Of a stretch of 64,000 bases of DNA, positions 1 to 64,000 are shown piece after piece. The translations under genes were made by a program, and so were the position numbers. Source of the DNA: Candidatus Sumerlaea chitinivorans. Its GTDB lineage: Bacteria; Sumerlaeota; Sumerlaeia; Sumerlaeales; Sumerlaeaceae. The notes below the pieces were generated by a model. The model was not told the DNA's origin, did not search any database, and saw only the letters and a program-made list of their open reading frames with translations. Location: NCBI GenBank assembly GCA_003290465.1, contig CP030759.1, positions 62,001-126,000 on the forward strand. The letters are read 5' to 3'. The first letter of the stretch is position 1. The number at the start of each line of letters is the position of its first letter.

Positions 1-714
1 CCTCTCTTTGCAAACCCAAAGTACGGGATCCTGCCGTTGATCACAGCGACGGCAATCACAAGTGCCATTGCGCTTGCCGTGGCGATGCCCCTCGGATTGG
101 TGATTGCGATTTATCTGAGCGAATTCGCGTCAGCGCGCATTCGCGAACTCCTCAAGCCAACCCTCGAGCTTCTCTCTGCTGTCCCCACCGTCGTTTTCGG
201 CTACTTTGCGCTCTTACTCGTCACCCCGCTTCTCCAGCGCTTCATTCCAAACGTGGCGGGCTTCAACATGCTGAGTGCGGGTCTCACCATGGGGCTCATG
301 ATTGTGCCCTACATTAGCTCTCTGAGTGAGGACGCGATGCACGCAGTGCCCATGCTTTTGCGTGAAGGGTCGTATGCACTTGGGGCCAATCGCCTTACGA
401 CTGCAATCCGCGTGGTGATTCCTGCGGCTCTTTCGGGCATAGGCGCCGCATGTGTGCTCGCGGTGTCGCGCGCCATCGGCGAGACGATGATTGTGGCCAT
501 CGCGGCGGGTATGCAACCGCGGTTTATTCTCGATCCGCGCGAGGGCGCTGCCACACTGACCGCTTTCATTGTTCAAGTCTGCTTAGGCGATGCCCCTTTC
601 GGAAGCATTGCCTACCAGAGTATTTTTGCCGCAGGGCTCACACTCTTCCTGCTGAACCTCGGCTTCAATGCAATCGCTCACTATCTCCGACAGAAGTACC
701 GTGAGGCATATTGA
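1..714 (+). CDS. pstC: Phosphate ABC transporter permease PstC (5' truncated)
   Basis: This is the C-terminal part of one of the two membrane subunits of the high-affinity phosphate importer PstSCAB. The frame is open from the first base of the window, so the true start lies upstream and only about 237 residues are seen. Several hydrophobic helices are visible. A binding-protein-dependent permease (EAA-like) loop is present, with the sequence REGSYALGANRLTTAIRVV, which docks on the PstB ATPase. The next gene is a second permease of the same family and then the ATPase, the usual pst order. The family call is firm; the upstream pstS, if present, is outside the window. Confidence 0.93.
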   Translation, partial: PLFANPKYGILPLITATAITSAIALAVAMPLGLVIAIYLSEFASARIRELLKPTLELLSAVPTVVFGYFALLLVTPLLQRFIPNVAGFNMLSAGLTMGLMIVPYISSLSEDAMHAVPMLLREGSYALGANRLTTAIRVVIPAALSGIGAACVLAVSRAIGETMIVAIAAGMQPRFILDPREGAATLTAFIVQVCLGDAPFGSIAYQSIFAAGLTLFLLNLGFNAIAHYLRQKYREAY

Positions 715-715
715 G

Positions 716-1624
716 ATGGACAATGTGCGTGGACGCGTCGCACGACGCAGACAAATTGATCGAGCATTTTCCGTAATGGGGGCGGTCTGTACGTGCGTTG
801 GACTTCTGACGATCGCGATTCTTCTTGGTGCATTGGCGTGGCAGGGACTTGGCAGGATCACGTGGCAATTCCTGACCTCGTTCCCCTCGCGTTTCCCAGC
901 TAAAGCGGGAATTCTCTCCGCACTTGTTGGGACGGCGCTGGTTACACTCGTTACCGTGATCGTTACAATACCAGTTGGCGTCGCCACTGCGATCTACCTT
1001 GATGAATTTGCACCGCGAAGTCGGTTGGCGAGTTTCATCGAACTGAACATCGCCAACCTCGCCGGCGTACCCAGCATCGTCTATGGTCTACTCGCTCTCG
1101 GGCTGTTCGTCTATCGCATGAAATTAGGCCATAGTATTGCTGCTGCTGGTCTCACTCTTGGTTTGCTTGTGCTTCCGATCGTGATTGTGGCAAGCCGCGA
1201 AGCTCTGCGTTCCATCCCGCAAGATATCCGGGAAGCCTCCTTTGCGCAGGGGGCGACGCGGTGGCAGACCGTGCGGCACCACCTTCTTCCCTATTCGCTC
1301 AGCGGGATTGCAACAGGGGTGATCATCGCAATTTCACGGGCCATGGGCGAGACCGCTCCTCTTGTTACGGTGGGAGCACTCACGTTCATCGCCTTCTTGC
1401 CCCCCTCGCCTTTGATGGACACGCCACCTTTTGTAAATTTTGCGTGGCTTGAGTCACCCTTCACGGTGCTACCGATCCAGGTCTTCAACTGGATCTCCCG
1501 TCCGCAAAAAGAATTTCACGAGTTAGCCGCCGCTGCAGCCCTTCTTCTGATTTTAGCTACGTTACTCATGAATAGTTTGGCGATTTGGCTACGTCGGCGG
1601 GCGCGCCGCCGCACGTCGTGGTAA
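716..1624 (+). CDS. pstA: Phosphate ABC transporter permease PstA
   Basis: Second inner-membrane subunit of the phosphate importer. The ATG at 716 lies one base after the pstC stop and has a GAGG about 9 bases upstream. An in-frame ATG at 668 would overlap pstC by 47 bases and is less likely. The product (about 302 residues) has a cytoplasmic basic N-terminus and roughly six membrane helices. Its permease loop, REASFAQGATRWQTVRHHLL, matches the PstA family. The C-terminus is Arg-rich. The length is normal for PstA. Co-transcription with pstC and pstB is expected from the spacing. Confidence 0.93.
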   Translation: MDNVRGRVARRRQIDRAFSVMGAVCTCVGLLTIAILLGALAWQGLGRITWQFLTSFPSRFPAKAGILSALVGTALVTLVTVIVTIPVGVATAIYLDEFAPRSRLASFIELNIANLAGVPSIVYGLLALGLFVYRMKLGHSIAAAGLTLGLLVLPIVIVASREALRSIPQDIREASFAQGATRWQTVRHHLLPYSLSGIATGVIIAISRAMGETAPLVTVGALTFIAFLPPSPLMDTPPFVNFAWLESPFTVLPIQVFNWISRPQKEFHELAAAAALLLILATLLMNSLAIWLRRRARRRTSW

Positions 1625-1639
1625 GGAGGTATGGAAGAC

Positions 1640-2506
1640 ATGATCGCAACGCTTTGGCAAACCGCGGTGCTGGAGGAACCACAAAATTCCATGGTCATTG
1701 AAATGGAGCCATTAAACTCACAAACTGACGAAGTGCCTGCTGAGGACGCTGCTCCTAAGGCGATGGTCCGCAATCTGAATTTTTGGTATGGCTCCCACCA
1801 AATCTTGAAGAACATCAACGCCACTTTCTACGAGCGGCGCGTGACGGCTTTGGTTGGTCCATCGGGGTGCGGCAAAACCACGCTACTACGCTGCTTCAAT
1901 CGCATGCATGACCTGTACGAAGGCAACCGCTACGAAGGCGAGATCCTGCTGCAACCAGACGGGATCAACATTGTGGCCCCGAGCACGGATCCAATTGAGA
2001 TGCGGATGCGCATTGGCATGGTGTTCCAAAAGCCTAATCCCTATCCAAAATCGATTTTCGAGAACGTCGCCTTTGGCCTCCGCCTCCGAGGAATCCGGGG
2101 CACAGAGTTGCGCGATCGGGTCGAATGGGCGCTGCGGAGCGCCGCCTTGTGGGATGAGACTCATGATCGCTTGCGAGACAGTGCGTTGTCGCTCTCGGGC
2201 GGCCAGCAGCAACGTCTGTGCATCGCCCGTGCTCTGGCCACGATGCCAGAGATCTTGCTCCTCGATGAGCCTACGTCGGCACTGGACCCCATCGCTACAG
2301 CTAAGATCGAAGAACTCATTGAGTCCCTGCGCGAAAGGCTGACCGTGATTATTGTCACGCACAACATGCAGCAAGCGGCGCGGATCTCGGATTACACTGG
2401 GTTCATGTATCTTGGGGAGATGGTGGAATTTGACCGGACACAGAAGATTTTCAGTAATCCTTCCAATGCCCTTACCCGCGACTATGTGATCGGGCGTTTT
2501 GGATGA
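1640..2506 (+). CDS. pstB: Phosphate ABC transporter ATPase PstB
   Basis: ATPase that powers phosphate import through PstA/PstC. All ABC motifs are visible: Walker [10 protein letters not shown], signature LSGGQQQR, Walker [13 protein letters not shown] and the H-loop THNMQQAAR. The protein carries about 40 residues before the first ABC strand, more than most PstB proteins. A strong AGGAGG at 1624-1629 sits only one base from an ATG at 1631 but 10 bases from the ATG at 1640, so I prefer 1640. The upstream ATG remains possible. No phoU follows; the next gene is an unrelated radical SAM protein. Confidence 0.95.
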
Positions 2507-2619
2507 GATGCTAAGGGGCTCTCTGCCCATTGGACGCTGGACTCACGTGGACCCGAAATTTCCTGATGTGAGTTGCTGTTGACTGCATAGTCCTTGCCCA
2601 GTGCACTCTATGCCGAGTC

Positions 2620-4365
2620 ATGACCCCGACTCACCCGGAAACGCTTGTTGTTGGTCGCCCCCCGCGGGCAGTGTGCTCCCGCTGGGTTCAGCGCCCTGCA
2701 AAATACTATCGTTCGTTGCCTGCCGAAGTTGTGGGGCCCGCGCCACTTGTTTTGGCAGACGGGACGTTCGATTTTCTCACGTATTTGGAGTTTGGCACTT
2801 ATTTGCTACGGTTGCGTGAGCTCGTGCAAGTGGGGGGCACCTTGTGTCTCGCACGCCGAAAGGGTCTGGAGGATGCATTTTTCCCATTCCGGGGCGACGC
2901 TTTTTTCCGGAAAGAACTGCCGCAAATTTGGGAGCTGGATTTTGCCGAACCGCACTTTCACGAAGTTAGCGATGTTTTGATTTGGGAGTTTCGGGGGCGG
3001 CGCCCACCTGAGGAGGCCGATGCAGCCCGAGCGAAACTCCCGTGGCGGCATTTGGCCCATGTGTTCGACTTTGCAGGGACAAATCTGCGCCCGCCGCGCT
3101 ACGCGTGGATTCCAGCGACATTCCGCTGCAACTTGCGATGTCGGACGTGCTCTGTGCGCAATAGCCCGCCCGGGCAAGATATCAGCGACGAGCTCATCGA
3201 CGCTATCTTCGACGCTGTTGGAGAGCATCTCGAATGGGTAAATGTCACCGGCATCGGCGAGCCGTTCTTTGCCCGCACGTGGCCGCACCTTCATCGCCGG
3301 ATCCGCGAGCGCCCGTATCGGTGGATGGACATTGTGACCAACGGCCTGCTCTTGCGCGAAGATGACGTTCGCGAGATGATGAAGCCTGAGAATCCCACCA
3401 TCTTGCTGATTTCCATCGATGGTGCGCGTAAGGAAACGTTCGAATATATTCGCGATCGCGCAAAGTGGGAGCGACTCCTCGAGGTGATCGCAATGGTGCG
3501 GCGGATCCGCGAAGAGATGAAGCCCGGACCCCACTTCGTGTGGGGACTCGATTTTGTGGCGGTGCGCGATAACGTTGCAGAGCTGCTCGAGCTCATCCCT
3601 ATGGCAGCAGAATGGGGGATGGAGTTTTTGATCGTCATCGAAATGGGCGATTGGGTCCAAAACCGTGACTTTTTCCGCGAACAAGCTTTGCGCTTTTATC
3701 CAGAGCTTGCGAACGAATATTACCGAAAAGCACGCGAGCTGGCAGCACGCTATCCCTTTCAAGTTGTGTCGATTCCGCCAGACTATACACCCGAAGCGAT
3801 CGCTGCGATGAAGCAACTTACTGAGGATCGGACGCCACCACGCAAGCCTCTTATTAGTGCCGCACGCTTGTTCGCGAACTGGGTGGTGAAGGGTCGAGTT
3901 GGGCGCATGGTTCTGAAACGCGCATTGCCTGCTGTGGACTGGTATCTGACGCACCCCGTCGGGTTGCCGCGACGCATGCGAAGCTGGTTGCGTCAGCAAG
4001 TGGGAATGTCACGCTACGAGACTCTTGGCGAATTTCGTCGTGTACACGGTTTTTGCGAGGTCATTGCGGAGCGCATCTATTTCCACGTGGATGGGGAGAC
4101 GGCACTGTGTTGCGGAATGCTGGAACCCAAATTCGGGAAATTCGATCCCCGGAATTTCCAAGAGCACTGGAATAGTCCTTCTCTTCGCGATTTTCGGCTT
4201 ATGAATCTCCTCGGTTATCCGCATGGTGCCTGTTTTTACTGCACCTTGCCATACGGTTTGCCCGAAAAGAACCCTGAGAATTTTATTGCGGCACACAGAG
4301 TGAAGCCCAGTGCGAATCGTCTTGCATTTCTCCTCCGTAAACTTCGACGAAATCTAAGTGAGTGA
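2620..4365 (+). CDS. Radical SAM protein with N-terminal extension
   Basis: Iron-sulfur enzyme of the radical SAM superfamily; the substrate is unknown. The cluster-binding motif is CNLRCRTC, with Cys170, Cys174 and Cys177, followed by a GIGEP motif near residue 212. The C-terminus has further cysteines (ALCCGM and CFYC) consistent with a SPASM-like auxiliary cluster domain. The first 150 or so residues precede the radical SAM barrel and include ADGTFDFLTYLEF and LVQVGGTLCLARRKGL. These resemble the end of a class I methyltransferase fold, but no complete SAM-binding glycine motif is present. It follows pstB by 113 bases with no clear functional tie. Confidence 0.82.
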   Translation: MTPTHPETLVVGRPPRAVCSRWVQRPAKYYRSLPAEVVGPAPLVLADGTFDFLTYLEFGTYLLRLRELVQVGGTLCLARRKGLEDAFFPFRGDAFFRKELPQIWELDFAEPHFHEVSDVLIWEFRGRRPPEEADAARAKLPWRHLAHVFDFAGTNLRPPRYAWIPATFRCNLRCRTCSVRNSPPGQDISDELIDAIFDAVGEHLEWVNVTGIGEPFFARTWPHLHRRIRERPYRWMDIVTNGLLLREDDVREMMKPENPTILLISIDGARKETFEYIRDRAKWERLLEVIAMVRRIREEMKPGPHFVWGLDFVAVRDNVAELLELIPMAAEWGMEFLIVIEMGDWVQNRDFFREQALRFYPELANEYYRKARELAARYPFQVVSIPPDYTPEAIAAMKQLTEDRTPPRKPLISAARLFANWVVKGRVGRMVLKRALPAVDWYLTHPVGLPRRMRSWLRQQVGMSRYETLGEFRRVHGFCEVIAERIYFHVDGETALCCGMLEPKFGKFDPRNFQEHWNSPSLRDFRLMNLLGYPHGACFYCTLPYGLPEKNPENFIAAHRVKPSANRLAFLLRKLRRNLSE

Positions 4366-4475
4366 CTCTCATTTCCAAAGGTAGTTCTCGCCCTCGAATT
4401 TGTCTGGACATTCGATGGTTAAGGTAGTTCTTGGGAGTTAATAAAACAGCGAAAAATTTTGGTGTGGGTGACCTC

Positions 4476-5897
4476 ATGAAACTTCGTTCTCTTCTCGTGC
4501 TTGCGTTGGCTTGTGCCTTTGTTGGCAAGGCTTTGGCAGAGGATTGGGAATATGTAAAGTCCATACCCATTCCGCGCCCTTACGCACCAACTTTTGCGGC
4601 GACCACTCCCTCGGGGGACTGCGTCGTTGCGACCTTTAATAATAGTAAGACCGAAAAGCCGGTGGAATTACCCGTGATCCTCATTCACAAGCCTCTAAGC
4701 GATACGCCGGGCTTTTACGTAGTCTGCACGAATGAGTTTTCGGCGTTCCGTGGTTACTCCGGTATTGCAGTGGATTCAGAGGGGAATTTCTACGTAGCAG
4801 CCGACACGGGCGGCGCGGATTCGTGGATCCGGAAATTTACCCCAGACGGCAAGCGGCATCCCTCGTTCGGCAACAATGGCGAGATCCGGCCCAATCGGCG
4901 CGTGCTTGGTCTCGATTTGGCTGGGGATTACCTTTTTGCGACATTTGGGTTTGGTGAGCTGGCAAAGTACAGTGCAAAGACGGGCGCACTGGTCGGGACA
5001 GTTCCAGCTCCAGCGAAGGATGCACCTCTCATACGCGACATCGCGGTGGACCCGACGCGCCAAATCATTTATGGCGTCGCGCTTGGGGCTGCATGGGCTT
5101 GGAAGGGCGGCCGCTTCGACAATCTAAGTGGCTACAAACTTACCCGGATTTCGGAGGATGCCTTGAAGAACCCAAAAGCCGGTGAAGGGATTTTCTACGA
5201 TGCCTTTGGCGACCGCGTCCTTTTGCCGGTCAGCGAATTGGCCACACTTTTCGCAGTGAGTCCGTCGGGGCAGATATCAAAGTCGGAAATCAAAGGCGGT
5301 GAGGGGTTAGTGCGTTCCCCCTGCGACGCCGTGCTGCTGGCGGATGGCAAGACGCTATTCATTCCGGACATGATTGCCGGCCCCACTGGTGAATGTAACA
5401 TCCATGTCATGAGGCGTGTAGGGGCTTCAACCGAGGCGCCCACGGGGGCCATCGCTCTTCCGTCGCTTGCAGATGCGGGGCTGCTCAAACCGTCTGCCCC
5501 CGCACCCGCGCCCTCCTCTTCGCAAGGAGCCGGAACAGCGAAAGCGGCGCCGGCTCCCGCTGGCAAAATTACGTGGCGCAGTAATTTCGCAGCCACACTC
5601 GACGAGGCGCGCCAAAGTGGCAAGCCAGTTCTGCTTTATGCGCGCACCGATGTGGCAAGGCGGTGCGGCGAACTGGAGGCCGATTTCCTGAAAAGCGACG
5701 CATTCGCATCTGCCGCAAGCAAGTATCTGCTTGTGTGGTTCGATGTGACCTCGGATCCAAAGTTGGCTCAGCAGCTCGGAATTTTCAAAGTTCCGTTCAT
5801 TGCTATCTATCGGCCGGATGGCGAACGCGCGGAGATGTGGTCGGGCCGAATCGACACCGCAGAAGTTCTTGCTAAAATGGGGGCGCACGCAAAGTAG
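4476..5897 (+). CDS. Secreted beta-propeller-like protein with degenerate thioredoxin-like C-terminus
   Basis: The ATG at 4476 gives a clean signal peptide (MKLRSLLVLALACAFVGKALA). A longer start at 4431 would bury it and is rejected. Residues 20 to about 310 contain phrases such as GIAVDSEGNFYVA and IAVDPTRQIIYGVA, typical of NHL/SMP-30-like propeller blades. A Pro/Ala/Ser-rich linker follows. The last 110 residues resemble the thioredoxin-like fold of the DUF255/thioredoxin_7 type (GKPVLLYARTD, LVWFDV, FKVPFIAIYRPDG). The expected CxxC is reduced to one cysteine in VARRCGEL, so disulfide exchange activity is doubtful. Probably a periplasmic binding or scaffold protein; the function is not known. 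Confidence 0.7.
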   Translation: MKLRSLLVLALACAFVGKALAEDWEYVKSIPIPRPYAPTFAATTPSGDCVVATFNNSKTEKPVELPVILIHKPLSDTPGFYVVCTNEFSAFRGYSGIAVDSEGNFYVAADTGGADSWIRKFTPDGKRHPSFGNNGEIRPNRRVLGLDLAGDYLFATFGFGELAKYSAKTGALVGTVPAPAKDAPLIRDIAVDPTRQIIYGVALGAAWAWKGGRFDNLSGYKLTRISEDALKNPKAGEGIFYDAFGDRVLLPVSELATLFAVSPSGQISKSEIKGGEGLVRSPCDAVLLADGKTLFIPDMIAGPTGECNIHVMRRVGASTEAPTGAIALPSLADAGLLKPSAPAPAPSSSQGAGTAKAAPAPAGKITWRSNFAATLDEARQSGKPVLLYARTDVARRCGELEADFLKSDAFASAASKYLLVWFDVTSDPKLAQQLGIFKVPFIAIYRPDGERAEMWSGRIDTAEVLAKMGAHAK

Positions 5898-6075
5898 CCG
5901 AGAGGTTCTGAGCGGCAACGTTGAAAGCCTCTCGTAGAAACGCGTGTCCCCGCCGGGCATTCTCCTGCGAGGATTGCGAGGACCGATAACGGCGGTGCGA
6001 TTCGCTCCTCCTCTACGCGAATGAATGCTTGGAATCAGGGTATTCAAATAGCGCCTGCGTCCTGCAGGGCAAGGT

Positions 6076-6162
6076 GCCGGAGTGGCGGAATTGGCAGACG
6101 CGCTAGATTCAGGGTCTAGTACGGGCAACCGTGTGCAGGTTCAAGTCCTGTCTCCGGCACCA
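6076..6162 (+). tRNA. tRNA-Leu (anticodon CAG), CCA encoded
   Basis: A complete class II tRNA. The acceptor stem pairs GCCGGAG (6076-6082) with CTCCGGC (6152-6158), followed by A and an encoded CCA at 6160-6162. The anticodon stem CTAGA/TCTAG encloses the loop TTCAGGG with anticodon CAG at 6110-6112, reading CUG leucine codons. A long variable arm is present and the T-loop reads GTTCAAGTC. It stands alone between a plus-strand secreted protein and the minus-strand pta gene. Confidence 0.96.
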
Positions 6163-6450
6163 TCTTCTTATTTCCCGGATCCTGCAGAATGAAGCGCGCT
6201 CACTTGTCGGAGTTTATGCTGGCCCCGCGTTATGCTACGACTTTTTGCCCTTGCGTTGGCAGGAGCGCGAAGCAGGGGAAAGCCGGCTCCGGCGTGTCTC
6301 GCCCATCGTTCCAAAAAAGAACCCGCGCCAGGGGTGCAATTTCCCTGCCGCGGTGAAGATTGGTCGTAGCCGGATCTTACCGTTATCCCGCGTTTCCGAA
6401 GCGAGCAGCGTCAGGCGCTCAGCGGTGGCGCGACGCCTTCATGAATCGGC

Positions 6451-7470
6451 TCACAGGAAATTCGCTTTTGCTGCAGTGATTGCAATCACATCCACGATGT
6501 CGCGGACCGAGCAACCGCGGGATAGGTCGTTCACCGATTTCGCCAGACCTTGCAGGACGGGGCCGATGGCGTCGGCTTTCGCAAGCCTTTGCACGAGCTT
6601 GTACGCGATGTTGCCGGCGTCGAGGTCCGGGAAAATGAGTACGTTGGCTCTCCCCGCCATGGGGGAATCCGGAGCCTTGCGCTTTCCGATGCTTTCAATG
6701 AGTGCCGCATCTGCCTGCAGCTCACCGTCGCAAAGCAGGTCGGGCCGAGCCTTTTTCACCAAATCAGTAGCCTGGCGCACTTTGTCTACCATCGGGTGCT
6801 GGGCGCTGCCCTTGGTTGAGAAGCTCAGCATGGCGACGCGTGGCTCGAAGCCAAGGAGCTTCTGCATCATTTCGGCGGTGGCAATGGCGATGTCAGCCAG
6901 CTGCTCCGGAGTTGGGTCGGGCAACACCGCACAATCCGCAAAGAGCATCACTCCTTGCTCGCCAAGTGGGCAGTCCGGCACGACCATGATGAAGTGGCTG
7001 GAGACCGTCTTAATTCCCGGCTGAAGGCCGATACACTTGATACTTGCCCGCAGGACATCACCCGTCGTCGTGATAGCACCCGCCGTCATTCCGTCCGCTT
7101 CGTCACGAGCAACCATCATGGCAGCCCAGTAGAGCGGGTCGCTTACAATTTGGCGCGCCTGCTCGATCGTGAGGTTCTCCTTACGGCGCTTCTCCATGTA
7201 CTCGCGCGCCACCTGATCGAGCTTTGCGGCGTCCGCGACTGGGTTGATGATCTCCAGCTGACTGACGTCGACTCCCTCGGCTTTTGCAAGCGAGAAGATT
7301 TTGTCTGGATCGCCCACCAGTACCGGAATTGCAAAGCCTTCCTTTGCTACTGTGGCCGCAGCGTGGAGTGTGCGGTTATCACCCCCTGCTTCGGGCAGGA
7401 CAATGCGGCGCTTACGCGTGGCCGCCAACGCAATGATTTTCTCTTGAACGGTTTGAGTCATGGTTTTCAT
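6451..7470 (-). CDS. pta: Phosphate acetyltransferase
   Basis: Converts acetyl-CoA and phosphate to acetyl phosphate and CoA, in acetate overflow or acetate activation. The 339-residue product is the short single-domain Pta form, without the DRTGG/BioD-like N-terminus of enterobacterial Pta. Family features include [15 protein letters not shown] near the N-terminus, [35 protein letters not shown] and the C-terminal [18 protein letters not shown] second in-frame ATG at 7461 is an alternative start. No ackA is adjacent, so the partner is elsewhere or the enzyme works alone. An upstream hairpin with a T-run may act as a leader attenuator. Confidence 0.95.
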
Positions 7471-7511
7471 AGTGCCTGCACGTCACCGGTCTGAAGCGGT
7501 GGGTTCAACAG

Positions 7512-7560
7512 AAAAAAGCACGGGATCACGAACGAGCAGCGAGAGTGGCGCGGTGATCCC
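7512..7560 (-). terminator. Hairpin with T-run in the leader of pta (possible attenuator)
   Basis: On the minus strand GGGATCAC (7560-7553) can pair with GTGATCCC (7529-7522) around a 23-base loop. Four bases later comes a run of six T (7517-7512). No minus-strand gene ends just upstream, while pta starts 42 bases downstream. The element therefore sits where a leader attenuator would. The stem is only 8 base pairs, so this is tentative. Confidence 0.35.
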
Positions 7561-7723
7561 CTTTTCCCGATAGGAGAAGCGAGTGGTAGAGGGGTACACC
7601 TGAGGGAAATATCCCAATTTCACTCTTTAGGTTCCCAAGGGCTGTTCATGGGAAACAGAGAGACTCGAGTAATAAAGCGGATCCAGTGCATGCATCGGTC
7701 TGGTCAACACTTAGGAGGAAAAT

Positions 7724-9802
7724 GTGGACGCAGAGGGGATCAATAGCCCCCGACCATCTACCTTCGTTGAACGATTTCACATTTTTGACCGTGTTGTGCC
7801 GATTCTGCTATTTTGCCTCGCATTGGCAATCCGCTTGCCGGCTGTTGATCGCGGCTTGCCGTTTCTCGACGGGTATGCGTGGGATGATCCTTTTATCATG
7901 AACCCAGCCGTGGACACCGTTCGCACCGGCAAGTGGGATCCAGAGTGGCAACTGTACCCAGGCGGACCTATTCACCTGCACACATTGGTGGCCGGGTACA
8001 CGATCATCAGCCTTGCCGCAAAAGGCAAAATGGTTTATCCAGCAACGATCAAAACGGCAACGGACACCAAGTACTTTTGGACGGTGGGCCTTCCGGAGAT
8101 CTATAGGAACAGTCGTGTTTTCCAAGCTATTCTCGTGTCGCTGGCCATCGTGGTGCTTTATTTTATTGGGAGAACCCATTTTGGTCCCGGCGAGGGGATC
8201 GTTGCTGCCCTCCTTGCAGCGCTTGCTACGCAGCTGATAGAAGTAAGCGTCCAAATTAAACCCGATGCCCCTGCCTTGTTGGCTTCTTCTATTGTGCTCT
8301 GGCTATCTCTATGGATCCTTGAGAGCAGAGATTCTTGGGGAAGATACCTAGTGTTGCTTGCCATCACTGGTTTCGCTTGCGGCGTCGCGGCGGGAATGAA
8401 GTATAACGCCATCCTATGTTTACTCGTGCCTGTGGCTGCATGTTGTCTTAATCCTCATCACCAACGCGAGCCTGTTCTTATCCGCCTTTTCGCTATTCTT
8501 CTCGCAAGCGCATTGGGCTTTGTCATGACAAGTCCCTTTGCCATAATAAGGTTTGACTGTTTCATACAAGATATTGCCCGACAAAGCTATATCTATGCGG
8601 TGACGACAGAGCCAAATGCCTGCTGGTTACATGTCAGGCAGTATGTCCAGGATTTAGTAAATGGCACTTACGGTTATACTGTGGCGATATTTGTATTACT
8701 GGGATTCGGGATTGTTGCGAAGCGAAACTGGCGACAATTCGTGACGTTTGTGACTTATTGGTTTGCGGTTGTGTACGTGGCAAGCTCGATTGGGTACTAC
8801 TATCACCGAAATTATGTTGTAGGACATTTGATGATTTGCACCTTTGCGGGAGTTGGGTTTGTCGCATCGGCAAAGTGGGTCGGTGGACACTTGAAAGCTC
8901 ACTGGAAACTTCTTAGGATTTTGGCCATTGTTATCATGGGAATTGCTTTCTATTTTCTGCCAGCCCAAAAAGCCTTCACATTTGTTAAGAAGCTCACATT
9001 ATACGAAGATTCACGAAATGTACTCCTAAATAGGCTCGCAAAGGAGTTTCGACCTGAAGAAAAGATCGCAATTGACGAGCACCTGCGTGTGGTCATTCCA
9101 GAAACTTGGAAAGGTCCGACACTTATCCTTACCAATGTTTTCAACAAGCCGTTTAAGTGGTTTCAAGATCAGGGTATTAAGTACGTTGTGATTGCGGAGA
9201 GATTTGAAGCGCGAGGTGAGGATCACGAAAGTAGAACTGTCACGAACTGGATGAACACGAGGTTTGCAAGCTTGCGAACAGTGCTGAAGATCGACGGGGG
9301 GCCATGTCAGTTTAGAAATCTCTTAGAGAACCCCACGGTCTTGGTGAAATCTTTCGATTCCTACACTGAGCCAGCCGCAACAAAACGGGTACTTCCTGCA
9401 GTTGCGATGCAGACGACGGGCCGTGCGTTCTTACGAGACCATATGTTTGGAAGTGGAGTAGAGTTGTGGTCAAAGGGGATCCTGAGTGGAGTGGTGGACT
9501 TGGATACTACGTGTACAAGACTTCGGCTGTGGGGGGCGAGTTATTGGCGTCATCCCTCGCACGCGTGCATAACGATCTCTGTTGCCGAGCAAAAGAACCA
9601 AGCCGTGCGCATGAAATTGGCGGAAGACCTTACGATCGTGCAGAGTGGCCCTCGTTATGCCGCATTTGACATACCCTGCGCTTTGGGCCCCGGGCAGTGG
9701 CAAATCACGGTGGATTTTGTGAATGGGGAAGATCCCCTACCCTTGTTCGAAGAAAAGAACGCGCGACGCCTTGGGGTATCGCTGTTAGAATTCATTCCAT
9801 AA
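7724..9802 (+). CDS. GT39-like polyprenyl-dependent membrane glycosyltransferase with C-terminal beta domain
   Basis: Predicted GT-C fold enzyme that moves a sugar from a lipid carrier onto an acceptor at the outer face of the membrane. It starts at GTG 7724, five bases after AGGAGG. An N-terminal helix is followed by a periplasmic loop with the acidic pair GYAWDDPF, the position of the catalytic acidic residues in GT-C enzymes. About ten more hydrophobic segments run to residue 420. The last 270 residues are soluble and end in a likely beta-sandwich (LRLWGASYW, GPGQWQITVDFVNG). The gene at 49705 has the same plan and similar loop sequence, so the two are paralogues. The acceptor is unknown. 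Confidence 0.75.
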   Translation: MDAEGINSPRPSTFVERFHIFDRVVPILLFCLALAIRLPAVDRGLPFLDGYAWDDPFIMNPAVDTVRTGKWDPEWQLYPGGPIHLHTLVAGYTIISLAAKGKMVYPATIKTATDTKYFWTVGLPEIYRNSRVFQAILVSLAIVVLYFIGRTHFGPGEGIVAALLAALATQLIEVSVQIKPDAPALLASSIVLWLSLWILESRDSWGRYLVLLAITGFACGVAAGMKYNAILCLLVPVAACCLNPHHQREPVLIRLFAILLASALGFVMTSPFAIIRFDCFIQDIARQSYIYAVTTEPNACWLHVRQYVQDLVNGTYGYTVAIFVLLGFGIVAKRNWRQFVTFVTYWFAVVYVASSIGYYYHRNYVVGHLMICTFAGVGFVASAKWVGGHLKAHWKLLRILAIVIMGIAFYFLPAQKAFTFVKKLTLYEDSRNVLLNRLAKEFRPEEKIAIDEHLRVVIPETWKGPTLILTNVFNKPFKWFQDQGIKYVVIAERFEARGEDHESRTVTNWMNTRFASLRTVLKIDGGPCQFRNLLENPTVLVKSFDSYTEPAATKRVLPAVAMQTTGRAFLRDHMFGSGVELWSKGILSGVVDLDTTCTRLRLWGASYWRHPSHACITISVAEQKNQAVRMKLAEDLTIVQSGPRYAAFDIPCALGPGQWQITVDFVNGEDPLPLFEEKNARRLGVSLLEFIP

Positions 9803-10060
9803 TGATCCATAGCTCAAGCGGCACTTAGGGGGAGAAAAGTATCGACATGCGTTTTGACCGCTCAGGAAGGATTGCGTGCACATTACCTCCATGCCATGAT
9901 CTGCCCTCGAAAAGTTTAGGCGAGCATGTCGTACGATGCAGCTGGTTATTGGCGTAACGCGGTAGCTTCCACAAGGCGGACACCTGTCGATCAACAGGGG
10001 CGCACCATACTCCGGCACCCTGGCCCCTCCGCGCATTGATTCGTAATGGGGACGACGTTC

Positions 10061-10636
10061 TCAGCAACGATTCTCAGGTCCAGTGTTTCCTGCGTCCTCT
10101 TTGGTGCTGGATGTCGCTCCGGAAATCAGCTCGGGTGAGTCGCCGGCAGCGCTCGGAGGCGAGGGCTGTTTGCGGGGCGGCACGAGTTCATCCGAAAAGA
10201 AGCTAAGCAACACCATGAGACCGACGCCGATGCAGATCGCGGTATCCGCGAGGTTGAACGTCGGCCAGTACCACTCACGCCAATAAACGTGGATGAAGTC
10301 CACCACTGCGCCAAAACGAAGGCGATCCACCAGGTTGCCGACCGCCCCCCCAAGGATAAGCCCTATGGCGATCCTTGCTGCGTGAGCATCTGGGCGCAAA
10401 CGATATCCCCACCAGACAAGCGCCACCACGGCTATAATCGCGAAGGAAGTAATAAACAAGGGGCGCGAGTGAAAAATCGAAAACGCACCCCCCGGGTTAA
10501 ATTGGAGGTACAAGTCCAACAGGCCAGGAATCAGCGGATAGCGACCGTTGGGTTGCGCGCTCAAGAACTTGAGCATGACCGCTTTCGATGTAAGATCAGC
10601 CGCCAGCACCAAGCCCGCTGTAACAAGGAACCACAT
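10061..10636 (-). CDS. lspA: Lipoprotein signal peptidase (signal peptidase II)
   Basis: Inner-membrane aspartyl protease that removes the signal peptide from diacylglyceryl-modified prolipoproteins. The 191-residue product has four membrane helices. It carries the family motifs NPGGAFS, GGAVGNLVDRL with the first catalytic Asp, and FNLADTAI with the second. A Pro/Ser-rich cytoplasmic tail of about 35 residues extends past the last helix, longer than in most LspA proteins. It is the last gene of a minus-strand run ileS - DksA-like - lspA; ileS and lspA are neighbours in many bacteria. A lipoprotein substrate is encoded nearby at 21357. Confidence 0.95.
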   Translation of the reverse strand: MWFLVTAGLVLAADLTSKAVMLKFLSAQPNGRYPLIPGLLDLYLQFNPGGAFSIFHSRPLFITSFAIIAVVALVWWGYRLRPDAHAARIAIGLILGGAVGNLVDRLRFGAVVDFIHVYWREWYWPTFNLADTAICIGVGLMVLLSFFSDELVPPRKQPSPPSAAGDSPELISGATSSTKEDAGNTGPENRC

Positions 10637-10647
10637 GGCGGGCAGGA

Positions 10648-11610
10648 TCAGAATCTACCTTTCTCGCGTTTTTGCAGGCATGGTACGCAGAATCGCGCCA
10701 TGGGACGAACGCGCAAACGCTCAATGCTAATCGGTTGGCCGCACGATTGGCAGATACCGTAATTTCCCGTTTCAATTATGGCCAAGGCTTCCTCGATTTC
10801 GCGCAATTGTTCGTTTTCCAGGTTGATGAGACCAAGGTGAATCTCCATCTCCTGAGAATCCGAGGCACTATCTGCGGGATCTGGGCGAACGCCAAACAGC
10901 GAGGATTCGTTGTCTGCTTCGGAATTATTCATCGTTTGGTCGTCCAAGCCACGCAATTCAGCCAGTACCCGCTCGCGCTCCGACAGAAGCATCTGCTTCA
11001 GTTCATTAAGTAGCTTCTTGGGCAACTTGGGTTGCGCTTTAGCCGTTGGCACCGTTTGCGCCGCGACGGGCTCGGACTTCTTTGCAGGCTGAGGGGGGGC
11101 CGCCACTGCTTGCTGGGTAGACGCTGCCTTTTTTGTTTTCAGTTTCTTTTCCGCAACCTTTGCGGCCGCAGTGGTTTTCTTTTCTTTTTCGGCAGCCTTC
11201 GTCGCGCCAGCCGCTGCTTTCGTGGTTTTCGCGCGTGAAGGGGCGGCTTTCTTGGCGGCAGCCTCCTTCTTCGTCTTAGCGGCAGTCACTTTTTTCGTTT
11301 GTTTGATTGCGGTTTTGGCAGCCGCTTTTGTGGCCTTCGTCGCCTTAGTGCTTGCCGTTTTCTTCTCTGTGCTTTTGGCAGTCGTAGTTTTGGCTTTCAC
11401 TGCGCTTTTCTTTGCGGCAGTCGCCTTCCCAGCCGCAGTTGCTTTTTTGGTGGTCGTTGCGGTTTTCTTAGTTTTCGTGCTGACCTTTGCCGTCTTGGCG
11501 GTTGCAGACGCACGTTTCACGGACTTCTTCCCGGCCGTTGTGGCTTTCTGTTTTTGGGTTTGCTTGGTCGCTTTGCTTGCGGTTGCCTTTTTGGATGCAG
11601 CCTTAGCCAT
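10648..11610 (-). CDS. DksA/TraR-type zinc-finger protein with histone H1-like Lys/Ala-rich N-terminus
   Basis: Two very different halves. Residues 1 to about 190 are almost only Lys, Ala, Thr and Ser (for example TKATKAAAKTAIKQTKK), like the tails of histone H1 or chlamydial Hc proteins, and should bind DNA or RNA electrostatically. Residues 195-320 form a DksA/TraR-type domain: a helical hairpin and a C4 zinc finger, with Cys287, Cys290, Cys308 and Cys311 (CQSCG and CVPC). DksA-family proteins bind in the RNA polymerase secondary channel. The start overlaps the ileS stop by 8 bases (ATGGCTAA) and lspA follows 11 bases on, so translation is probably coupled. The role of the basic tail is inferred only. 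Confidence 0.85.
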   Translation of the reverse strand: MAKAASKKATASKATKQTQKQKATTAGKKSVKRASATAKTAKVSTKTKKTATTTKKATAAGKATAAKKSAVKAKTTTAKSTEKKTASTKATKATKAAAKTAIKQTKKVTAAKTKKEAAAKKAAPSRAKTTKAAAGATKAAEKEKKTTAAAKVAEKKLKTKKAASTQQAVAAPPQPAKKSEPVAAQTVPTAKAQPKLPKKLLNELKQMLLSERERVLAELRGLDDQTMNNSEADNESSLFGVRPDPADSASDSQEMEIHLGLINLENEQLREIEEALAIIETGNYGICQSCGQPISIERLRVRPMARFCVPCLQKREKGRF

Positions 11611-14449
11611 TGGTATAATACCTCCTCACGATGGTCGCGCACCGATCACAGAGTGCCGGATGCTCGGCGTCTTGCCCCACGGTCGGGAGAATCCGCCAAC
11701 ACCTTTCACATTTTTGTCCCACTGCATGACGCACAGTGACGTGCACATGCTCGCCGGCCAGAGCTGTAATCGCATCTGGATCGACTGGGGGTTCTAGCGC
11801 CACATCTGCTTGCGAGGTGATGAATACCTCGGCGAGCAGCGTGCGATACTTGTCGAGGAGAGGGGCAAGACCGGAATCCTTCGGCACGACGGTGACGCGT
11901 GCTTCAAGCGATTGGCCGATTGCGCGCTTCACCTGTCGAGCCTCTTCCAGCGCTCGTAGCACGTCTGCCCGCACCTCCAACAGTCGCTTCCACTCTTCCG
12001 CCAACTCGGGCTGATACCACTCTTCGGCCGGCGGATTGAACGTAAGCAGATGCACGCTGCGCCCCGCCTTGTCAAGCTGTAGGTACGCTTCCTCGCTCGT
12101 AAAAACAAGGATCGGAGCGGCCATGCGCAGCAATCGGTCCACGATCCAATACTGGACGGTTTGGCCGGCGCGTCGTTCAGGTGAAGTTGCGCCTGAGCAG
12201 TACATGCGATCCTTGAGAATATCGAGGTAGACGGCGCTAAGCTGGACAACACAGAACTCATGGAGCCAGTGGTAGATTTTGTGGAACTCGTAGTCGGTGT
12301 ATGCCTTCATTACCTGCTGCTGAAGCACGTAAAGCTCGTGCAGGATCCAGCGATCAATTGGCATCAAACTGCTGTACGCCACACAATCGCGCGATGGGTC
12401 AAAATCGTAGAGGTTGCCCAACAGATATCGAATGGTGTTGCGAATTCGCCGATAGGCTTCGCCGACGCGCTCAAGGATTTCGTTCGAGACACGAATGTCA
12501 CCGCGATAATCCTGTGAAGCCACCCAGAGTCGCAGCACGTCCGCACCGTATTTCTTGATAATGTCCTCCGGCGCGATCACATTGCCTTTGGATTTGCTCA
12601 TGGCTTCGCCCTTGCCATCGAGCACGAAGCCATGCGTAAGCACGGCGCGATAGGGGGGCGCGCCTCGTGTTCCAAGCGCAACAATTAGCGAGCTCTGGAA
12701 CCATCCACGGTGTTGGTCGCTTCCCTCGAGGTAAAGGTCGGCGGGCCAACGCAGTTCAGGGCGGCGTTCAAGTACTGCAAGGTGCGTCGCGCCGGAGTCA
12801 AACCACACGTCGAGAATATCCTGCTCTTTCTCAAACTGGTTCGTACCGCACTTGGGGCACGTGAAATTCTCGGGGAGGAAGCGTTCAACAGACTCTTCGA
12901 ACCAGACGTTGGTACCGCGCTCAGCCACGGCCTCCATGAATTTCTCAACAACGGCTGCGTCGAGGGTGCTTTGCCCGCAGGCCTTACAAATCACGGCCGG
13001 AATCGGCACACCCCATGCGCGCTGACGCGACAAACACCAGTCGGGGCGTGTCGCCATCATGTTGTAGATGCGGTCGCGCCCCCACCGAGGAATCCACTCC
13101 ACCGCGGAATCAATGAATTTCAAAGCCTTGTCGCGGAGGTCGTTGTGGTCCACACGCAGGAACCACTGTTCCGTGGCACGATAGATGATGGGGTTGTGGC
13201 AGCGCCAGCAGTGAGGGTAGCTATGCTCGATCGTAGCTGCCTTGACCAAAATGTTTTTCTCGTCCAAATAGCGCACGATCGGGCCATTGGCTTCCCAGAC
13301 GTTCATGCCCTTCATGAGCTGGAATTCGCTCGTGAAGCATCCTCGGGCATCGACGGGCACGACCGTGGGGATGCCGTAGGCTTGGCATACGATGAAGTCT
13401 TCCATTCCGTGCCCCGGCGCGGTGTGAACGGCACCGGTTCCTTGCTCCAAGGTCACGTGGGTGCCGAGGATCACTTTGGAGGTTCGATCGGGCTGCACCG
13501 GATGCGCGCACTCAAGAAGCTCGAGTTCGCGCGCGCTGAGTTCTTTTACGATTTCCCATTGCTCGATCCCCGCTTCCCGCGCAAAGGTTTCTGCCAGCTC
13601 CTTCGCTACGATCCAATCCTCAGTCTTGCCCTCCGCATTCGTGACCCGCATCGCTACATAGCGAAAATCCGGATGCAGTGCCACCGCGAGGTTTGCCGGC
13701 AGCGTCCACGGGGTAGTCGTCCAGATGACAATGCTCGGCTGCGTGAGGTCAGCGGTTGAAGGGCGCGACTGAGGTTCGAGAATCGGAAATTTGACGTAAA
13801 TCGAGGGGGAGGTATGGTTTTCGTACTCCACTTCGGCGTCGGCCAATGCGGTTTGGCACTCCGCGCACCAGAACACTGGCTTCATGCCTTTGTAGACGTA
13901 GCCACTCTTCACGAGGTCGCGGAGCGCGCCAACGATGCCCACCTCGACTTTTGGGTCGAGGGTGAGGTACGGGTTCTCCCAATCGCCGATAACGCCAAGG
14001 CGTTGGAATTCCTCGCTCTGAGTTTTGGCCCACTTGCGAGCATACTGCTCGCAAAGCTGGCGAATCTCTACGGGGGATTTTTCGTGTTTTTTCGGACCAA
14101 GATCGCTGGTGACCTTCTGTTCGATCGGCAAGCCGTGGCAATCCCAGCCGGGCACGTAGGGGGCGCGCTTGCCCAGCATGGACTGATAACGGACGATGAT
14201 GTCCTTCAGAATTTTGTTCAGGGCGTGGCCAATGTGGATGTGGCCATTGGCATAGGGTGGGCCATCATGAAGGATAAAATCCGTTTGCGCAGGGCGCTCC
14301 ATCAGCGCCTGGTAGATTCGCTGCTCTTTCCATCGCGCAAGCATTTCTGGTTCGCGTTGCGCGAGGTTTGCCTTCATAGCAAACGCAGTTTTGGGCAGAC
14401 AAATCGTTGCTTTATAGTCAGGTTTGTTCGTTGTTTTTTCCATCGGCAT
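11603..14449 (-). CDS. ileS: Isoleucyl-tRNA synthetase
   Basis: Charges tRNA-Ile with isoleucine. The 948-residue protein shows the class I signature HIGH in GHIHIGHALNKI and the second signature as AMSKSKGN; the usual first Lys of KMSKS is Ala here. It also has the CP1 editing region with WTTTPWTLPANLAVAL and TAPGHGMEDF. A C-terminal zinc finger has CERCW and CDRC. The length is normal for the bacterial type. A second in-frame ATG two codons on is an alternative start. It is the first gene of the minus-strand operon with the DksA-like gene and lspA. Confidence 0.97.
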   Translation of the reverse strand: MPMEKTTNKPDYKATICLPKTAFAMKANLAQREPEMLARWKEQRIYQALMERPAQTDFILHDGPPYANGHIHIGHALNKILKDIIVRYQSMLGKRAPYVPGWDCHGLPIEQKVTSDLGPKKHEKSPVEIRQLCEQYARKWAKTQSEEFQRLGVIGDWENPYLTLDPKVEVGIVGALRDLVKSGYVYKGMKPVFWCAECQTALADAEVEYENHTSPSIYVKFPILEPQSRPSTADLTQPSIVIWTTTPWTLPANLAVALHPDFRYVAMRVTNAEGKTEDWIVAKELAETFAREAGIEQWEIVKELSARELELLECAHPVQPDRTSKVILGTHVTLEQGTGAVHTAPGHGMEDFIVCQAYGIPTVVPVDARGCFTSEFQLMKGMNVWEANGPIVRYLDEKNILVKAATIEHSYPHCWRCHNPIIYRATEQWFLRVDHNDLRDKALKFIDSAVEWIPRWGRDRIYNMMATRPDWCLSRQRAWGVPIPAVICKACGQSTLDAAVVEKFMEAVAERGTNVWFEESVERFLPENFTCPKCGTNQFEKEQDILDVWFDSGATHLAVLERRPELRWPADLYLEGSDQHRGWFQSSLIVALGTRGAPPYRAVLTHGFVLDGKGEAMSKSKGNVIAPEDIIKKYGADVLRLWVASQDYRGDIRVSNEILERVGEAYRRIRNTIRYLLGNLYDFDPSRDCVAYSSLMPIDRWILHELYVLQQQVMKAYTDYEFHKIYHWLHEFCVVQLSAVYLDILKDRMYCSGATSPERRAGQTVQYWIVDRLLRMAAPILVFTSEEAYLQLDKAGRSVHLLTFNPPAEEWYQPELAEEWKRLLEVRADVLRALEEARQVKRAIGQSLEARVTVVPKDSGLAPLLDKYRTLLAEVFITSQADVALEPPVDPDAITALAGEHVHVTVRHAVGQKCERCWRILPTVGQDAEHPALCDRCATIVRRYYTNG

Positions 14450-14591
14450 CCCAAATCACGCGCATTTATACATTCCATGCAAGAAATTGTGCGCAACGGT
14501 TTGCTTGGACGTGGCTTCAGCTCGCGTCGTTATGGAACGGTGTCTTAGACTGCCACGAAACGGCATGTGGGGTGGTATAAGGGTTGCAGGA

Positions 14592-15644
14592 ATGGAAAAC
14601 AACATCGGAAAAGGTGAAGAAGAAGGCGAGGAACGTCTGATTCCGGCGGCGTCTCCACTGAAGCCTCGGCACAAGCTCCTGACCTCAGGCGTGCCGAATC
14701 AAAGTGCACGGGTGCGGTTGGGACTCACCGAGATCGCTGCCTTGGTGACGCTCTATTTGGTGTGGGGTTCTACCTACCTTGCCATTCGATTCGCGATCAC
14801 AACCATCCCTCCGTTCCTGATGGCAGGGTTACGGATGTTGGTGGCAGGCAGCCTGATGTACGTGTGGGGGCGCACCATTGGCGGGGCACCGCGTCCCACT
14901 CGCGACGAGTGGCGGGAAACGGCAATTGTCGGGGCATTTTTACTTCTGGGGGGTAACGGTTTCGTTGTGTGGGCTGCCCAACGGATCCCCTCGGGCGTGC
15001 TGGCCCTGTTGGTTGGCGCGACTCCCGTTTTCATGGTCTTGATCGGTTGGCTCATCGGCCATGATCCGAGGCCGCGACTGTTGACGTGGCTGGGCCTTTT
15101 GGCTGGCTTCTTGGGACTGAGCGTTCTTGTGGGGCCACAAACGGTGGTTCACGGGCAGGCTCTGGATTTGGCGGGCTCATTGGCCGCGATTTGTGCAACG
15201 ATCTCGTGGGCGATCGGATCCAATTACGCACGCAGCGCCCGGCTCCCTAAATCTCGCATTCTCACAATCGCAATGGAGATGCTTACCGGGGGCGTCATGC
15301 TGGTTATGCTGGGCGTTCTTGCTGGCGAGGCACCCCGGTTGCATTGGGGCGCGATCTCCTCTCAATCGTTGATAGCGTTCGCCTACCTTGTGGTCTTTGG
15401 CTCGATCGTTGGATTTTCGGCATATATCTATTTATTGGAGAAGACGCGTCCGGCGCTGGCAACCTCGTATGCTTTCGTCAACCCACTGGTGGCCGTGTTT
15501 CTTGGCTGGGCGTTGGCCTCGGAGCAGATCACTGCGCGCATCGTAGTGGCGACGCCGTTGATCGTTGGAGCGGTCGTCCTCATCTCTGTGGATCGGGCGC
15601 GGACCAAGGAACAAGTGCTCGCTGAAGAGGTGGAGGTTGCGTGA
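14592..15644 (+). CDS. EamA/DMT-superfamily exporter
   Basis: Inner-membrane transporter of the drug/metabolite superfamily; these export amino acids, nucleosides or other metabolites, and the substrate cannot be read from sequence. It has about ten membrane helices in two EamA halves. The family phrase YLVWGSTYLAIRF is at the start of the first half, and the second half includes SLIAFAYLVVFGSIVGF and ATSYAFVNPLVAVFLGW. The open frame extends upstream to 14424, overlapping the divergent ileS start, but that part looks non-coding. The ATG at 14592 gives a short charged cytoplasmic N-terminus and is preferred. The stop overlaps the next gene by GTGA. Confidence 0.88.
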   Translation: MENNIGKGEEEGEERLIPAASPLKPRHKLLTSGVPNQSARVRLGLTEIAALVTLYLVWGSTYLAIRFAITTIPPFLMAGLRMLVAGSLMYVWGRTIGGAPRPTRDEWRETAIVGAFLLLGGNGFVVWAAQRIPSGVLALLVGATPVFMVLIGWLIGHDPRPRLLTWLGLLAGFLGLSVLVGPQTVVHGQALDLAGSLAAICATISWAIGSNYARSARLPKSRILTIAMEMLTGGVMLVMLGVLAGEAPRLHWGAISSQSLIAFAYLVVFGSIVGFSAYIYLLEKTRPALATSYAFVNPLVAVFLGWALASEQITARIVVATPLIVGAVVLISVDRARTKEQVLAEEVEVA

Positions 15645-16831
15645 GCTCGCACAATCAAATTTGGATTGAATCGGATAGGAAGCTCTTCGGCTCCCACCGC
15701 CAGCGAGTCCTGCAACTGTTCCTCGCCTGTCTTCTGAGCATATCTTCCGCATTGGGATGGCCCTTCCAGTGGTTTCCGCCTCGGCAAAATGAGGACGTCT
15801 CTGAGGCGACTCCTGATCGCTCGTTTCGGATGAAAATGAGCGAAAAAAGTCGGAGCACTACTTCTCGACAAAAACCGTGGCGTGGGAGAAGGGATAAGCA
15901 AAAGAGGGCTGGGAAAGAAACCGCGAGCGAGTCCGCAGATCCCCACGAGCCCCAGGACCGACTGACCTTGCCCACGGGGGAGAACTCAGAATCCAGCGGG
16001 TTCATTGTGATGGTTTACGACGCAAGCGATTCGCTTTCGGCGTTGGCGAGAAGCTGTTCGACGACGCCGCAAGCGATTCTCAGCCTCAATCGCCTTCGAT
16101 ACGAAGATCTGCGGAGTGGACAGGTTCTGCGGTTGCCGAGCCCCCAAGTGGTGGAAACCACTTCGATGCTTTCCAAAGTTCTCGCTCCGCACGAGCAGCT
16201 TCAGCGGGAGATTTGGCGTGGGGTGCGGGGTAAACGCGCCGTCGCTCTGACCTTCGATGCTGGAGGAGAAGCAAATGGGGCGCGGGAGCTCTTGGCTTAT
16301 TTGCGGGACGCTGAAGTGCCAGCCACCTTTTTTGTCACAGGGATGTTCGTCCGGCGTTACCCAGAAATCGTTCGTGAAATCGCAGCTCAAGGGCACTCGA
16401 TCCACAACCATTCCTGGTCCCATCCGTATTTTACGAAGATTGAGCCCACTGCGATCCGAGAAGAGCTGATCAAGGCCGATGAATGGGTGACGAGCGTCAC
16501 TGGCCGCTCGACGCGCCCCTATTGGCGTCCTCCCTTTGGTGACCGAAACCGTCGGGTTTTGCAGTTGGCAGCGGAGTGTGGCTTCCAATCTGTTTACTGG
16601 ACATTGGACAGCTTGGATTCCTACGGCGACCACCCCTCGGCCGAGAGCATTGCACAGCGTGTCCTTTCGCCCCTCAGAGGTCGTCCGCCTGAGGAGGATT
16701 TCCTTGATGGTGCCATCATTCTTCTGCACGTAGGGGAGCCTGCGACTGTTCAGGCGCTTCCGACGATTGTCGAACGGTTGCGTCAGTATGGGTACCGACT
16801 TGTTTCTTTGCGGGAATTACTCGAACCCTGA
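15641..16831 (+). CDS. LysM-domain polysaccharide deacetylase
   Basis: Secreted carbohydrate esterase family 4 enzyme, expected to deacetylate GlcNAc units in peptidoglycan or chitin-like polymers. A signal-anchor (LFLACLLSISSALGW, residues 27-41) is followed by a basic, low-complexity linker. A LysM glycan-binding motif spans about residues 122-166 (SLSALARSC and LSLNRLRYEDLRSGQVL). The NodB domain covers about 195-390. Its motifs TFDAG, HNHSWSHP (metal His pair), WRPPFGDRN and ILLHVG are present, so it should be active. The GTG start overlaps the upstream exporter stop by four bases. Confidence 0.92.
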   Translation: MSSHNQIWIESDRKLFGSHRQRVLQLFLACLLSISSALGWPFQWFPPRQNEDVSEATPDRSFRMKMSEKSRSTTSRQKPWRGRRDKQKRAGKETASESADPHEPQDRLTLPTGENSESSGFIVMVYDASDSLSALARSCSTTPQAILSLNRLRYEDLRSGQVLRLPSPQVVETTSMLSKVLAPHEQLQREIWRGVRGKRAVALTFDAGGEANGARELLAYLRDAEVPATFFVTGMFVRRYPEIVREIAAQGHSIHNHSWSHPYFTKIEPTAIREELIKADEWVTSVTGRSTRPYWRPPFGDRNRRVLQLAAECGFQSVYWTLDSLDSYGDHPSAESIAQRVLSPLRGRPPEEDFLDGAIILLHVGEPATVQALPTIVERLRQYGYRLVSLRELLEP

Positions 16832-16932
16832 TTTCGCCGGCAGAGCTCCCCTTTATCCTTGCGCAGAGAGCTCGGCAGCACTTGACTGGGTGTAGATTTG
16901 AAAAGCCAAGAGATGGAAGACTTCGGGGGATA

Positions 16933-18750
16933 ATGATGCTGGAACAAGAAATCATCGAGCGAATTCGTAGCTTCATTGATGGTGCTGACGCGGAAACCTT
17001 GCGTGAAACGGTGGAATTGCTTCTCGCAACGATTCAGTCTGGTGATCCCACGCCGGTGCAGGAGGCTTTCTATCAGGAGTTGGACTTTGGGACGGGCGGG
17101 TTGCGTGGAATCATGGGGCCGGGCACCAATCGCATGAACCGAGTGCTTGTTGCCAAGGCCACCCAAGGTCTTGTTAATTACATCAAGAAACAGGTTTCTG
17201 GCGGAACTGGTTCCGTGTGTATTGCGTATGATTCGCGCCTACGTAGTGCAGAGTTTGCGCGCGAGGCTGCACGGGTGGTGGCAGGGAACGGCCTCAAAGC
17301 GTTTCTGTTCGAGGACGTCCGTCCCACACCCGAACTTTCCTTTGCTGTGCGGCACTTCAAAGCAACGGCGGGTATTGTTATCACCGCGAGCCACAATCCG
17401 AAAGAGTACAACGGCTATAAGGTCTACTGGAGCGACGGCGCCCAGGTCGTCCCACCACACGATCGTGGCATCATTGCAGAGGTGCGCAACGTCACAAGCA
17501 TGAAGCAGGTGATGTTGGCCGATTATGCCCAAGAGGTCCAGCACGGCAACATTCATCTCATCGGGGAAACGGTAGACCGCCTATTCCTTGATTCTCTTGA
17601 GGCTGTACATTTGCGTCGGCAGCTGACCCATGATCGCGGTGGAGAGTTGCGAGTCGTCTACACCCCGCTTCACGGGACTGGGATTCGCCTTGTACCAGAT
17701 GCGCTGCGGCGGTGGGGGTTCTTTGATCTTCATGTGGTGACGGAGCAAGCCGAGCCAGATGGCAACTTCCCCACCACCAAATCCCCCAACCCGGAAGAGC
17801 GCGCAGCTATGGAGCTTGCGCTCAAGCTTGCCGAAAGCGTGAAGGCCGACGTGGTGTTGGCAACCGATCCAGACGCAGATCGCCTCGGCGTCGCTGTGCG
17901 GCACAATGACCAATACCAACTGCTAACGGGGAACCAGGTGGGCGCGCTCCTGTCGTGGTACATCTGCCAGACGTTGAAAGAGCAAGGGCGGCTGCCGACC
18001 AACGGCGTGCTCGTAAAGACGATTGTTACGACCGACCTCATTGAGATGATCGCGAAGGATTTCGGGGTTGATCTCGACCAGTGCCTGACTGGCTTCAAGT
18101 ACATCGGAGAGTTCATCCGGCGTTACGAAGAAGAAGGTCAACCCGGCAAAGCAGCCAAGACGTTCCTCTTCGGCTGCGAAGAAAGCTATGGTTACTTGGC
18201 TGGAACCCATGCGCGGGACAAGGATTCGGTTGTTTCGGCTTGTCTTGTTGCTGAGGTTGCCCTGTGGGCAAAAATGGAAGGCAAAACGCTTGTCGATCTT
18301 CTTGAAGATCTATACGCCCGTTATGGCATCCACGTTGAGACCCAACTATCGAAAACGATGCCGGGGGTGGCCGGCATGAAGCAGATTGCGTCGCTCATGC
18401 AGATGTTGCGGCAAGCCCCACCTTCGGAAATTGGCGGCGTCCGGGTCACCGGCGTGGTGGATATTGATACAAACAGCCGGCTGGACGTTGCGACAGGGAA
18501 ACGTTCTGTGGGGCCGAATCTTCCGCGTTCGAATGTCGTGATCTTCGAACTTGAGGATGGAAGCAAGGTGATTGCGCGCCCCTCAGGTACAGAGCCAAAG
18601 ATCAAGTTCTACTTTATGGTCGTGGACCGGCAGGGAATTCCGCTGAGCGATCGCGCCGAGGTCCGGCGACGGGTTGCCGCGTGTGAGGAAAAGCAGCAAC
18701 GCTTGGTGGATGCCATTGCGAAAATGGTGACAGAACATTCGGCCGCGTAG
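16933..18750 (+). CDS. Phosphoglucomutase/phosphomannomutase (alpha-D-phosphohexomutase)
   Basis: Interconverts hexose 1- and 6-phosphates and supplies precursors for glycan synthesis. All four family signatures are present: TASHNPKEYNGYKVYW with the phosphorylated Ser, the metal loop DPDADR, the sugar-binding GCEESYG, and the phosphate-binding RPSGTEPK near the C-terminus. At about 605 residues it matches the PgcA-like class of bacterial phosphoglucomutases, longer than GlmM or ManB. The start at 16933 (or the ATG at 16936) follows GGGGGA; the open frame reaches 16882 without a ribosome site. Neighbours are a polysaccharide deacetylase and a hydrolase. Confidence 0.93.
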   Translation: MMLEQEIIERIRSFIDGADAETLRETVELLLATIQSGDPTPVQEAFYQELDFGTGGLRGIMGPGTNRMNRVLVAKATQGLVNYIKKQVSGGTGSVCIAYDSRLRSAEFAREAARVVAGNGLKAFLFEDVRPTPELSFAVRHFKATAGIVITASHNPKEYNGYKVYWSDGAQVVPPHDRGIIAEVRNVTSMKQVMLADYAQEVQHGNIHLIGETVDRLFLDSLEAVHLRRQLTHDRGGELRVVYTPLHGTGIRLVPDALRRWGFFDLHVVTEQAEPDGNFPTTKSPNPEERAAMELALKLAESVKADVVLATDPDADRLGVAVRHNDQYQLLTGNQVGALLSWYICQTLKEQGRLPTNGVLVKTIVTTDLIEMIAKDFGVDLDQCLTGFKYIGEFIRRYEEEGQPGKAAKTFLFGCEESYGYLAGTHARDKDSVVSACLVAEVALWAKMEGKTLVDLLEDLYARYGIHVETQLSKTMPGVAGMKQIASLMQMLRQAPPSEIGGVRVTGVVDIDTNSRLDVATGKRSVGPNLPRSNVVIFELEDGSKVIARPSGTEPKIKFYFMVVDRQGIPLSDRAEVRRRVAACEEKQQRLVDAIAKMVTEHSAA

Positions 18751-18762
18751 GCACGGACTGGC

Positions 18763-19341
18763 ATGATGCTTTACGTGCGTCATTTTAGACTAAATCCAGA
18801 ATTTGTAAATTCCTACGTCGTTGCGGATTCAGAAAGTGGGCAGGCGTTGCTTGTGGATGCTGGCGAGTGGTCGTCCGAGATTGCCCGTTTTATCGAGAAG
18901 AGTCGCCTGACGTTGACCGGCATTTTTATCACGCATCGCCACTATGACCATGTGGGGGCGTTGCCCGAATACATAGCACGTTATCCAAATGTGAGGGTTT
19001 ACTGTGGTGAACCCGTAGGGGCAGGCACTGACGTTTTTGTGAGGGTTCGCGATGGGGATTCGGTCGCGCTGGGCAGGAATGCGGCCACCGTTTATCACGT
19101 GCCCGGACACACCGACGATCAATATGTCCTATATTTTCCCGACGCAGGTTTACTGTTTTCTGGCGATACTCTGTTTGCCGGCAGTGTGGGCGGTACTTCC
19201 GGCGAGGTGGCGCGCAACCAGCAGCTCACCGCTCTGCGTCAGAAAATCCTCGTGTTATCAGACCGTGTGCGGGTATTTCCCGGCCATGGCCCAGTCACCA
19301 CCGTTGGAATTGAGCGGCGAGCGAATCCTTTCTTGGCTTGA
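18763..19341 (+). CDS. Metallo-beta-lactamase-fold hydrolase (glyoxalase II-like)
   Basis: A 192-residue zinc hydrolase of the MBL fold. The metal motif reads THRHYDHVG (HxHxDH). It is followed by VPGHTDDQYVLYF, LLFSGDTLFAGSVG with the bridging Asp, and FPGHGPVTTVG with the last His ligand. This is the pattern of YcbL-type hydroxyacylglutathione hydrolase-like proteins, which are shorter than true GloB. The natural thioester substrate is unknown. It starts 12 bases after the phosphohexomutase and is probably in the same transcript. Confidence 0.92.
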   Translation: MMLYVRHFRLNPEFVNSYVVADSESGQALLVDAGEWSSEIARFIEKSRLTLTGIFITHRHYDHVGALPEYIARYPNVRVYCGEPVGAGTDVFVRVRDGDSVALGRNAATVYHVPGHTDDQYVLYFPDAGLLFSGDTLFAGSVGGTSGEVARNQQLTALRQKILVLSDRVRVFPGHGPVTTVGIERRANPFLA

Positions 19342-19384
19342 AGGAACGGCTTGAGGGTGCGTTCGATATGCGCAAGAAAATCCG

Positions 19385-19413
19385 TTGACGCGAGATTCGG
19401 AGCCCACTAACGG
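19385..19413 (+). promoter_or_regulatory. Candidate sigma70-like promoter ahead of the unknown secreted/lipoprotein cluster
   Basis: TTGACG at 19385-19390 and TAACGG at 19408-19413 are separated by 17 bases, about 60 bases before the start at 19474. The -35 box is close to consensus and the -10 box is poor. It is the only promoter-like pair I see in the 132 bases between the hydrolase gene and the cluster. Confidence 0.3.
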
Positions 19414-19473
19414 TGGTAAATTAGAAGTACAAAAGGGCCCAAGAGGGCGACAAAAAGACGGGTGGCGTTTGCA

Positions 19474-20604
19474 ATGAAACTCAAGGTCACGGGAATCGTG
19501 GCATTGGCCTTTGCGGCGGGTCTTGCTCAAGCGCAGACCATGGCAGAATTGGGTGCCGCAATGGCCGTGCAGGGTCAATTGGATGCATCGGCCGCGGGTG
19601 GTGGGCTGAATCCAACCACCTATATGGGTCGCGCCGAAGCCGCCGTTGCTGCGGCGAATGCACGACCAGAGCTCGCGATGACAGGGGTTCCGCCAAATCC
19701 GGCACAAGGGTTTGCGCCACCCGCTCCAGTCGGGCTGCCCGAAGGAGTTCCTCCCGACGCAGCTCTGGGAATGGGGCCTCAACCGGGGGCAGCCCCCGGA
19801 CAGTTGCCGGGTACGGCGCCGATCCCTGGTCTGTCGAGGCCAGTTGGGCCTCCCACGACAATCGGAGCGCCCGCTGCGCCGGGGGCGGCTGTGCCAACGC
19901 CCCAGCCTATGATCAAGGTGCTGGTGGGACGGCGCGTCTACTGCGCTGTCTGCGGAACGTTGCTCGACGACGCTTACTATATTGATGTGCTCGCGACCGA
20001 AAAGGATAAGTACCTTGACGACGGCATTCACGACAACGGTGTGGCAGGAGATGATATACGCGGCAACGTCGAAACGGTGAAGGATAGCTACATCGGACCA
20101 GAATGCGATACGTTGAAAAACCAGCTAATCGCTGCAATCCGCACTGCCGAGAATCTTTATCGCCCTCCAATGAGCGTGGTGCCGAATCCGGCCATCTCAC
20201 TTTGGGAGCCAAGTGAGGATCGTCGCAAACGTTTGGAAACCGAGGCGCAGCGAACCGCCGATGAAGCCAGCACGATGATGTTTTTTGGCTATCATGTGAT
20301 GGGGGTAAATCCCCGCACGTCGCCCCCTGAGTTGCCGAATATTCTCGAAAAGGCCAAGGAGCGCGACGACATCCTTCGCGATTGGAATAATCGCTTCCTC
20401 GCGAACTTCCGCAAGGACAAGGATGATCCAAAGAGCGACTATTACCAGCTCTATATTCCAGAGCCACCCGCTCCGCCGACTTACAGCTTCCCGCCCGGGT
20501 ATCGCGCGCCGCAGGTGCAAGGCACACCCGGAGCTGGTGGGCCCGCAACCCCCACGCCGAATATCTATAACGGCGACGCTGTGATCGGCGTCCCGGGTGT
20601 ATAA
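19474..20604 (+). CDS. Secreted Pro/Ala-rich protein with CxxC and Asp/Gly loop, unknown function
   Basis: I do not recognise a family. The start at ATG 19474 gives a signal peptide (MKLKVTGIVALAFAAGLAQA). Residues 40 to about 140 are Pro/Ala/Gly-rich and probably disordered. A compact region follows with VYCAVCGTLLDD, whose CxxC could bind metal or form a disulfide. Next is an acidic loop, DDGIHDNGVAGDDIRGN, like the Ca-binding D-x-G loops of surface proteins, and then a further Cys in PECDTLKNQL. The rest is charged and helical with another Pro-rich tail. It is the first gene of a plus-strand cluster with 20716, 21357, 24949 and 25069, and may be the envelope component of that unit. Confidence 0.7.
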   Translation: MKLKVTGIVALAFAAGLAQAQTMAELGAAMAVQGQLDASAAGGGLNPTTYMGRAEAAVAAANARPELAMTGVPPNPAQGFAPPAPVGLPEGVPPDAALGMGPQPGAAPGQLPGTAPIPGLSRPVGPPTTIGAPAAPGAAVPTPQPMIKVLVGRRVYCAVCGTLLDDAYYIDVLATEKDKYLDDGIHDNGVAGDDIRGNVETVKDSYIGPECDTLKNQLIAAIRTAENLYRPPMSVVPNPAISLWEPSEDRRKRLETEAQRTADEASTMMFFGYHVMGVNPRTSPPELPNILEKAKERDDILRDWNNRFLANFRKDKDDPKSDYYQLYIPEPPAPPTYSFPPGYRAPQVQGTPGAGGPATPTPNIYNGDAVIGVPGV

Positions 20605-20715
20605 GCGGGGAGCCCATAACTTCATGGTAGCCACACTGGCCGAGACAGCGATCTCTGGGGAGCCCGTGTTCCAACGAGATATGCGCTGAACGCAGTAGGA
20701 GATTGAAAGCTCGTT

Positions 20716-21288
20716 ATGCCAAAACAGGAGAAACCGAAACCACCTACGCCTGCTGAGCAATCCTTGAGCGATGCTCAGGCGTTGCTGCAGATTTGGTTGC
20801 GCATCAAGGTTTACTTCATGAAGGCCACCACGGAGGATCAGCTTTCCCCCGAAGACGAGAAAGCATTCTTGGATCTCAAGAGCGAGACTCAGCGGCTTCT
20901 CAGGTTGCTGAAAGCCAAGCTTATTCCCGGCTTGGAACTGGATGACGGAAAGGTACAGGCGCTGCTCAAGCAAAGTATTTCCATTCGACATTTGCGCGAG
21001 CTCCCTCGCATGGATCGCCAACTTCTAATTAATTCCTGGCATCAGGCGTTCATCCAGATTGCTGCCTTGGTGGGGGCACTCCAGTTTGTTGTGGAAGGGT
21101 ACCGCCCGCCGGTAGTCGCAAAGGCAGGCGCCGGCGCCAACATCGCAGATCTCAAGGGCGGTGCAAGCGGCTCCGGGGCAAAAAAGAAGCAAAAGAAGGA
21201 CATGGGCCAAGTCTTCAAGATCATTTTCATCGTGGGGCTTTTAGGTGCAGCGATATTCATTTTGGGAAAACGATTGCAGTGGTTCTAA
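20716..21288 (+). CDS. Helical protein with C-terminal membrane anchor, paralogue of the gene at 25069
   Basis: No known family recognised. The 190-residue product is mostly alpha-helical, with a flexible Lys/Gly linker near residues 135-161 and one C-terminal membrane helix (IIFIVGLLGAAIFILGK). This gives a tail-anchored layout with the bulk in the cytoplasm. Its core aligns with the product of 25069: LSPEDEKAFLDL against ISEQEEQQFFQI, then a DDGK/KDGK element, and ISIRHLRELP..LLINSWHQAFI against VSLQYIKSMS..LLIDWHTLFI. The invariant WH pair may mark an interaction surface. It lies 68 bases before the large repeat lipoprotein and is likely co-transcribed with it. Confidence 0.75.
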   Translation: MPKQEKPKPPTPAEQSLSDAQALLQIWLRIKVYFMKATTEDQLSPEDEKAFLDLKSETQRLLRLLKAKLIPGLELDDGKVQALLKQSISIRHLRELPRMDRQLLINSWHQAFIQIAALVGALQFVVEGYRPPVVAKAGAGANIADLKGGASGSGAKKKQKKDMGQVFKIIFIVGLLGAAIFILGKRLQWF

Positions 21289-21356
21289 ACTGTTTTGGGC
21301 TGGCGAACTCAACTTGACCTCGCCACTTTTGATGTGCTTGCTGAGGTGTGTAACGA

Positions 21357-24300
21357 ATGATGGGAAGGACGGATGACGTGGTGAACACGTTGGGAAACTG
21401 CGGACGAAAAATTGGGGTGTGGCTTGCAGTCAGCGCACTCATTCTCAGCCTCAGTGGCTGCGCTAAACAGCGGGCAGAACTCTCCATCAAGAAAGCAAAA
21501 GCCAATATTGAACAGGCTCGCGAATGGAAAGCCGACACCTTCGATGAGAGTAAGGGCGCGCTAAAAGCTGCCGAAGATGCGCTGAAAGCCGCTGAACAGA
21601 GCTTGGCGGGCGGACAGGCCTCTGCAGCGCTTGCAAGCGCTGGTGATGCGGTCAAGCAATCCAAGCAGGCCATCGACAGTGCGCGCACCCGCTATGCCGA
21701 TCGGATTCGCGAAGAGGCCCGAAAGGCGGTCCAAGTTGCCCGTATCAATGACGGCGACAAAGAGAACCCTGAGTTATTCAAGAAGGCCGAAGCAAGCCTC
21801 CAAGTTGCCGAGGAGAAGTACAACAAGCAAAAATATGAGGACTGCATCACGGCGTCCAAGCAAACCATTGACGCGGTAGATCAGTTGCTCGCTCACCTGA
21901 AAAACACCGCGGTCAATAAGCTTGATGAGCTTAAAGGCCTCGTGAAAGAGCTCGAAAAACAGGAGGCTGAAAAATACCAGCCGCAGGCCATCGTCAAAGC
22001 CAAAGAGAACGTCGAAAACATTGAGAAAAAGATCAACGTCGACCGCGATTATAAGCAGGCAATCATCCTCGCCGGTTCCGCGATCACTGCCGCACAAGAT
22101 GGAATCGTCGAGACAAAGAAGAGCAAAGCCAACCTTGAGATGCGCAATATCGAGTCCAAGATTGCGGAAGCTCGCGCCGACGAAGCCGCGATCTACACCC
22201 CCGATCGCCTTGCCGCTGCCGAGACTGCGTATCAGGAACTTATGGCAAACTATCTGAACAACCAGTTCGACACAGTGCTCAATCTCGTTCCCCAGCTAAA
22301 ACAGCAAGTGGAAGAACTGGTGACAGTCACCCGCATTGAAGCAACAAAGGACAAGATCGCAACCGTTGAGAAATCCATCAAGACGCTAAAAGATGAAGAC
22401 GTGCAGGTGCATTTGCCGGGCCGAGTCGAGGTGATGGAAAAACTCCTCGAGGAGGCTCGTTCGTATTTCAATAACAACGACTTCGACACCGCCAAAGAAA
22501 AGGCCAGCGAAGGTCTCATCGAGAATGACCGGATCATTGTGGCATTTGACAATCTAACGCAGAAGACGATCGAAGACGCAGAGTTTGCGGTCGGAACTGC
22601 TCGGCAAACTCTTGAGAAAGTGGAGAGCTTCTTTGTCACAAAGCCGCTTCCGAATGTAGCTGATCAGCGGATCGAAGTGCGCCGGCAGGCAGAAACAACG
22701 AACCTCAATGCGCAGCGAGATAGTGCAAACCGCTTGTTGCGTGACGCGAAAGAAGATCGTTCACGCCGCCAATTCAAGAACGCCATTGGTCGGGCGCGGC
22801 AAGCTCAACAGATCGCCGATGCCGTGACCAACCGGACGTTCCGTATTGTCGCCGAGCACGCGTTGCTGGCCATTCAAGATGAAGTGAGCGAGCTTGAGCG
22901 ACAAGGTGCCCGCCAATATGCTTCGCGGCCCCTCTCGCAAGTTCAGGCGTTGGTTGAGGAAACCCAGCGGTTACTCAACGAAGATAAGAACCGTCAGGCG
23001 GCGGAGGTCACCGCGAAAGCGCGAGCCTACGTCGAGAGCGTGAAACAACTGTTGGCACAACGTGCGATCGAGGAAAAGAAGCGAACTGAGGAGCTGTTGC
23101 GTCGAATTGAAGGTACGGCGCCGGCCCCCGGCATTATCACCGTTAAGCATGAGTCGCCCGGTGGCGGATCTGGCAACAACAAGGAAGCAATGGCGGAAAT
23201 GGCCGCGGATGAGCTTCATCCCACGCCACTCGTCGTGGCGCAGGCACCCGCTGGTGCTGCCATCGGTACTCGACCCGAGCCCGTAGCAAGTGATGCGGGG
23301 CGAAACGTTGAACCAGCCACGGGGAGCGGTCCTTTTGAGGTGGGGACACCTGCTGCCTCCCAAGTAGGAGGGGACAGCCCCGACGCCCTCAGCAGCGAGA
23401 ATTCCGCTGAGGCAATTCGCCAACGCGTCGAAAGCATGTTGGCAGATGAGCAACGGCTTTTCGACATCCGCAAGTACCAGCCTAATGCCATTCGCCAAGC
23501 CCGCGAGAAACTCCAAGAGTCAGCGAACGCACTCGTGGCGCAAGAATATCTGAAGGCGCTCCAAGCGGCCGAAGAAGCTCAACGGATTCTCCTCAAGGCG
23601 GAGCAAAATGCGGCTCGGGCTGCGACGAAGGAAAATCTGGATGCAGCTGCCGACAAAATCAATCTCGCGGAAGCCGCTGGTGCGATTATGTTTGCTCCTG
23701 CCCAGCTCACGGAAGCGATTCGCCTGTATCACCAAGCCGAAAAACTCCTGGCTCGGGGCGAATATCTTAAGGCTCGTGACGTAAGCGCCCAAGCGCTAAC
23801 GGCTGCAGAAGACGCGCGCCTGTACAACGTCAATAAGGCACGCGATCTTGCCAGCTTATCCACCCGCTATGGAGGTTGGAAGGCGTCCCATCCTTACCTC
23901 GTCGAGGCAGAACAAAAAGCGGCGGTAGCAGAGGAGTTGCTGGATAACCCTCAGACGGCAGCCGAGGGGCAAGAGCTTGCCAAAGAAGCCGTTAAGATGG
24001 CCCAAATGGCCCTCGACCATGCGCGTGACTATACTTTCCAAGAGCGCCTCGACAATATCTACCGGGCACTCAATCAGGCGCTCCGGGCTGGCGCAAACTA
24101 CTTCAACGTGGAAGAGGTGAAGCGCCTGATTGCCGAGATCAACGCCGCCCGCTCTGAATATTGCACGCGAAACTTTGACGCCGTCGAGATGCGCTTGAAA
24201 GACATCGAAGCGGGCTTAGCGCGAGTGATCGAGACAACGCCGCTTGTCCTTGAGCAGAACCTAAAGGACAACACGGCGAGACTTAATGCTTTGATCGAGG

Positions 24301-24929
24301 CGGGCGCCGAAGACTACATGGCCCAAGAGGTCGACGACGTAAAGACGCTCATGAATCGGTCTGTCGTCGATTTCCGTAAGCGCGACTATGCCTCCTCTTA
24401 TACGAATCTAAAAGAGGCAATTGCGCTAACGAACCGCATCGAGGAACGGCTACAAGAACAGGTCTATTTCGACTCGGTGACGGAGTTGTTTGCTCAGTTG
24501 GACAAGGCCTTCCATGATTTCGAAGGCGTCATCTCGTACAATCCGACATTCCTCAAAAAGCTTGTCACAACGCCCCATGGCAGACCGGCAGCGATCAATC
24601 TGACCGCAGGCCGCGCAACACCCAATGATTTCAAGGATACCGTGAAAGATATCTATCTGCGGGCAATTCATCTCAAGCCCCCAAAGACGCAGCAAGCGAC
24701 GCACGAGCAGATCGTGCTTGCTATTAAGTACGCTTACACAGCTGCTGAGAATTTCCAAAAGCTCTACCTGCTCGACCAAGTGTCGAACCAAGATGCCTAC
24801 GAGATCATTGACACTGCGTACGAGCAGATTCGCAAAGCTCGTGAATTGCGTGCCGAAGTTCAGCTGAAGTTAATTGATCCCCAAGCGCGGACGAAGGTCG
24901 TGCGCGCCGAAAAAATCGTGAATTTCTAA
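21357..24929 (+). CDS. Very large lipoprotein with about 12 tandem DUF4398-like helical repeats
   Basis: A 1190-residue envelope lipoprotein. The lipobox LSGC places the acylated Cys at residue 35 and the ATG at 21357 has GAGGTG 8 bases upstream. From residue 40 onward the protein is a series of about 65-70-residue helical units. Each carries an aromatic-Pro-like turn and an acidic dyad, for example KYQPQAIVKAKENV, IYTPDRLAAAETAY and KYQPNAIRQAREKL, then a dyxxA segment such as DYKQAIILAGSAI. Seven units precede a Gly/Pro-rich linker (about 570-683) and five follow. A unique helical C-terminus spans 1034-1190. The unit resembles DUF4398 repeats of outer-membrane proteins (inference). It should form a long rod or superhelix from the membrane. 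Confidence 0.85.
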   Translation: MMGRTDDVVNTLGNCGRKIGVWLAVSALILSLSGCAKQRAELSIKKAKANIEQAREWKADTFDESKGALKAAEDALKAAEQSLAGGQASAALASAGDAVKQSKQAIDSARTRYADRIREEARKAVQVARINDGDKENPELFKKAEASLQVAEEKYNKQKYEDCITASKQTIDAVDQLLAHLKNTAVNKLDELKGLVKELEKQEAEKYQPQAIVKAKENVENIEKKINVDRDYKQAIILAGSAITAAQDGIVETKKSKANLEMRNIESKIAEARADEAAIYTPDRLAAAETAYQELMANYLNNQFDTVLNLVPQLKQQVEELVTVTRIEATKDKIATVEKSIKTLKDEDVQVHLPGRVEVMEKLLEEARSYFNNNDFDTAKEKASEGLIENDRIIVAFDNLTQKTIEDAEFAVGTARQTLEKVESFFVTKPLPNVADQRIEVRRQAETTNLNAQRDSANRLLRDAKEDRSRRQFKNAIGRARQAQQIADAVTNRTFRIVAEHALLAIQDEVSELERQGARQYASRPLSQVQALVEETQRLLNEDKNRQAAEVTAKARAYVESVKQLLAQRAIEEKKRTEELLRRIEGTAPAPGIITVKHESPGGGSGNNKEAMAEMAADELHPTPLVVAQAPAGAAIGTRPEPVASDAGRNVEPATGSGPFEVGTPAASQVGGDSPDALSSENSAEAIRQRVESMLADEQRLFDIRKYQPNAIRQAREKLQESANALVAQEYLKALQAAEEAQRILLKAEQNAARAATKENLDAAADKINLAEAAGAIMFAPAQLTEAIRLYHQAEKLLARGEYLKARDVSAQALTAAEDARLYNVNKARDLASLSTRYGGWKASHPYLVEAEQKAAVAEELLDNPQTAAEGQELAKEAVKMAQMALDHARDYTFQERLDNIYRALNQALRAGANYFNVEEVKRLIAEINAARSEYCTRNFDAVEMRLKDIEAGLARVIETTPLVLEQNLKDNTARLNALIEAGAEDYMAQEVDDVKTLMNRSVVDFRKRDYASSYTNLKEAIALTNRIEERLQEQVYFDSVTELFAQLDKAFHDFEGVISYNPTFLKKLVTTPHGRPAAINLTAGRATPNDFKDTVKDIYLRAIHLKPPKTQQATHEQIVLAIKYAYTAAENFQKLYLLDQVSNQDAYEIIDTAYEQIRKARELRAEVQLKLIDPQARTKVVRAEKIVNF

Positions 24930-24948
24930 GTCAGAGGACGAACAGACC

Positions 24949-25059
24949 GTGCTGGGAACGCTGAACTACATTACGAAAATTGAGATTATCGTCATTGTCG
25001 GTATTCTGATTTTTGCTGTCTACGTGGCCTACTCGCTTGACCTGTTCAAGAAAGGGTAA
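24949..25059 (+). CDS. 36-residue single-pass membrane peptide
   Basis: A short reading frame starting at GTG with AGAGGA about 10 bases upstream. It encodes MLGTLNYITKIEIIVIVGIL and then IFAVYVAYSLDLFKKG. The middle is an uninterrupted hydrophobic helix and the C-terminus is basic. It lies 19 bases after the lipoprotein stop and 9 bases before the next gene, filling the intergenic space exactly as a real operon member would. It is unrecognised; it may anchor or regulate the neighbouring cytoplasmic protein at 25069, which lacks the membrane helix its paralogue has. Confidence 0.65.
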   Translation: MLGTLNYITKIEIIVIVGILIFAVYVAYSLDLFKKG

Positions 25060-25068
25060 TCTGCAACC

Positions 25069-25521
25069 GTGGCTCTGTTGAAACACAAGAAAGACGATCC
25101 ACATTCGAAACTCACTGCGCTTGAGAACCGTATTGCCGTGTGTACCCAGTACGCAAAGCTGTGGCATGATTATGGGCGGTTTTTCTCAGAGGGTCTGCAG
25201 GATCGCCGTATCAGCGAACAGGAAGAACAGCAGTTTTTTCAAATCATCTACTTGTTGGCCTCGAATCACTACCGATTTACCCAGCTTGCAGGCGAGTTTT
25301 TCAAAGACGGGAAAGCAGTTCTCAAAGTTCTGAGTGACACCGTCAGTTTGCAGTACATAAAATCGATGAGTGATGCGCAATTCGGCCAACTCTTGATCGA
25401 TTGGCACACGCTTTTTATAATGATGAACAAGGCACTCGGGAAGTTGAAGGCTCTTCAGCCTCCTCCCGAGGAGCAAACATCCAAAAAGGGTAAATCGCGT
25501 GCTGCAAAGGCTGCAGCGTAA
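25069..25521 (+). CDS. Small helical cytoplasmic protein, paralogue of the gene at 20716
   Basis: A 150-residue protein with no recognised family, starting at GTG 25069. It shares its helical core with the product of 20716 (see the WH element LLIDWHTLFI and the ISEQEEQQFF element), but lacks the C-terminal membrane helix. It ends instead in a Pro/Glu turn and a Lys/Ala-rich tail. The two paralogues bracket the repeat lipoprotein and the membrane peptide. This suggests that one is tail-anchored while the other is soluble, perhaps recruited by the 36-residue peptide. hflX starts only 5 bases after its stop, so it may be co-transcribed with a conserved gene. Confidence 0.75.
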   Translation: MALLKHKKDDPHSKLTALENRIAVCTQYAKLWHDYGRFFSEGLQDRRISEQEEQQFFQIIYLLASNHYRFTQLAGEFFKDGKAVLKVLSDTVSLQYIKSMSDAQFGQLLIDWHTLFIMMNKALGKLKALQPPPEEQTSKKGKSRAAKAAA

Positions 25522-25526
25522 GTGGT

Positions 25527-26867
25527 GTGAGGCGGAGATCCACATCGCCATCCCCTGAGCAGAATGTTCGAGCAGAGCTACCCGAACCTGAGCGGGAAGT
25601 TTATCTTGTCTGCGCTTTGCAAACCCCACAGGTCAGTGCCGAGGAGGCTCAACTCTCGCTCGAGGAGCTTCAGCGATTGGTCCAATCCGCCTCGGGCGAA
25701 ATTGCGGACGCACTCATCGTTCGATTGAGGGAAATTACGGCTGGCACGTTTCTTACCCGCGGGCGTGTGCAGCAGCTTAAAGCCTGTGCGGAGGCGTTCG
25801 AACTTACAGGCATTGTCTTCGATCAGGACTTCTCCCCCGTTCAAGTTCGCAACCTGACTGATGAGATCGGGGTCAGGATCATCGGGCGATCCGAACTCAT
25901 TCTCGATATCTTTGCTCGACGCGCCAGAACCCACGAAGGGAAGCTTCAAGTCGAACTGGCCCAACTCCAGTACCTGCTACCGCGCCTCATCGGAAAAGGA
26001 TTTGTCTTGTCGCGCCTCGGAGGTGGGATCGGGACTCGAGGCCCGGGCGAAACGAAACTCGAAATGGACCGCCGACGCATTGCTGCACGCATTGCGCATC
26101 TCCGCCATGAGCTGAACGCCCTCCGTCGCCACCGGGATACCCAGCGCAAGCGTCGTGTGCGCAGTCAGGTGCTCACGATCGCTCTCATTGGCTACACCAA
26201 CGCCGGCAAATCGACGCTTCTGCGAACATTGACGCAAGCCGAGGTGCACGTTGCCGATCAGTTGTTTGCCACACTGGACCCCACGGCGCGAAAGACGATT
26301 TTGCCCGACGGTAGACTTGCGGTGTTTACCGATACCGTCGGCTTTATCCACCGCTTGCCTCCGGCTCTATTGGATGCCTTCAAAGCCACGCTCGAAGAAA
26401 TCTGCTATGCGGATTTGCTCCTCCATGTGGTGGATGCATCCTCGCCTCTCTTTGAGCGAGAAGTGGCGACTACCGAGCAGATTCTCGCGGACTTGGGGGC
26501 TGGGCAAAAACCTATCCTTCGGGTTTACAACAAAATTGACCAAGGCCTGAGTGAAGCCGCTGCCGAGCGACTGCGTTCCTCCGAGGAGGAAGCGGTTGCT
26601 ATCTCGGCACTGTATAAAGTTGGCATTCTCGATCTACTCAATGCAATCACGCGGATCACCTCACCAAATCGTCAGCGGATTCGTCTTTCCATTCCTTACG
26701 AGAGATGTGATTTGCTCGGGCAACTTTATGCAAAAGCGACAGTGGAGAAGATCGCATACGAGAATGCGGCGATTGAGGTTGAAGCGATTGCCGATCTTCA
26801 AGGCCTGGGAAGTGCGTTCTCGCCCTATGTGGTCCGCGAGCAAAGCAAACCCACCTCAAGCGAATAG
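25527..26867 (+). CDS. hflX: GTPase HflX
   Basis: Ribosome-associated GTPase that splits or rescues stalled 70S ribosomes in many bacteria. The N-terminal HflX domain includes GTFLTRGRVQQL and FDQDFSPVQVRNL. A helical middle carries GIGTRGPGETKLEMDRRRI. The G domain has G1 GYTNAGKST, G2 FATLDPTAR, G3 DTVGFI and G4 NKID. At 446 residues it is normal size. It starts at GTG 25527 just after the small protein at 25069. No hfq is nearby. Confidence 0.96.
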   Translation: MRRRSTSPSPEQNVRAELPEPEREVYLVCALQTPQVSAEEAQLSLEELQRLVQSASGEIADALIVRLREITAGTFLTRGRVQQLKACAEAFELTGIVFDQDFSPVQVRNLTDEIGVRIIGRSELILDIFARRARTHEGKLQVELAQLQYLLPRLIGKGFVLSRLGGGIGTRGPGETKLEMDRRRIAARIAHLRHELNALRRHRDTQRKRRVRSQVLTIALIGYTNAGKSTLLRTLTQAEVHVADQLFATLDPTARKTILPDGRLAVFTDTVGFIHRLPPALLDAFKATLEEICYADLLLHVVDASSPLFEREVATTEQILADLGAGQKPILRVYNKIDQGLSEAAAERLRSSEEEAVAISALYKVGILDLLNAITRITSPNRQRIRLSIPYERCDLLGQLYAKATVEKIAYENAAIEVEAIADLQGLGSAFSPYVVREQSKPTSSE

Positions 26868-26950
26868 AGGGCTCCCTCAGTTCGTTAAACCCCGCGTGAA
26901 TTGGAGCAAGGAATTCCGCTGTGGGATCGCTTCTACCATGTTTTCTGTCC

Positions 26951-27001
26951 ACAAAATAAAAGTGGGGGAGTGTGCCGCACTTGCTGTCGGAACACTCCCC
27001 C
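26951..27001 (-). terminator. Rho-independent terminator of the sugar-binding protein gene
   Basis: A perfect 10-bp stem pairs ACACTCCCCC with GGGGGAGTGT (26992-27001 and 26964-26973). It can be extended by three pairs after one mismatch inside the loop. On the minus strand it is followed by CTTTTATTTTG. It lies 41 bases after the stop of the gene at 27042. On the plus strand there is no T-run, so it serves the minus-strand gene, in the convergent space with hflX. Confidence 0.8.
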
Positions 27002-27041
27002 GCTTGTGCGAAACCTGCAGTTGTGTGACAAGCCCTAAGGG

Positions 27042-28364
27042 CTACTTCTTTTCGCCCTGAGCTCTTTGCAGACGCTCGGCCGTCTTCTTCTGGGTCTCTT
27101 CCAACACTTTTTTCGGGTCAGCATTCCGGTTCAGCACGTCGTCCACCATGCGGCTGAGATCTTGTCGGATTCCTTCCCAAACAGCGAGGCTGGGTTCTTG
27201 CTTTCCCTTGTTCGAAACCACAAGGTTTGCTGCGACAGCGTAGCGCGGATTCTTCTCCATGTACTCGATCATTCGCGGATCTTTTAGCATCGAGTAACGG
27301 ATCGGCATATACCCCGTTCGCGTGGCCCACGTCACACAATTCTTGGGTGAGGTGAGGAACTTAAGGAATTTCCACGCTGCTTTGCGCTCGTTTTCAGGCC
27401 GGTTTTTGAAGATTCCAATGTTCGTGCCTTGCATCAAGTAGCGGGGTTCTTTCCCTTCCATGGCTGGGATCGGAGCAACGGCCCACTCAAATTTGTTTTT
27501 CACGGAGCGCTCGTTATACGGGAAGCTGGCACTACTGTAGATGAACATGGCGATCATCTCATTGCCAAACGGCGCATCCATGTAGTCAGTGGTCACGTAC
27601 AAGTGCTTGGTGGGGAATTGGAGTTCCCGCCAGAAGTTCAGCACTGCTTCACCGGTCGGATTGGCGAAGATGGGATTGTTCTGCGCGTCGAGATACTCCC
27701 CACCCGCAGCATAGTACAGGGTCGTGAAAGCTTCGCTCTGCGGATTCACCCCGATGCCGTAGGTTTTTACCCGTGCACCGTCGCGCTCTGTGCATTTGAT
27801 GACCGCCTCTTTCAATTCGCTTAGGGTGCGCGGCGCAGTGGTAAAACCAGCCTTTTTCAGGCGATCCATATTCACGTACAGCACGTAGATGCTTTTGTTG
27901 AACGGCATCGTCGTCCATTTGCCGTTCCATGTATTGGCTTCGCGAAATGTCGCAACAAAGTCCGCTTGTTCCTCTTTCGAAAGCCCATCGGTTCCATCGA
28001 AGTAGTTTTCCACGGGATCCATGAGCCCTTTGGCCACGTAATCGCTGGTCCAGTTTTCATAAACCGTGGCAATCGCAGGATTGTTGGCGGGTGTGGTAGC
28101 AAAGGAGCTTTGAAGCTTCTGCGAGAGTTCGTTCGGGCGTCCTTGGAAAACGGGCTCAACTTTGATGTCCGGGTTTTGAGCTTCAAATTCGGCAATGAAT
28201 TCCTTCATCGTCTTGATGTGATCCCCGCCAAAGTAGTGCCAGAACTGAATCGTAGTTTTCTCGCCAGCACTCTGCTGAGCTACGGCAATTGGCGCGGCGC
28301 TTAGAACGTAGGCAATTGAGCTCAGGAAAACGAGGGAACGGAATTTCAAGAGTCGGTTACGCAT
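27042..28364 (-). CDS. Extracellular sugar-binding protein of an ABC transporter (family 1, UgpB-like)
   Basis: Periplasmic solute-binding protein that delivers a sugar or glycerol-phosphate-type ligand to an ABC importer. A signal peptide ends near AAPIAVAQ. The mature part starts with the family opening IQFWHYFGGDHIKTMKEF, continues with NPDIKVEPVFQG, and has a C-terminal half with GTNIGIFKN and AAWKFLKFLTSPKN. The length (440) is typical. No permease or ATPase genes flank it, so its transporter partners must be elsewhere. It is followed by a clear terminator and preceded on the same strand by the microcompartment gene pair. The ligand is not predictable. Confidence 0.9.
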   Translation of the reverse strand: MRNRLLKFRSLVFLSSIAYVLSAAPIAVAQQSAGEKTTIQFWHYFGGDHIKTMKEFIAEFEAQNPDIKVEPVFQGRPNELSQKLQSSFATTPANNPAIATVYENWTSDYVAKGLMDPVENYFDGTDGLSKEEQADFVATFREANTWNGKWTTMPFNKSIYVLYVNMDRLKKAGFTTAPRTLSELKEAVIKCTERDGARVKTYGIGVNPQSEAFTTLYYAAGGEYLDAQNNPIFANPTGEAVLNFWRELQFPTKHLYVTTDYMDAPFGNEMIAMFIYSSASFPYNERSVKNKFEWAVAPIPAMEGKEPRYLMQGTNIGIFKNRPENERKAAWKFLKFLTSPKNCVTWATRTGYMPIRYSMLKDPRMIEYMEKNPRYAVAANLVVSNKGKQEPSLAVWEGIRQDLSRMVDDVLNRNADPKKVLEETQKKTAERLQRAQGEKK

Positions 28365-28513
28365 CGGACACCTCTCTGGGAGTCAGTTTCGTAAAGAAGT
28401 TAAGTGAAGAGGGCTGCGGTGCTGCAAGCAAGAAAGAATAGGGCGCCACCGGCCGCCAGAGTTTTCCATTAGTTCGTCACAGAAGCCAAGTCCGCAGAAG
28501 AAAATGACACATG

Positions 28514-28897
28514 TTACAGTTCGGTGGGAGGGGAGGCCTCCGGCGGCTGATCGTTACGGGCTTTGCGTGTCTGGATACGATGAATTTGGCGGTCGATCAC
28601 CAATCGCGCAATTTCCGCAGCAATGGCTTCGCGGCTGGGGAGTCCAAATGCCGTCTGAACCTGCCGCTCGTCCACATCCAAGCGATAGAGGGCAGCCATC
28701 AACTCATCCAGGGCGCCATCCAACATTTCTGCGATTCGAGCGCTCAACATTTGTTGGAATAAGAGCATCTGCTCGTTCGAGGCCTGCGACAGCTCGTTTC
28801 GTCCCCACTCGAGCCCAAACGATACCTTGAGGAGGTCCGTACGCATCTCCGCGGGGAAGTCATCTGCCGGCTGATGATTTTCTGTTGGATTCACCAA
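28514..28897 (-). CDS. Small helical protein next to microcompartment genes, unknown
   Basis: A 127-residue, mainly helical, acidic protein with no family that I recognise. It has no signal peptide or membrane helix. The core includes NEQMLLFQQMLSARIAEML and FGLPSREAIAAEIARLVIDR. It lies 52 bases after the stop of the PduT-like shell protein on the same strand, so it may belong to that unit. The composition matches neighbouring coding sequence and no better frame exists on the other strand. Confidence that it is real is moderate. Confidence 0.55.
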   Translation of the reverse strand: MVNPTENHQPADDFPAEMRTDLLKVSFGLEWGRNELSQASNEQMLLFQQMLSARIAEMLDGALDELMAALYRLDVDERQVQTAFGLPSREAIAAEIARLVIDRQIHRIQTRKARNDQPPEASPPTEL

Positions 28898-28949
28898 GTT
28901 TGCTTGGCTCCCGACGCACTGTAAAGTCGTCTCTGCGCTTCGCGCTTAT

Positions 28950-29504
28950 TTAGATGTACTCTCGAAAGAGTTCACGGCGCGGCCCCGGGATGACAACCCG
29001 GTTCACGAGTAAGCCGTGCTCTGCAGCAACGGCTGCCCCAGCATCCACAGCCGCCCGGCAGGCGCTGACGTCGCCAGTGACCAAGACGAACCCCTTGCCT
29101 CCCAGCGCCATCGCGAGGTGGACTCGGAAGAGCGTCACGCTTCCTGCTTTTACCGCAGCATCGGCGGCCTCGACTGCGGTTGCGGCGCTAAAGGTCTCGA
29201 TAATCCCAAGTGCGCGTGCTTCTTCGGGTTTCAAGTCAACACTGCCTGTGATTGCAGGCAGCACCGCTGGGTGAATGTTCGGAATCACAATGTGATCAAT
29301 GATGCCTTCGCGGGCAACGTCGACTCCTGCGTTAACGCTGCTCATGACGTCCGCCACTTTTCCGCCAACTGCCACAAGGAACTTCCCAGAGCAAATTGTG
29401 CGGGCCACCAAAAGTTGAACCTCAGCCGCCTTCAGCATGGCGTCTTCAACTTCGTAACCCATTGCTACGGAGGAGACCTCAACCATCCCAACTGCATCTG
29501 CCAT
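28950..29504 (-). CDS. pduT: PduT-like tandem BMC-domain microcompartment shell protein
   Basis: Two BMC domains in one chain: residues 1-90 (GMVEVSSVAMGYEVEDAML) and 95-184 (ALGIIETFSAATAVEAADA, LVTGDVSACRAAVDAG). The layout and length (184) match PduT, a trimeric shell protein. In PduT a 4Fe-4S cluster sits at the pore, held by one Cys from each subunit. Cys38 in TICSGKFLVAVGGKV is at the matching place. It would let electrons cross the shell to or from enzymes inside. The gene lies 12 bases downstream of a PduS-like gene, the known electron-transfer partner. No other shell proteins or cargo enzymes are in the window. Confidence 0.9.
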   Translation of the reverse strand: MADAVGMVEVSSVAMGYEVEDAMLKAAEVQLLVARTICSGKFLVAVGGKVADVMSSVNAGVDVAREGIIDHIVIPNIHPAVLPAITGSVDLKPEEARALGIIETFSAATAVEAADAAVKAGSVTLFRVHLAMALGGKGFVLVTGDVSACRAAVDAGAAVAAEHGLLVNRVVIPGPRRELFREYI

Positions 29505-29516
29505 CTGTCTGTACTC

Positions 29517-30818
29517 CTATGCTGTAATCTCTATGGAATCGCCGATTGCGGTTACCGTGCCGTGGATACTTGCGTGAATGGGAGCCCCAAGCTGATCGCG
29601 GGGTGGCATAGCAATCAGGTCGCCACACCGCACCTTTGCTCCGACTTCGACGATGGGGAGAGCCGCCGCACCAACGTGCTGTTTCAGAGGGATTCGCACT
29701 CGACCGGTTTCAAGAGGCTTTGGTCGCAAGGCCCCTTCGTTTGGAAAGCCGTGAAGGCCAAGCTTTGTGATCAGACGTTTGGTCGGTGTGCGCCGGGCTT
29801 CATACATAGGATGTGGGCGAACGCTGTGAGGATCCCCTGACCATTTCAGTCCCTTTTCTTTCACGAGCGCTTTATCCTGAATGCAAACGTTTCTCGGGTC
29901 GAGGTCCTCCGGGCACGCGATCATTGTGCAGATGTTGCACTCGCAACAATAAGTTGTCCCCACAATCAGGGAAGCGCTCTCCAACGTGAACCCGAGTGCG
30001 CGCATCGCTTTGTGGGGCTCAATCGGGTGCCCGAGGAGATAGCGTGGGCACATCTCCGTGCAAAAGGAACACTGATCGCATGCTGACCGCCCAATGCGAT
30101 TAATGGTGGGGTAATCCATTCGATAGCGCCGCAGCAGGGGATGATGCTCGGGCAAGACGTAAACCCCGCCTGTCGTTTTCGTTACCGGCGTGGTGAGATC
30201 CGTACACAACTTGCCCATCATGACGCCGTTCAGCAGCACGCCAAACTCGCGCACTGTGCTCCCACCCGCCGCCTCGATGACCTCGCCCACCGGCGTTCCA
30301 ATCGGCACTTCTAATGTGCACGGTTGAGCCACAGCGCCAGTCACGGTTAGGAACTTGTGGGTGACAGGCCCTTCCTTGCCGAGATTGAACATCGTTTCGA
30401 CGTTGTTGACGATGCAACCGACGTGAAGTGGCAACCCGCCCGGGGGGATAACCCGCTTGGTCACGTCGTAGACAAGTAGGAACTCGTCACCCGCGGGGTA
30501 CGTATCGCGGAGGTGAGCGACCTCTATTCCCTCCGGAACGACCCGCTCCAGCTTAGCAATCACCTCATGATACTTCTCTTTGATCCCGATCACGCATCTT
30601 CGAGCTCGCGTCATCGCGCGCGCAAATTGGATGCCCGCCAGCACCTCGTCCGTGTGGTGCATGAGCAATTCTTTGTCCTTGTGCAGAAGGGGTTCACATT
30701 CCGCGGCGTTGAGGATGAAAACCTCGGCTTCGGCGCGCATTTTTACGTGCGTAGGAAAACCCGCTCCGCCGGCACCAACGACACCTTTCTCAAATACGGT
30801 CTCGGGCGTGACGCTCAT
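29517..30818 (-). CDS. pduS: PduS-like RnfC-type iron-sulfur flavoprotein (microcompartment-associated reductase)
   Basis: Homologue of the PduS cobalamin reductase/electron carrier. From Met at 30818 (433 residues) it opens with GVVGAGGAGFPTHVKM, the Gly-rich NADH/FMN region shared with RnfC and NuoF. It continues through a SLBB-like section (CTLEVPIGTPVGEVIEAAGG). Two ferredoxin-type clusters are visible: Cys247, 250, 253 and 257 (CDQCSFCTEMCP), and Cys291 or 292, 294, 297 and 302 (CCECNICTMIACP). The C-terminus has a barrel-sandwich-like stretch (GDLIAMPP, HASIHGTVTAIG). The frame could extend upstream to 30875, but the shorter start fits the family. The pair with PduT is typical; the encapsulated pathway is not seen here. 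Confidence 0.9.
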   Translation of the reverse strand: MSVTPETVFEKGVVGAGGAGFPTHVKMRAEAEVFILNAAECEPLLHKDKELLMHHTDEVLAGIQFARAMTRARRCVIGIKEKYHEVIAKLERVVPEGIEVAHLRDTYPAGDEFLLVYDVTKRVIPPGGLPLHVGCIVNNVETMFNLGKEGPVTHKFLTVTGAVAQPCTLEVPIGTPVGEVIEAAGGSTVREFGVLLNGVMMGKLCTDLTTPVTKTTGGVYVLPEHHPLLRRYRMDYPTINRIGRSACDQCSFCTEMCPRYLLGHPIEPHKAMRALGFTLESASLIVGTTYCCECNICTMIACPEDLDPRNVCIQDKALVKEKGLKWSGDPHSVRPHPMYEARRTPTKRLITKLGLHGFPNEGALRPKPLETGRVRIPLKQHVGAAALPIVEVGAKVRCGDLIAMPPRDQLGAPIHASIHGTVTAIGDSIEITA

Positions 30819-30991
30819 TCTTTTGCATTCCTTACCATGATGACGGATGTTGGATAAAGTAGTGCGTCCGTGCAACTACGCAAAGGTACTTGTTTGAGTA
30901 GAGCGAGCCGCACATGCAACAAAATCCCGTGAATCCACGGCCCACTGCGAAGTCTAAGGTGCTAAAATCGCACTCAGCGTAGGTTGACGGA

Positions 30992-31555
30992 CTACTGTTT
31001 GCCGCGTTCGCGCTCAAGGCTATCTTTTAGGTACTCCAGCACGTTTGCGAAACGGATGACGTTTCCAGAATCAATGTCGCAAAGCGTCTTGTGCGCTTCC
31101 AACATGTCCAGAATTTGGTCGAGCCGACTCTGTTGCTGGTGGTCGGCGGCTTTGAAATCAGCTTGATCAACTTTTGGCGCCTCCCCCTCGCTCCCCGTTC
31201 GAAGCCGCAGAATGTGGTGGAGACCAAGGGTATGGAGGAGTCGCGCGACATGGTCTCGGGGGCGAACCACAATGGCTTTGCTGCCGGTGTCTTGAATTTG
31301 CCGGAGGCCAATGGCAGCCAGAATTCCCATAAAAGTGGAGTCCAAAGTCTCGCACTCTGCCATATCGAACACAAATGTATACTTCCGGCCGCTACTCAGG
31401 TACTTCTGCGCGAGCTCGGTGGCGAGGCGCTTAAGATCGGCGCTATTCGCGAACGAACCTCGCCCACGCACGCGAATCACCACCACGCCATCACCAGCCT
31501 CAGCAAATGAGATTGCGTCAGGAGGATTAGCTTCAGGGCGTGGTTGCATGCTCAT
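30992..31555 (-). CDS. STAS-domain protein (anti-sigma factor antagonist-like) with C-terminal extension
   Basis: The N-terminal 115 residues form a STAS domain (VVVIRVRGRGSFANSADL, FDMAECETLDSTFMGILAAI). The Ser/Thr in LDSTFMG is at the position phosphorylated in SpoIIAA-type antagonists. After the domain comes a charged linker and about 60 helical residues (LDQILDMLEAHKTLCDID) not found in minimal STAS proteins. No anti-sigma kinase or sigma factor gene is adjacent. The ATG at 31555 overlaps the stop of the YjbQ-type gene by four bases (ATGA), so the two are translated together. Partner unknown. Confidence 0.85.
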   Translation of the reverse strand: MSMQPRPEANPPDAISFAEAGDGVVVIRVRGRGSFANSADLKRLATELAQKYLSSGRKYTFVFDMAECETLDSTFMGILAAIGLRQIQDTGSKAIVVRPRDHVARLLHTLGLHHILRLRTGSEGEAPKVDQADFKAADHQQQSRLDQILDMLEAHKTLCDIDSGNVIRFANVLEYLKDSLERERGKQ

Positions 31556-31968
31556 GAGAGTTTCCTTTCACCATCCCCGAGAATCTTTACGTAGAAATGT
31601 CGCTGGCGTGGGCCGTCAAATTCACAAAAGAAAACACCTTGCCATGTGCCAAGGAGAAGCTGCCCTTCGTGGATGATTAGGGTCTGGGAAGGACCGACGA
31701 GCGAGCATTGAATGTGAGAATCGCTGTTGCCCTCCGCGTGCTGATAGTCCCAACCATGGGGTGCAATCCGCCCAAGAGCCATGCCGAGGTCCGACACGAC
31801 ATCAGGGTCTGCGTGCTCGTTGACCGTGATTGCCCCCGTTGTATGCGGACAATACACCACGCAGATGCCCTCGCGCACACCGCTTTCCTGAATGGCCGAG
31901 CGAACTTGCGCTGTGATGTCGATAAACTCTGTCCGCCTATGCGTTCGGACTGTAAACTGCCGCAACAT
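31552..31968 (-). CDS. YjbQ/UPF0047 family protein
   Basis: Small conserved trimeric protein of the YjbQ family. Some members have been assigned a thiamine phosphate synthase-like side activity, but the cellular role is unsettled. The 138-residue product carries the family motifs YCPHTTGAITVNEHADPDV, GNSDSHIQCSLVGPS and LGTWQGVFFCEFDGPR, with the conserved His residues likely to bind metal. Length is standard. It is translationally coupled to the STAS gene. Confidence 0.92.
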   Translation of the reverse strand: MLRQFTVRTHRRTEFIDITAQVRSAIQESGVREGICVVYCPHTTGAITVNEHADPDVVSDLGMALGRIAPHGWDYQHAEGNSDSHIQCSLVGPSQTLIIHEGQLLLGTWQGVFFCEFDGPRQRHFYVKILGDGERKLS

Positions 31969-32046
31969 GGGTCATCGCCAAACTTCGTGTCTCAACTCCC
32001 TACTGTGCACCTACACCACTTTCACGTGAAATCGGCAAAAAAAACG

Positions 32047-32463
32047 TCATGATGGCTTGCATTTGTATTTCGCAAAAATAGGTTCCAGATAAGGAACGAT
32101 TTCCAACCCGCCAAGGTCGTGGGCCCGCACCCATCGAGCTTCGTCATGCTCGGCGCTTAGTTGCACTTGCGTATCGAGGGCTCGAGCTTCCATGACCACG
32201 CAAACGATGCGCGCCGTAGGACTTTCGCTTTCCACTGCTCCCACAAGACGGACAAGCTCAACGTTCACATTGGTCTCTTCCAGAACCTCCCGCCTCAATG
32301 CTTCTTCAAAAGGTTCCGCCCCCTCGACTTTGCCACCCGGTAAATCCCAGCGGAGGGGATTGCCGCGACTCCGCGCGCTCCGCCTCACAAGGAGGATGCG
32401 GCCACTTTTGTCGAGGATCAGTGCTTTTGCCGACAGACGATATGGCTTGTTTTGCGTCACCAT
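32047..32463 (-). CDS. Nudix hydrolase (MutT-like)
   Basis: Hydrolyses a nucleoside diphosphate linked to another group. The Nudix box is complete and spans about residues 43-65: GGKVEGAEPFEEALRREV followed by LEETNV. The N-terminus has AKALILDKSGRILLVRRS. The 138-residue length and C-terminal WVRAHDLGGLEIVPYL fit the CTP pyrophosphohydrolase/MutT-like group, but substrate cannot be assigned. It lies 78 bases upstream of the YjbQ gene on the same strand and may head that run. Confidence 0.92.
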   Translation of the reverse strand: MVTQNKPYRLSAKALILDKSGRILLVRRSARSRGNPLRWDLPGGKVEGAEPFEEALRREVLEETNVNVELVRLVGAVESESPTARIVCVVMEARALDTQVQLSAEHDEARWVRAHDLGGLEIVPYLEPIFAKYKCKPS

Positions 32464-32597
32464 TTGTTCCAGCTATCATGCGTTGAATCGCAAAAGGTTT
32501 AGCGTAAAAGCATTGATAGTGATGGCAAGTAAGGAATGACGAGGTGACGTCGGGAAACACAGGTGCAACGCTCGTAGGGACACCAAAGGAGGGCCAC

Positions 32598-33608
32598 ATG
32601 ACAACCGTCGCTCCAACAATGAAAGCGATGCTTTTGGAAGCTGCACGGACACCACTCGTCCTACGTGAAGTCCCAATGCCCAGCCCGTCAGCCAATGAAG
32701 TGCTGATCGCGGTTGAAGCGTGTGGTGTGTGTCGGACAGACCAACATATTGCGGACGGCGAACTTCCTCCCCCGCCCCATTTGCCTCTCATACTTGGGCA
32801 TGAAGTTGTTGGTCGTGTCGTCCGTGTTGGCGAGCGTGTACAGTCTCTCGCAATCGGCGATCGCGTCGGGGTCCCATGGCTCGGAAAAACCTGCGGAAGC
32901 TGCGACTACTGCAGCAAAGGAAGAGAAAACTTGTGTGACGCCCCCGAGTTCACCGGCTACACGCGCAACGGTGGGTACGCGGAGTATGTGGTGGCAGACG
33001 CCCGCTACTGTTTCCGTCTTCCCGAATCGTGCGAGCCCGCATCATCAGCGCCCCTTCTGTGCGCGGGCTTGATCGGTTATCGGGCTTATCGGTTGGCAGG
33101 GACGGATGTTGTCCGACTGGGGCTCTATGGTTTTGGCGCCAGTGCACACATTTTGGCGCAGCTTGCAACTGCGCAGGGACGAGAAGTCTATGCGTTCGTG
33201 CGCAGGGGCGACGAAGCCGGTGTGGCCTTCGCGCGAAGCCTTGGGTGCGTGTGGGCCGGTTGGAGCGATGAATTGCCGCCCGAACCACTGGATGCCGCCA
33301 TAATCTTCGCTCCCGTGGGCGCGCTGGTACCGCGCGCGCTGCAAGCTGTCCGCAAAGGCGGAAGAGTGGTGTGTGCCGGCATCTACATGAGTGATATTCC
33401 TGCATTCCCGTACCGGATTCTTTGGGAGGAACGCGAGATTCGGTCGGTCGCGAATCTCGAGCGACGCGATGGCACCGAATTCTTTGAGGCGATGGCAGGT
33501 GTAGCGATTCGCACGCATGTAGAGACGTTTCCGCTTGCACAGGCAAATGAAGCCCTCGACCGGCTACGTGAGGGGCGACTGACGGGTGCGGCTGTGCTCA
33601 TCCCTTAA
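32598..33608 (+). CDS. Zinc-dependent alcohol dehydrogenase (AdhP-like)
   Basis: Medium-chain NAD(P)-dependent alcohol dehydrogenase. The start at 32598 is fixed by AAGGAGGG a few bases upstream; an open frame to 32544 has no ribosome site. Catalytic zinc ligands are in CGVCRTDQHI and LGHEVVGRV. The structural zinc loop is CGSCDYCSKGRENLCD with four cysteines. The cofactor fold is LGLYGFGASAHILAQLA, which lacks one Gly of the usual GxGxxG. The C-terminus is ALDRLREGRLTGAAVL. Substrate probably a primary alcohol or aldehyde. It stands divergent to the Nudix gene. Confidence 0.93.
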   Translation: MTTVAPTMKAMLLEAARTPLVLREVPMPSPSANEVLIAVEACGVCRTDQHIADGELPPPPHLPLILGHEVVGRVVRVGERVQSLAIGDRVGVPWLGKTCGSCDYCSKGRENLCDAPEFTGYTRNGGYAEYVVADARYCFRLPESCEPASSAPLLCAGLIGYRAYRLAGTDVVRLGLYGFGASAHILAQLATAQGREVYAFVRRGDEAGVAFARSLGCVWAGWSDELPPEPLDAAIIFAPVGALVPRALQAVRKGGRVVCAGIYMSDIPAFPYRILWEEREIRSVANLERRDGTEFFEAMAGVAIRTHVETFPLAQANEALDRLREGRLTGAAVLIP

Positions 33609-33697
33609 AGAAAAGTGGAGCCAGTTCGCTGCCCCGAAAGGATCATGTTGAGCTGACCTACGTTGCTAAGGTTCGCGGTTAGTGTGCCCGGGAGAAT

Positions 33698-34603
33698 TCA
33701 ACCTCTGCTTTGTGTTCCCTTGGAGGGACGTAGACTGCGGAGCGTCTGCAAGTTTGCGATATCTTCCTGCATGTCCGGCCCCTTGGGGGTCTCGATTACC
33801 ATCGGAATCCCGAGAAGTCGGCGATCGTTCATGATCAGACGAAATGCCTCGAGGCCAAGCTTACCTTGGCCTATATGGGCATGGCGGTCGAGATGCGCCC
33901 CGACGTCGCCTTTTGAGTCGTTCAGGTGCAGTGCGTGCAGATGCTTTCGTCCTACGATCCGGTCAAACTCGGCCCAGAAACGTTCGTACGCATCTCGGGT
34001 CCGCAACTCATAGCCAGCTGCGAAGACGTGACATGTGTCCACGCAAAATCCGACTTGTGAGCGGGCTCGAACTCGCCGTCGGATTTCGTGGAGTTCTTCG
34101 AGGCGAGCGCCGAGGCTTGTCCCCTGACCCGCGGTGGTTTCGAGAAGGATTTTGCAGCGTATTCTCCCGACTCGAGTGAGAATCTCATCAAGGGCCGTCG
34201 CTACACGTTCAATTCCTTCGTCGCGCGTGAGTGCACCATGCGCTCCGGGGTGCACCACCAGCCCCCGAAGGCCAAGCAGCTCGCAGCGCACGAGCTCGTC
34301 GACCATATCCTCAATGGACTTCTCCCACAGGAGGGGATTCGCGGAGGCGAGGTTCACCAGATAGATGGAATGGGCCACTGTAACGCGAACCGGTGAGTGC
34401 TTCGCTCGGCGACGGAATTCCGCCGCCTCAGCTTCGTCCAAGGGGGGAAAATCCCAACGCGTGTTGCCCTTCACAAAAATCTGCATTGCAGTGCAGCCGC
34501 ATTGTTCGGCGCGCTCCAAAGCTTTCACTGGTCCGCCGGCTGCGCTGACGTGTGCACCCAGCAACAATTCGCTGTTTCCTCTAACGTTGCTCATCGAGCT
34601 CAT
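33698..34603 (-). CDS. nfo: Endonuclease IV (AP endonuclease)
   Basis: Zinc-dependent class II AP endonuclease that cuts 5' of abasic sites in base excision repair. The TIM-barrel family motifs are LLGAHVSAAGG, VAHSIYLVNLAS, LVVHPGAH, LLETTAGQG, VGFCVDTCHVFAAGYEL, HLNDSKGDVGAHLDRHAHIG and MVIETPKG, which supply the three-zinc site. The 301-residue length is usual. The start overlaps the stop of the upstream uracil-DNA glycosylase gene by 23 bases, so the two steps of uracil repair, base removal and strand cutting, are encoded as a coupled pair. Confidence 0.96.
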   Translation of the reverse strand: MSSMSNVRGNSELLLGAHVSAAGGPVKALERAEQCGCTAMQIFVKGNTRWDFPPLDEAEAAEFRRRAKHSPVRVTVAHSIYLVNLASANPLLWEKSIEDMVDELVRCELLGLRGLVVHPGAHGALTRDEGIERVATALDEILTRVGRIRCKILLETTAGQGTSLGARLEELHEIRRRVRARSQVGFCVDTCHVFAAGYELRTRDAYERFWAEFDRIVGRKHLHALHLNDSKGDVGAHLDRHAHIGQGKLGLEAFRLIMNDRRLLGIPMVIETPKGPDMQEDIANLQTLRSLRPSKGTQSRG

Positions 34604-35342
34604 CTCTCACGCTTTTCCATATACTGTCGAACATGGGTTCGGTTAACCGCCGCGTTAGTGTATTCTGTTGGCTGGGGTGGTAGGAGCAAATCAGCAGGGG
34701 GCTGCCGGCGAACCGGTATGTGGCTCCATGGGCAAAGCGCGGGAGCATGCTTTTTGGCCTGTTCGCAATGGGGGCAACTGTGTGTGCAACCGAATCAAGG
34801 TGGAGCGACGGAAATCTTCTGCGCAAGTGAGCCAACCACCACTCAAACGCTACTTGTCCAAGGACAACGACGACCCGTAGGTGCTCCCAGAGCGCAGCTA
34901 CTTCCCGCTCGAGGTAAGGGCGACAGTTTTCAATTTCCTCGCGCAGAAGTTTATTTTGCGGAGGCGCACATCGAGCCACCGCGGTCACATAACAATCTTT
35001 CAAGGTGAGACCATCGTTGCGGTGCACGGACTGAGGCTGACTTGCGAAGCCGAATTTGTGAAGCGCCCGGAACAGCCATTCTCCTGAACGATCTCCAGTA
35101 AAAATGCGGCCCGTACGGTTGCCCCCGTGCGCCGCTGGCGCCAACCCGATGACCAACAGGCGCGCTTGAGGATCGCCAAAACCCGGAACGGGCTTCGCCC
35201 AGTAATCTTCGCCACGATAACGGCGGGGTGGGTTGAGTGCTTGTTGTTCGCGCCATGCTACGAGCCTTGGGCACTTGCGGCAGCGAACGATTTCCTCTTG
35301 CATCCTTTGGAGTTCTTGCTCGTTGACAGACGAGGCATCCAT
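34581..35342 (-). CDS. Family 5 uracil-DNA glycosylase (UdgB type)
   Basis: Removes uracil, and in this family often hypoxanthine, from DNA. Motif A reads GLAPAAHGGNRTGR, diagnostic of family 5, where the catalytic acid of other families is replaced. The N-terminal cysteines in CRKCPRL, together with later Cys residues (DCYVTAVARC and ENCRPYL), fit the 4Fe-4S cluster of this family. The C-terminal motif is SYHPSQQN. Family 5 enzymes are most common in thermophiles and actinobacteria. It overlaps nfo. Confidence 0.92.
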   Translation of the reverse strand: MDASSVNEQELQRMQEEIVRCRKCPRLVAWREQQALNPPRRYRGEDYWAKPVPGFGDPQARLLVIGLAPAAHGGNRTGRIFTGDRSGEWLFRALHKFGFASQPQSVHRNDGLTLKDCYVTAVARCAPPQNKLLREEIENCRPYLEREVAALWEHLRVVVVLGQVAFEWWLAHLRRRFPSLHLDSVAHTVAPIANRPKSMLPRFAHGATYRFAGSPLLICSYHPSQQNTLTRRLTEPMFDSIWKSVRDELDEQR

Positions 35343-35575
35343 GTAACTACGGCTCTTAGAAGTCGCAACCGCACATGGTAAAGAAAATTCCGGGCCTTAG
35401 GACGGAACACTAATGGCTCGTGGCCTTCTTCAAGAATTCCATGGGAAATGGACGAGTAGATAGCTCGTATCTTGAGCAAACCGATACGCCGACCCCACCA
35501 CATCTATATGGGTGGCTGAGGGGATGGACCGACCCTCGAAGGTGAAACGCTAAAGATATGCGGGCTTAATTCACG

Positions 35576-35956
35576 ATGGGCGGCAACCGAACGATGCAAA
35601 TGCCGACGGGTGAGGAACTCCAAATCACCGAGTTTATTTGTGCGCGTTGTGGCAACTGTTGCCGCGGCGAAGGGTTTGTTCGTGTCTTTCCCAATGAAGC
35701 TCAGCGGATTGCAGAGTTCCTTGGGATTCCCGTTGAGCAGTTCCTGCGCGAGTATACGCGCGTACCCGACCTTGCAGAAGATGTGGCTGCTGGCGTTCGC
35801 TGGCTGATAGATAAGCCGGGGCCTTTGCGTGAATGTATCTTCTTAGATGGGAATGCTTGCCGAATTCACCCCGTAAAGCCACAGCGTTGTCGCGATTTTC
35901 CCCTTAAGTGGCGCACCCCCGACGCTTTTACTTACTGTGAAGGGCTGAGAAGCTGA
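35576..35956 (+). CDS. YkgJ-family cysteine-cluster protein
   Basis: A 126-residue protein of the YkgJ (CxxCxxCC) family, thought to bind a zinc or iron-sulfur centre; function unknown. Cysteines occur as CARCGNCCRGEG near the N-terminus, then CIFLDGNACRIHPVKPQRCR and a final Cys near the C-terminus, the exact family spacing. An in-frame ATG at 35594 is an alternative start. It is flanked by intergenic gaps of 233 and 187 bases and appears to be a single-gene unit. Confidence 0.9.
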   Translation: MGGNRTMQMPTGEELQITEFICARCGNCCRGEGFVRVFPNEAQRIAEFLGIPVEQFLREYTRVPDLAEDVAAGVRWLIDKPGPLRECIFLDGNACRIHPVKPQRCRDFPLKWRTPDAFTYCEGLRS

Positions 35957-36143
35957 TACTGCCGCGCGGCAAAGCACAATTCAGCGTAAGTGGGATGGCG
36001 CAACCGGGCCAACCCTCCTCTGGCCCTCGGGCTTGACAACTCACCTTTCTTCCTCCGTGAAAGGGCAGTCATCAGTTTGTCGGTAGACTCAAAGGAAGCA
36101 TGTGCGACGCTACCGAACGTAAAGCCCAAACGGGGAGAAACGG

Positions 36144-36440
36144 ATGAAACATTTTATCGTGGAAATCATCTATCGAAAGCCGTTCGACACGTTTGGCGAG
36201 GTTGTCGGGCAGCATCGCATATACCTGAGCAAGGGCTTCGAGCACGGCATGATTTTGTTTTCGGGCCCACAGGTACCGCGCTTAGGGGGAATCTTGGTTG
36301 CGCGGGCAAATTCCATCCAAGAACTGGCCGAATTTCTCGAAAAAGATCCCTACAAGATTCACGGTCTGGCTGATTACCGAATTGTCCAATTTGATCCCAC
36401 GCGCTATCACTCAGCACTCAAAGAGTGGTTTGAAGAGTAA
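36144..36440 (+). CDS. YciI-family protein
   Basis: A 98-residue protein of the YciI fold (alpha-beta dimer related to dimeric ferredoxin-like proteins). The family pattern is seen in FIVEIIYRKPFD, HRIYLSKGFEHGMILFSGPQ and LAEFLEKDPYKIHGLADYRI, with the conserved His and Asp that suggest an enzymatic site. A GGGGAGA lies upstream of the ATG at 36144. Biological role unknown. Confidence 0.88.
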   Translation: MKHFIVEIIYRKPFDTFGEVVGQHRIYLSKGFEHGMILFSGPQVPRLGGILVARANSIQELAEFLEKDPYKIHGLADYRIVQFDPTRYHSALKEWFEE

Positions 36441-36600
36441 GTTTCTACTCGGTCAGAGTGGAAAACGTGCCAGCTGAAGCATCGAGATACCCTTTGGGAA
36501 ACAATTGTAGCAATAAATTCGTTGTGTGAGATTCCTGCTGGCATTGTATTCGCAAGCAGGGGTTGAGTAGAGGCAAAGCTTGTACGGGGAAAGGACATTG

Positions 36601-37506
36601 ATGGAAAGAATGCGATGCTGTTTAGCGACAGTTGCTATCACGCTATTCCCTCTTTTCGTTTTCGCATTTCCTCCCGTGGTAACGTTTTCGCGGGCCGATG
36701 CCGCCCGGGCGATGGAGATTGGCTGTGGCGTAGCCTCTGCGCCAGATGTGCCGGTACACGTTCATCGTAACATCCCCGGCAACCTCGTCTATTGTGTTGC
36801 CGAGGATCATCGTGAGGCTGTGCTTTATTCCGAATCCCAGCAATGCCACGAGTTGTCCAAGGAAGTCTTGGACATGTGGCGGGATGAGTCTGGCGAAGTG
36901 AAAGCCATGCTCATTCAAAAGACCGAAGGGCGCCTTCTCATGGTGGGCGAAGCTGAGCTGCGGGGGAAACGGTTTGATGTGGAACGCACTGGCCAGTATT
37001 TCGTCATCTCGCAGGGCGATTTTTCGCAGCTTTCCGCCATTGCCAAACCGTATCGCGTCCTTCTGACTTTGGACTTTGATGCCCAGCGGATTTTCACGCG
37101 GAAAAACGAATTGCTCGTCGTCGGAAATAATTTCAAAACCAACCAGCTCGAAGCTCGAGTGGTTCGTTATAGCGAGGGGTCACTTGTTCAGCTTCCACCC
37201 ATGCCCATCGCGAATATGCCCGCAGGAGTCCGCGTCCTCGACTACTCAGAGAAGACAGATGACCTGCTACTGGGTGGCGTAGATCCCTCCGGTCAAACCA
37301 TGTTTGTTGTGGTGAATCTGTCAAGCGGGTCCGCAAGCGCTGTAACCCCTAAAAAGCCCGGAGATGATCAGGCGATGTTTCTCAGTGATGGGAATCTTCG
37401 TGCAAAAATCAGTGGTACTTCGAGTGCAGCGGCTGGCAAGCGATTTACCGGCGAGCGGAAAAAGGCAAGTTCGGGCATCAAACGATTTCTCCCGTTTTTG
37501 CCGTGA
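36601..37506 (+). CDS. Secreted protein of unknown function
   Basis: About 301 residues with a signal peptide (MERMRCCLATVAITLFPLFV and then FAFPP). The ATG at 36601 follows GGGGAAAGGA and is preferred to a TTG at 36580. The mature part looks mostly beta-stranded (LLTLDFDAQRIFTRKNELL, VRVLDYSEKTDDLLLGGVDP), perhaps an incomplete propeller. It ends in a basic tail (KRFTGERKKASSGIKRF). Three cysteines occur in the N-terminal third. No family is recognised and the neighbours do not suggest a role. Confidence 0.65.
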   Translation: MERMRCCLATVAITLFPLFVFAFPPVVTFSRADAARAMEIGCGVASAPDVPVHVHRNIPGNLVYCVAEDHREAVLYSESQQCHELSKEVLDMWRDESGEVKAMLIQKTEGRLLMVGEAELRGKRFDVERTGQYFVISQGDFSQLSAIAKPYRVLLTLDFDAQRIFTRKNELLVVGNNFKTNQLEARVVRYSEGSLVQLPPMPIANMPAGVRVLDYSEKTDDLLLGGVDPSGQTMFVVVNLSSGSASAVTPKKPGDDQAMFLSDGNLRAKISGTSSAAAGKRFTGERKKASSGIKRFLPFLP

Positions 37507-37647
37507 GCAGGCGAAGCAAAGAGCTTGCTGAGTTTTCGCGCAGTTCCGAGTTTGGCGGCGCAGAGCTGCCCGAAGATTCCGCAACGGACCGAGAGGCGCG
37601 AAGTACACCATGGTGAACTGTATTAGTGAAGAAATGGAGCCGCGTGG

Positions 37648-38889
37648 ATGAGTTTAGGTCCCCCCATGAACCTACCTCAAGAAGTCGGATCTCAACTGAC
37701 GGGGATTGCATGCCGCCGTTTGTATACACCAGACATTATTCTCGACGATGTTCTGGTGACCTTTGAGGGGGCGCAAATTGCGATGATGGGGGAGTTCGCT
37801 TCGGCTTGGCTTCCGCCGGGCGTATTCGATGCGCGCGCGCAAAATCTCACGGTAGTTCCCGGGCTCATTGATGTCCACATTCACGGATGCGGGGGTGCGG
37901 ACTTCCTCGATCAGACGACGGAAAGCTTTGCACGAGTGAGTCGCGTGACGGCCTCAGGCGGAGCGACCTCCATAGTGGCCACAACCACGATTCCCACATC
38001 GGACGCACAGCTTGAGCGGTTTCGAGACTTTGTGGCTAAGTTGCGGAATTTTGAGCCCGACGGAGCGCGGATCCTCGGACTTTTTCTCGAAGGTCCATTT
38101 ATAAATCCCGAGAAACGCGGAGGCTTCGGACCGGAGTACGTTTGGCCCGTGGATCTAAAGCAAGCGGAACGCATTCTTTCCATCTGCGAGGACCTACTTC
38201 TAAAAATTACGATTGCTCCGGAAATCCCCCAAGCAGATGCTTTGATTCGCCTGTTTCACGAGAATCCAAGGACCCAAATCGAAATTTCATTAGGGCATTC
38301 GGCCGCGGATTTTGAGCTCGCCCGACGCTATTTTCAGCTCGAGCGAGTGCGTCAGGTGACGCACGCTTTCAATGCGATGCATCCGTTCCACCACAGGGCC
38401 CCCGGCCTTATCGGAGCCGCGCTTCTGGAAGAGCGAGTGTGGTGCGAGATGATTCCGGATGGCTATCATCTGACAGGGCCGGCCATCGCGCTCTTGCACC
38501 GACTGAAAGGCCCCAATCGCCTCATGATTGTGACCGACGGCACAGCGGCGACTGCAACGCCCGAGGGCACGAGAATCCGCAGCGTGGGTGGATGGACGGA
38601 AGTGCGCGACGGGGCAGTGCGTCTGCTTGACGGCACGCTGGCCGGCAGCAACCTCCTCATGGCGGGTGCACTCCATCGAGCGAGTGCACTCGGGGGTTTT
38701 GAGTTTCACGAGGCTTTGCGAATGGCTACCATCACGCCTGCGCGCTCCGTACATTGGGAGTCCCAAATTGGCTCCATCGAACCACGCAAACGCGCGGACT
38801 TCTGTGTTCTGGCAGAGGACGGGAGCGTCTATGCTACCATTCGAGACGGTAAGCTTGTGTTTCTCCGCTCTGCAAATCGTGAAGCGTAA
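37648..38889 (+). CDS. nagA: N-acetylglucosamine-6-phosphate deacetylase
   Basis: Deacetylates GlcNAc-6-phosphate to glucosamine-6-phosphate, the entry step for using amino sugars from chitin or recycled cell wall. The amidohydrolase motifs are DVHIHGCGG, LEGPFINPEKRGGFG with the metal Glu, SLGHSAAD and VTHAFNAMHPFHHR with metal His residues, and MIVTDGTAAT with the catalytic Asp. Length 413 is normal. nagB is not in the window. The last 56 bases overlap a convergent gene. An ATG at 37666 is a second possible start. Confidence 0.95.
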   Translation: MSLGPPMNLPQEVGSQLTGIACRRLYTPDIILDDVLVTFEGAQIAMMGEFASAWLPPGVFDARAQNLTVVPGLIDVHIHGCGGADFLDQTTESFARVSRVTASGGATSIVATTTIPTSDAQLERFRDFVAKLRNFEPDGARILGLFLEGPFINPEKRGGFGPEYVWPVDLKQAERILSICEDLLLKITIAPEIPQADALIRLFHENPRTQIEISLGHSAADFELARRYFQLERVRQVTHAFNAMHPFHHRAPGLIGAALLEERVWCEMIPDGYHLTGPAIALLHRLKGPNRLMIVTDGTAATATPEGTRIRSVGGWTEVRDGAVRLLDGTLAGSNLLMAGALHRASALGGFEFHEALRMATITPARSVHWESQIGSIEPRKRADFCVLAEDGSVYATIRDGKLVFLRSANREA

Positions 38890-39352
38890 AGAGCAAGTTT
38901 GTGCCTGCATTTAGTTCGAGTACACCGACCGTCGGCCCTCTTCCCGTGTAGCCAGTCTTCACGGCACCGGGATTGACGACAAAGCCACACGCCTCTTTCT
39001 TGACCAAGGGTTCATGGGTGTGGCCGTGCACCACGATAGACGCTTTATCCCCAGCAAAGTGTGCAAATGCTGACTCTGAGATGCGAGAGTAATCGAATTG
39101 GTGGCCGTGGATGAGACCGATCCTGTAGCCAGCAAACTCGCCGAGCGCAGCTTCGGGTAGGTGTGCCATTGCCAGCGAGTCGCAATTGCCACGCACTGCG
39201 GTAACCGGCGCAATCGCCTGTAGGCGAGTCAGAATCCCCAGATTTCCCACATCACCCGCGTGCAAGATGGCTTGGACCCCCTGAAAAGCTGCTGGGATCG
39301 CAGGATGCCAGACGCCATGCGTATCTGAAATCACCCCAATCTTCAAATTCAT
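38834..39352 (-). CDS. YfcE/MJ0936-family metallophosphoesterase
   Basis: Two-metal phosphodiesterase of the calcineurin-like superfamily. Starting at Met 39352 the protein opens at the family N-terminus, NLKIGVISDTHG. It contains AILHAGDVGNLG, AVRGNCDS, IGLIHGHQ and VVHGHTHEP, all the metal-ligand motifs. An open frame extends to 39460 but adds 36 residues unlike the family. Its 3' end overlaps the 3' end of nagA by 56 bases on the opposite strand, so the C-terminal codons of both genes are constrained together. Confidence 0.92.
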   Translation of the reverse strand: MNLKIGVISDTHGVWHPAIPAAFQGVQAILHAGDVGNLGILTRLQAIAPVTAVRGNCDSLAMAHLPEAALGEFAGYRIGLIHGHQFDYSRISESAFAHFAGDKASIVVHGHTHEPLVKKEACGFVVNPGAVKTGYTGRGPTVGVLELNAGTNLLFTLHDLQSGETQAYRLEW

Positions 39353-39705
39353 TGTTCCCAGTTTCTCCTCCTCGGAGACTCCGTTACCCCATTCGCCGGC
39401 TTCCCAGATGCCCCTTTGCTTTTCGATCCCCCCGGCGATCTTCATAACGAACTTGCCCAAAGCGAAGTAGAAAATTCCAGTCGAATCTAAAGTTAGCCGA
39501 GCACAAAATTGACCACTGAGAACGGCACAGACGTTGCAAGTAAGTTCTTCGTTTGGCTTTTTAACCGAAACCGGTTCATCGCATTATTAGCGGAGAAAGC
39601 AAAGTGTAGATGGAGAGTTTTTCGCGGCGCGGGATGGTAGAATGATCGTGGTGAGGGAATTGAGGAAAGAGTAGGAGACTGAGCGCCCAGTACGAGGCAG
39701 AGTGA
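39353..39705. other. Intergenic region between divergent phosphodiesterase and ftsX-like genes
   Basis: About 350 bases that must hold the start signals of both divergent genes. I see no convincing gene, repeat or strong promoter. The first 108 bases are an in-frame extension of the phosphodiesterase frame that does not look like its family. TAGAAT at 39638-39643 could be a -10 box for the ftsX-like gene, but there is no good -35 match. Confidence 0.4.
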
Positions 39706-40578
39706 GTGACACTAAAAGCAGTGAAGGAAATCCCGAACCCGCAAGAACCCTGTCGGGAACACCGTGTACGGCGTGTACGCCGCAACGGGGGCGTTTACCT
39801 AACAGTTGTTCTGCTTACGTCGTTCAGCATTTTGACGGGCGTACTGCTTCTATGGATGCGCAAAGGGATGGAGGAGATCCTTTCAGCCCGATCTCGTGAG
39901 CTTCCGATTATCGTTGTGCTCAAGGATGAAATAGGAGAGGCCGCGGCCCGTTCGATGGCCGAACGTTTGAAAAAGGAAAATGGGTCCTGCGAAATCAATG
40001 CTCTAAGCCGAGCCGAAGCCAAGGCCCTCCTCAGCATTCATGAACCATGGTTCAAGGAATTTCAGGATGTGGCTCTGGTGGAGCCGCCATGTCTGATCGA
40101 AATTCGTGATCCAGCGCTTCTGGCGCAGCCCAAGAGTATCGAAAAACGTTTAGCTGAGTTGCAGGTGCAGCCGGAGGTGGAGTTTGTTATCTTCAACTCC
40201 GTTGGCTTGGATGATGCCGTGCGCTTCATTGGGGCGCTGCGGCGGCACGCCAACATCCTTGTGGTGGTCATCTTGGCAACCCTGTTTGTTTTTAATGCCG
40301 TATTCTGGGGCGTGACCTCGTGGGTGGGTGGACGAACTTCCCTAAGCGTGGCGTTAGTCCAAACCCTGTTTGTTGTCACCCTTGCGGCTTTGTTGGCAGG
40401 GCTTTGGTGGGAGCTTATCCTAAAATTTGGGTTGCACGGAGTGCCCACCTTGAGTCGCCCTCCAATACTCTTTTTCGCGCTGGTCTCAGCATGGCTCGTG
40501 ACTTTATATTTCGCAGTCACTTGCGTAATGTCTCTCTTCGCACCCTTTAGGCGGGCCCAAGATGGGGAAGATGCGTAG
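39706..40578 (+). CDS. ftsX: FtsX-like cell-division permease
   Basis: Membrane protein with the FtsX layout: a basic cytoplasmic N-terminus, a first helix near residues 30-50, a periplasmic domain of about 125 residues, and three more helices near 183-205, 212-235 and 248-272. The periplasmic part opens with LPIIVVLKDEIGEAAARSM, as in other FtsX extracellular domains. FtsX transmits ATP-driven signals from FtsE to cell-wall hydrolase activators. Its stop overlaps the next gene, an EnvC-like protein, by 17 bases, which supports the call. No ftsE is adjacent. The GTG start at 39706 is uncertain. Confidence 0.72.
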   Translation: MTLKAVKEIPNPQEPCREHRVRRVRRNGGVYLTVVLLTSFSILTGVLLLWMRKGMEEILSARSRELPIIVVLKDEIGEAAARSMAERLKKENGSCEINALSRAEAKALLSIHEPWFKEFQDVALVEPPCLIEIRDPALLAQPKSIEKRLAELQVQPEVEFVIFNSVGLDDAVRFIGALRRHANILVVVILATLFVFNAVFWGVTSWVGGRTSLSVALVQTLFVVTLAALLAGLWWELILKFGLHGVPTLSRPPILFFALVSAWLVTLYFAVTCVMSLFAPFRRAQDGEDA

Positions 40579-41983
40579 GAAAACTTGGTCGCTGTTCGGG
40601 CTGGGAGTGGCGCTTTTTGGTATCTTGTGTGTTACTTACGTGGGGAAGTCCATTGCGCAACCGGCTTCGGCACGGGCTCCTCGCTCCAACGTATCGGTGG
40701 CCTCGGCGAGTTCGCGCGGCACCACGGTCACCCGCTCGCTGCGGCAGGGGAGTGTTCGAAATTCGAGCACCACCCCGACACGTGGGAGGCGCCCAACCCA
40801 ACTCCGTGAAGCCGCACCCGCTAAGAAGTCAGAAAGATCCCTGTCGGCCCCCTCGAGAACGACCTCGGCCCAACGCCAACAAGCAGCAAGTTCCGCTCGC
40901 ACCAAGGCTGAGCAGGTGGCGCGAATGGGTACTCAGAAAGCGGAGCAAGCGCTTTTTGCAGATCCATATGGATTGCTGAGATCTTTTGCTGGACGCTGGG
41001 ATTTGGTAACTGTGGTGCCTACTCCCGCGGAGACGGCCGAGTACTATCGCCGCTCGACCGAGGACCTTATCCGTTTTCTCCAGAGAGCTTTGGATCAAAC
41101 GACGCTTGCACACCGTCGGTGCGAAAACAACTTCGCCACCGGAGTTAGGTTCCTGTATCTGATCAATCGCGCTCAGCAACAGCCATGCTACTGGCCAGCG
41201 CCTTACGCAGCACCCTATCGCATAGCGCTGCGGCGGACCATTACCCAAGACGCGAATTTATTGGGCAAGCTGATCGCCACACACGAAGCGCTCCGCAGTG
41301 AGCTGAATCTGGCTGCCGAACGCAGAGCGCTCTCCCCCGAAAGCGAGCCAGTATCGAATGTCGAAACGCTTCTTTCCCCGTCCATCACAGTGACTGAAAC
41401 GGATTGGGTCCGGGCGTGGAACCGGTGGTTGGTGTCACTTCGGGTCCCAGGACCAGAAACAGTTGCGTCACTTTCAGATCTGGATCGGAGCCAGAGGGAG
41501 CTGGCATGGCGTATAGCGCTGAATTCGTTCTTACCGTTGCCCCCTGCTCCTTTGCCCGCTTACTTGCCGTATGTTTCGTCCGACGTCCCTCTGCCCACAA
41601 AAGCGCTTCCGCCCCCCCGCACGCGATTCGACGATGAGAAAGTTGCTGCTCCCAAATCACTCGGTTGGCGTGGGCCAGCAGATCCGGGAACAGAGGTCCA
41701 TGCGGCAGCCGCTGGCACGGTTCAATTTGTTGGAAGTCTTCGTGGATTAGGTGGAGTGGTGATCATTGAGCACGAGAAAAATGTGTACGGGATTTATGGT
41801 GAGCTGGGGGAAACTCGTGTGAAGGTGGGAGAGACCGTTCCGCGCGGTGCGGTGATCGGTCGAACGCGCAGAGACCGTGACTCAACCCTCTACTTTGAGG
41901 TGCGCGAGGGGGAACGCGCTGTGCCAATCGAGCGTTTGCTCGGTCCCCAAAAACCCGAAGAGTTGTTACTGCAGCAACGGTAG
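40562..41983 (+). CDS. EnvC-like degenerate LytM/M23 domain protein
   Basis: Exported protein with an N-terminal hydrophobic segment (LFGLGVALFGILCVTYVG), an Arg/Ser/Thr-rich linker, a helical middle and a C-terminal M23 domain (about 360-460; GTEVHAAAAGTVQFVGSL, GGVVIIEHEKNVYGIYGEL). The zinc-binding HxxxD and HxH residues are missing; the HLHFE motif is TLYFE. Like E. coli EnvC it should therefore be an amidase activator rather than a peptidase. The 17-base overlap with the FtsX-like gene mirrors the known FtsX-EnvC partnership. The long coiled coil of EnvC is not obvious here. Its hydrolase target is not in the window. Confidence 0.8.
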   Translation: MGKMRRKTWSLFGLGVALFGILCVTYVGKSIAQPASARAPRSNVSVASASSRGTTVTRSLRQGSVRNSSTTPTRGRRPTQLREAAPAKKSERSLSAPSRTTSAQRQQAASSARTKAEQVARMGTQKAEQALFADPYGLLRSFAGRWDLVTVVPTPAETAEYYRRSTEDLIRFLQRALDQTTLAHRRCENNFATGVRFLYLINRAQQQPCYWPAPYAAPYRIALRRTITQDANLLGKLIATHEALRSELNLAAERRALSPESEPVSNVETLLSPSITVTETDWVRAWNRWLVSLRVPGPETVASLSDLDRSQRELAWRIALNSFLPLPPAPLPAYLPYVSSDVPLPTKALPPPRTRFDDEKVAAPKSLGWRGPADPGTEVHAAAAGTVQFVGSLRGLGGVVIIEHEKNVYGIYGELGETRVKVGETVPRGAVIGRTRRDRDSTLYFEVREGERAVPIERLLGPQKPEELLLQQR

Positions 41984-42063
41984 AGGAAAACGTTCTCTCA
42001 TGGGGAGCTTGCTCTTGGTTTTTTGCTGGAAAACTGAACTGACTCCGGGGAAGCATTGCGGCC

Positions 42064-42879
42064 GTGACAAATTCGAGGTCCAAATCAGCAAACGCGTCAT
42101 CGCTACTTGAGCGAGTTCGTTACGAGATTACGGAGCAAGAAAAGGCCTTGCTGGTGCAAATTGCGCCCGAGAAATTGCCAAGCCACATCGCCATCATCAT
42201 GGATGGCAACGGGCGCTGGGCACGTCAACAAGGCTTTCGAAATCGGGTGCGTGGGCATGAGGCTGGGATTGAAAGCGTACGAACCACGGTGCGTGCGTGT
42301 GGGGAGTTGGGCATTCGCGCGCTAACCCTGTACGCTTTCTCGGTAGAGAATTGGAAGCGTCCACGAAGCGAGATCTCCGCGTTGATGACGCTGCTCAAAC
42401 GCTTCCTGCGCGATGAAATCCCCGAATTGAATGAAAACAACGTGCGACTGGTCGCTTCCGGGCGCCTCTCAGACTTAGGGGAAGACGTGCTGACGGAGCT
42501 TGAACGGACAATCGCAGCCACCGCCCAAAACACAGGCTTGGTGCTCAATCTTGCACTGAGCTACGGTGGACGCGCAGAAATTACGGATGCCGTTCGTGAA
42601 ATTGCGCGTAAGGTGCGGGATTGCGAGCTTCAGCCTGAGGATATTAACGAGTCGCTCATTAATGCGCATCTTTACCATCCGGAACTTGGTGATCCCGATT
42701 TGCTTATCCGCACCAGTGGCGAGCTGCGAGTATCTAATTTTCTCCTCTGGCAGATAGCCTACACCGAGATTTACGTGACTCCTGTCTTGTGGCCTGATTT
42801 TCGCCGCGTTCATCTTTATGAGGCGCTACTGGATTATCAACGCCGTGAGCGACGATTTGGAGGCGTACTGGAGGGCTAA
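42064..42879 (+). CDS. uppS: Isoprenyl transferase (undecaprenyl diphosphate synthase)
   Basis: Cis-prenyltransferase that makes the C55 carrier lipid for peptidoglycan and surface glycans. Motifs: IAIIMDGNGRWA with the catalytic Asp, LYAFSVENWKRP, LALSYGGRAEI and LIRTSGELRVSNFLLWQ. The protein has about 35 extra residues before the family start, with GTG 42064 as the only clear start. An internal start cannot be excluded. It is followed 3 bases later by cdsA, the usual bacterial order. Confidence 0.96.
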   Translation: MTNSRSKSANASSLLERVRYEITEQEKALLVQIAPEKLPSHIAIIMDGNGRWARQQGFRNRVRGHEAGIESVRTTVRACGELGIRALTLYAFSVENWKRPRSEISALMTLLKRFLRDEIPELNENNVRLVASGRLSDLGEDVLTELERTIAATAQNTGLVLNLALSYGGRAEITDAVREIARKVRDCELQPEDINESLINAHLYHPELGDPDLLIRTSGELRVSNFLLWQIAYTEIYVTPVLWPDFRRVHLYEALLDYQRRERRFGGVLEG

Positions 42880-42882
42880 CCT

Positions 42883-43713
42883 ATGGGCTTTCAATCGAGT
42901 CGTGCGCGAACCGCTTTAGGGATGATCTGCATCATTTTGGCAGCCCTTCGATTCAGTGAGCTCAGCTGGCTATTGCCGATTCTCGCATGGCTCATCGCTT
43001 TAGGTGGGATTCATGAAATGCATGGATTGGCGCGCCAACGTCAGATTGAATTCTCCGCGCCGGTCGCGTACGTCTCCGTCAGCGCCTTAGTTGCTTCTGG
43101 GCTCGTCGCTTTTGAAGCGTTTCCGTGGGTGGCTTTTGCCGTGATAGCCGCCTTGCTGGTGTGTGTGTTTCTGGAGCAAATTGCATTACGAGCCGAGCGC
43201 GGAACCCTCACAAACGTGCCGGCCTTGTTTCTCTCCGTTCTGTACGTCGGCCTCCCTTTGGCTTGCGCTTTGCAGATTTTGCGGGTGGACCGCTTCTATT
43301 TTCTATTTGTGCTGCTCGGGGTGTGGTCCTTGGACACAGCGGCGTTCTATGTTGGGTGCGCGATTGGTCGACACAAAATGGCCCCCCGTCTTAGTCCCAA
43401 GAAGTCGTGGGAAGGGGCGGTTGCCGGGCTGCTTGGATGCCTAATTGCGTCGCTGCTGCAGCGGGCGGTTTTTCCTATCGATCTGTCCTGGACTCAGGTG
43501 GTGGAGCTTGGGATTCTTTTTGGGGTGGTTGGTCAGTTGGGCGACTTAGCCGAGAGCGCTCTCAAGCGTGATGCCGGCGTGAAGGACACAGGAACAATTT
43601 TCCGCGGGCACGGTGGGATTTTGGATCGCATAGATTCGCTGCTCTTTTGCTTTGTTGCTTTCTATTTGTATCTGATTTGTTCCGGCACGGCGGCGGTGCG
43701 AGTGCTCTCTTAG
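42883..43713 (+). CDS. cdsA: Phosphatidate cytidylyltransferase
   Basis: Makes CDP-diacylglycerol from phosphatidate and CTP, the branch point of phospholipid synthesis. The 276-residue membrane protein has about eight helices. Signature residues are in the C-terminal half: DTAAFYVGCAIGRHKMAP, LSPKKSWEGAVAGLLG, QLGDLAESALKRDAGVKD and FRGHGGILDRIDSLL. It lies in the uppS-cdsA pair. The downstream dxr/rseP genes often found after cdsA are absent; a biotin synthase follows instead. Confidence 0.96.
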   Translation: MGFQSSRARTALGMICIILAALRFSELSWLLPILAWLIALGGIHEMHGLARQRQIEFSAPVAYVSVSALVASGLVAFEAFPWVAFAVIAALLVCVFLEQIALRAERGTLTNVPALFLSVLYVGLPLACALQILRVDRFYFLFVLLGVWSLDTAAFYVGCAIGRHKMAPRLSPKKSWEGAVAGLLGCLIASLLQRAVFPIDLSWTQVVELGILFGVVGQLGDLAESALKRDAGVKDTGTIFRGHGGILDRIDSLLFCFVAFYLYLICSGTAAVRVLS

Positions 43714-43934
43714 GAGTCGGGTTTGAGTGCTCCAAGGGATCCCGTACGTTTGGTGCGTAGGCGAGAAAAATGCCTCAAAAAGGGTGGACGTGCCATTCAA
43801 TCCGCCAAACGTGTCCTTCTGCATAGGAAGAGGTCTTCAGAGTATGTTCGCGCAGTGAGATTGGTGTGCGATTCACGAATGGGGCGAGGCTCGCTCTGCT
43901 CCACAGTCCGAGAAACAACTGAGGGTCGCAAAAT

Positions 43935-44954
43935 ATGGCACGCATCTTAACCGAGATCTCCCGTCCACTGACGAGAGAAGTCGTCCGGGAAATCTATGAA
44001 CTTCCGCTTCCTGATCTTATGTTTTGGGCAATGTCCGTGCATCGTCGTTTTCACGATCCACGCCAGATTCAACACTGCACGCTGGGCAATATCAAATCGG
44101 GCGGATGCCCCGAAGATTGTGGGTATTGCCCGCAAAGTGCACACTATAAGACCGGCGTGCGAAACGAACCCATGCTCGATGTCGCGACGGTGGTTGAGCT
44201 TGCCAAAGCGGCCAAAGCGAATGGCTCCACACGTTTCTGCATGGGGGCGGCTTGGCGTGCACCTCGCGACAACGAGGAGTTCGAGCGGGTTCTGGAAATG
44301 ATTCGCGCCGTGCGAGCTTTGGGCATGGAAGCCTGTGTCACCCTTGGAATGCTCACGGCAGAACAAGCAAGACGGCTGAAGGAAGCGGGCCTCACTGCCT
44401 ACAACCACAACCTGGACACATCCCCCGAATTCTACCCAGAGATCATTTCCACGCACACTTATGAAGAGCGCCTGCAGACACTCCGGTATGTGCGCGAAGC
44501 GGGTATTGAGGTCTGCAGTGGGGGCATTATCGGGATGGGTGAAAGCCGCGAGGATCGCATCGGCCTACTTTGCGAGCTGGCCAATCTCGATCCCTATCCG
44601 GAGAGCGTGCCGATTAACGCACTTGTTCCAGTAGAGGGCACGCCACTCGAGGGGAGGCCTCCCGTTGATGCCATCGAGATGGTGCGTACGATTGCCACCG
44701 CCCGCATTCTCATGCCGCTGGCTCGCGTTCGCTTGGCCGCGGGGCGAACTCGGATGAGCGACGAAGCCCAAGCCATGTGCTTTTTGGCAGGCGCCAATTC
44801 CATCTTCACCGGCGAGAAACTTCTGACTACACCGAATCCAGGCGTAGATCATGACGAAGCGCTTTTAGCCAAACTTGGCATGGAAAAAATGCCTGCATCG
44901 GAGCCAGCACCATCGCCTTTTGAGCCATTAGTACATCTGGCAGAGAACCACTGA
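43935..44954 (+). CDS. bioB: Biotin synthase
   Basis: Radical SAM enzyme that inserts sulfur into dethiobiotin to form biotin. The cluster motif is [18 protein letters not shown] (CxxxCxxC). Other family features are [49 protein letters not shown] and [17 protein letters not shown], which includes the Arg that binds the 2Fe-2S cluster. Length 339 is normal. No other bio genes are adjacent. A 221-base gap separates it from cdsA. Confidence 0.97.
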
Positions 44955-45043
44955 GCTTGCGGATGCGCTACTCGATCAACTGCGTGTGCCTTGCCAAAAA
45001 ACGAATATCTTGGCCGCCCAATGTAGGATAATCCGATAAATCC

Positions 45044-45412
45044 GTGCAAGCAGATGGTGGAAGTGCGACTCCCGTGACAACCGTTCTTTTACTGACGATT
45101 TCGAACATTTTCATGACATTTGCGTGGTATGGGCACCTGCGATTTCGCGAGATGCCGCTGTGGCAAGTCATCCCCATAAGTTGGGCGATCGCCTTCATCG
45201 AGTATCTCTTCATGGTTCCCGCAAATCGTCTGGGTGCTCAGGCCGGCTGGTCAGGCTTCCAACTCAAGATTGTTCAAGAAGCCATCACCATCGTGGTCTT
45301 TACGTGTTTCGCCATTTTGTATCTTGGCGAGAAACCTGCATGGAATAACTTCCTCGCATTTGTGCTGATTTTGGCCGCTGTGGCGTTGACCTTCGGCGTG
45401 AAACATACGTGA
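45044..45412 (+). CDS. DUF486/DMT-superfamily small membrane protein
   Basis: A 122-residue four-helix membrane protein of the DUF486 family, related to the drug/metabolite transporters. Typical sequence includes IFMTFAWYGHLRF, PISWAIAFIEYLFMVPANR, LKIVQEAITIVVFTCFAILY and a C-terminal LILAAVALTFGVKHT. Function is unknown. It starts at GTG 45044, 89 bases after bioB, and ends ahead of tRNA-Ala on the other strand. Confidence 0.9.
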   Translation: MQADGGSATPVTTVLLLTISNIFMTFAWYGHLRFREMPLWQVIPISWAIAFIEYLFMVPANRLGAQAGWSGFQLKIVQEAITIVVFTCFAILYLGEKPAWNNFLAFVLILAAVALTFGVKHT

Positions 45413-45643
45413 GAGGCTTTCAGTTGCACACCGCGCCAGGTGCTGGCGATGTCGGCATCAACCCGGTAATTATGGTTTTGGGCCTGCCCCTTCCAATCAG
45501 CTAAACATGCTCTGTCACCGATTTTCTCAGACGTAGCGGTGCCACCTCGGTGCGCGAGATTCAAGGAATTGCGGATCCGTTCCAGCGCAGTGATTCCCCT
45601 GTAGAGCCGTAGTAAATAGGAAGGGTGCACGAAAAAAGAAAAA

Positions 45644-45719
45644 TGGTGGAGGCAAGGGGATTCGAACCCCTGACCCTCAGACTGCCAGCCTGATGCTCTC
45701 CCAACTGAGCTATGCCCCC
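45644..45719 (-). tRNA. tRNA-Ala (anticodon GGC), CCA encoded
   Basis: On the minus strand the acceptor GGGGGCA (45719-45713) pairs with TGCCTCC, followed by A and the encoded CCA (45646-45644). The D-loop contains AGCTCAGTTGGGAGAGC. The anticodon stem TCAGG/TCTGA encloses CTGGCAG with anticodon GGC (45686-45684), and the T-arm reads AGGGGTTCGAATCCCCT. It reads GCC and GCU alanine codons. Confidence 0.96.
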
Positions 45720-45990
45720 ACATTTACCACCGGCCGCTTCCGCGAACCGGCATTGGTGTGGCGAAATCCACTTACACTGTGGCCCCCACTTTATTTGTTT
45801 CCGCGGCCTGTCAGCTTTTTCACACCGTAGCCGCACGTACACCCATGCGACCCGAAACGGCATAGACAGTGGCCCACAAGCCGTAGCGTAATCGGAGAAT
45901 CCCCCGCCTCCCTTTCTCACCTCGCGACCGTGGCTTCCCTGTTGCAAAATGCATTGGCCTTGAGCAGGAATACAGCGACCGAAGCGTGCC

Positions 45991-47154
45991 ATGAAAAACA
46001 ACACGAACGATAGCTCTCACGCCAGTCACACAACCCAATGGTATCTCGAAGGTTTTGTGGATGAAGGGACCACGCGCTGCCGAATCCCAATTTCGTCGCG
46101 GATTGTTCGAATCGGACGGTCGACAGTGGCGGATTTTCCGCTCCGTTTTGACAACATTTCACGCCTTCATGCCGAACTCTGGGTCGAAGCGGGGACGCTG
46201 TGGATTCGAGATTTGGAGAGTCGCAATGGCACGTTTGTCAATCGGTGTAGAATTAGCGAGCCCACCCCGCTCAACGATGGCGATATTGTTCATTTTGCCA
46301 CGCGTGAGTTTCGCGTGAGCCGACAGGGCCAAGTCAAGTCGTCAAGCACATGGGATACATTGAAAGGTGCGTCGGTTCTACCTGCGGAGTTTCCTTTTCG
46401 AGTGGGGGAATTGATTAGATTGCTTCGCGAAGAATGTGTGATTCCTCTCTACCAGCCTATCGTCGAGCTTGCGACCGGGAAGATATGGGCGTACGAAGTG
46501 CTCGGGCGGGGAGCACTTGCTGGCTTGCCAAGTAGCCCGAAGGACCTGCTGGAGATCGCGGCGTCGGTCGGACTCGAAGCAGAACTCAGCCGCGTCTTCC
46601 GTAAGGCTGGGATTCGTAGTGGCCATGCAAGTGCCCCGCCGGGAGGCTTCTTCGTGAACATTCATGCGAGCGAGCTGAGCGACCTCTCTGGGCTTATCTA
46701 TTCTCTTCGAGCACTTCGGTCCGAATATCCAAACGTGCCCCTTGTCGCAGAACTTCACGAGGCGCTGGTCACAACTCAAGAGGCGATCGCCCGACTCCGA
46801 GAAGAACTGCTCAAACTTGGGATCTCGCTTGCCTACGATGACTTTGGTGCCGGGCAATCCCGCCTTGTCGAGCTGGCAGAGGCTCCCCCGGATTACCTGA
46901 AATTCGACCGCTCACTGGTGCACGGAGTCGCAGAGGCGGGGCAAGAGCGTCTCGAAATGCTCGCGCTTCTTGTCACCTATGCTCACAATCGCGGCGTCCG
47001 ATGTTTAGCGGAAGGGCTCGAGCAGCAGCAGGATGCTGAGGTTTGTCGCCGCCTTGGGTTCGATTATGCCCAAGGATATTTATATGGGAAGCCAGATCCG
47101 TGGCCGTGGAGTGCAAGTACGGTTCCCGGCACGCCGCCTGTAGGTCCTGCGTAG
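45991..47154 (+). CDS. FHA-EAL protein (c-di-GMP phosphodiesterase with phosphopeptide-binding domain)
   Basis: An N-terminal FHA domain (about residues 38-108; RIGRSTVADFPLRFDNISR, HAELWV, LESRNGTFVN) is joined to a C-terminal EAL domain (about 138-380). The EAL signature is modified to EVL in AYEVLGRG. The other catalytic elements are kept: FVNIHASEL, VAELHEAL, YDDFGAGQSRL, LKFDRSLV, AEGLEQQ and QGYLYGKP. Hydrolysis of c-di-GMP is therefore plausible. FHA domains read phosphothreonine, so activity or location may depend on a Ser/Thr kinase; none is encoded here. It is cytosolic and lacks a signal peptide. Confidence 0.92.
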   Translation: MKNNTNDSSHASHTTQWYLEGFVDEGTTRCRIPISSRIVRIGRSTVADFPLRFDNISRLHAELWVEAGTLWIRDLESRNGTFVNRCRISEPTPLNDGDIVHFATREFRVSRQGQVKSSSTWDTLKGASVLPAEFPFRVGELIRLLREECVIPLYQPIVELATGKIWAYEVLGRGALAGLPSSPKDLLEIAASVGLEAELSRVFRKAGIRSGHASAPPGGFFVNIHASELSDLSGLIYSLRALRSEYPNVPLVAELHEALVTTQEAIARLREELLKLGISLAYDDFGAGQSRLVELAEAPPDYLKFDRSLVHGVAEAGQERLEMLALLVTYAHNRGVRCLAEGLEQQQDAEVCRRLGFDYAQGYLYGKPDPWPWSASTVPGTPPVGPA

Positions 47155-47367
47155 CTTCTTCAAGGAAGGCGGCGGAGTTGGGGAGTTCATGAGAAAGCAC
47201 AGGTAAAACTCATGCTTGTGTAGCTTGCGCGCTCCATTCAGCGGGCCTGAATAACCTCTGCGCGGAGCCGGTTTCTTCGAAAGGCTCGAGCAGGATCCAC
47301 ATCGCTTAAGACGACACGGGATTGAAGTGCAGAGCAACAGGATTTGCAGCGAGTGAAATGACGACAC

Positions 47368-48510
47368 ATGAGTTACGATCACACCCGCACCAAAGCGAGA
47401 TTTTTCTTTGAGCACTATTTGCCACGGTACTTGCCGCGCTTACTTAAGCGACAGTGGGAAATCTGGCGTGGGGTGCGGGGCCAATTGCTCGACCTTTATC
47501 TTTTCGTCACGAATCAGTGTAACGCCCGATGCAAGCACTGTTTCTATATCGAGGAGCTGGGGTATGTGCCCGGCGAGATGCGCTTGGCCGATTATGAACG
47601 TCTTGCCCCCACTTTGCCGCAATTGGAGCGGATCTTTCTAACAGGCGGGGAGGCGATCCTTCATCCTGACTGCCCAGACATTGCACTCCTGCTTGGGCGC
47701 ACAACGCGGGCGCAACGCCTTACCCTAATCACGAACGGTTTTCTGCCAGACAAAATTGAGGCATTCTGCCAACGGCTCTTGGGCTCTGGGCAACTGCCCG
47801 GAGTCTTGGATATTCTTGTTTCGCTGGACGGGTTGGAGGCGACTCACAACGAAGTGCGGCAGAATCCTCAGGCATGGACAAAAGCACACGAAACGCTTCA
47901 TCGCCTCCAAACTCTCAAAATGCAATCGCCAACCAATTTTGATTTCGGCGTGATCACCATCATCACCTCGCGCAATTGGCGTGAGCTGCGGCCTCTGCAT
48001 GAGTATTTGAAAGCAGAGTTTCCAGCGGTTCGGCAGGGATTTGAGTTTGTGCGTGGCACGAATTTTAGCTTGTGGGGTCTTGCCCCAGAATATCGCGCTG
48101 AATTTAACCCGCCGGAGGACGCATTGCCCCCGCCGGAAGTGTGGGACGACATTCTCGCCACTTTGGACGCGATTAATCGTGAAAGTGGCCTCGCGAATCA
48201 CTCCTTTCAGGTGACCACGCATTTCACGGTGAAAATGCTGCGGACCAAACGCAAGCTGGTGGACTGCGTTTCAGCAGGTCAAAACGTGGCAGTGATTTAT
48301 CCGACCGGTGACGTTGCTGTGTGCGAGTTCTCGAAACCGTTCGCGAATCTGAAGGACTTTGACACGGATTTCGGGAAGCTATGGAATTCCGAGCAAGCGG
48401 AGGCAATGCGCAGAGCCACAAGCCGTTGCTGGTGCACCCATGGCTGCTATCTTTCCCGCAACATCGAGTATTCACTTGCGGGTCATTGGGCAATGCTGAA
48501 GAACCTGTAA
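47368..48510 (+). CDS. Radical SAM/SPASM-like protein at the head of a glycan cluster
   Basis: Radical SAM enzyme with CNARCKHC at Cys51, Cys55 and Cys58, followed by IFLTGGEAILHPD and LVSLDGLEATHNEVR. The C-terminal part has a single auxiliary region with Cys residues at VAVCEFSKPF and SRCWCTHGCYLS, like a SPASM or twitch domain. The substrate is unknown. It is followed 4 bases later by a family 2 glycosyltransferase, so a role in surface-glycan or lipid-head-group synthesis is inferred from context. Confidence 0.87.
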   Translation: MSYDHTRTKARFFFEHYLPRYLPRLLKRQWEIWRGVRGQLLDLYLFVTNQCNARCKHCFYIEELGYVPGEMRLADYERLAPTLPQLERIFLTGGEAILHPDCPDIALLLGRTTRAQRLTLITNGFLPDKIEAFCQRLLGSGQLPGVLDILVSLDGLEATHNEVRQNPQAWTKAHETLHRLQTLKMQSPTNFDFGVITIITSRNWRELRPLHEYLKAEFPAVRQGFEFVRGTNFSLWGLAPEYRAEFNPPEDALPPPEVWDDILATLDAINRESGLANHSFQVTTHFTVKMLRTKRKLVDCVSAGQNVAVIYPTGDVAVCEFSKPFANLKDFDTDFGKLWNSEQAEAMRRATSRCWCTHGCYLSRNIEYSLAGHWAMLKNL

Positions 48511-48514
48511 GGCC

Positions 48515-49558
48515 ATGCATGACGTGTGTTGTGAAATTGCAGCGGAGACCTCGTCGTTCGATGGAGTGCACTCTACCGACGGCTCGCCTTTTGTCTCGGT
48601 CATCATTGTCACCTACAATCGCTGCGCAGACCTTGAAGTGGCACTCGAAAGCTTGAAGGAGCAAGTTGGCGTCCAACTTGAGGTGGTGGTGGTGGACAAC
48701 GCATCCACAGACGGCACAGCAGAATTCCTTCAGCGCTGGGAAGGCCTCCCTCTCATTGTTTATTCTGCTCCACGCAATCTCGGAGCAAGCGTGGGGCGCA
48801 ACATAGGCATTCGCTTAAGCCGCGCCCCATACGTCGCTTTCATGGACTCCGATGCGCGGGCACTCGATCCCGATCTCATTCGGCGGCTTTGGGACGCGTT
48901 GGTTGAGGATGAAAATCTTGCAGCGACAGCCCCTGCGATCTACACGGATTTCGAGCGGAAGGAGATTTGGGTGCTGGGCGGGTATTTCGGTATCGGCGGA
49001 TACCACGATTTCGCGCGGAGCCGGCAGGAGTGGCACGACCCCGACTACGTTTCCACCTGTTTTTCATTGTGGCGCAAAAAAGCCCTTGAGCAAGTACGCG
49101 GCTTTGATCCCGCCTACCCCTACATCTTCGAAGATATCGAGCTTTGCACACGAGTGCGCGACGCAGGATGGCGATACCGCGTACTTCCGGAAATGGCCGT
49201 GCAACATCGGATCAGTCAGGCGGGACGAGTTCGGCCTGAGACCTCGTTTGCTCACTATCAGTACACCGAGTGGGTGATGAATCGGTTCTTTGTGCTACGC
49301 TTGGGGCCATGGAAATTTCTGAAGCGCACCTTGTGGTGGTGGAGTCGGGAAGGTCGCCGTCAACGACATCTCGTCTATATCCATTATCCCCTGACGCGCT
49401 TCCAGTGGTTCTATCTCTTCGTATTGATCCCGCTCCTGTCTCTCCTCGCGTATCCACGGTACCGAATCGAGGTCACGCGTGACTACCTGCAGCTTGCTCC
49501 CATTGCCGCCGGTCGTGTAACCGTTTTCGGGGTGCAAACTAAGCCCCGCCAAACCTGA
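48515..49558 (+). CDS. Family 2 glycosyltransferase
   Basis: GT-A fold sugar transferase. The N-terminus reads FVSVIIVTYNRCADLEVAL. The nucleotide-sugar and metal region is VVVVDNASTDGT, and a DxD-like motif is MDSDARALDP. The acceptor side has YPYIFEDIELCTRVRDAGWR with the conserved ED. A hydrophobic stretch near the C-terminus (FYLFVLIPLLSLLAY) suggests membrane attachment. It resembles the rhamnosyltransferase-like GT2 group, but donor and acceptor are not determinable. It starts 4 bases after the radical SAM gene. Confidence 0.9.
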   Translation: MHDVCCEIAAETSSFDGVHSTDGSPFVSVIIVTYNRCADLEVALESLKEQVGVQLEVVVVDNASTDGTAEFLQRWEGLPLIVYSAPRNLGASVGRNIGIRLSRAPYVAFMDSDARALDPDLIRRLWDALVEDENLAATAPAIYTDFERKEIWVLGGYFGIGGYHDFARSRQEWHDPDYVSTCFSLWRKKALEQVRGFDPAYPYIFEDIELCTRVRDAGWRYRVLPEMAVQHRISQAGRVRPETSFAHYQYTEWVMNRFFVLRLGPWKFLKRTLWWWSREGRRQRHLVYIHYPLTRFQWFYLFVLIPLLSLLAYPRYRIEVTRDYLQLAPIAAGRVTVFGVQTKPRQT

Positions 49559-49704
49559 TTTCCCTTGCCTCTACCGCCACATCTGCCTCTATTTACGTCA
49601 CGTTCGGTGAAATTCAGGAAGACCGCCGGACTGGTTGCTCGTCGCAAGGGGAGTGTAACGACAAGGGCCCCATCTGTGAATATTTGAAGGTGACGTAAGG
49701 ACTC

Positions 49705-51825
49705 ATGCTCGGGAGTCGAAGTGATCCAGTAGTCAAAATTGCCAATGGGTGGTTTTTTCAATGGCTTCGAGCGCACCTTCGCGGCCCCCTCTCCTTAGCT
49801 TTGCTTGGAACCATTGTGGTCATCGCTGGCGGGTTTTATCTTCGCGCAGCTACGAAGTCCTTCGGTCTGCCCTATCCGTATTATTGGGATGAGCCAGAAA
49901 TCCTGCACCCGGCAATAAGAGTATTGCGCAATGGCCAATATCGCGCAGAAAACTTTGCCTATGGCCCCATGAATGTCTATATCCATGCCGCGTGGGGAGC
50001 CATTACCTACCTACGTGGCATTGGTTGGGCCGGCATAAATACGATTTGGGATCTACGGTCTAATAAAGATACCGGTTGGTATTGGTCTGTCACATGGCCT
50101 TACTTTTATGAGCAGGCTCGCTTACTTAGCGCTATCTTATGGTTAGGGACGGCTATCAGCCTGGCCGGGGCTGCATGGAAATACATCGGGAAATGGGCTG
50201 CCTTCTGGACAGCATGCGCTTTAACCTTTAACTATACGACGCTAAATTTGTTTTCGCGTGTGAGTGTTGATGCACAGGCGATCTCTGCCGCCGCCGTAGC
50301 TATCTGGGCGAGTGCTCACATTCTTGAGACTCGAGCAAGATGGGCGTATGTGACCGCAATCATTAGTTCGGCCCTTGCAGCAAGTTGCAAATATATTCTT
50401 TGGCCCGCGATTCTTCTTCCATTTCTTGCCCATCTTTTAAGCACGCGCTCGGCCGAACGCCGGTTCTTTGATGTGCGCCTTACATTGATGTGTGTTGGGG
50501 TTGGGGCTGCCCTGAGCGTTTTCCTTTTGCCAGCACTTCTCGATCCCCCGAGATTTCTTCACGCTTTAGCAAACGAAGCTACATTTTACGCAGGAGGTGA
50601 AGTTTGGGAACTGGGATTCTGGACTCAGCTGAAGAAAAGCCTCATTAATGTTGCGGAATTGATAGGAATAATACATTCCACAACACCCCATTGGATGCGG
50701 GTTATTGGTATTCTGTATTTAGCGATATTAGGGGTGGGAGTTTATGCTTTGTCTTTAAATAACAGAAGATTGTTAGGGTTGTTATTAATTCCTGCGGCCC
50801 TAAATGTCTGGCAAATTAGTGGCTATCCTGGGAAGTTCTTTCCAAGGAACCTTCTATTTACGTTGTTGTGTCTGGCTCTGGTGGGGGGAGCCGGCTGGCA
50901 GGCGGCCCTTACAGCCCTTTCAAGCTGGAGTAAAACGGGAATTTTGAAAAAGGTACGTGTTTTTCTACCTTGTCTTGTTCTTTTAGGGGTCTATTTGTCC
51001 GAGGGGCTCAGGGTCTACAGTGTGACAAGAGACCGCGTGATGTTTATGGATCCCCGCGTAGAGCTTAGTCAAGTTCTGTTGGGGCAACTGCCAAAGGGCA
51101 CTTCTGTCTGTATTACTCCTGAGACGCGGTGGGTCATCAATCCCACGGAGAAGGAACATTTACAGATAAGCGAGCAGAGCATTTTCCGACTCATGAGTGA
51201 TCCCATTGCGAAAGAAGAAGCCGAATATCTGATTGTTCCCAGCGCGATTGAGTTTTATGAGAGCGATTCGTACCGAGCTGAGTTTGCGCGGATTGCGAAT
51301 ACGTGGCTGGGGACTTTGGAGGATGTGGTAGCCTTCGGTACTGCAAGTGTGCCGTTTGGGAAACATCCAGAGAAACCTCGTGTACGGCTTGTTAAGAACG
51401 AGGGCAAAGGGCGTCCAGATTTATTGCCACGTGACATCGTTTGGGGACCGGAATTCATACACCGACGAAATGCCAGAGCGGTTTTTCTTAGCAAGTATGG
51501 TGCTGCCTTGCGCCATGGAGCTACAGCGGATTCCCCGGTGCGCCTGTCGAAGCGCGCGCAGAAAGTGATCGTGAAGGCTCGGGGCACCTCGCCGTTCGCT
51601 CAGCTTGAACCGCCCCAGCTGGAGCTAAGCCTTCACGCAACCACGGACACCCTTCGTCGTCAGCCACTGTTTAAAGCCCAGTTTGCGTTAACGCGGAGCC
51701 AGGCTGGCATGGTTGAATACGACGCCCCCTGTAAGGTGGACCCGGGCAACTATCAACTGGTGGTAAAGGCCACCGATTTTGATAGATCTTATCTAATTGA
51801 TATTGAATGGGTAAAGTTTCAATGA
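49705..51825 (+). CDS. GT39-like membrane glycosyltransferase with C-terminal beta domain
   Basis: Paralogue of the product of 7724, with the same architecture. After one N-terminal helix comes the acidic periplasmic loop PYYWDEPEILHPAIRVL, with the Asp-Glu pair used by GT-C enzymes. About ten membrane segments follow, then a soluble C-terminal half ending in a beta-rich domain (PPQLELSLHATTDTL, GNYQLVVKATDF). It should use a polyprenyl-phosphate sugar, which the neighbouring DPM1-like GT2 could make. Base composition is AT-rich: 25 of 60 bases are G or C in the row at 50641. The stop overlaps the next gene by ATGA. Confidence 0.77.
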   Translation: MLGSRSDPVVKIANGWFFQWLRAHLRGPLSLALLGTIVVIAGGFYLRAATKSFGLPYPYYWDEPEILHPAIRVLRNGQYRAENFAYGPMNVYIHAAWGAITYLRGIGWAGINTIWDLRSNKDTGWYWSVTWPYFYEQARLLSAILWLGTAISLAGAAWKYIGKWAAFWTACALTFNYTTLNLFSRVSVDAQAISAAAVAIWASAHILETRARWAYVTAIISSALAASCKYILWPAILLPFLAHLLSTRSAERRFFDVRLTLMCVGVGAALSVFLLPALLDPPRFLHALANEATFYAGGEVWELGFWTQLKKSLINVAELIGIIHSTTPHWMRVIGILYLAILGVGVYALSLNNRRLLGLLLIPAALNVWQISGYPGKFFPRNLLFTLLCLALVGGAGWQAALTALSSWSKTGILKKVRVFLPCLVLLGVYLSEGLRVYSVTRDRVMFMDPRVELSQVLLGQLPKGTSVCITPETRWVINPTEKEHLQISEQSIFRLMSDPIAKEEAEYLIVPSAIEFYESDSYRAEFARIANTWLGTLEDVVAFGTASVPFGKHPEKPRVRLVKNEGKGRPDLLPRDIVWGPEFIHRRNARAVFLSKYGAALRHGATADSPVRLSKRAQKVIVKARGTSPFAQLEPPQLELSLHATTDTLRRQPLFKAQFALTRSQAGMVEYDAPCKVDPGNYQLVVKATDFDRSYLIDIEWVKFQ

Positions 51826-52544
51826 ATGCTAAAATACACAGTCTGAGTATTTTTTTCCCCTGCTATAATGATGCGGGAACGATTGCTTCGATGGTGATTC
51901 TGGCAAATCGCGTAGCTCGTGAATTCACGGAGGACTATGAAATCATAGTCGTCGATGACGGAAGTCGGGATGGAAGCCGAGAGGTCTTGGACGAGCTCCA
52001 AAGCATTTTGCCAGACCGCATCAAACTGGTGTTGCACGATAAGAATCGTGGATATGGTGGCGCTCTTCGCTCGGGATTTGCAACAGCTTCGAAAGAGTGG
52101 GTGTTCTATACGGACGGTGATGCCCAGTATGATCCACGCGAATTAAGAGAGTTAATCAAGAAAGTTTCAGAGGAGGTGGACGTCGTCCAAGGGTATAAAA
52201 TTAAGCGCCATGACCCTTGGTACCGGATCTTAATTGGAGAACTGTACCGACTGTCGATGAAAGTATTATTCTCACTAAAAATCCGGGATGTGGATTGTGA
52301 CTTCCGTCTTATTCGGCGTAGCGTATTGCAAAAATTTCATCTTACTCAAGATAGTGGGGTGATCTGTTTAGAGCTTGTGAAGAAGCTCCACATGGCTGGG
52401 GCGCGGTTTACTGAGGTGGGGGTAACACATCATTTTCGCGCCTACGGTCACTCGCAGTTTTTTAACTTTGGCAGAATAGCTCGTGTGGGAATTGGTGTTT
52501 TGAAGCTTTGGTGGGAACTGGTGATACGACGAGAAGGGGTGTAA
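51822..52544 (+). CDS. DPM1-like polyprenyl-phosphate glycosyltransferase (GT2)
   Basis: GT2 enzyme of the dolichol-phosphate mannosyltransferase type. It would load a sugar from a nucleotide donor onto a polyprenyl phosphate for use by the GT-C enzyme encoded just before. Motifs: LSIFFPCYNDAGTIASMV, EIIVVDDGSRDGS, KNRGYGGALRSGFATA and FYTDGDAQYDP with the DxD. It has no C-terminal membrane domain pair, so it is the short DPM1 form. The ATG at 51822 overlaps the upstream stop (ATGA); an ATG at 51807 is possible but less likely. Confidence 0.93.
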   Translation: MNAKIHSLSIFFPCYNDAGTIASMVILANRVAREFTEDYEIIVVDDGSRDGSREVLDELQSILPDRIKLVLHDKNRGYGGALRSGFATASKEWVFYTDGDAQYDPRELRELIKKVSEEVDVVQGYKIKRHDPWYRILIGELYRLSMKVLFSLKIRDVDCDFRLIRRSVLQKFHLTQDSGVICLELVKKLHMAGARFTEVGVTHHFRAYGHSQFFNFGRIARVGIGVLKLWWELVIRREGV

Positions 52545-52549
52545 GACAA

Positions 52550-53587
52550 ATGGAAGAGCTGGTGTGTCGGTTGCAATCAGAAACACCGGAGAAATGGCAG
52601 GACTTGAAATCGTTCTATCAAGGGAAACGTGTCATAATTACTGGCGGAATGGGTTTCATCGGAAGTAATTTAGCTATTGCTCTTGTTGCATTAGGTGCAG
52701 AAGTACTAATCGTGGATTCCATGATACCGGATTATGGCGGAAATGAATTTAACATTCGTCCTGTTGCCGATAAAGTGCGGATTAACATCTCTGATGTACG
52801 TGACCGCACAAGCATGGACTTCTTGGTGCGACAGTGCGAGCTGTTATTTAACTTAGCAGGATCGTTAAGTCATGTGGATAGCATGAAGGATCCATTTACG
52901 GACTTGGAGATCAATGCAGTTAGTCAGCTTAGTATTTTGGAATCTTGTCGAAAGTATAATCCCGCGGTAAAAATACTGTTTGCTGGAACCCGGGGGCAGT
53001 ACGGGCGAACTCATGGTAAGCCCGTTAATGAGGACTATCCAATGCGTCCCTGTGACGTGAACGGAATTAATAATGTCGCTGGCGAAGCCTACCATCTGTT
53101 GTACAACGATGTCTACGGCATTCGAGCTTGTTCGCTTAGGCTTACAAACACCTTTGGGCCACGGCACCAAATGAAGCACCCTCGGCAGGGAGTGTTAAAC
53201 TGGTTCATCCGCCAGCTTATTGATGGACAAACTATCAAGCTTTATGGAACAGGTCAGCAAATCCGGGATACGAACTACGTAGCAGACGTGGTCGAAGCGA
53301 TGTTGCTGGCAATGGCAAGTGAGGAAACGAACGGGAAAGCATTTAACATTGGTGGAGAACCCCTTAGCCTCCTTCAATTCGTTCAATTGGCGATCGAAGT
53401 GAACGGAAGCGGAAAGTACGAACTCGTGCCTTTTCCGGAGAATAGTTTGAAGATCGAAGTAGGCGACTATATCGCGGATTACACAAGGTTTAAGCAGGCG
53501 GTTGGTTGGGAGCCGCGCACGCCAGTTAGGGAAGGGATTCGACGCACCTTAGATTACTATCGGAGATTCAAAGAGTACTATTGGTAA
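52550..53587 (+). CDS. Extended SDR-fold nucleotide-sugar epimerase/dehydratase-like protein with altered active site
   Basis: NAD-binding extended short-chain dehydrogenase. The start at ATG 52550 (5 bases after the GT2 stop) puts the cofactor motif TGGMGFIGSN at residues 31-40. A typical epimerase scaffold follows: INISDVRDR, NLAGSLSHVDSM, RLTNTFGPRHQ, GQQIRDTNYVADVVEA and FNIGGEPLS. In the usual catalytic YxxxK the Tyr is Asn171 and the Lys is Asn175 (DVNGINNVAGE). The Thr of the triad region is kept (AGTRGQYG, Thr147). Normal epimerase or dehydratase chemistry is therefore unlikely unless other residues step in. It lies in the AT-rich part of the glycan cluster. Confidence 0.85.
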   Translation: MEELVCRLQSETPEKWQDLKSFYQGKRVIITGGMGFIGSNLAIALVALGAEVLIVDSMIPDYGGNEFNIRPVADKVRINISDVRDRTSMDFLVRQCELLFNLAGSLSHVDSMKDPFTDLEINAVSQLSILESCRKYNPAVKILFAGTRGQYGRTHGKPVNEDYPMRPCDVNGINNVAGEAYHLLYNDVYGIRACSLRLTNTFGPRHQMKHPRQGVLNWFIRQLIDGQTIKLYGTGQQIRDTNYVADVVEAMLLAMASEETNGKAFNIGGEPLSLLQFVQLAIEVNGSGKYELVPFPENSLKIEVGDYIADYTRFKQAVGWEPRTPVREGIRRTLDYYRRFKEYYW

Positions 53588-53632
53588 GCGGGTGCAACAC
53601 GGCTTCGTGCTGGTTTTAATAGGAGTGTGGAT

Positions 53633-54760
53633 GTGAGTGAGATGAAGGTGGCTTTTGGGAATCTGCAACGGCATGTTGCTCAGCACCGCGCTGAATACGA
53701 CGCAGCCGTGGCACGTGTTCTGGATGGGGGTTGGTTTATTCTGGGCTCTGAGGGGGAAGCATTCGAACAAGAATGGGCGACAGCGGTCGGGGCGCGCTAT
53801 GGAGTGGGAGTGGGCTCCGGCACGGATGCAATCCATTTGGCTTTGCGGGCACACGGCGTAGGGCCGGGGGATGTCGTAGTAACGGTTCCCAACACTTGTG
53901 TGCCGACTGCGGCGGGGATTGAGATGGCAGGTGCGCGCGTCGTGCTTTGCGATGTTGATGAAACAACTGCTCTGATGGATCCTGCGGCCTTAGCGCGCGT
54001 GGTGGCAGAGGTACGTGTGAAGGCAGTTGTTCCTGTCCATCTATATGGAGCTCCTGCTCCAATCGACGAGATCCGCAACGTCTGCCAGAGCGTGGGAGCA
54101 GTACTTATCGAAGATGCGGCTCAGGCACACTTCGCCGAGTACCACGGAAAAAGAATTGGGGGAACAGGCGGAACCGTCTGTTGGAGCTTCTACCCGAGCA
54201 AGAATCTTGGAGCGTTTGGCGACGCAGGAGCCGTGACGACGGACGATCCAGAAATCGCTGAGCAGCTTCGGATGCTGCGCAATTATGGCCAAGAACGGCG
54301 CTATTATCACAAGCTGCGAGGAACGAACAGCCGCCTTGATGAAATTCAAGCTGCCTTGTTGCGGGCAAAGCTCTGTTATCTGAACGAATGGACATTCAAG
54401 CGGAGGAGCATTGCTGCTCGCTATCGGAGCGAAATTCGTAATCCGCTGGTGCGCGTGCTCGGTGTCCCGCCGAACTGTGACTCGAGCTGCCATCTATTTC
54501 CCGTTCAGGTAGCGCAACGGGATCATTTTATTCAGTGGATGCGATCGCAAGGTGTTGAATGCCTCATTCATTATCCGGTGCCGATTCACCTCCAGGAAGC
54601 GTATCGCCATTTGGGCTATCGTCTTGGCGATTTTCCCTGTGCAGAGCGGCTTTGCGCGGAAGTAGTATCACTGCCCCTGTACCCTGAACTGACCGACGAC
54701 GAGGTGGAGTGGGTAATTGATTGTGTCAACCGCTACGTCGCTTCTGCCCCAGCCCCGTGA
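53633..54760 (+). CDS. DegT/DnrJ/EryC1/StrS-family sugar aminotransferase
   Basis: PLP enzyme that transaminates a keto-sugar nucleotide. The family markers are DGGWFILGSEGEAFEQEWA, GVGSGTDAIHLALRA, VVPVHLYGAPAPID and LIEDAAQAHFAEYHG. The PLP lysine is in SFYPSKNLGAFGDAGAV. The substrate-binding C-terminus includes VECLIHYPVPIH. An AGGAG at 53621-53625 favours GTG 53633 over GTG 53627. It is the last gene of the glycan cluster. GC content rises again here, so it may not share the history of the SDR gene before it. It ends 18 bases from the convergent ffh. Confidence 0.93.
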   Translation: MSEMKVAFGNLQRHVAQHRAEYDAAVARVLDGGWFILGSEGEAFEQEWATAVGARYGVGVGSGTDAIHLALRAHGVGPGDVVVTVPNTCVPTAAGIEMAGARVVLCDVDETTALMDPAALARVVAEVRVKAVVPVHLYGAPAPIDEIRNVCQSVGAVLIEDAAQAHFAEYHGKRIGGTGGTVCWSFYPSKNLGAFGDAGAVTTDDPEIAEQLRMLRNYGQERRYYHKLRGTNSRLDEIQAALLRAKLCYLNEWTFKRRSIAARYRSEIRNPLVRVLGVPPNCDSSCHLFPVQVAQRDHFIQWMRSQGVECLIHYPVPIHLQEAYRHLGYRLGDFPCAERLCAEVVSLPLYPELTDDEVEWVIDCVNRYVASAPAP

Positions 54761-54778
54761 GCAGGGTCCCTCCCCAGC

Positions 54779-56233
54779 TTAGCGTTTCTTGCGCTGACGT
54801 TGGCGGCGGAGTTGTTGCTGGCGTTGGCGGCGCTCGAAGAGTTTCCGCTGCAAGCGTTTGGCCCGTTCGCGTGCCGAGAGGTTCCCCCCCGTAATACTTG
54901 CGGGCGCAGCTTGGCCGTCTGCTCCCGCTGCTTTCATGCGATCCTGCATCTTGAGCACGCCCTGCATCATCTTCTTGGTTGCTTCGAATTGCTGCAGCAG
55001 AGCGTTGACTTGTTGGGGGGTAGTGCCACTACCGCGAGCGATGCGCGCTTTGCGCGAGCCGTTCAAGATTTCGGGATGTTCGCGCTCCTCGGGGGTCATC
55101 GAAAGAATGATGGCTTCCGTGCGCTTGATCTCACTCTCTGGAATGTCCACGTCTTTTAGCGCACTACCGACACCGGGGAGGAGTTCAAGCAGGTTACGCA
55201 ACGGCCCCATTTTTTTCACCTGCTGCATCTGGTCGAGGAAATCCTGCAGGGTGAAGCTGGCCGTGCGCATCTTGCGTGCGAGCTCCATCGCCTGTTTCTC
55301 GTCGAAATGTTCCTGCGCCTTCTCGACGAGAGAAATCACGTCTCCCATCCCGAGGATTCGGCTGGCCATGCGGTCCGGGAAGAATTCCTGTAGGTCTTCG
55401 AGCTTCTCACCCGTGCCGATGAATTTTACCGGTTTGCCTGTGATGGCGTGAATTGAAAGCGCAGCGCCACCGCGGGCGTCGCCGTCCATTTTCGTGAGGC
55501 ACACGCCGTCGATCCCGACTTTCTCATGGAATGTGGAGGCGCTTGTGACCGCATCTTGACCCGTCATTGCATCTGCCACGAGGAACGTGAACGTCGGTTT
55601 GGTCACTTCCTTGATGGCTTGCAGTTCATCCATGCGCACTTCGTCGATGTGCAGGCGGCCCGCGGTGTCCACAATGACCACATTGTAGCCGTGCTGGCGC
55701 GCATGTTCTAACGCAGCTTTGGCAATCTCGGGAGCTGGTTTATCCGTCCCCATGCTGAAGACGTCCACGCCCGCCGCCTGCCCCACGACGTGCAGTTGCT
55801 GGACTGCGGCGGGGCGGTGGATATCGCAAGCCACGAGAAGCGGTTTCCAGCCCTCTTTTGCGAGCCGACGCGCAAGTTTACCGCAAAATGTGGTCTTTCC
55901 GCTCCCCTGAAGCCCCAGCATTAATATGGTGTGCAATTGTCCCGGCGTCAGCGAAAAGGGTGGATTATTTCCCCCCAGGACTTCCACCAATTCGTCGTAG
56001 ATGATTTTCACCATCTGCTGACCCGGCGTGACGGAGGTCAGCACTTCCTGCCCGAGAGCTTTTTCCTGAACGCGCGCAAGGAAGTCTTTGACCACTTTGT
56101 AGTTCACGTCCGCTTCCAGCAGCGCCATTTTCACATCGCGCATGGCTTGGCGGACGTTTGCTTCAGTAATCTGACCTTGCCCGCGAAGGTTCTTAAAAAC
56201 GCTCTCAAGTTTTTCCGTCAGATTTTCAAACAT
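54779..56233 (-). CDS. ffh: Signal recognition particle protein Ffh
   Basis: GTPase that binds 4.5S RNA and signal sequences of nascent membrane proteins. NG domain: GLQGSGKTTFCGKLARRL (G1), DTAGRLHIDEVRM (G3), TKMDGDARGGAALS (G4) and FIGTGEKLEDLQEF. The M domain has the RNA-binding stretch ARGSGTTPQQVNALLQQF and Met-rich segments (KKMMQGVLKMQDRMKA). A very basic Arg/Gln/Lys tail ends the protein. Length 484 is slightly long because of this tail. It is alone on the minus strand, 158 bases after cstA. Confidence 0.97.
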   Translation of the reverse strand: MFENLTEKLESVFKNLRGQGQITEANVRQAMRDVKMALLEADVNYKVVKDFLARVQEKALGQEVLTSVTPGQQMVKIIYDELVEVLGGNNPPFSLTPGQLHTILMLGLQGSGKTTFCGKLARRLAKEGWKPLLVACDIHRPAAVQQLHVVGQAAGVDVFSMGTDKPAPEIAKAALEHARQHGYNVVIVDTAGRLHIDEVRMDELQAIKEVTKPTFTFLVADAMTGQDAVTSASTFHEKVGIDGVCLTKMDGDARGGAALSIHAITGKPVKFIGTGEKLEDLQEFFPDRMASRILGMGDVISLVEKAQEHFDEKQAMELARKMRTASFTLQDFLDQMQQVKKMGPLRNLLELLPGVGSALKDVDIPESEIKRTEAIILSMTPEEREHPEILNGSRKARIARGSGTTPQQVNALLQQFEATKKMMQGVLKMQDRMKAAGADGQAAPASITGGNLSARERAKRLQRKLFERRQRQQQLRRQRQRKKR

Positions 56234-56391
56234 GACGTCCTCTTCGTCTCATTCGCCAAAAACTGGGATTATCTACAAAGCTCAAACCGGCGGGTTCATC
56301 TTTCATTTACAGACTTCGCGATTGCGCCGCGAGGCAAAGTGTGCGCGCAAGTGCAATTTCCGCGCGATTCTCTCGTTCAGGAAAACTGCCT

Positions 56392-58170
56392 TCAGGCAGC
56401 AACTTCTTCACCCACTACCTCAGGCGATCGCCTCCCGGTAATCTCCTTCCATGTGAGGAAGGCCTCGACGACCAGCCAGACGGCAAGCCCAATGAGCGAG
56501 ACCACGATGATGCACTGCAGGTGCTGGATAAGGGCAATGGGTTTACCTTCTCGCCACAAGGCCAGATACGGGCCCAACAGAAGCAAAAGACTCCAGAGCG
56601 TGGCGAGCATCATGAACACCGCAGGAATAAGCGTCAGCCAGTAGGCCATACGCCGCCGGGCAAGCCACACCGTCACACCCAATAATGTGAGCGCCGCAAG
56701 CAACTGATTGGAGCTTCCAAAGATACTCCAGAAAACCTGCCAGAGGGGCTGAGCTTTACCATTAATCTCGATCCGCGGCAACGCGACTGCAATCACAGGA
56801 ACGACGAGACAGAGCGCTGTCGCGATCAGGGCTTGGCGCCGCGTGGTCCAACCCATGAGTTCCATGAGCACATAGCGCGCCAAACGCGTGCACGCATCCA
56901 GCGTATCGAACACGAACGTGGCAAAGCATAGGAGAGCAAACTGAAATAGGACGTCGAAGGGATTGACAGAGGCAGGTAGCAAAGGTGCGATCAGGCGCGC
57001 GCTGAAATCAGCAATGCCGTGGGCGTAGATCCAGTTGGGGTTTTGCGAAGTCTGGCCGGGGGCGAGCACCATCACCGTCACCAAACTTAGACAGGCGAAG
57101 AATCCCTCAAGCAGCATTCCGCCGTAAGCAACTGGCTTCGCGTCTGTTTCGCGATCAAGCTGTTTGCTGGTGGTCCCGCTCGCCACAATGCTATGGAACC
57201 CCGAGCATGCCCCACACGCCACGGTAATGAAGAGCATTGGGACAAGCGGCAGCGCTCCACCGGCTGGCAAGGCCGCGCTCCAACCCTTAAACATTGGTGT
57301 CTGAATGGTGAAATCCCCCTGAACTGCACCGACGATGGCTCCCGTCACTCCAGCAATCATCACGATGTACAGGAAGTACCCCCCAAGCTCACCCCGGGGC
57401 TGAAGCAAAAGCCAAACCGGCACCAAGGCTGCCACAAAGCAGTATGCAAGCAAGATGTAACCCCAGATCTGCTGAATGTTGGCGTTGGGCCACAATCGAC
57501 TTAAGTCCAGCGGCAGATGAGGACCAATCGCAATGGCCACCCCCACCAGCGGCAAGAAGATCATCTTAGCAGCGATCGGGCCGATGCGAGTGAATCGGAG
57601 GACAAGCCCCATCAGTACAGCAAGGAGAAGGTAGATCGATGAGGAAGTCGCCACGGCTGGTCCCGGAGCTTCTGCTCCTTCTTTACTGGCTGCCTGCACA
57701 AACGTGCCCGCCGTCACGTCCGTAAACGCAATGATCACGTAAACCAGCGCGCACCACACAAAAATTAGAAAGAGTATGTAGGCCCGCGGTGTCATGTACG
57801 ATCGCACCACCTCTGCAATGGAGCGACCGCGATGGCGAATGCTGGCTACCAGTGCTGTGAAATCGTGGATGCCGCCAATCAGGATTGAGCCAAAGATAAT
57901 CCAGAGCCATGCCGGACCCCACCCAAAGTAAAGCGCGGCGAGGATCGGCCCAACGATCGGGCCTGCAGCAGCAATCGCCGAGAAATGTTGCGGAAGAAGA
58001 TAACTTGCCCGAGCCGGTTCGTAATCGAGGCCATCACGCATAGCGTGAGCTGGTGTTTTTCTGCTGGGGTCCAACCCAAACAGCCTACTCAACCAGCCTC
58101 CGACCAGGATGTAGGCTCCCCACAACAGCAAGAATGATACAACGAAGAAGATCACGATTTTCATGCGCAC
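56392..58170 (-). CDS. cstA: Carbon starvation protein CstA-family transporter
   Basis: Large inner-membrane transporter of the CstA family, associated with peptide or pyruvate uptake during carbon limitation. The 592-residue protein has about 16 hydrophobic segments. Conserved sequence includes YLLPQHFSAIAAAGPIVGPI, GSILIGGIHDFTALVASIRH, ACGACSGFHSIVASGTTSKQ and FDTLDACTRLARY. It is shorter than E. coli CstA (about 700 residues) and belongs to the compact group. No LytTR or two-component regulator is next to it. A candidate promoter lies just upstream. Confidence 0.95.
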   Translation of the reverse strand: MRMKIVIFFVVSFLLLWGAYILVGGWLSRLFGLDPSRKTPAHAMRDGLDYEPARASYLLPQHFSAIAAAGPIVGPILAALYFGWGPAWLWIIFGSILIGGIHDFTALVASIRHRGRSIAEVVRSYMTPRAYILFLIFVWCALVYVIIAFTDVTAGTFVQAASKEGAEAPGPAVATSSSIYLLLAVLMGLVLRFTRIGPIAAKMIFLPLVGVAIAIGPHLPLDLSRLWPNANIQQIWGYILLAYCFVAALVPVWLLLQPRGELGGYFLYIVMIAGVTGAIVGAVQGDFTIQTPMFKGWSAALPAGGALPLVPMLFITVACGACSGFHSIVASGTTSKQLDRETDAKPVAYGGMLLEGFFACLSLVTVMVLAPGQTSQNPNWIYAHGIADFSARLIAPLLPASVNPFDVLFQFALLCFATFVFDTLDACTRLARYVLMELMGWTTRRQALIATALCLVVPVIAVALPRIEINGKAQPLWQVFWSIFGSSNQLLAALTLLGVTVWLARRRMAYWLTLIPAVFMMLATLWSLLLLLGPYLALWREGKPIALIQHLQCIIVVSLIGLAVWLVVEAFLTWKEITGRRSPEVVGEEVAA

Positions 58171-58211
58171 GCGCTCCGAGCGAAACTACACAACATTTTT
58201 GACCCAATTGT

Positions 58212-58241
58212 CTATTAGCAAATTTGCCTGTATTGCAGCAA
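58212..58241 (-). promoter_or_regulatory. Candidate sigma70-like promoter for cstA
   Basis: On the minus strand TTGCTG (58241-58236) and TAATAG (58217-58212) are separated by 18 bases, about 40 bases before the cstA start at 58170. Both boxes are near consensus, but the sequence could be chance in this AT-rich gap between divergent genes. Confidence 0.35.
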
Positions 58242-58364
58242 TGCCGCACGCGCGGTTTTCCTTGCAACCAATCATCTCTCGTCGCGTACTACGATGTCGG
58301 GCTGCATGAATGCGTGTGAAAGCGAATTTGTGGCCCGACTCTTTAGTTTTTGGAAAGTTCTTTC

Positions 58365-59384
58365 ATGGTGCCGAAAGCCATTACCTACGAAGCAGCCGGG
58401 GTAAGCATCGCGACTGCAGATCGCCTTGTGGATTACCTGAAATCTCGCAACAAAGCCATTGGTGGGTTTAGTGGGCTTTTCCCATGTCGGACGAAAGGCA
58501 TGAAACGCCCGATGCTTGTGGCATCCACTGACGGCGTGGGGACTAAGCTCCTTATTGCCAAGGAACTTCGCCGATTTGATACCATTGGTGTGGATTTAGT
58601 CGCGATGGTGGTGAACGACCTTATCACTTGTGGTGCCACCCCTCTCTTCTTTCTTGATTACTTCGCGACGGGCAAGCTTCGGCTGGCCGAGGCTAAAGCG
58701 ATCCTCGAGGGGATTTTCCGTGGGTGTGACGAGGCCGACATGACCCTTCTCGGGGGCGAAACGGCGGAACTGCCCGGGCTTTATGCTCCCGGCGACTTTG
58801 ATCTAGCCGGCTTCGGTGTCGGGATCGTGGATGCCTCGCAGGTCATTGACGGCAAGAAAATCCAGCCTGGTGATCTTGTTTTTGGTGTCGAGTCTTCCGG
58901 ACTGCATTCGAACGGCTACTCGCTGGCACGACGTGTTTTGCTTGAGATTGCGGAGATGAAACTCACCACGCGCGTCCGCGAACTCGGCGCAACACTTGGG
59001 GAAGCGCTGCTTACACCAACCCGGATTTATTGGCCGTTTGTTAAAGCGTTGCGGCGTGCACGGGTTCCGATTAAGGCCTACGCCCATATCACGGGCGGAG
59101 GCATCCCCGGCAATCTTTCCCGAGTGTTGCCGTCAACGGTCGATGCCGTCGTCTTTAAGAATCGCTGGGATACTCCAACCATCTTCAAAATCATTCAGCG
59201 ATGTGGACCCGTCGAATATCCGGAGATGCTCAAGACGTTCAATCTGGGTCTGGGTTTCATGTTGGTTGCAAGTGAACGCGAACAGTCACGAATCCTAAGC
59301 GTCGCCCGCAGGTGTGGCGAGCGAGTGCATGTGGTGGGACACATTACCAAAGGCAGCGGAAAGGTAAGGGTCGAAGTCGAATGA
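58365..59384 (+). CDS. purM: Phosphoribosylformylglycinamidine cyclo-ligase
   Basis: Fifth step of purine synthesis: ATP-dependent ring closure to aminoimidazole ribonucleotide. Family motifs: TDGVGTKLLIAKEL, GVDLVAMVVNDLITCGATPLFF, LLGGETAELPGLY, GLHSNGYSLARRVL and AHITGGGIPGNLSRVLP. The ATG at 58365 follows GGAAAG and gives a normal 339-residue protein; a TTG at 58350 is less likely. The stop overlaps purD by ATGA. Confidence 0.97.
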   Translation: MVPKAITYEAAGVSIATADRLVDYLKSRNKAIGGFSGLFPCRTKGMKRPMLVASTDGVGTKLLIAKELRRFDTIGVDLVAMVVNDLITCGATPLFFLDYFATGKLRLAEAKAILEGIFRGCDEADMTLLGGETAELPGLYAPGDFDLAGFGVGIVDASQVIDGKKIQPGDLVFGVESSGLHSNGYSLARRVLLEIAEMKLTTRVRELGATLGEALLTPTRIYWPFVKALRRARVPIKAYAHITGGGIPGNLSRVLPSTVDAVVFKNRWDTPTIFKIIQRCGPVEYPEMLKTFNLGLGFMLVASEREQSRILSVARRCGERVHVVGHITKGSGKVRVEVE

Positions 59385-60673
59385 AAGAGAAATTGAAAAA
59401 AGTTCTCGTGATCGGAGGGGGAGGGCGGGAGCACGCAATCGTTTGGAAATTGCGACAGAGCAAGCGGGTCGCCCAAATCTATTGTACCCCGGGCAACGCA
59501 GGGATCGCCCGTGACGCAATTACTTTTGAAGCGTCCTTTGGGGATAACTTTGCCAAGCTCGTTCAGCGTGCTTTGTTGCTGGGGATCGACTATACGATTG
59601 TTGGTCCCGAAGCTCCGCTGGCCGAGGGCATTGTGGATGCGTTTGAAGCCGCGGGGCTCAAGATTTTCGGGCCCAATCGCCAAGCCGCACGCTTGGAGGC
59701 GAGCAAAAGTTTTGCTAAAGAGGTGATGCAGGCTGCGCGGATCCCAACCGCGGAGGCGGCGACTTTTGAAGATGCTCGTGAAGCCATCCGATTTGCAAAA
59801 TCTCTGGGGGCACCCCTCATTGTAAAAGCTGATGGCCTTGCTGCGGGCAAAGGGGTCGTTGTCGCGAGAACGATGGAGGAAGCCATCAGCGCGATCCGGA
59901 AGAATCTGGAGGAACACCAATTTGGAGAAGCCAGCAAGCGCATTGTGATCGAGGAGTATCTGGAAGGGGAAGAGGCCAGCATCTTGGCCTTTACGGATGG
60001 GAACGTCATTCTCCCCATGGCAAGTGCCCAGGATCACAAGCGTCTCAATGATGGAGATCTCGGTCCAAACACCGGCGGCATGGGAGCGTATAGCCCCGCA
60101 CCGATCGTCACACCAGAACTCATGGACGAAGTGCGCGAGACAGTTTTCTTGCCCCTGATGGAAGAACTTCAGCGGCGAGGCATAACGTACAAAGGCGTCA
60201 TTTATGCGGGGCTGATGATTACCGAGGAGGGACCCCGTGTGCTCGAGTTCAATTGTCGTTTTGGCGATCCCGAAACACAGGTGATCCTGCCTCGCCTCAA
60301 GAATGACCTGCTGGACCTTGTCGAAGCCGTGTGTGAGGGCACGCTTTGCGAACACACTTTAGAATGGACGGACGAGGTAGCTCTCTGTGTGGTGATGGCC
60401 GCGCGGGGCTACCCGGAAGCGCCTGAGAAAGGCGCGGTCATCACCGGCTTGGACGAGGTTATGCTTGATGGGCAGGCGTTGGTCTTCCACGCCGGGACCG
60501 CCCAACGCGGCAGAGACATTGTGGTGAGCGGGGGGCGTGTGCTGGGCGTCACTGTGCTCGCCTCCTCCCTTCCGCGCGCGATGGACGCTGTCTATCGACA
60601 GGTCGAGCGGATTCACTTCGACGGTGCCCATTTTCGGCGCGATATTGGAAGGAAGGCTCTCGCACATCTCTGA
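59381..60673 (+). CDS. purD: Phosphoribosylamine-glycine ligase (GAR synthetase)
   Basis: Second step of purine synthesis, joining glycine to phosphoribosylamine with ATP. ATP-grasp motifs: VLVIGGGGREHAIVWKL, YCTPGNAGIA, VGPEAPLAEGIVDAF, VKADGLAAGKGVVVA, ASAQDHKRLNDGDLGPNTGG and LEFNCRFGDPETQ. The start at 59381 overlaps the purM stop (ATGA); an upstream frame to 59312 is only shadow. Length 430 is normal. The purM-purD pairing makes sense as one transcript. Confidence 0.97.
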   Translation: MKEKLKKVLVIGGGGREHAIVWKLRQSKRVAQIYCTPGNAGIARDAITFEASFGDNFAKLVQRALLLGIDYTIVGPEAPLAEGIVDAFEAAGLKIFGPNRQAARLEASKSFAKEVMQAARIPTAEAATFEDAREAIRFAKSLGAPLIVKADGLAAGKGVVVARTMEEAISAIRKNLEEHQFGEASKRIVIEEYLEGEEASILAFTDGNVILPMASAQDHKRLNDGDLGPNTGGMGAYSPAPIVTPELMDEVRETVFLPLMEELQRRGITYKGVIYAGLMITEEGPRVLEFNCRFGDPETQVILPRLKNDLLDLVEAVCEGTLCEHTLEWTDEVALCVVMAARGYPEAPEKGAVITGLDEVMLDGQALVFHAGTAQRGRDIVVSGGRVLGVTVLASSLPRAMDAVYRQVERIHFDGAHFRRDIGRKALAHL

Positions 60674-60837
60674 TTGAATCACGCGGCGTGGCGGGCGCAT
60701 CGCGCCGGTGTAGGGTGCGCTGAGCTGTCCAAGGGCAACGCCTCGAGAGTGGTCGGAGCTTTTCTCCGCGGAGCGTGGCAGAGAATCAGTATTGCTTTTC
60801 TGCAGGCGCGAATCGGAAACTTGCCTAACGAAAACAC

Positions 60838-63207
60838 ATGATGGAAATACTTCGCAATCGCATTCTCGACTATATCCGCGCTCATCGTACTCGCACGGTT
60901 TCCCTTAACGAACTGATGAAGGAGCTTGGCTTGCCCTCGGCGGACCGACGGCGGGTGCAGGCTGTGCTTCATGAATTGTGCGCTCAGGGCCAGATTATAC
61001 GGGTGCGGGGACACCACTATGGCCTGCCCGAAAGGGTGCCAACCATCACGGGAATTTTACACGTCAATCCGAAAGGCTTTGGCTTCGTGACTCCCGACGA
61101 AGCCTACATTCACGGCACCGAACCCGCCCAGACCATTTTCATTCCGCTCAAGCGCATGCATGATGCGCTTCACGGCGACAGGGTGATGGTACGGGTGCGC
61201 TCAGAAGCGGGGAAGAGCCCCGAAGGCGAAGTGGTGAAAGTACTCGAGCGGGGTACGCGCGAACTCGTCGGGACCTTCTACTTTACGCGCAAGGGGGGGC
61301 AGGTGATCCCTCGCAATGAGCGGATTACCCGCGTGATTTTCACCGAGCGCCCTCATCCCTCCCTGCGTGTCAAGGATGGTGTGTTCGTGCTCGCTGAAAT
61401 TACCGAGTGGACCCCCGCAAATCAGCCCCTCTATGGGCGGGTGAAGGAAGTCCTTGGCGATGAAGAGACGGCAGGGATTGACGTCACGGTCATCATTCGC
61501 GACGCGGGCGTGGATCCTGACTTCCCGCCGGAAGTCCTTGCCGAAGCTGAGGCTCTGCCTTCGCGCATTCCACAGGAAGAGTATCACCGCCGCATGGACC
61601 TGCGCAATGTGGTCACTTTCACCATGGACGGAGCCACAGCAAAGGATTTCGACGATGCCCTTTCGATCGAGCCGTTGCCGGATAACCGTTGGCTACTCGG
61701 AGTCCATATCGCGGACGTAGCCTACTACGTGCGCGAGGGGAGTGCACTCGACCGAGAGGCTTTCGACCGCGGCACGTCCATTTATCCAGTGGACCGCGTG
61801 GTTCCCATGTTGCCCGAACGTTTGTCGAATGACCTCTGCTCCTTGCGTCCCAACGAGGACCGATTGGCCCTAAGTTGCTTCATGGAAATAGATCGCCGGG
61901 GGCGAGTGCATGAGTATTCCATCCGCCCCTCAATTATCCGAAGCCGTCACCGATTGATTTATGAACAAGTCCAAGAATTCATGGAGGGGCGTGCTACCCC
62001 AGAGATTCGCCGCAAGCTTGCGGACATCCGACCGCAACTTGACGAGCTTTATCAGCTTCGCCGCGTTTTGACGGACATGCGCCTCCGTCGCGGTGCTCTT
62101 GATTTGGACATTCCCGAGACAGAGGTCCACTTTGCCCCGGACGGGTCCGTAACCGACGTTGTCCGGCGACAGCGGCTCGAGGCGCACCGCGTGGTGGAAG
62201 AGTGCATGCTCATCGCCAACGAGGTGGTTGCCACGCATCTGTTTCGGCTGCGTGCCCCCGCCATCTACCGAGTGCACGACGAACCGGACAAAAATAAGCT
62301 TCGGCAACTCCAACCCATCCTTGCGCAACTGGGGGTGCGTTTCCCTGCGCGCAAGGATATTACCTCGGACGCAATCCAGATTGCTCTGGAGCGCACGGAA
62401 CACTTAGAAACGGGATTCATTGCGCGTCGGCTCATTCTGCGCGCGATGATGCAAGCACATTACTCGGATGAGAACATCGGGCACTATGGCTTAGCGAGCC
62501 CGTGCTATACGCATTTTACGTCGCCCATCCGCCGCTATCCTGACCTTATTGTTCATCGGATCTTGCATGAGGTGGCCGCCGCAGGGGCCCCGATGGAGGG
62601 GATCTATGAACCTTTACGCGATCCGCGCGAAGATGAACCTGAGAGGAAGCCTCATTCCTCCTACCGCGAAACGCACCATCTGCCCCCACCGCGTGTAGCG
62701 CATTGGCGGCGCATCCTTGGGCCCATCGCTCGGCACTCCAGCGAACGCGAACGGCGGGCTCAGGAAATCGAGTATCAGGCCATTCAAGCAAAGTCGCTCG
62801 AGTATATTCGTCAATTCCTTGGTCAGGAATTCGAGGGCTACATTACGAGTGTTCTCACGTGGGGATTCTTCGTCGAGCTCCGAGAGATGCCAATCGAAGG
62901 TCTCGTTCACGTGCGAAACCTTGAGGACGACTACTACGAGTACGACGAGGAACGGATGGTGCTCGTTGGGCGAGAGAGCGGGCGCACCTTTAAGCTCGGC
63001 GACCGTGTGATCGTTGCGGTGGAACACGCGAACCTTGCAGCCCTTGAACTGGATTTTGCACTCGTGGAACACATTCGCCCGCGGGAATCCACCGAGACGG
63101 ATCGCGAGCGGTGGCGGGAAAAGCAGGCGCGTAAGAAACGTCACGCCGAACGTCGGCCCACACATGGCGGCTTTCAAAAGCGAGGGCGGCGTCGCCGTTC
63201 GCGTTAG
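60838..63207 (+). CDS. rnr: Ribonuclease R
   Basis: Processive 3'-5' exoribonuclease for structured RNA. Order of parts: N-terminal winged helix (about 1-62, ILDYIRAHRTRTVSLNELM), cold-shock domains (GILHVNPKGFGFVTPDE), the RNB catalytic domain with DLRNVVTFTMDGATAKDFDD and HFTSPIRRYPDLIVHR, an S1 domain (FEGYITSVLTWGFFVELREM) and a very basic tail (KRGRRRRSR). Between the RNB motif and HSSERERRAQEIE there is an extra charged stretch of about 60 residues (residues 580-640) with His/Pro/Arg, absent from typical RNase R. The start could also be the next codon. Confidence 0.96.
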   Translation: MMEILRNRILDYIRAHRTRTVSLNELMKELGLPSADRRRVQAVLHELCAQGQIIRVRGHHYGLPERVPTITGILHVNPKGFGFVTPDEAYIHGTEPAQTIFIPLKRMHDALHGDRVMVRVRSEAGKSPEGEVVKVLERGTRELVGTFYFTRKGGQVIPRNERITRVIFTERPHPSLRVKDGVFVLAEITEWTPANQPLYGRVKEVLGDEETAGIDVTVIIRDAGVDPDFPPEVLAEAEALPSRIPQEEYHRRMDLRNVVTFTMDGATAKDFDDALSIEPLPDNRWLLGVHIADVAYYVREGSALDREAFDRGTSIYPVDRVVPMLPERLSNDLCSLRPNEDRLALSCFMEIDRRGRVHEYSIRPSIIRSRHRLIYEQVQEFMEGRATPEIRRKLADIRPQLDELYQLRRVLTDMRLRRGALDLDIPETEVHFAPDGSVTDVVRRQRLEAHRVVEECMLIANEVVATHLFRLRAPAIYRVHDEPDKNKLRQLQPILAQLGVRFPARKDITSDAIQIALERTEHLETGFIARRLILRAMMQAHYSDENIGHYGLASPCYTHFTSPIRRYPDLIVHRILHEVAAAGAPMEGIYEPLRDPREDEPERKPHSSYRETHHLPPPRVAHWRRILGPIARHSSERERRAQEIEYQAIQAKSLEYIRQFLGQEFEGYITSVLTWGFFVELREMPIEGLVHVRNLEDDYYEYDEERMVLVGRESGRTFKLGDRVIVAVEHANLAALELDFALVEHIRPRESTETDRERWREKQARKKRHAERRPTHGGFQKRGRRRRSR

Positions 63208-63304
63208 GGGGCTCTGCCCCGCGCTGGCCTTCAACGCCCCGTCCGAATGGCAAGGCAAGGGCATCCTGAATGCACGTCGCCACATTCGGTAGCCGTAGGT
63301 AGCC

Positions 63305-64000
63305 ATGCCGGATTTTTCAACACGTGTAGCAGTGGAACGGCTCCTACAGGCGGAGCGTGGCGGCTACCGCAAGCCCTTCGGTAGCGCCCACTCTCTGGGA
63401 TTAGTCTATCCGAACACCTATCACGTGGGCATGTCCAATCTGGGGTTTCAGATCGTCCATCGGCTCGTCAATGAATTCCCCGATTGGCTGTGCGAGCGTT
63501 TTTTTACTGACTTTGACCCTCCAATTGCTCTCGAGAGCCTTCAGCCGCCAACCAGTTTTGACATCCTCGCCTTCAGTGTGTCGTTTGAGCTGGATTACTT
63601 TCATGTGTTAGATTTCTTAGTTCGCTCGGGGATTCCACCGCGGGCTGTGGACCGCGGACCAGAATGGCCTGTGATTGTGTGTGGGGGCGTATGTGTGGAC
63701 GTCAACCCGCATCCCATTTGCGAATTTGTGGACCTCGTTGTGAATGCCGAGGCAGAGGTAGCCCTGCCAGATCTCCTTTCACTCTATCGCGAGCACCGTG
63801 GTGATCGGCGCGCTTTTCTCAACGCCGCGAGCCAACTACCAGGCACATTTGTGACACCCCCAGCGGCGAATCGTTATGACGTTCCCGGCCCCCATGTGGA
63901 GGCTGGGCGCATCCCAGTGCCTGACCGCGTCATTGCGCCGCAGCTTGGCAAGATTCCGCGCTGCACCCACATCGTAACCCCAAACACGGAGTTCTCGGAC
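63305..64000 (+). CDS. B12-binding-type radical SAM protein, TIGR03960-like (3' truncated)
   Basis: The frame runs from ATG 63305 to the window end (232 codons) without a stop. The N-terminus reads LGLVYPNTYHVGMSNLGFQ, followed by FDILAFSVSFELDYFHVLDF and VIVCGGVCVDVNPHPICEFV. This is the cobalamin-binding-like domain that precedes the radical SAM barrel in the TIGR03960/YgiQ-like family, often fused or linked to a DUF2344 protein and sited near rne/rng and ribosomal genes. The CxxxCxxC motif would lie beyond the end. It is 97 bases downstream of rnr. Confidence 0.85.
   Translation, partial: MPDFSTRVAVERLLQAERGGYRKPFGSAHSLGLVYPNTYHVGMSNLGFQIVHRLVNEFPDWLCERFFTDFDPPIALESLQPPTSFDILAFSVSFELDYFHVLDFLVRSGIPPRAVDRGPEWPVIVCGGVCVDVNPHPICEFVDLVVNAEAEVALPDLLSLYREHRGDRRAFLNAASQLPGTFVTPPAANRYDVPGPHVEAGRIPVPDRVIAPQLGKIPRCTHIVTPNTEFSD

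Follow-up and report, generated by a model that had tools for sequence, protein, structure and literature searches.

Five consecutive genes, here called A to E, have kept their order over three phyla and must therefore matter to the organisms that own them. We tentatively propose, from sequence comparisons, that their products could form one envelope-spanning structural complex, whose cytoplasmic part would most likely be tied to a type IV pilus-type machine. In its most explicit form this proposal, which we put forward with caution, is of an undescribed trans-envelope machine that three phyla keep as a unit. Its obligatory membrane peptide of 30-45 residues might couple a pair of cytoplasmic bundles, from a new and pilus-derived family, to a helical array that has a fixed length and is tethered to the outer membrane. 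The A-E system fits none of the families tested, and its mechanism is what we infer from the evidence below.

A five-gene unit kept in three phyla

The window, that is the whole 64,000-nucleotide stretch analysed, covers positions 62001-126000 of a single-contig genome of 3.29 Mb, in which the cluster lies at 0.08 Mb. All the closest named relatives of this genome are Candidatus Sumerlaeota (candidate division BRC1), the phylum in which it is placed. A sequence-only reading of the window had claimed five consecutive plus-strand genes, and all five open reading frames were found within 19474-25521:

19474..20604, + strand: gene A, secreted Pro/Gly-rich protein (open reading frame with a Sec-type signal peptide and a conserved core)
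20716..21288, + strand: gene B, cytoplasmic W...E..F...WH helical-bundle domain with a C-terminal membrane anchor
21357..24929, + strand: gene C, 1190-residue repeat lipoprotein (Cys35) with DUF4398-like helical repeats of ~72 residues
24949..25059, + strand: gene D, 36-residue single-span membrane peptide, kept at every locus examined
25069..25521, + strand: gene E, soluble paralogue of B consisting of the domain alone, predicted helical bundle

A search with B revealed relatives in 38 of 41 genomes, mostly as two copies separated by about 4.4 kb. The order A-B-C-D-E on one strand was seen in the 14 Sumerlaeota loci or genomes read first, and A, B, C and E are complete in 16 of the 18 named Sumerlaeota contigs, the other two being truncated by contig ends. 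With a B/E profile, the family was detected in 39 of 40 Sumerlaeota genomes and in 9 of about 250 genomes outside the phylum. Genome G182 is one of the carriers outside Sumerlaeota; of the 13 other genomes of its phylum, 12 also have the family, most carriers in that phylum showing a B-E spacing of about 4 kb and a separate third family member, F, described below. The family is likewise present in two genomes of a third phylum. Every sampled cluster-bearing genome outside Sumerlaeota also has F, and several have F alone. Gene A is clear at most loci of the two other phyla and weak at two; it was not found in L120, L113 (locus truncated by contig end) or L121 (broken locus). A further sample of 385 genomes contained the family in 18, but added no phylum in which B and E lie about 4 kb from each other.

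The A-B-C-D-E order thus holds across Sumerlaeota, in two classes, and in two further phyla. Gene order in relatives had been named as a check on the sequence-only reading, and the homologues are syntenic; a scatter of homologues without synteny is ruled out by the order shared in three phyla. In the window, the cluster is flanked 5' by a phosphoglucomutase-like gene and a GloB-like hydrolase gene, and 3' by hflX. These flanking genes differ between lineages, which indicates that the unit, and not the region, is what has been conserved.

Comparison with known families and systems

The five products had been assigned to no described pathway, and comparisons with Pfam, NCBIfam, PADLOC, the PDB and Foldseek agree: A, B, D and E have no match there that would name them, and C resembles DUF4398. 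Searching the PDB with profiles of A, B/E and C brought up nothing convincing. A known anti-phage defence system is ruled out as far as PADLOC models go, none of which matches. Tol-Pal and TonB-ExbBD also link the inner and outer membranes, and none of their Pfam domains occurs in A-E. The cluster is not described in two articles on Sumerlaeota (PMC8092238 and PMC10866078), and no title among the papers mentioning DUF4398 points to such a cluster. The unit would add a trans-envelope system to those described; four of its five products are without a match in Pfam, NCBIfam or the PDB.

Lipoprotein C, a repeat array of constant length

The lipobox LSGC, with its cysteine at position 35, bears out the earlier description of C as a lipoprotein. 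Cys35 is invariant in 14 aligned orthologs, and a strict pattern finds the lipobox in 31 of 33. Asp at position +2 is absent in all 31 of these, as would be expected of an outer-membrane lipoprotein, the +2 sorting rule being a proteobacterial one that may not hold in Sumerlaeota. Profile self-comparison of C revealed internal repeats, with a score of 47, where none of 60 block shuffles exceeded 18, and the repeat offsets, near 72, 144 and 216, define a helical unit of about 72 residues. The protein consists of about 14 such units in tandem.

Once the insert specific to its family is removed, 13 members of the window's class have a mature C of 1035-1050 residues, with a mean of 1041.6 and an sd of 4.5, at an identity of only about 25%. 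In the two other phyla the lengths are 1120-1137 and 1067-1068 residues, respectively. This constancy fits a scaffolding or spacing role, and it raises the old question of how the distance from membrane to membrane is set, in a new setting where it can be tested. The insert itself is Pro/Gly-rich, counts 115 residues in the window (23100-23460) and 115-188 in the family of the window's genome, and is found nowhere else.

Lipoproteins with DUF4398 (PF14346), such as Leptospira LipL71, share the lipid anchor with C and resemble it in their helical repeats, whereas C is distinguished by its ~14-unit tandem array of fixed total length. The PF14346 profile matches 8 of 14 C orthologs (best 4.2e-10), with the C of the window missing the E 0.01 threshold, and the match of one ortholog to LipL71 is weak (3.5e-05) and far below the cut-off.

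Microprotein D

A single-span peptide of about 30-45 residues was present in 32 of the 32 C-E gaps examined. Its span starts with Glu in 30 of 32 cases and with Gln in the others, contains Tyr or Phe in the second half in all 32 and has Leu near its end in 30, and the C-terminal end carries a conserved F-K/R-K pattern (LFKK). Substitutions give pS values of 0.58-0.94 against pN values of 0.09-0.22; at the sequence level, D evolves under strong purifying selection. The peptide had been called a gene from its 36 residues in the window; its recurrence in every gap, with pN far below pS, establishes it as a genuine one, and rules out a chance open reading frame. Since B is soluble outside the class of the window's genome, D is the sole inner-membrane part common to all lineages. 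It is thus a universally kept microprotein of a size that gene callers easily overlook.

B and E share a domain with a pilus-locus protein

B and E belong to one sequence family, as expected from the earlier claim that E is a soluble paralogue of B. Both carry the family signature (W, E, F, WH, G) and match the profile. What they have in common with F is a domain spanning about 110 residues, in which W32, E53, F56, W112, H113 and G124 (E numbering) are near-invariant and which defines a new family. The predicted structure of E is a helical bundle with pLDDT above 93 over residues 21-130; its best matches in fold searches, at E 0.15 in the PDB and E 0.10 among viral structures, are insignificant and correspond to generic helical bundles. 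In the window, the C-terminal hydrophobic span of B is preceded by a KKKQKK stretch. The description of B as tail-anchored holds within the class of the window's genome and fails elsewhere, B being soluble in the other class, represented by a single member, as well as in the two other phyla.

F is encoded away from the cluster and always has a membrane span, which follows the domain in 22 of 22 proteins examined and resembles that of B, whereas E has no span at all. Most F proteins of the window's class have an extra C-terminal domain. In the window's genome, F (L021:5764-6771, + strand, at about 1.82 Mb) lies directly behind pilC, with pilT divergent, and about 1.7 Mb away from the cluster; B and E, unlike F, are not beside pilus genes. 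In 16 genomes, which belong to two phyla, F directly follows pilC (T2SSF domain), and pilB-pilC-F-dprA is a frequent arrangement there; F adjoins pilT in two other lineages and follows a secretin gene in one. It also occurs in several phyla that have no A-E cluster. The family would put a label on a component of type IV pilus loci that has gone unstudied, in about 10 further lineages. One study reports twitching by type IV pili for all the Sumerlaeota MAGs that it covered (PMC8092238).

In a tree of B, E and F the three types cluster across phyla, with 3 label changes where the minimum is 2 and the shuffled mean 27.5; the deepest forks have low support. Grouping by type and not by phylum implies either that the three forms are older than these phyla or that the whole unit has moved between them.

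Gene A

The Sec-type signal peptide and Pro-rich sequence of A confirm what had been read from the window, a secreted Pro-rich protein. Its core follows the motif VxxGxRVxCAVxGxLLxDA...YxDDGxHxDxxAGDxIYTN, continues into helices and ends in a PPxxPxxPxPxGF tail, the Pro pattern being invariant among orthologs. The DDGxHxDxxAGD loop is presumably of the kind found in secreted beta-sandwich proteins. An AlphaFold model of A (mean pLDDT 58.5) places the core, about residues 146-227 and 290-340, at moderate confidence and leaves the remainder disordered; a structure search with this low-confidence model returned no informative match. Two orthologs, one in another class (L036:5726-6613) and one in another phylum (L075:7042-8046), have a zinc-ribbon-like pair of CxxC motifs N-terminal of the core.

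A comEA-type gene (HHH_3) adjoins A on its 5' side in three lineages (L027:11143-11907, L052:4067-4771 and L036:6650-7087), among which is the sole genome of the other class of Sumerlaeota. In L027 and L036 comEA in turn lies behind leuS. Loci with comEA beside A are a minority, and the window is not one of them.

A proposed complex and its alternatives

The mix of cytoplasmic, membrane and exported products, from which a trans-envelope assembly had been deduced, holds, with the reservation that the membrane anchor of B is not general. In the complex that we propose, a lipid would tether C to the outer membrane, and its array of about 14 helical hairpins, constant in length, would project into the periplasm. 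D would serve as a small subunit in the inner membrane; from the charge of its conserved LFKK end, the positive-inside rule predicts this end to be cytoplasmic. The related helical bundles B and E would lie on the cytoplasmic side, B being held by its own tail in Sumerlaeia, and A would be exported to the periplasm or the surface. The cytoplasmic part may dock on an inner-membrane machine of the type IV pilus kind that serves twitching or DNA uptake, or may be modelled on such docking. We infer the contacts among the parts, their topology and the pilus or DNA-uptake role, the latter through guilt by association: a pilus-type machine is the most likely partner given the ancient paralogy of B and E with the membrane protein F, which is encoded with pilB-pilC, and the kinship with F together with comEA beside A makes a pilus or DNA-uptake tie the most likely direction. 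Against such a complex, the variable, flexible insert of 115-188 residues that C carries in one family is ill-suited to a rigid ruler. The roughly 1.7 Mb between the cluster and F with pilC in the window's genome also speaks against this reading, as does the small share of loci with comEA beside A. Moreover, pilB-pilC-F is often followed by dprA-topA; as this is a common housekeeping neighbourhood, the adjacency of F to pilus genes may in part be inherited gene order.

A trans-envelope tether or spacer free of any pilus tie, with B and E recruited long ago from a pilus-linked family and now serving envelope architecture or outer-membrane stability, would account for the constant length of C and for the distance between cluster and pilus genes in the window's genome. 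Directly behind E, L113, L117, L118 and L121, all of another phylum, have lptE, three of them also holA, which is an outer-membrane-assembly neighbourhood and a housekeeping one as well. We consider this reading somewhat less likely than the pilus-linked one, as outside Sumerlaeota the cluster was never seen without F, and as comEA adjoins A in three lineages. The PilMNOP and GspLMC systems are, like A-E, trans-envelope sets of cytoplasmic, inner-membrane and lipoprotein parts, and the presence of one cytoplasmic protein, small bitopic inner-membrane proteins and one lipoprotein could suggest a substitute for the PilMNOP alignment complex, which joins the secretin to the inner-membrane motor. 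That the five proteins play this part is very improbable: they match none of these families in sequence and lack the actin-like PilM and PilN domains of Pfam, whereas canonical PilM, PilN and secretins are encoded separately in the same genomes, in 15 of 15 tested. The window's genome has the PilM and PilN families and three secretins, located at 1.29, 1.88 and 1.97 Mb as against 0.08 Mb for the cluster, which is not encoded with pilQ. Replacement of a missing PilMNOP is ruled out by these separate genes, and A-E is therefore not a stand-in for the known alignment complex.

One soluble cytoplasmic protein, several exported ones and a domain common to E and B could also make up a device for signalling or for sensing stress, in keeping with the cytoplasmic readout suggested by the sequence-only reading: A or C would sense the envelope and E would report to the cytoplasm. 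We regard this as improbable, since kinase, receiver, sigma, anti-sigma, protease and DNA-binding domains are absent from all five proteins. It is equally doubtful that A-E build or anchor a surface structure such as a holdfast, a sheath or an S-layer anchor. Here A, exported, Pro-rich and with a loop presumably like those of secreted beta-sandwich proteins, would be the surface part, but neither an anchor nor an adhesin domain was found, and the model of A is too uncertain for judgement.

Other genes around the cluster

Directly 5' of A, five related Sumerlaeota have an unannotated gene whose product is membrane-anchored and about 400 residues long; two of these products were compared with Pfam and gave no match:

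L028:12292-13611, ~400-residue membrane-anchored protein
L030:11884-13116, the same
L033:10753-11949, the same
L045:1191-2420, the same
L048:3536-4720, the same

Scans of the cluster for promoters and terminators gave no convincing excess over shuffled sequences. At its 3' end, hflX (window 25527-26867) begins 6 bases beyond E and may be co-transcribed with it in the window's genome; this adjacency is retained only in the closest relative.
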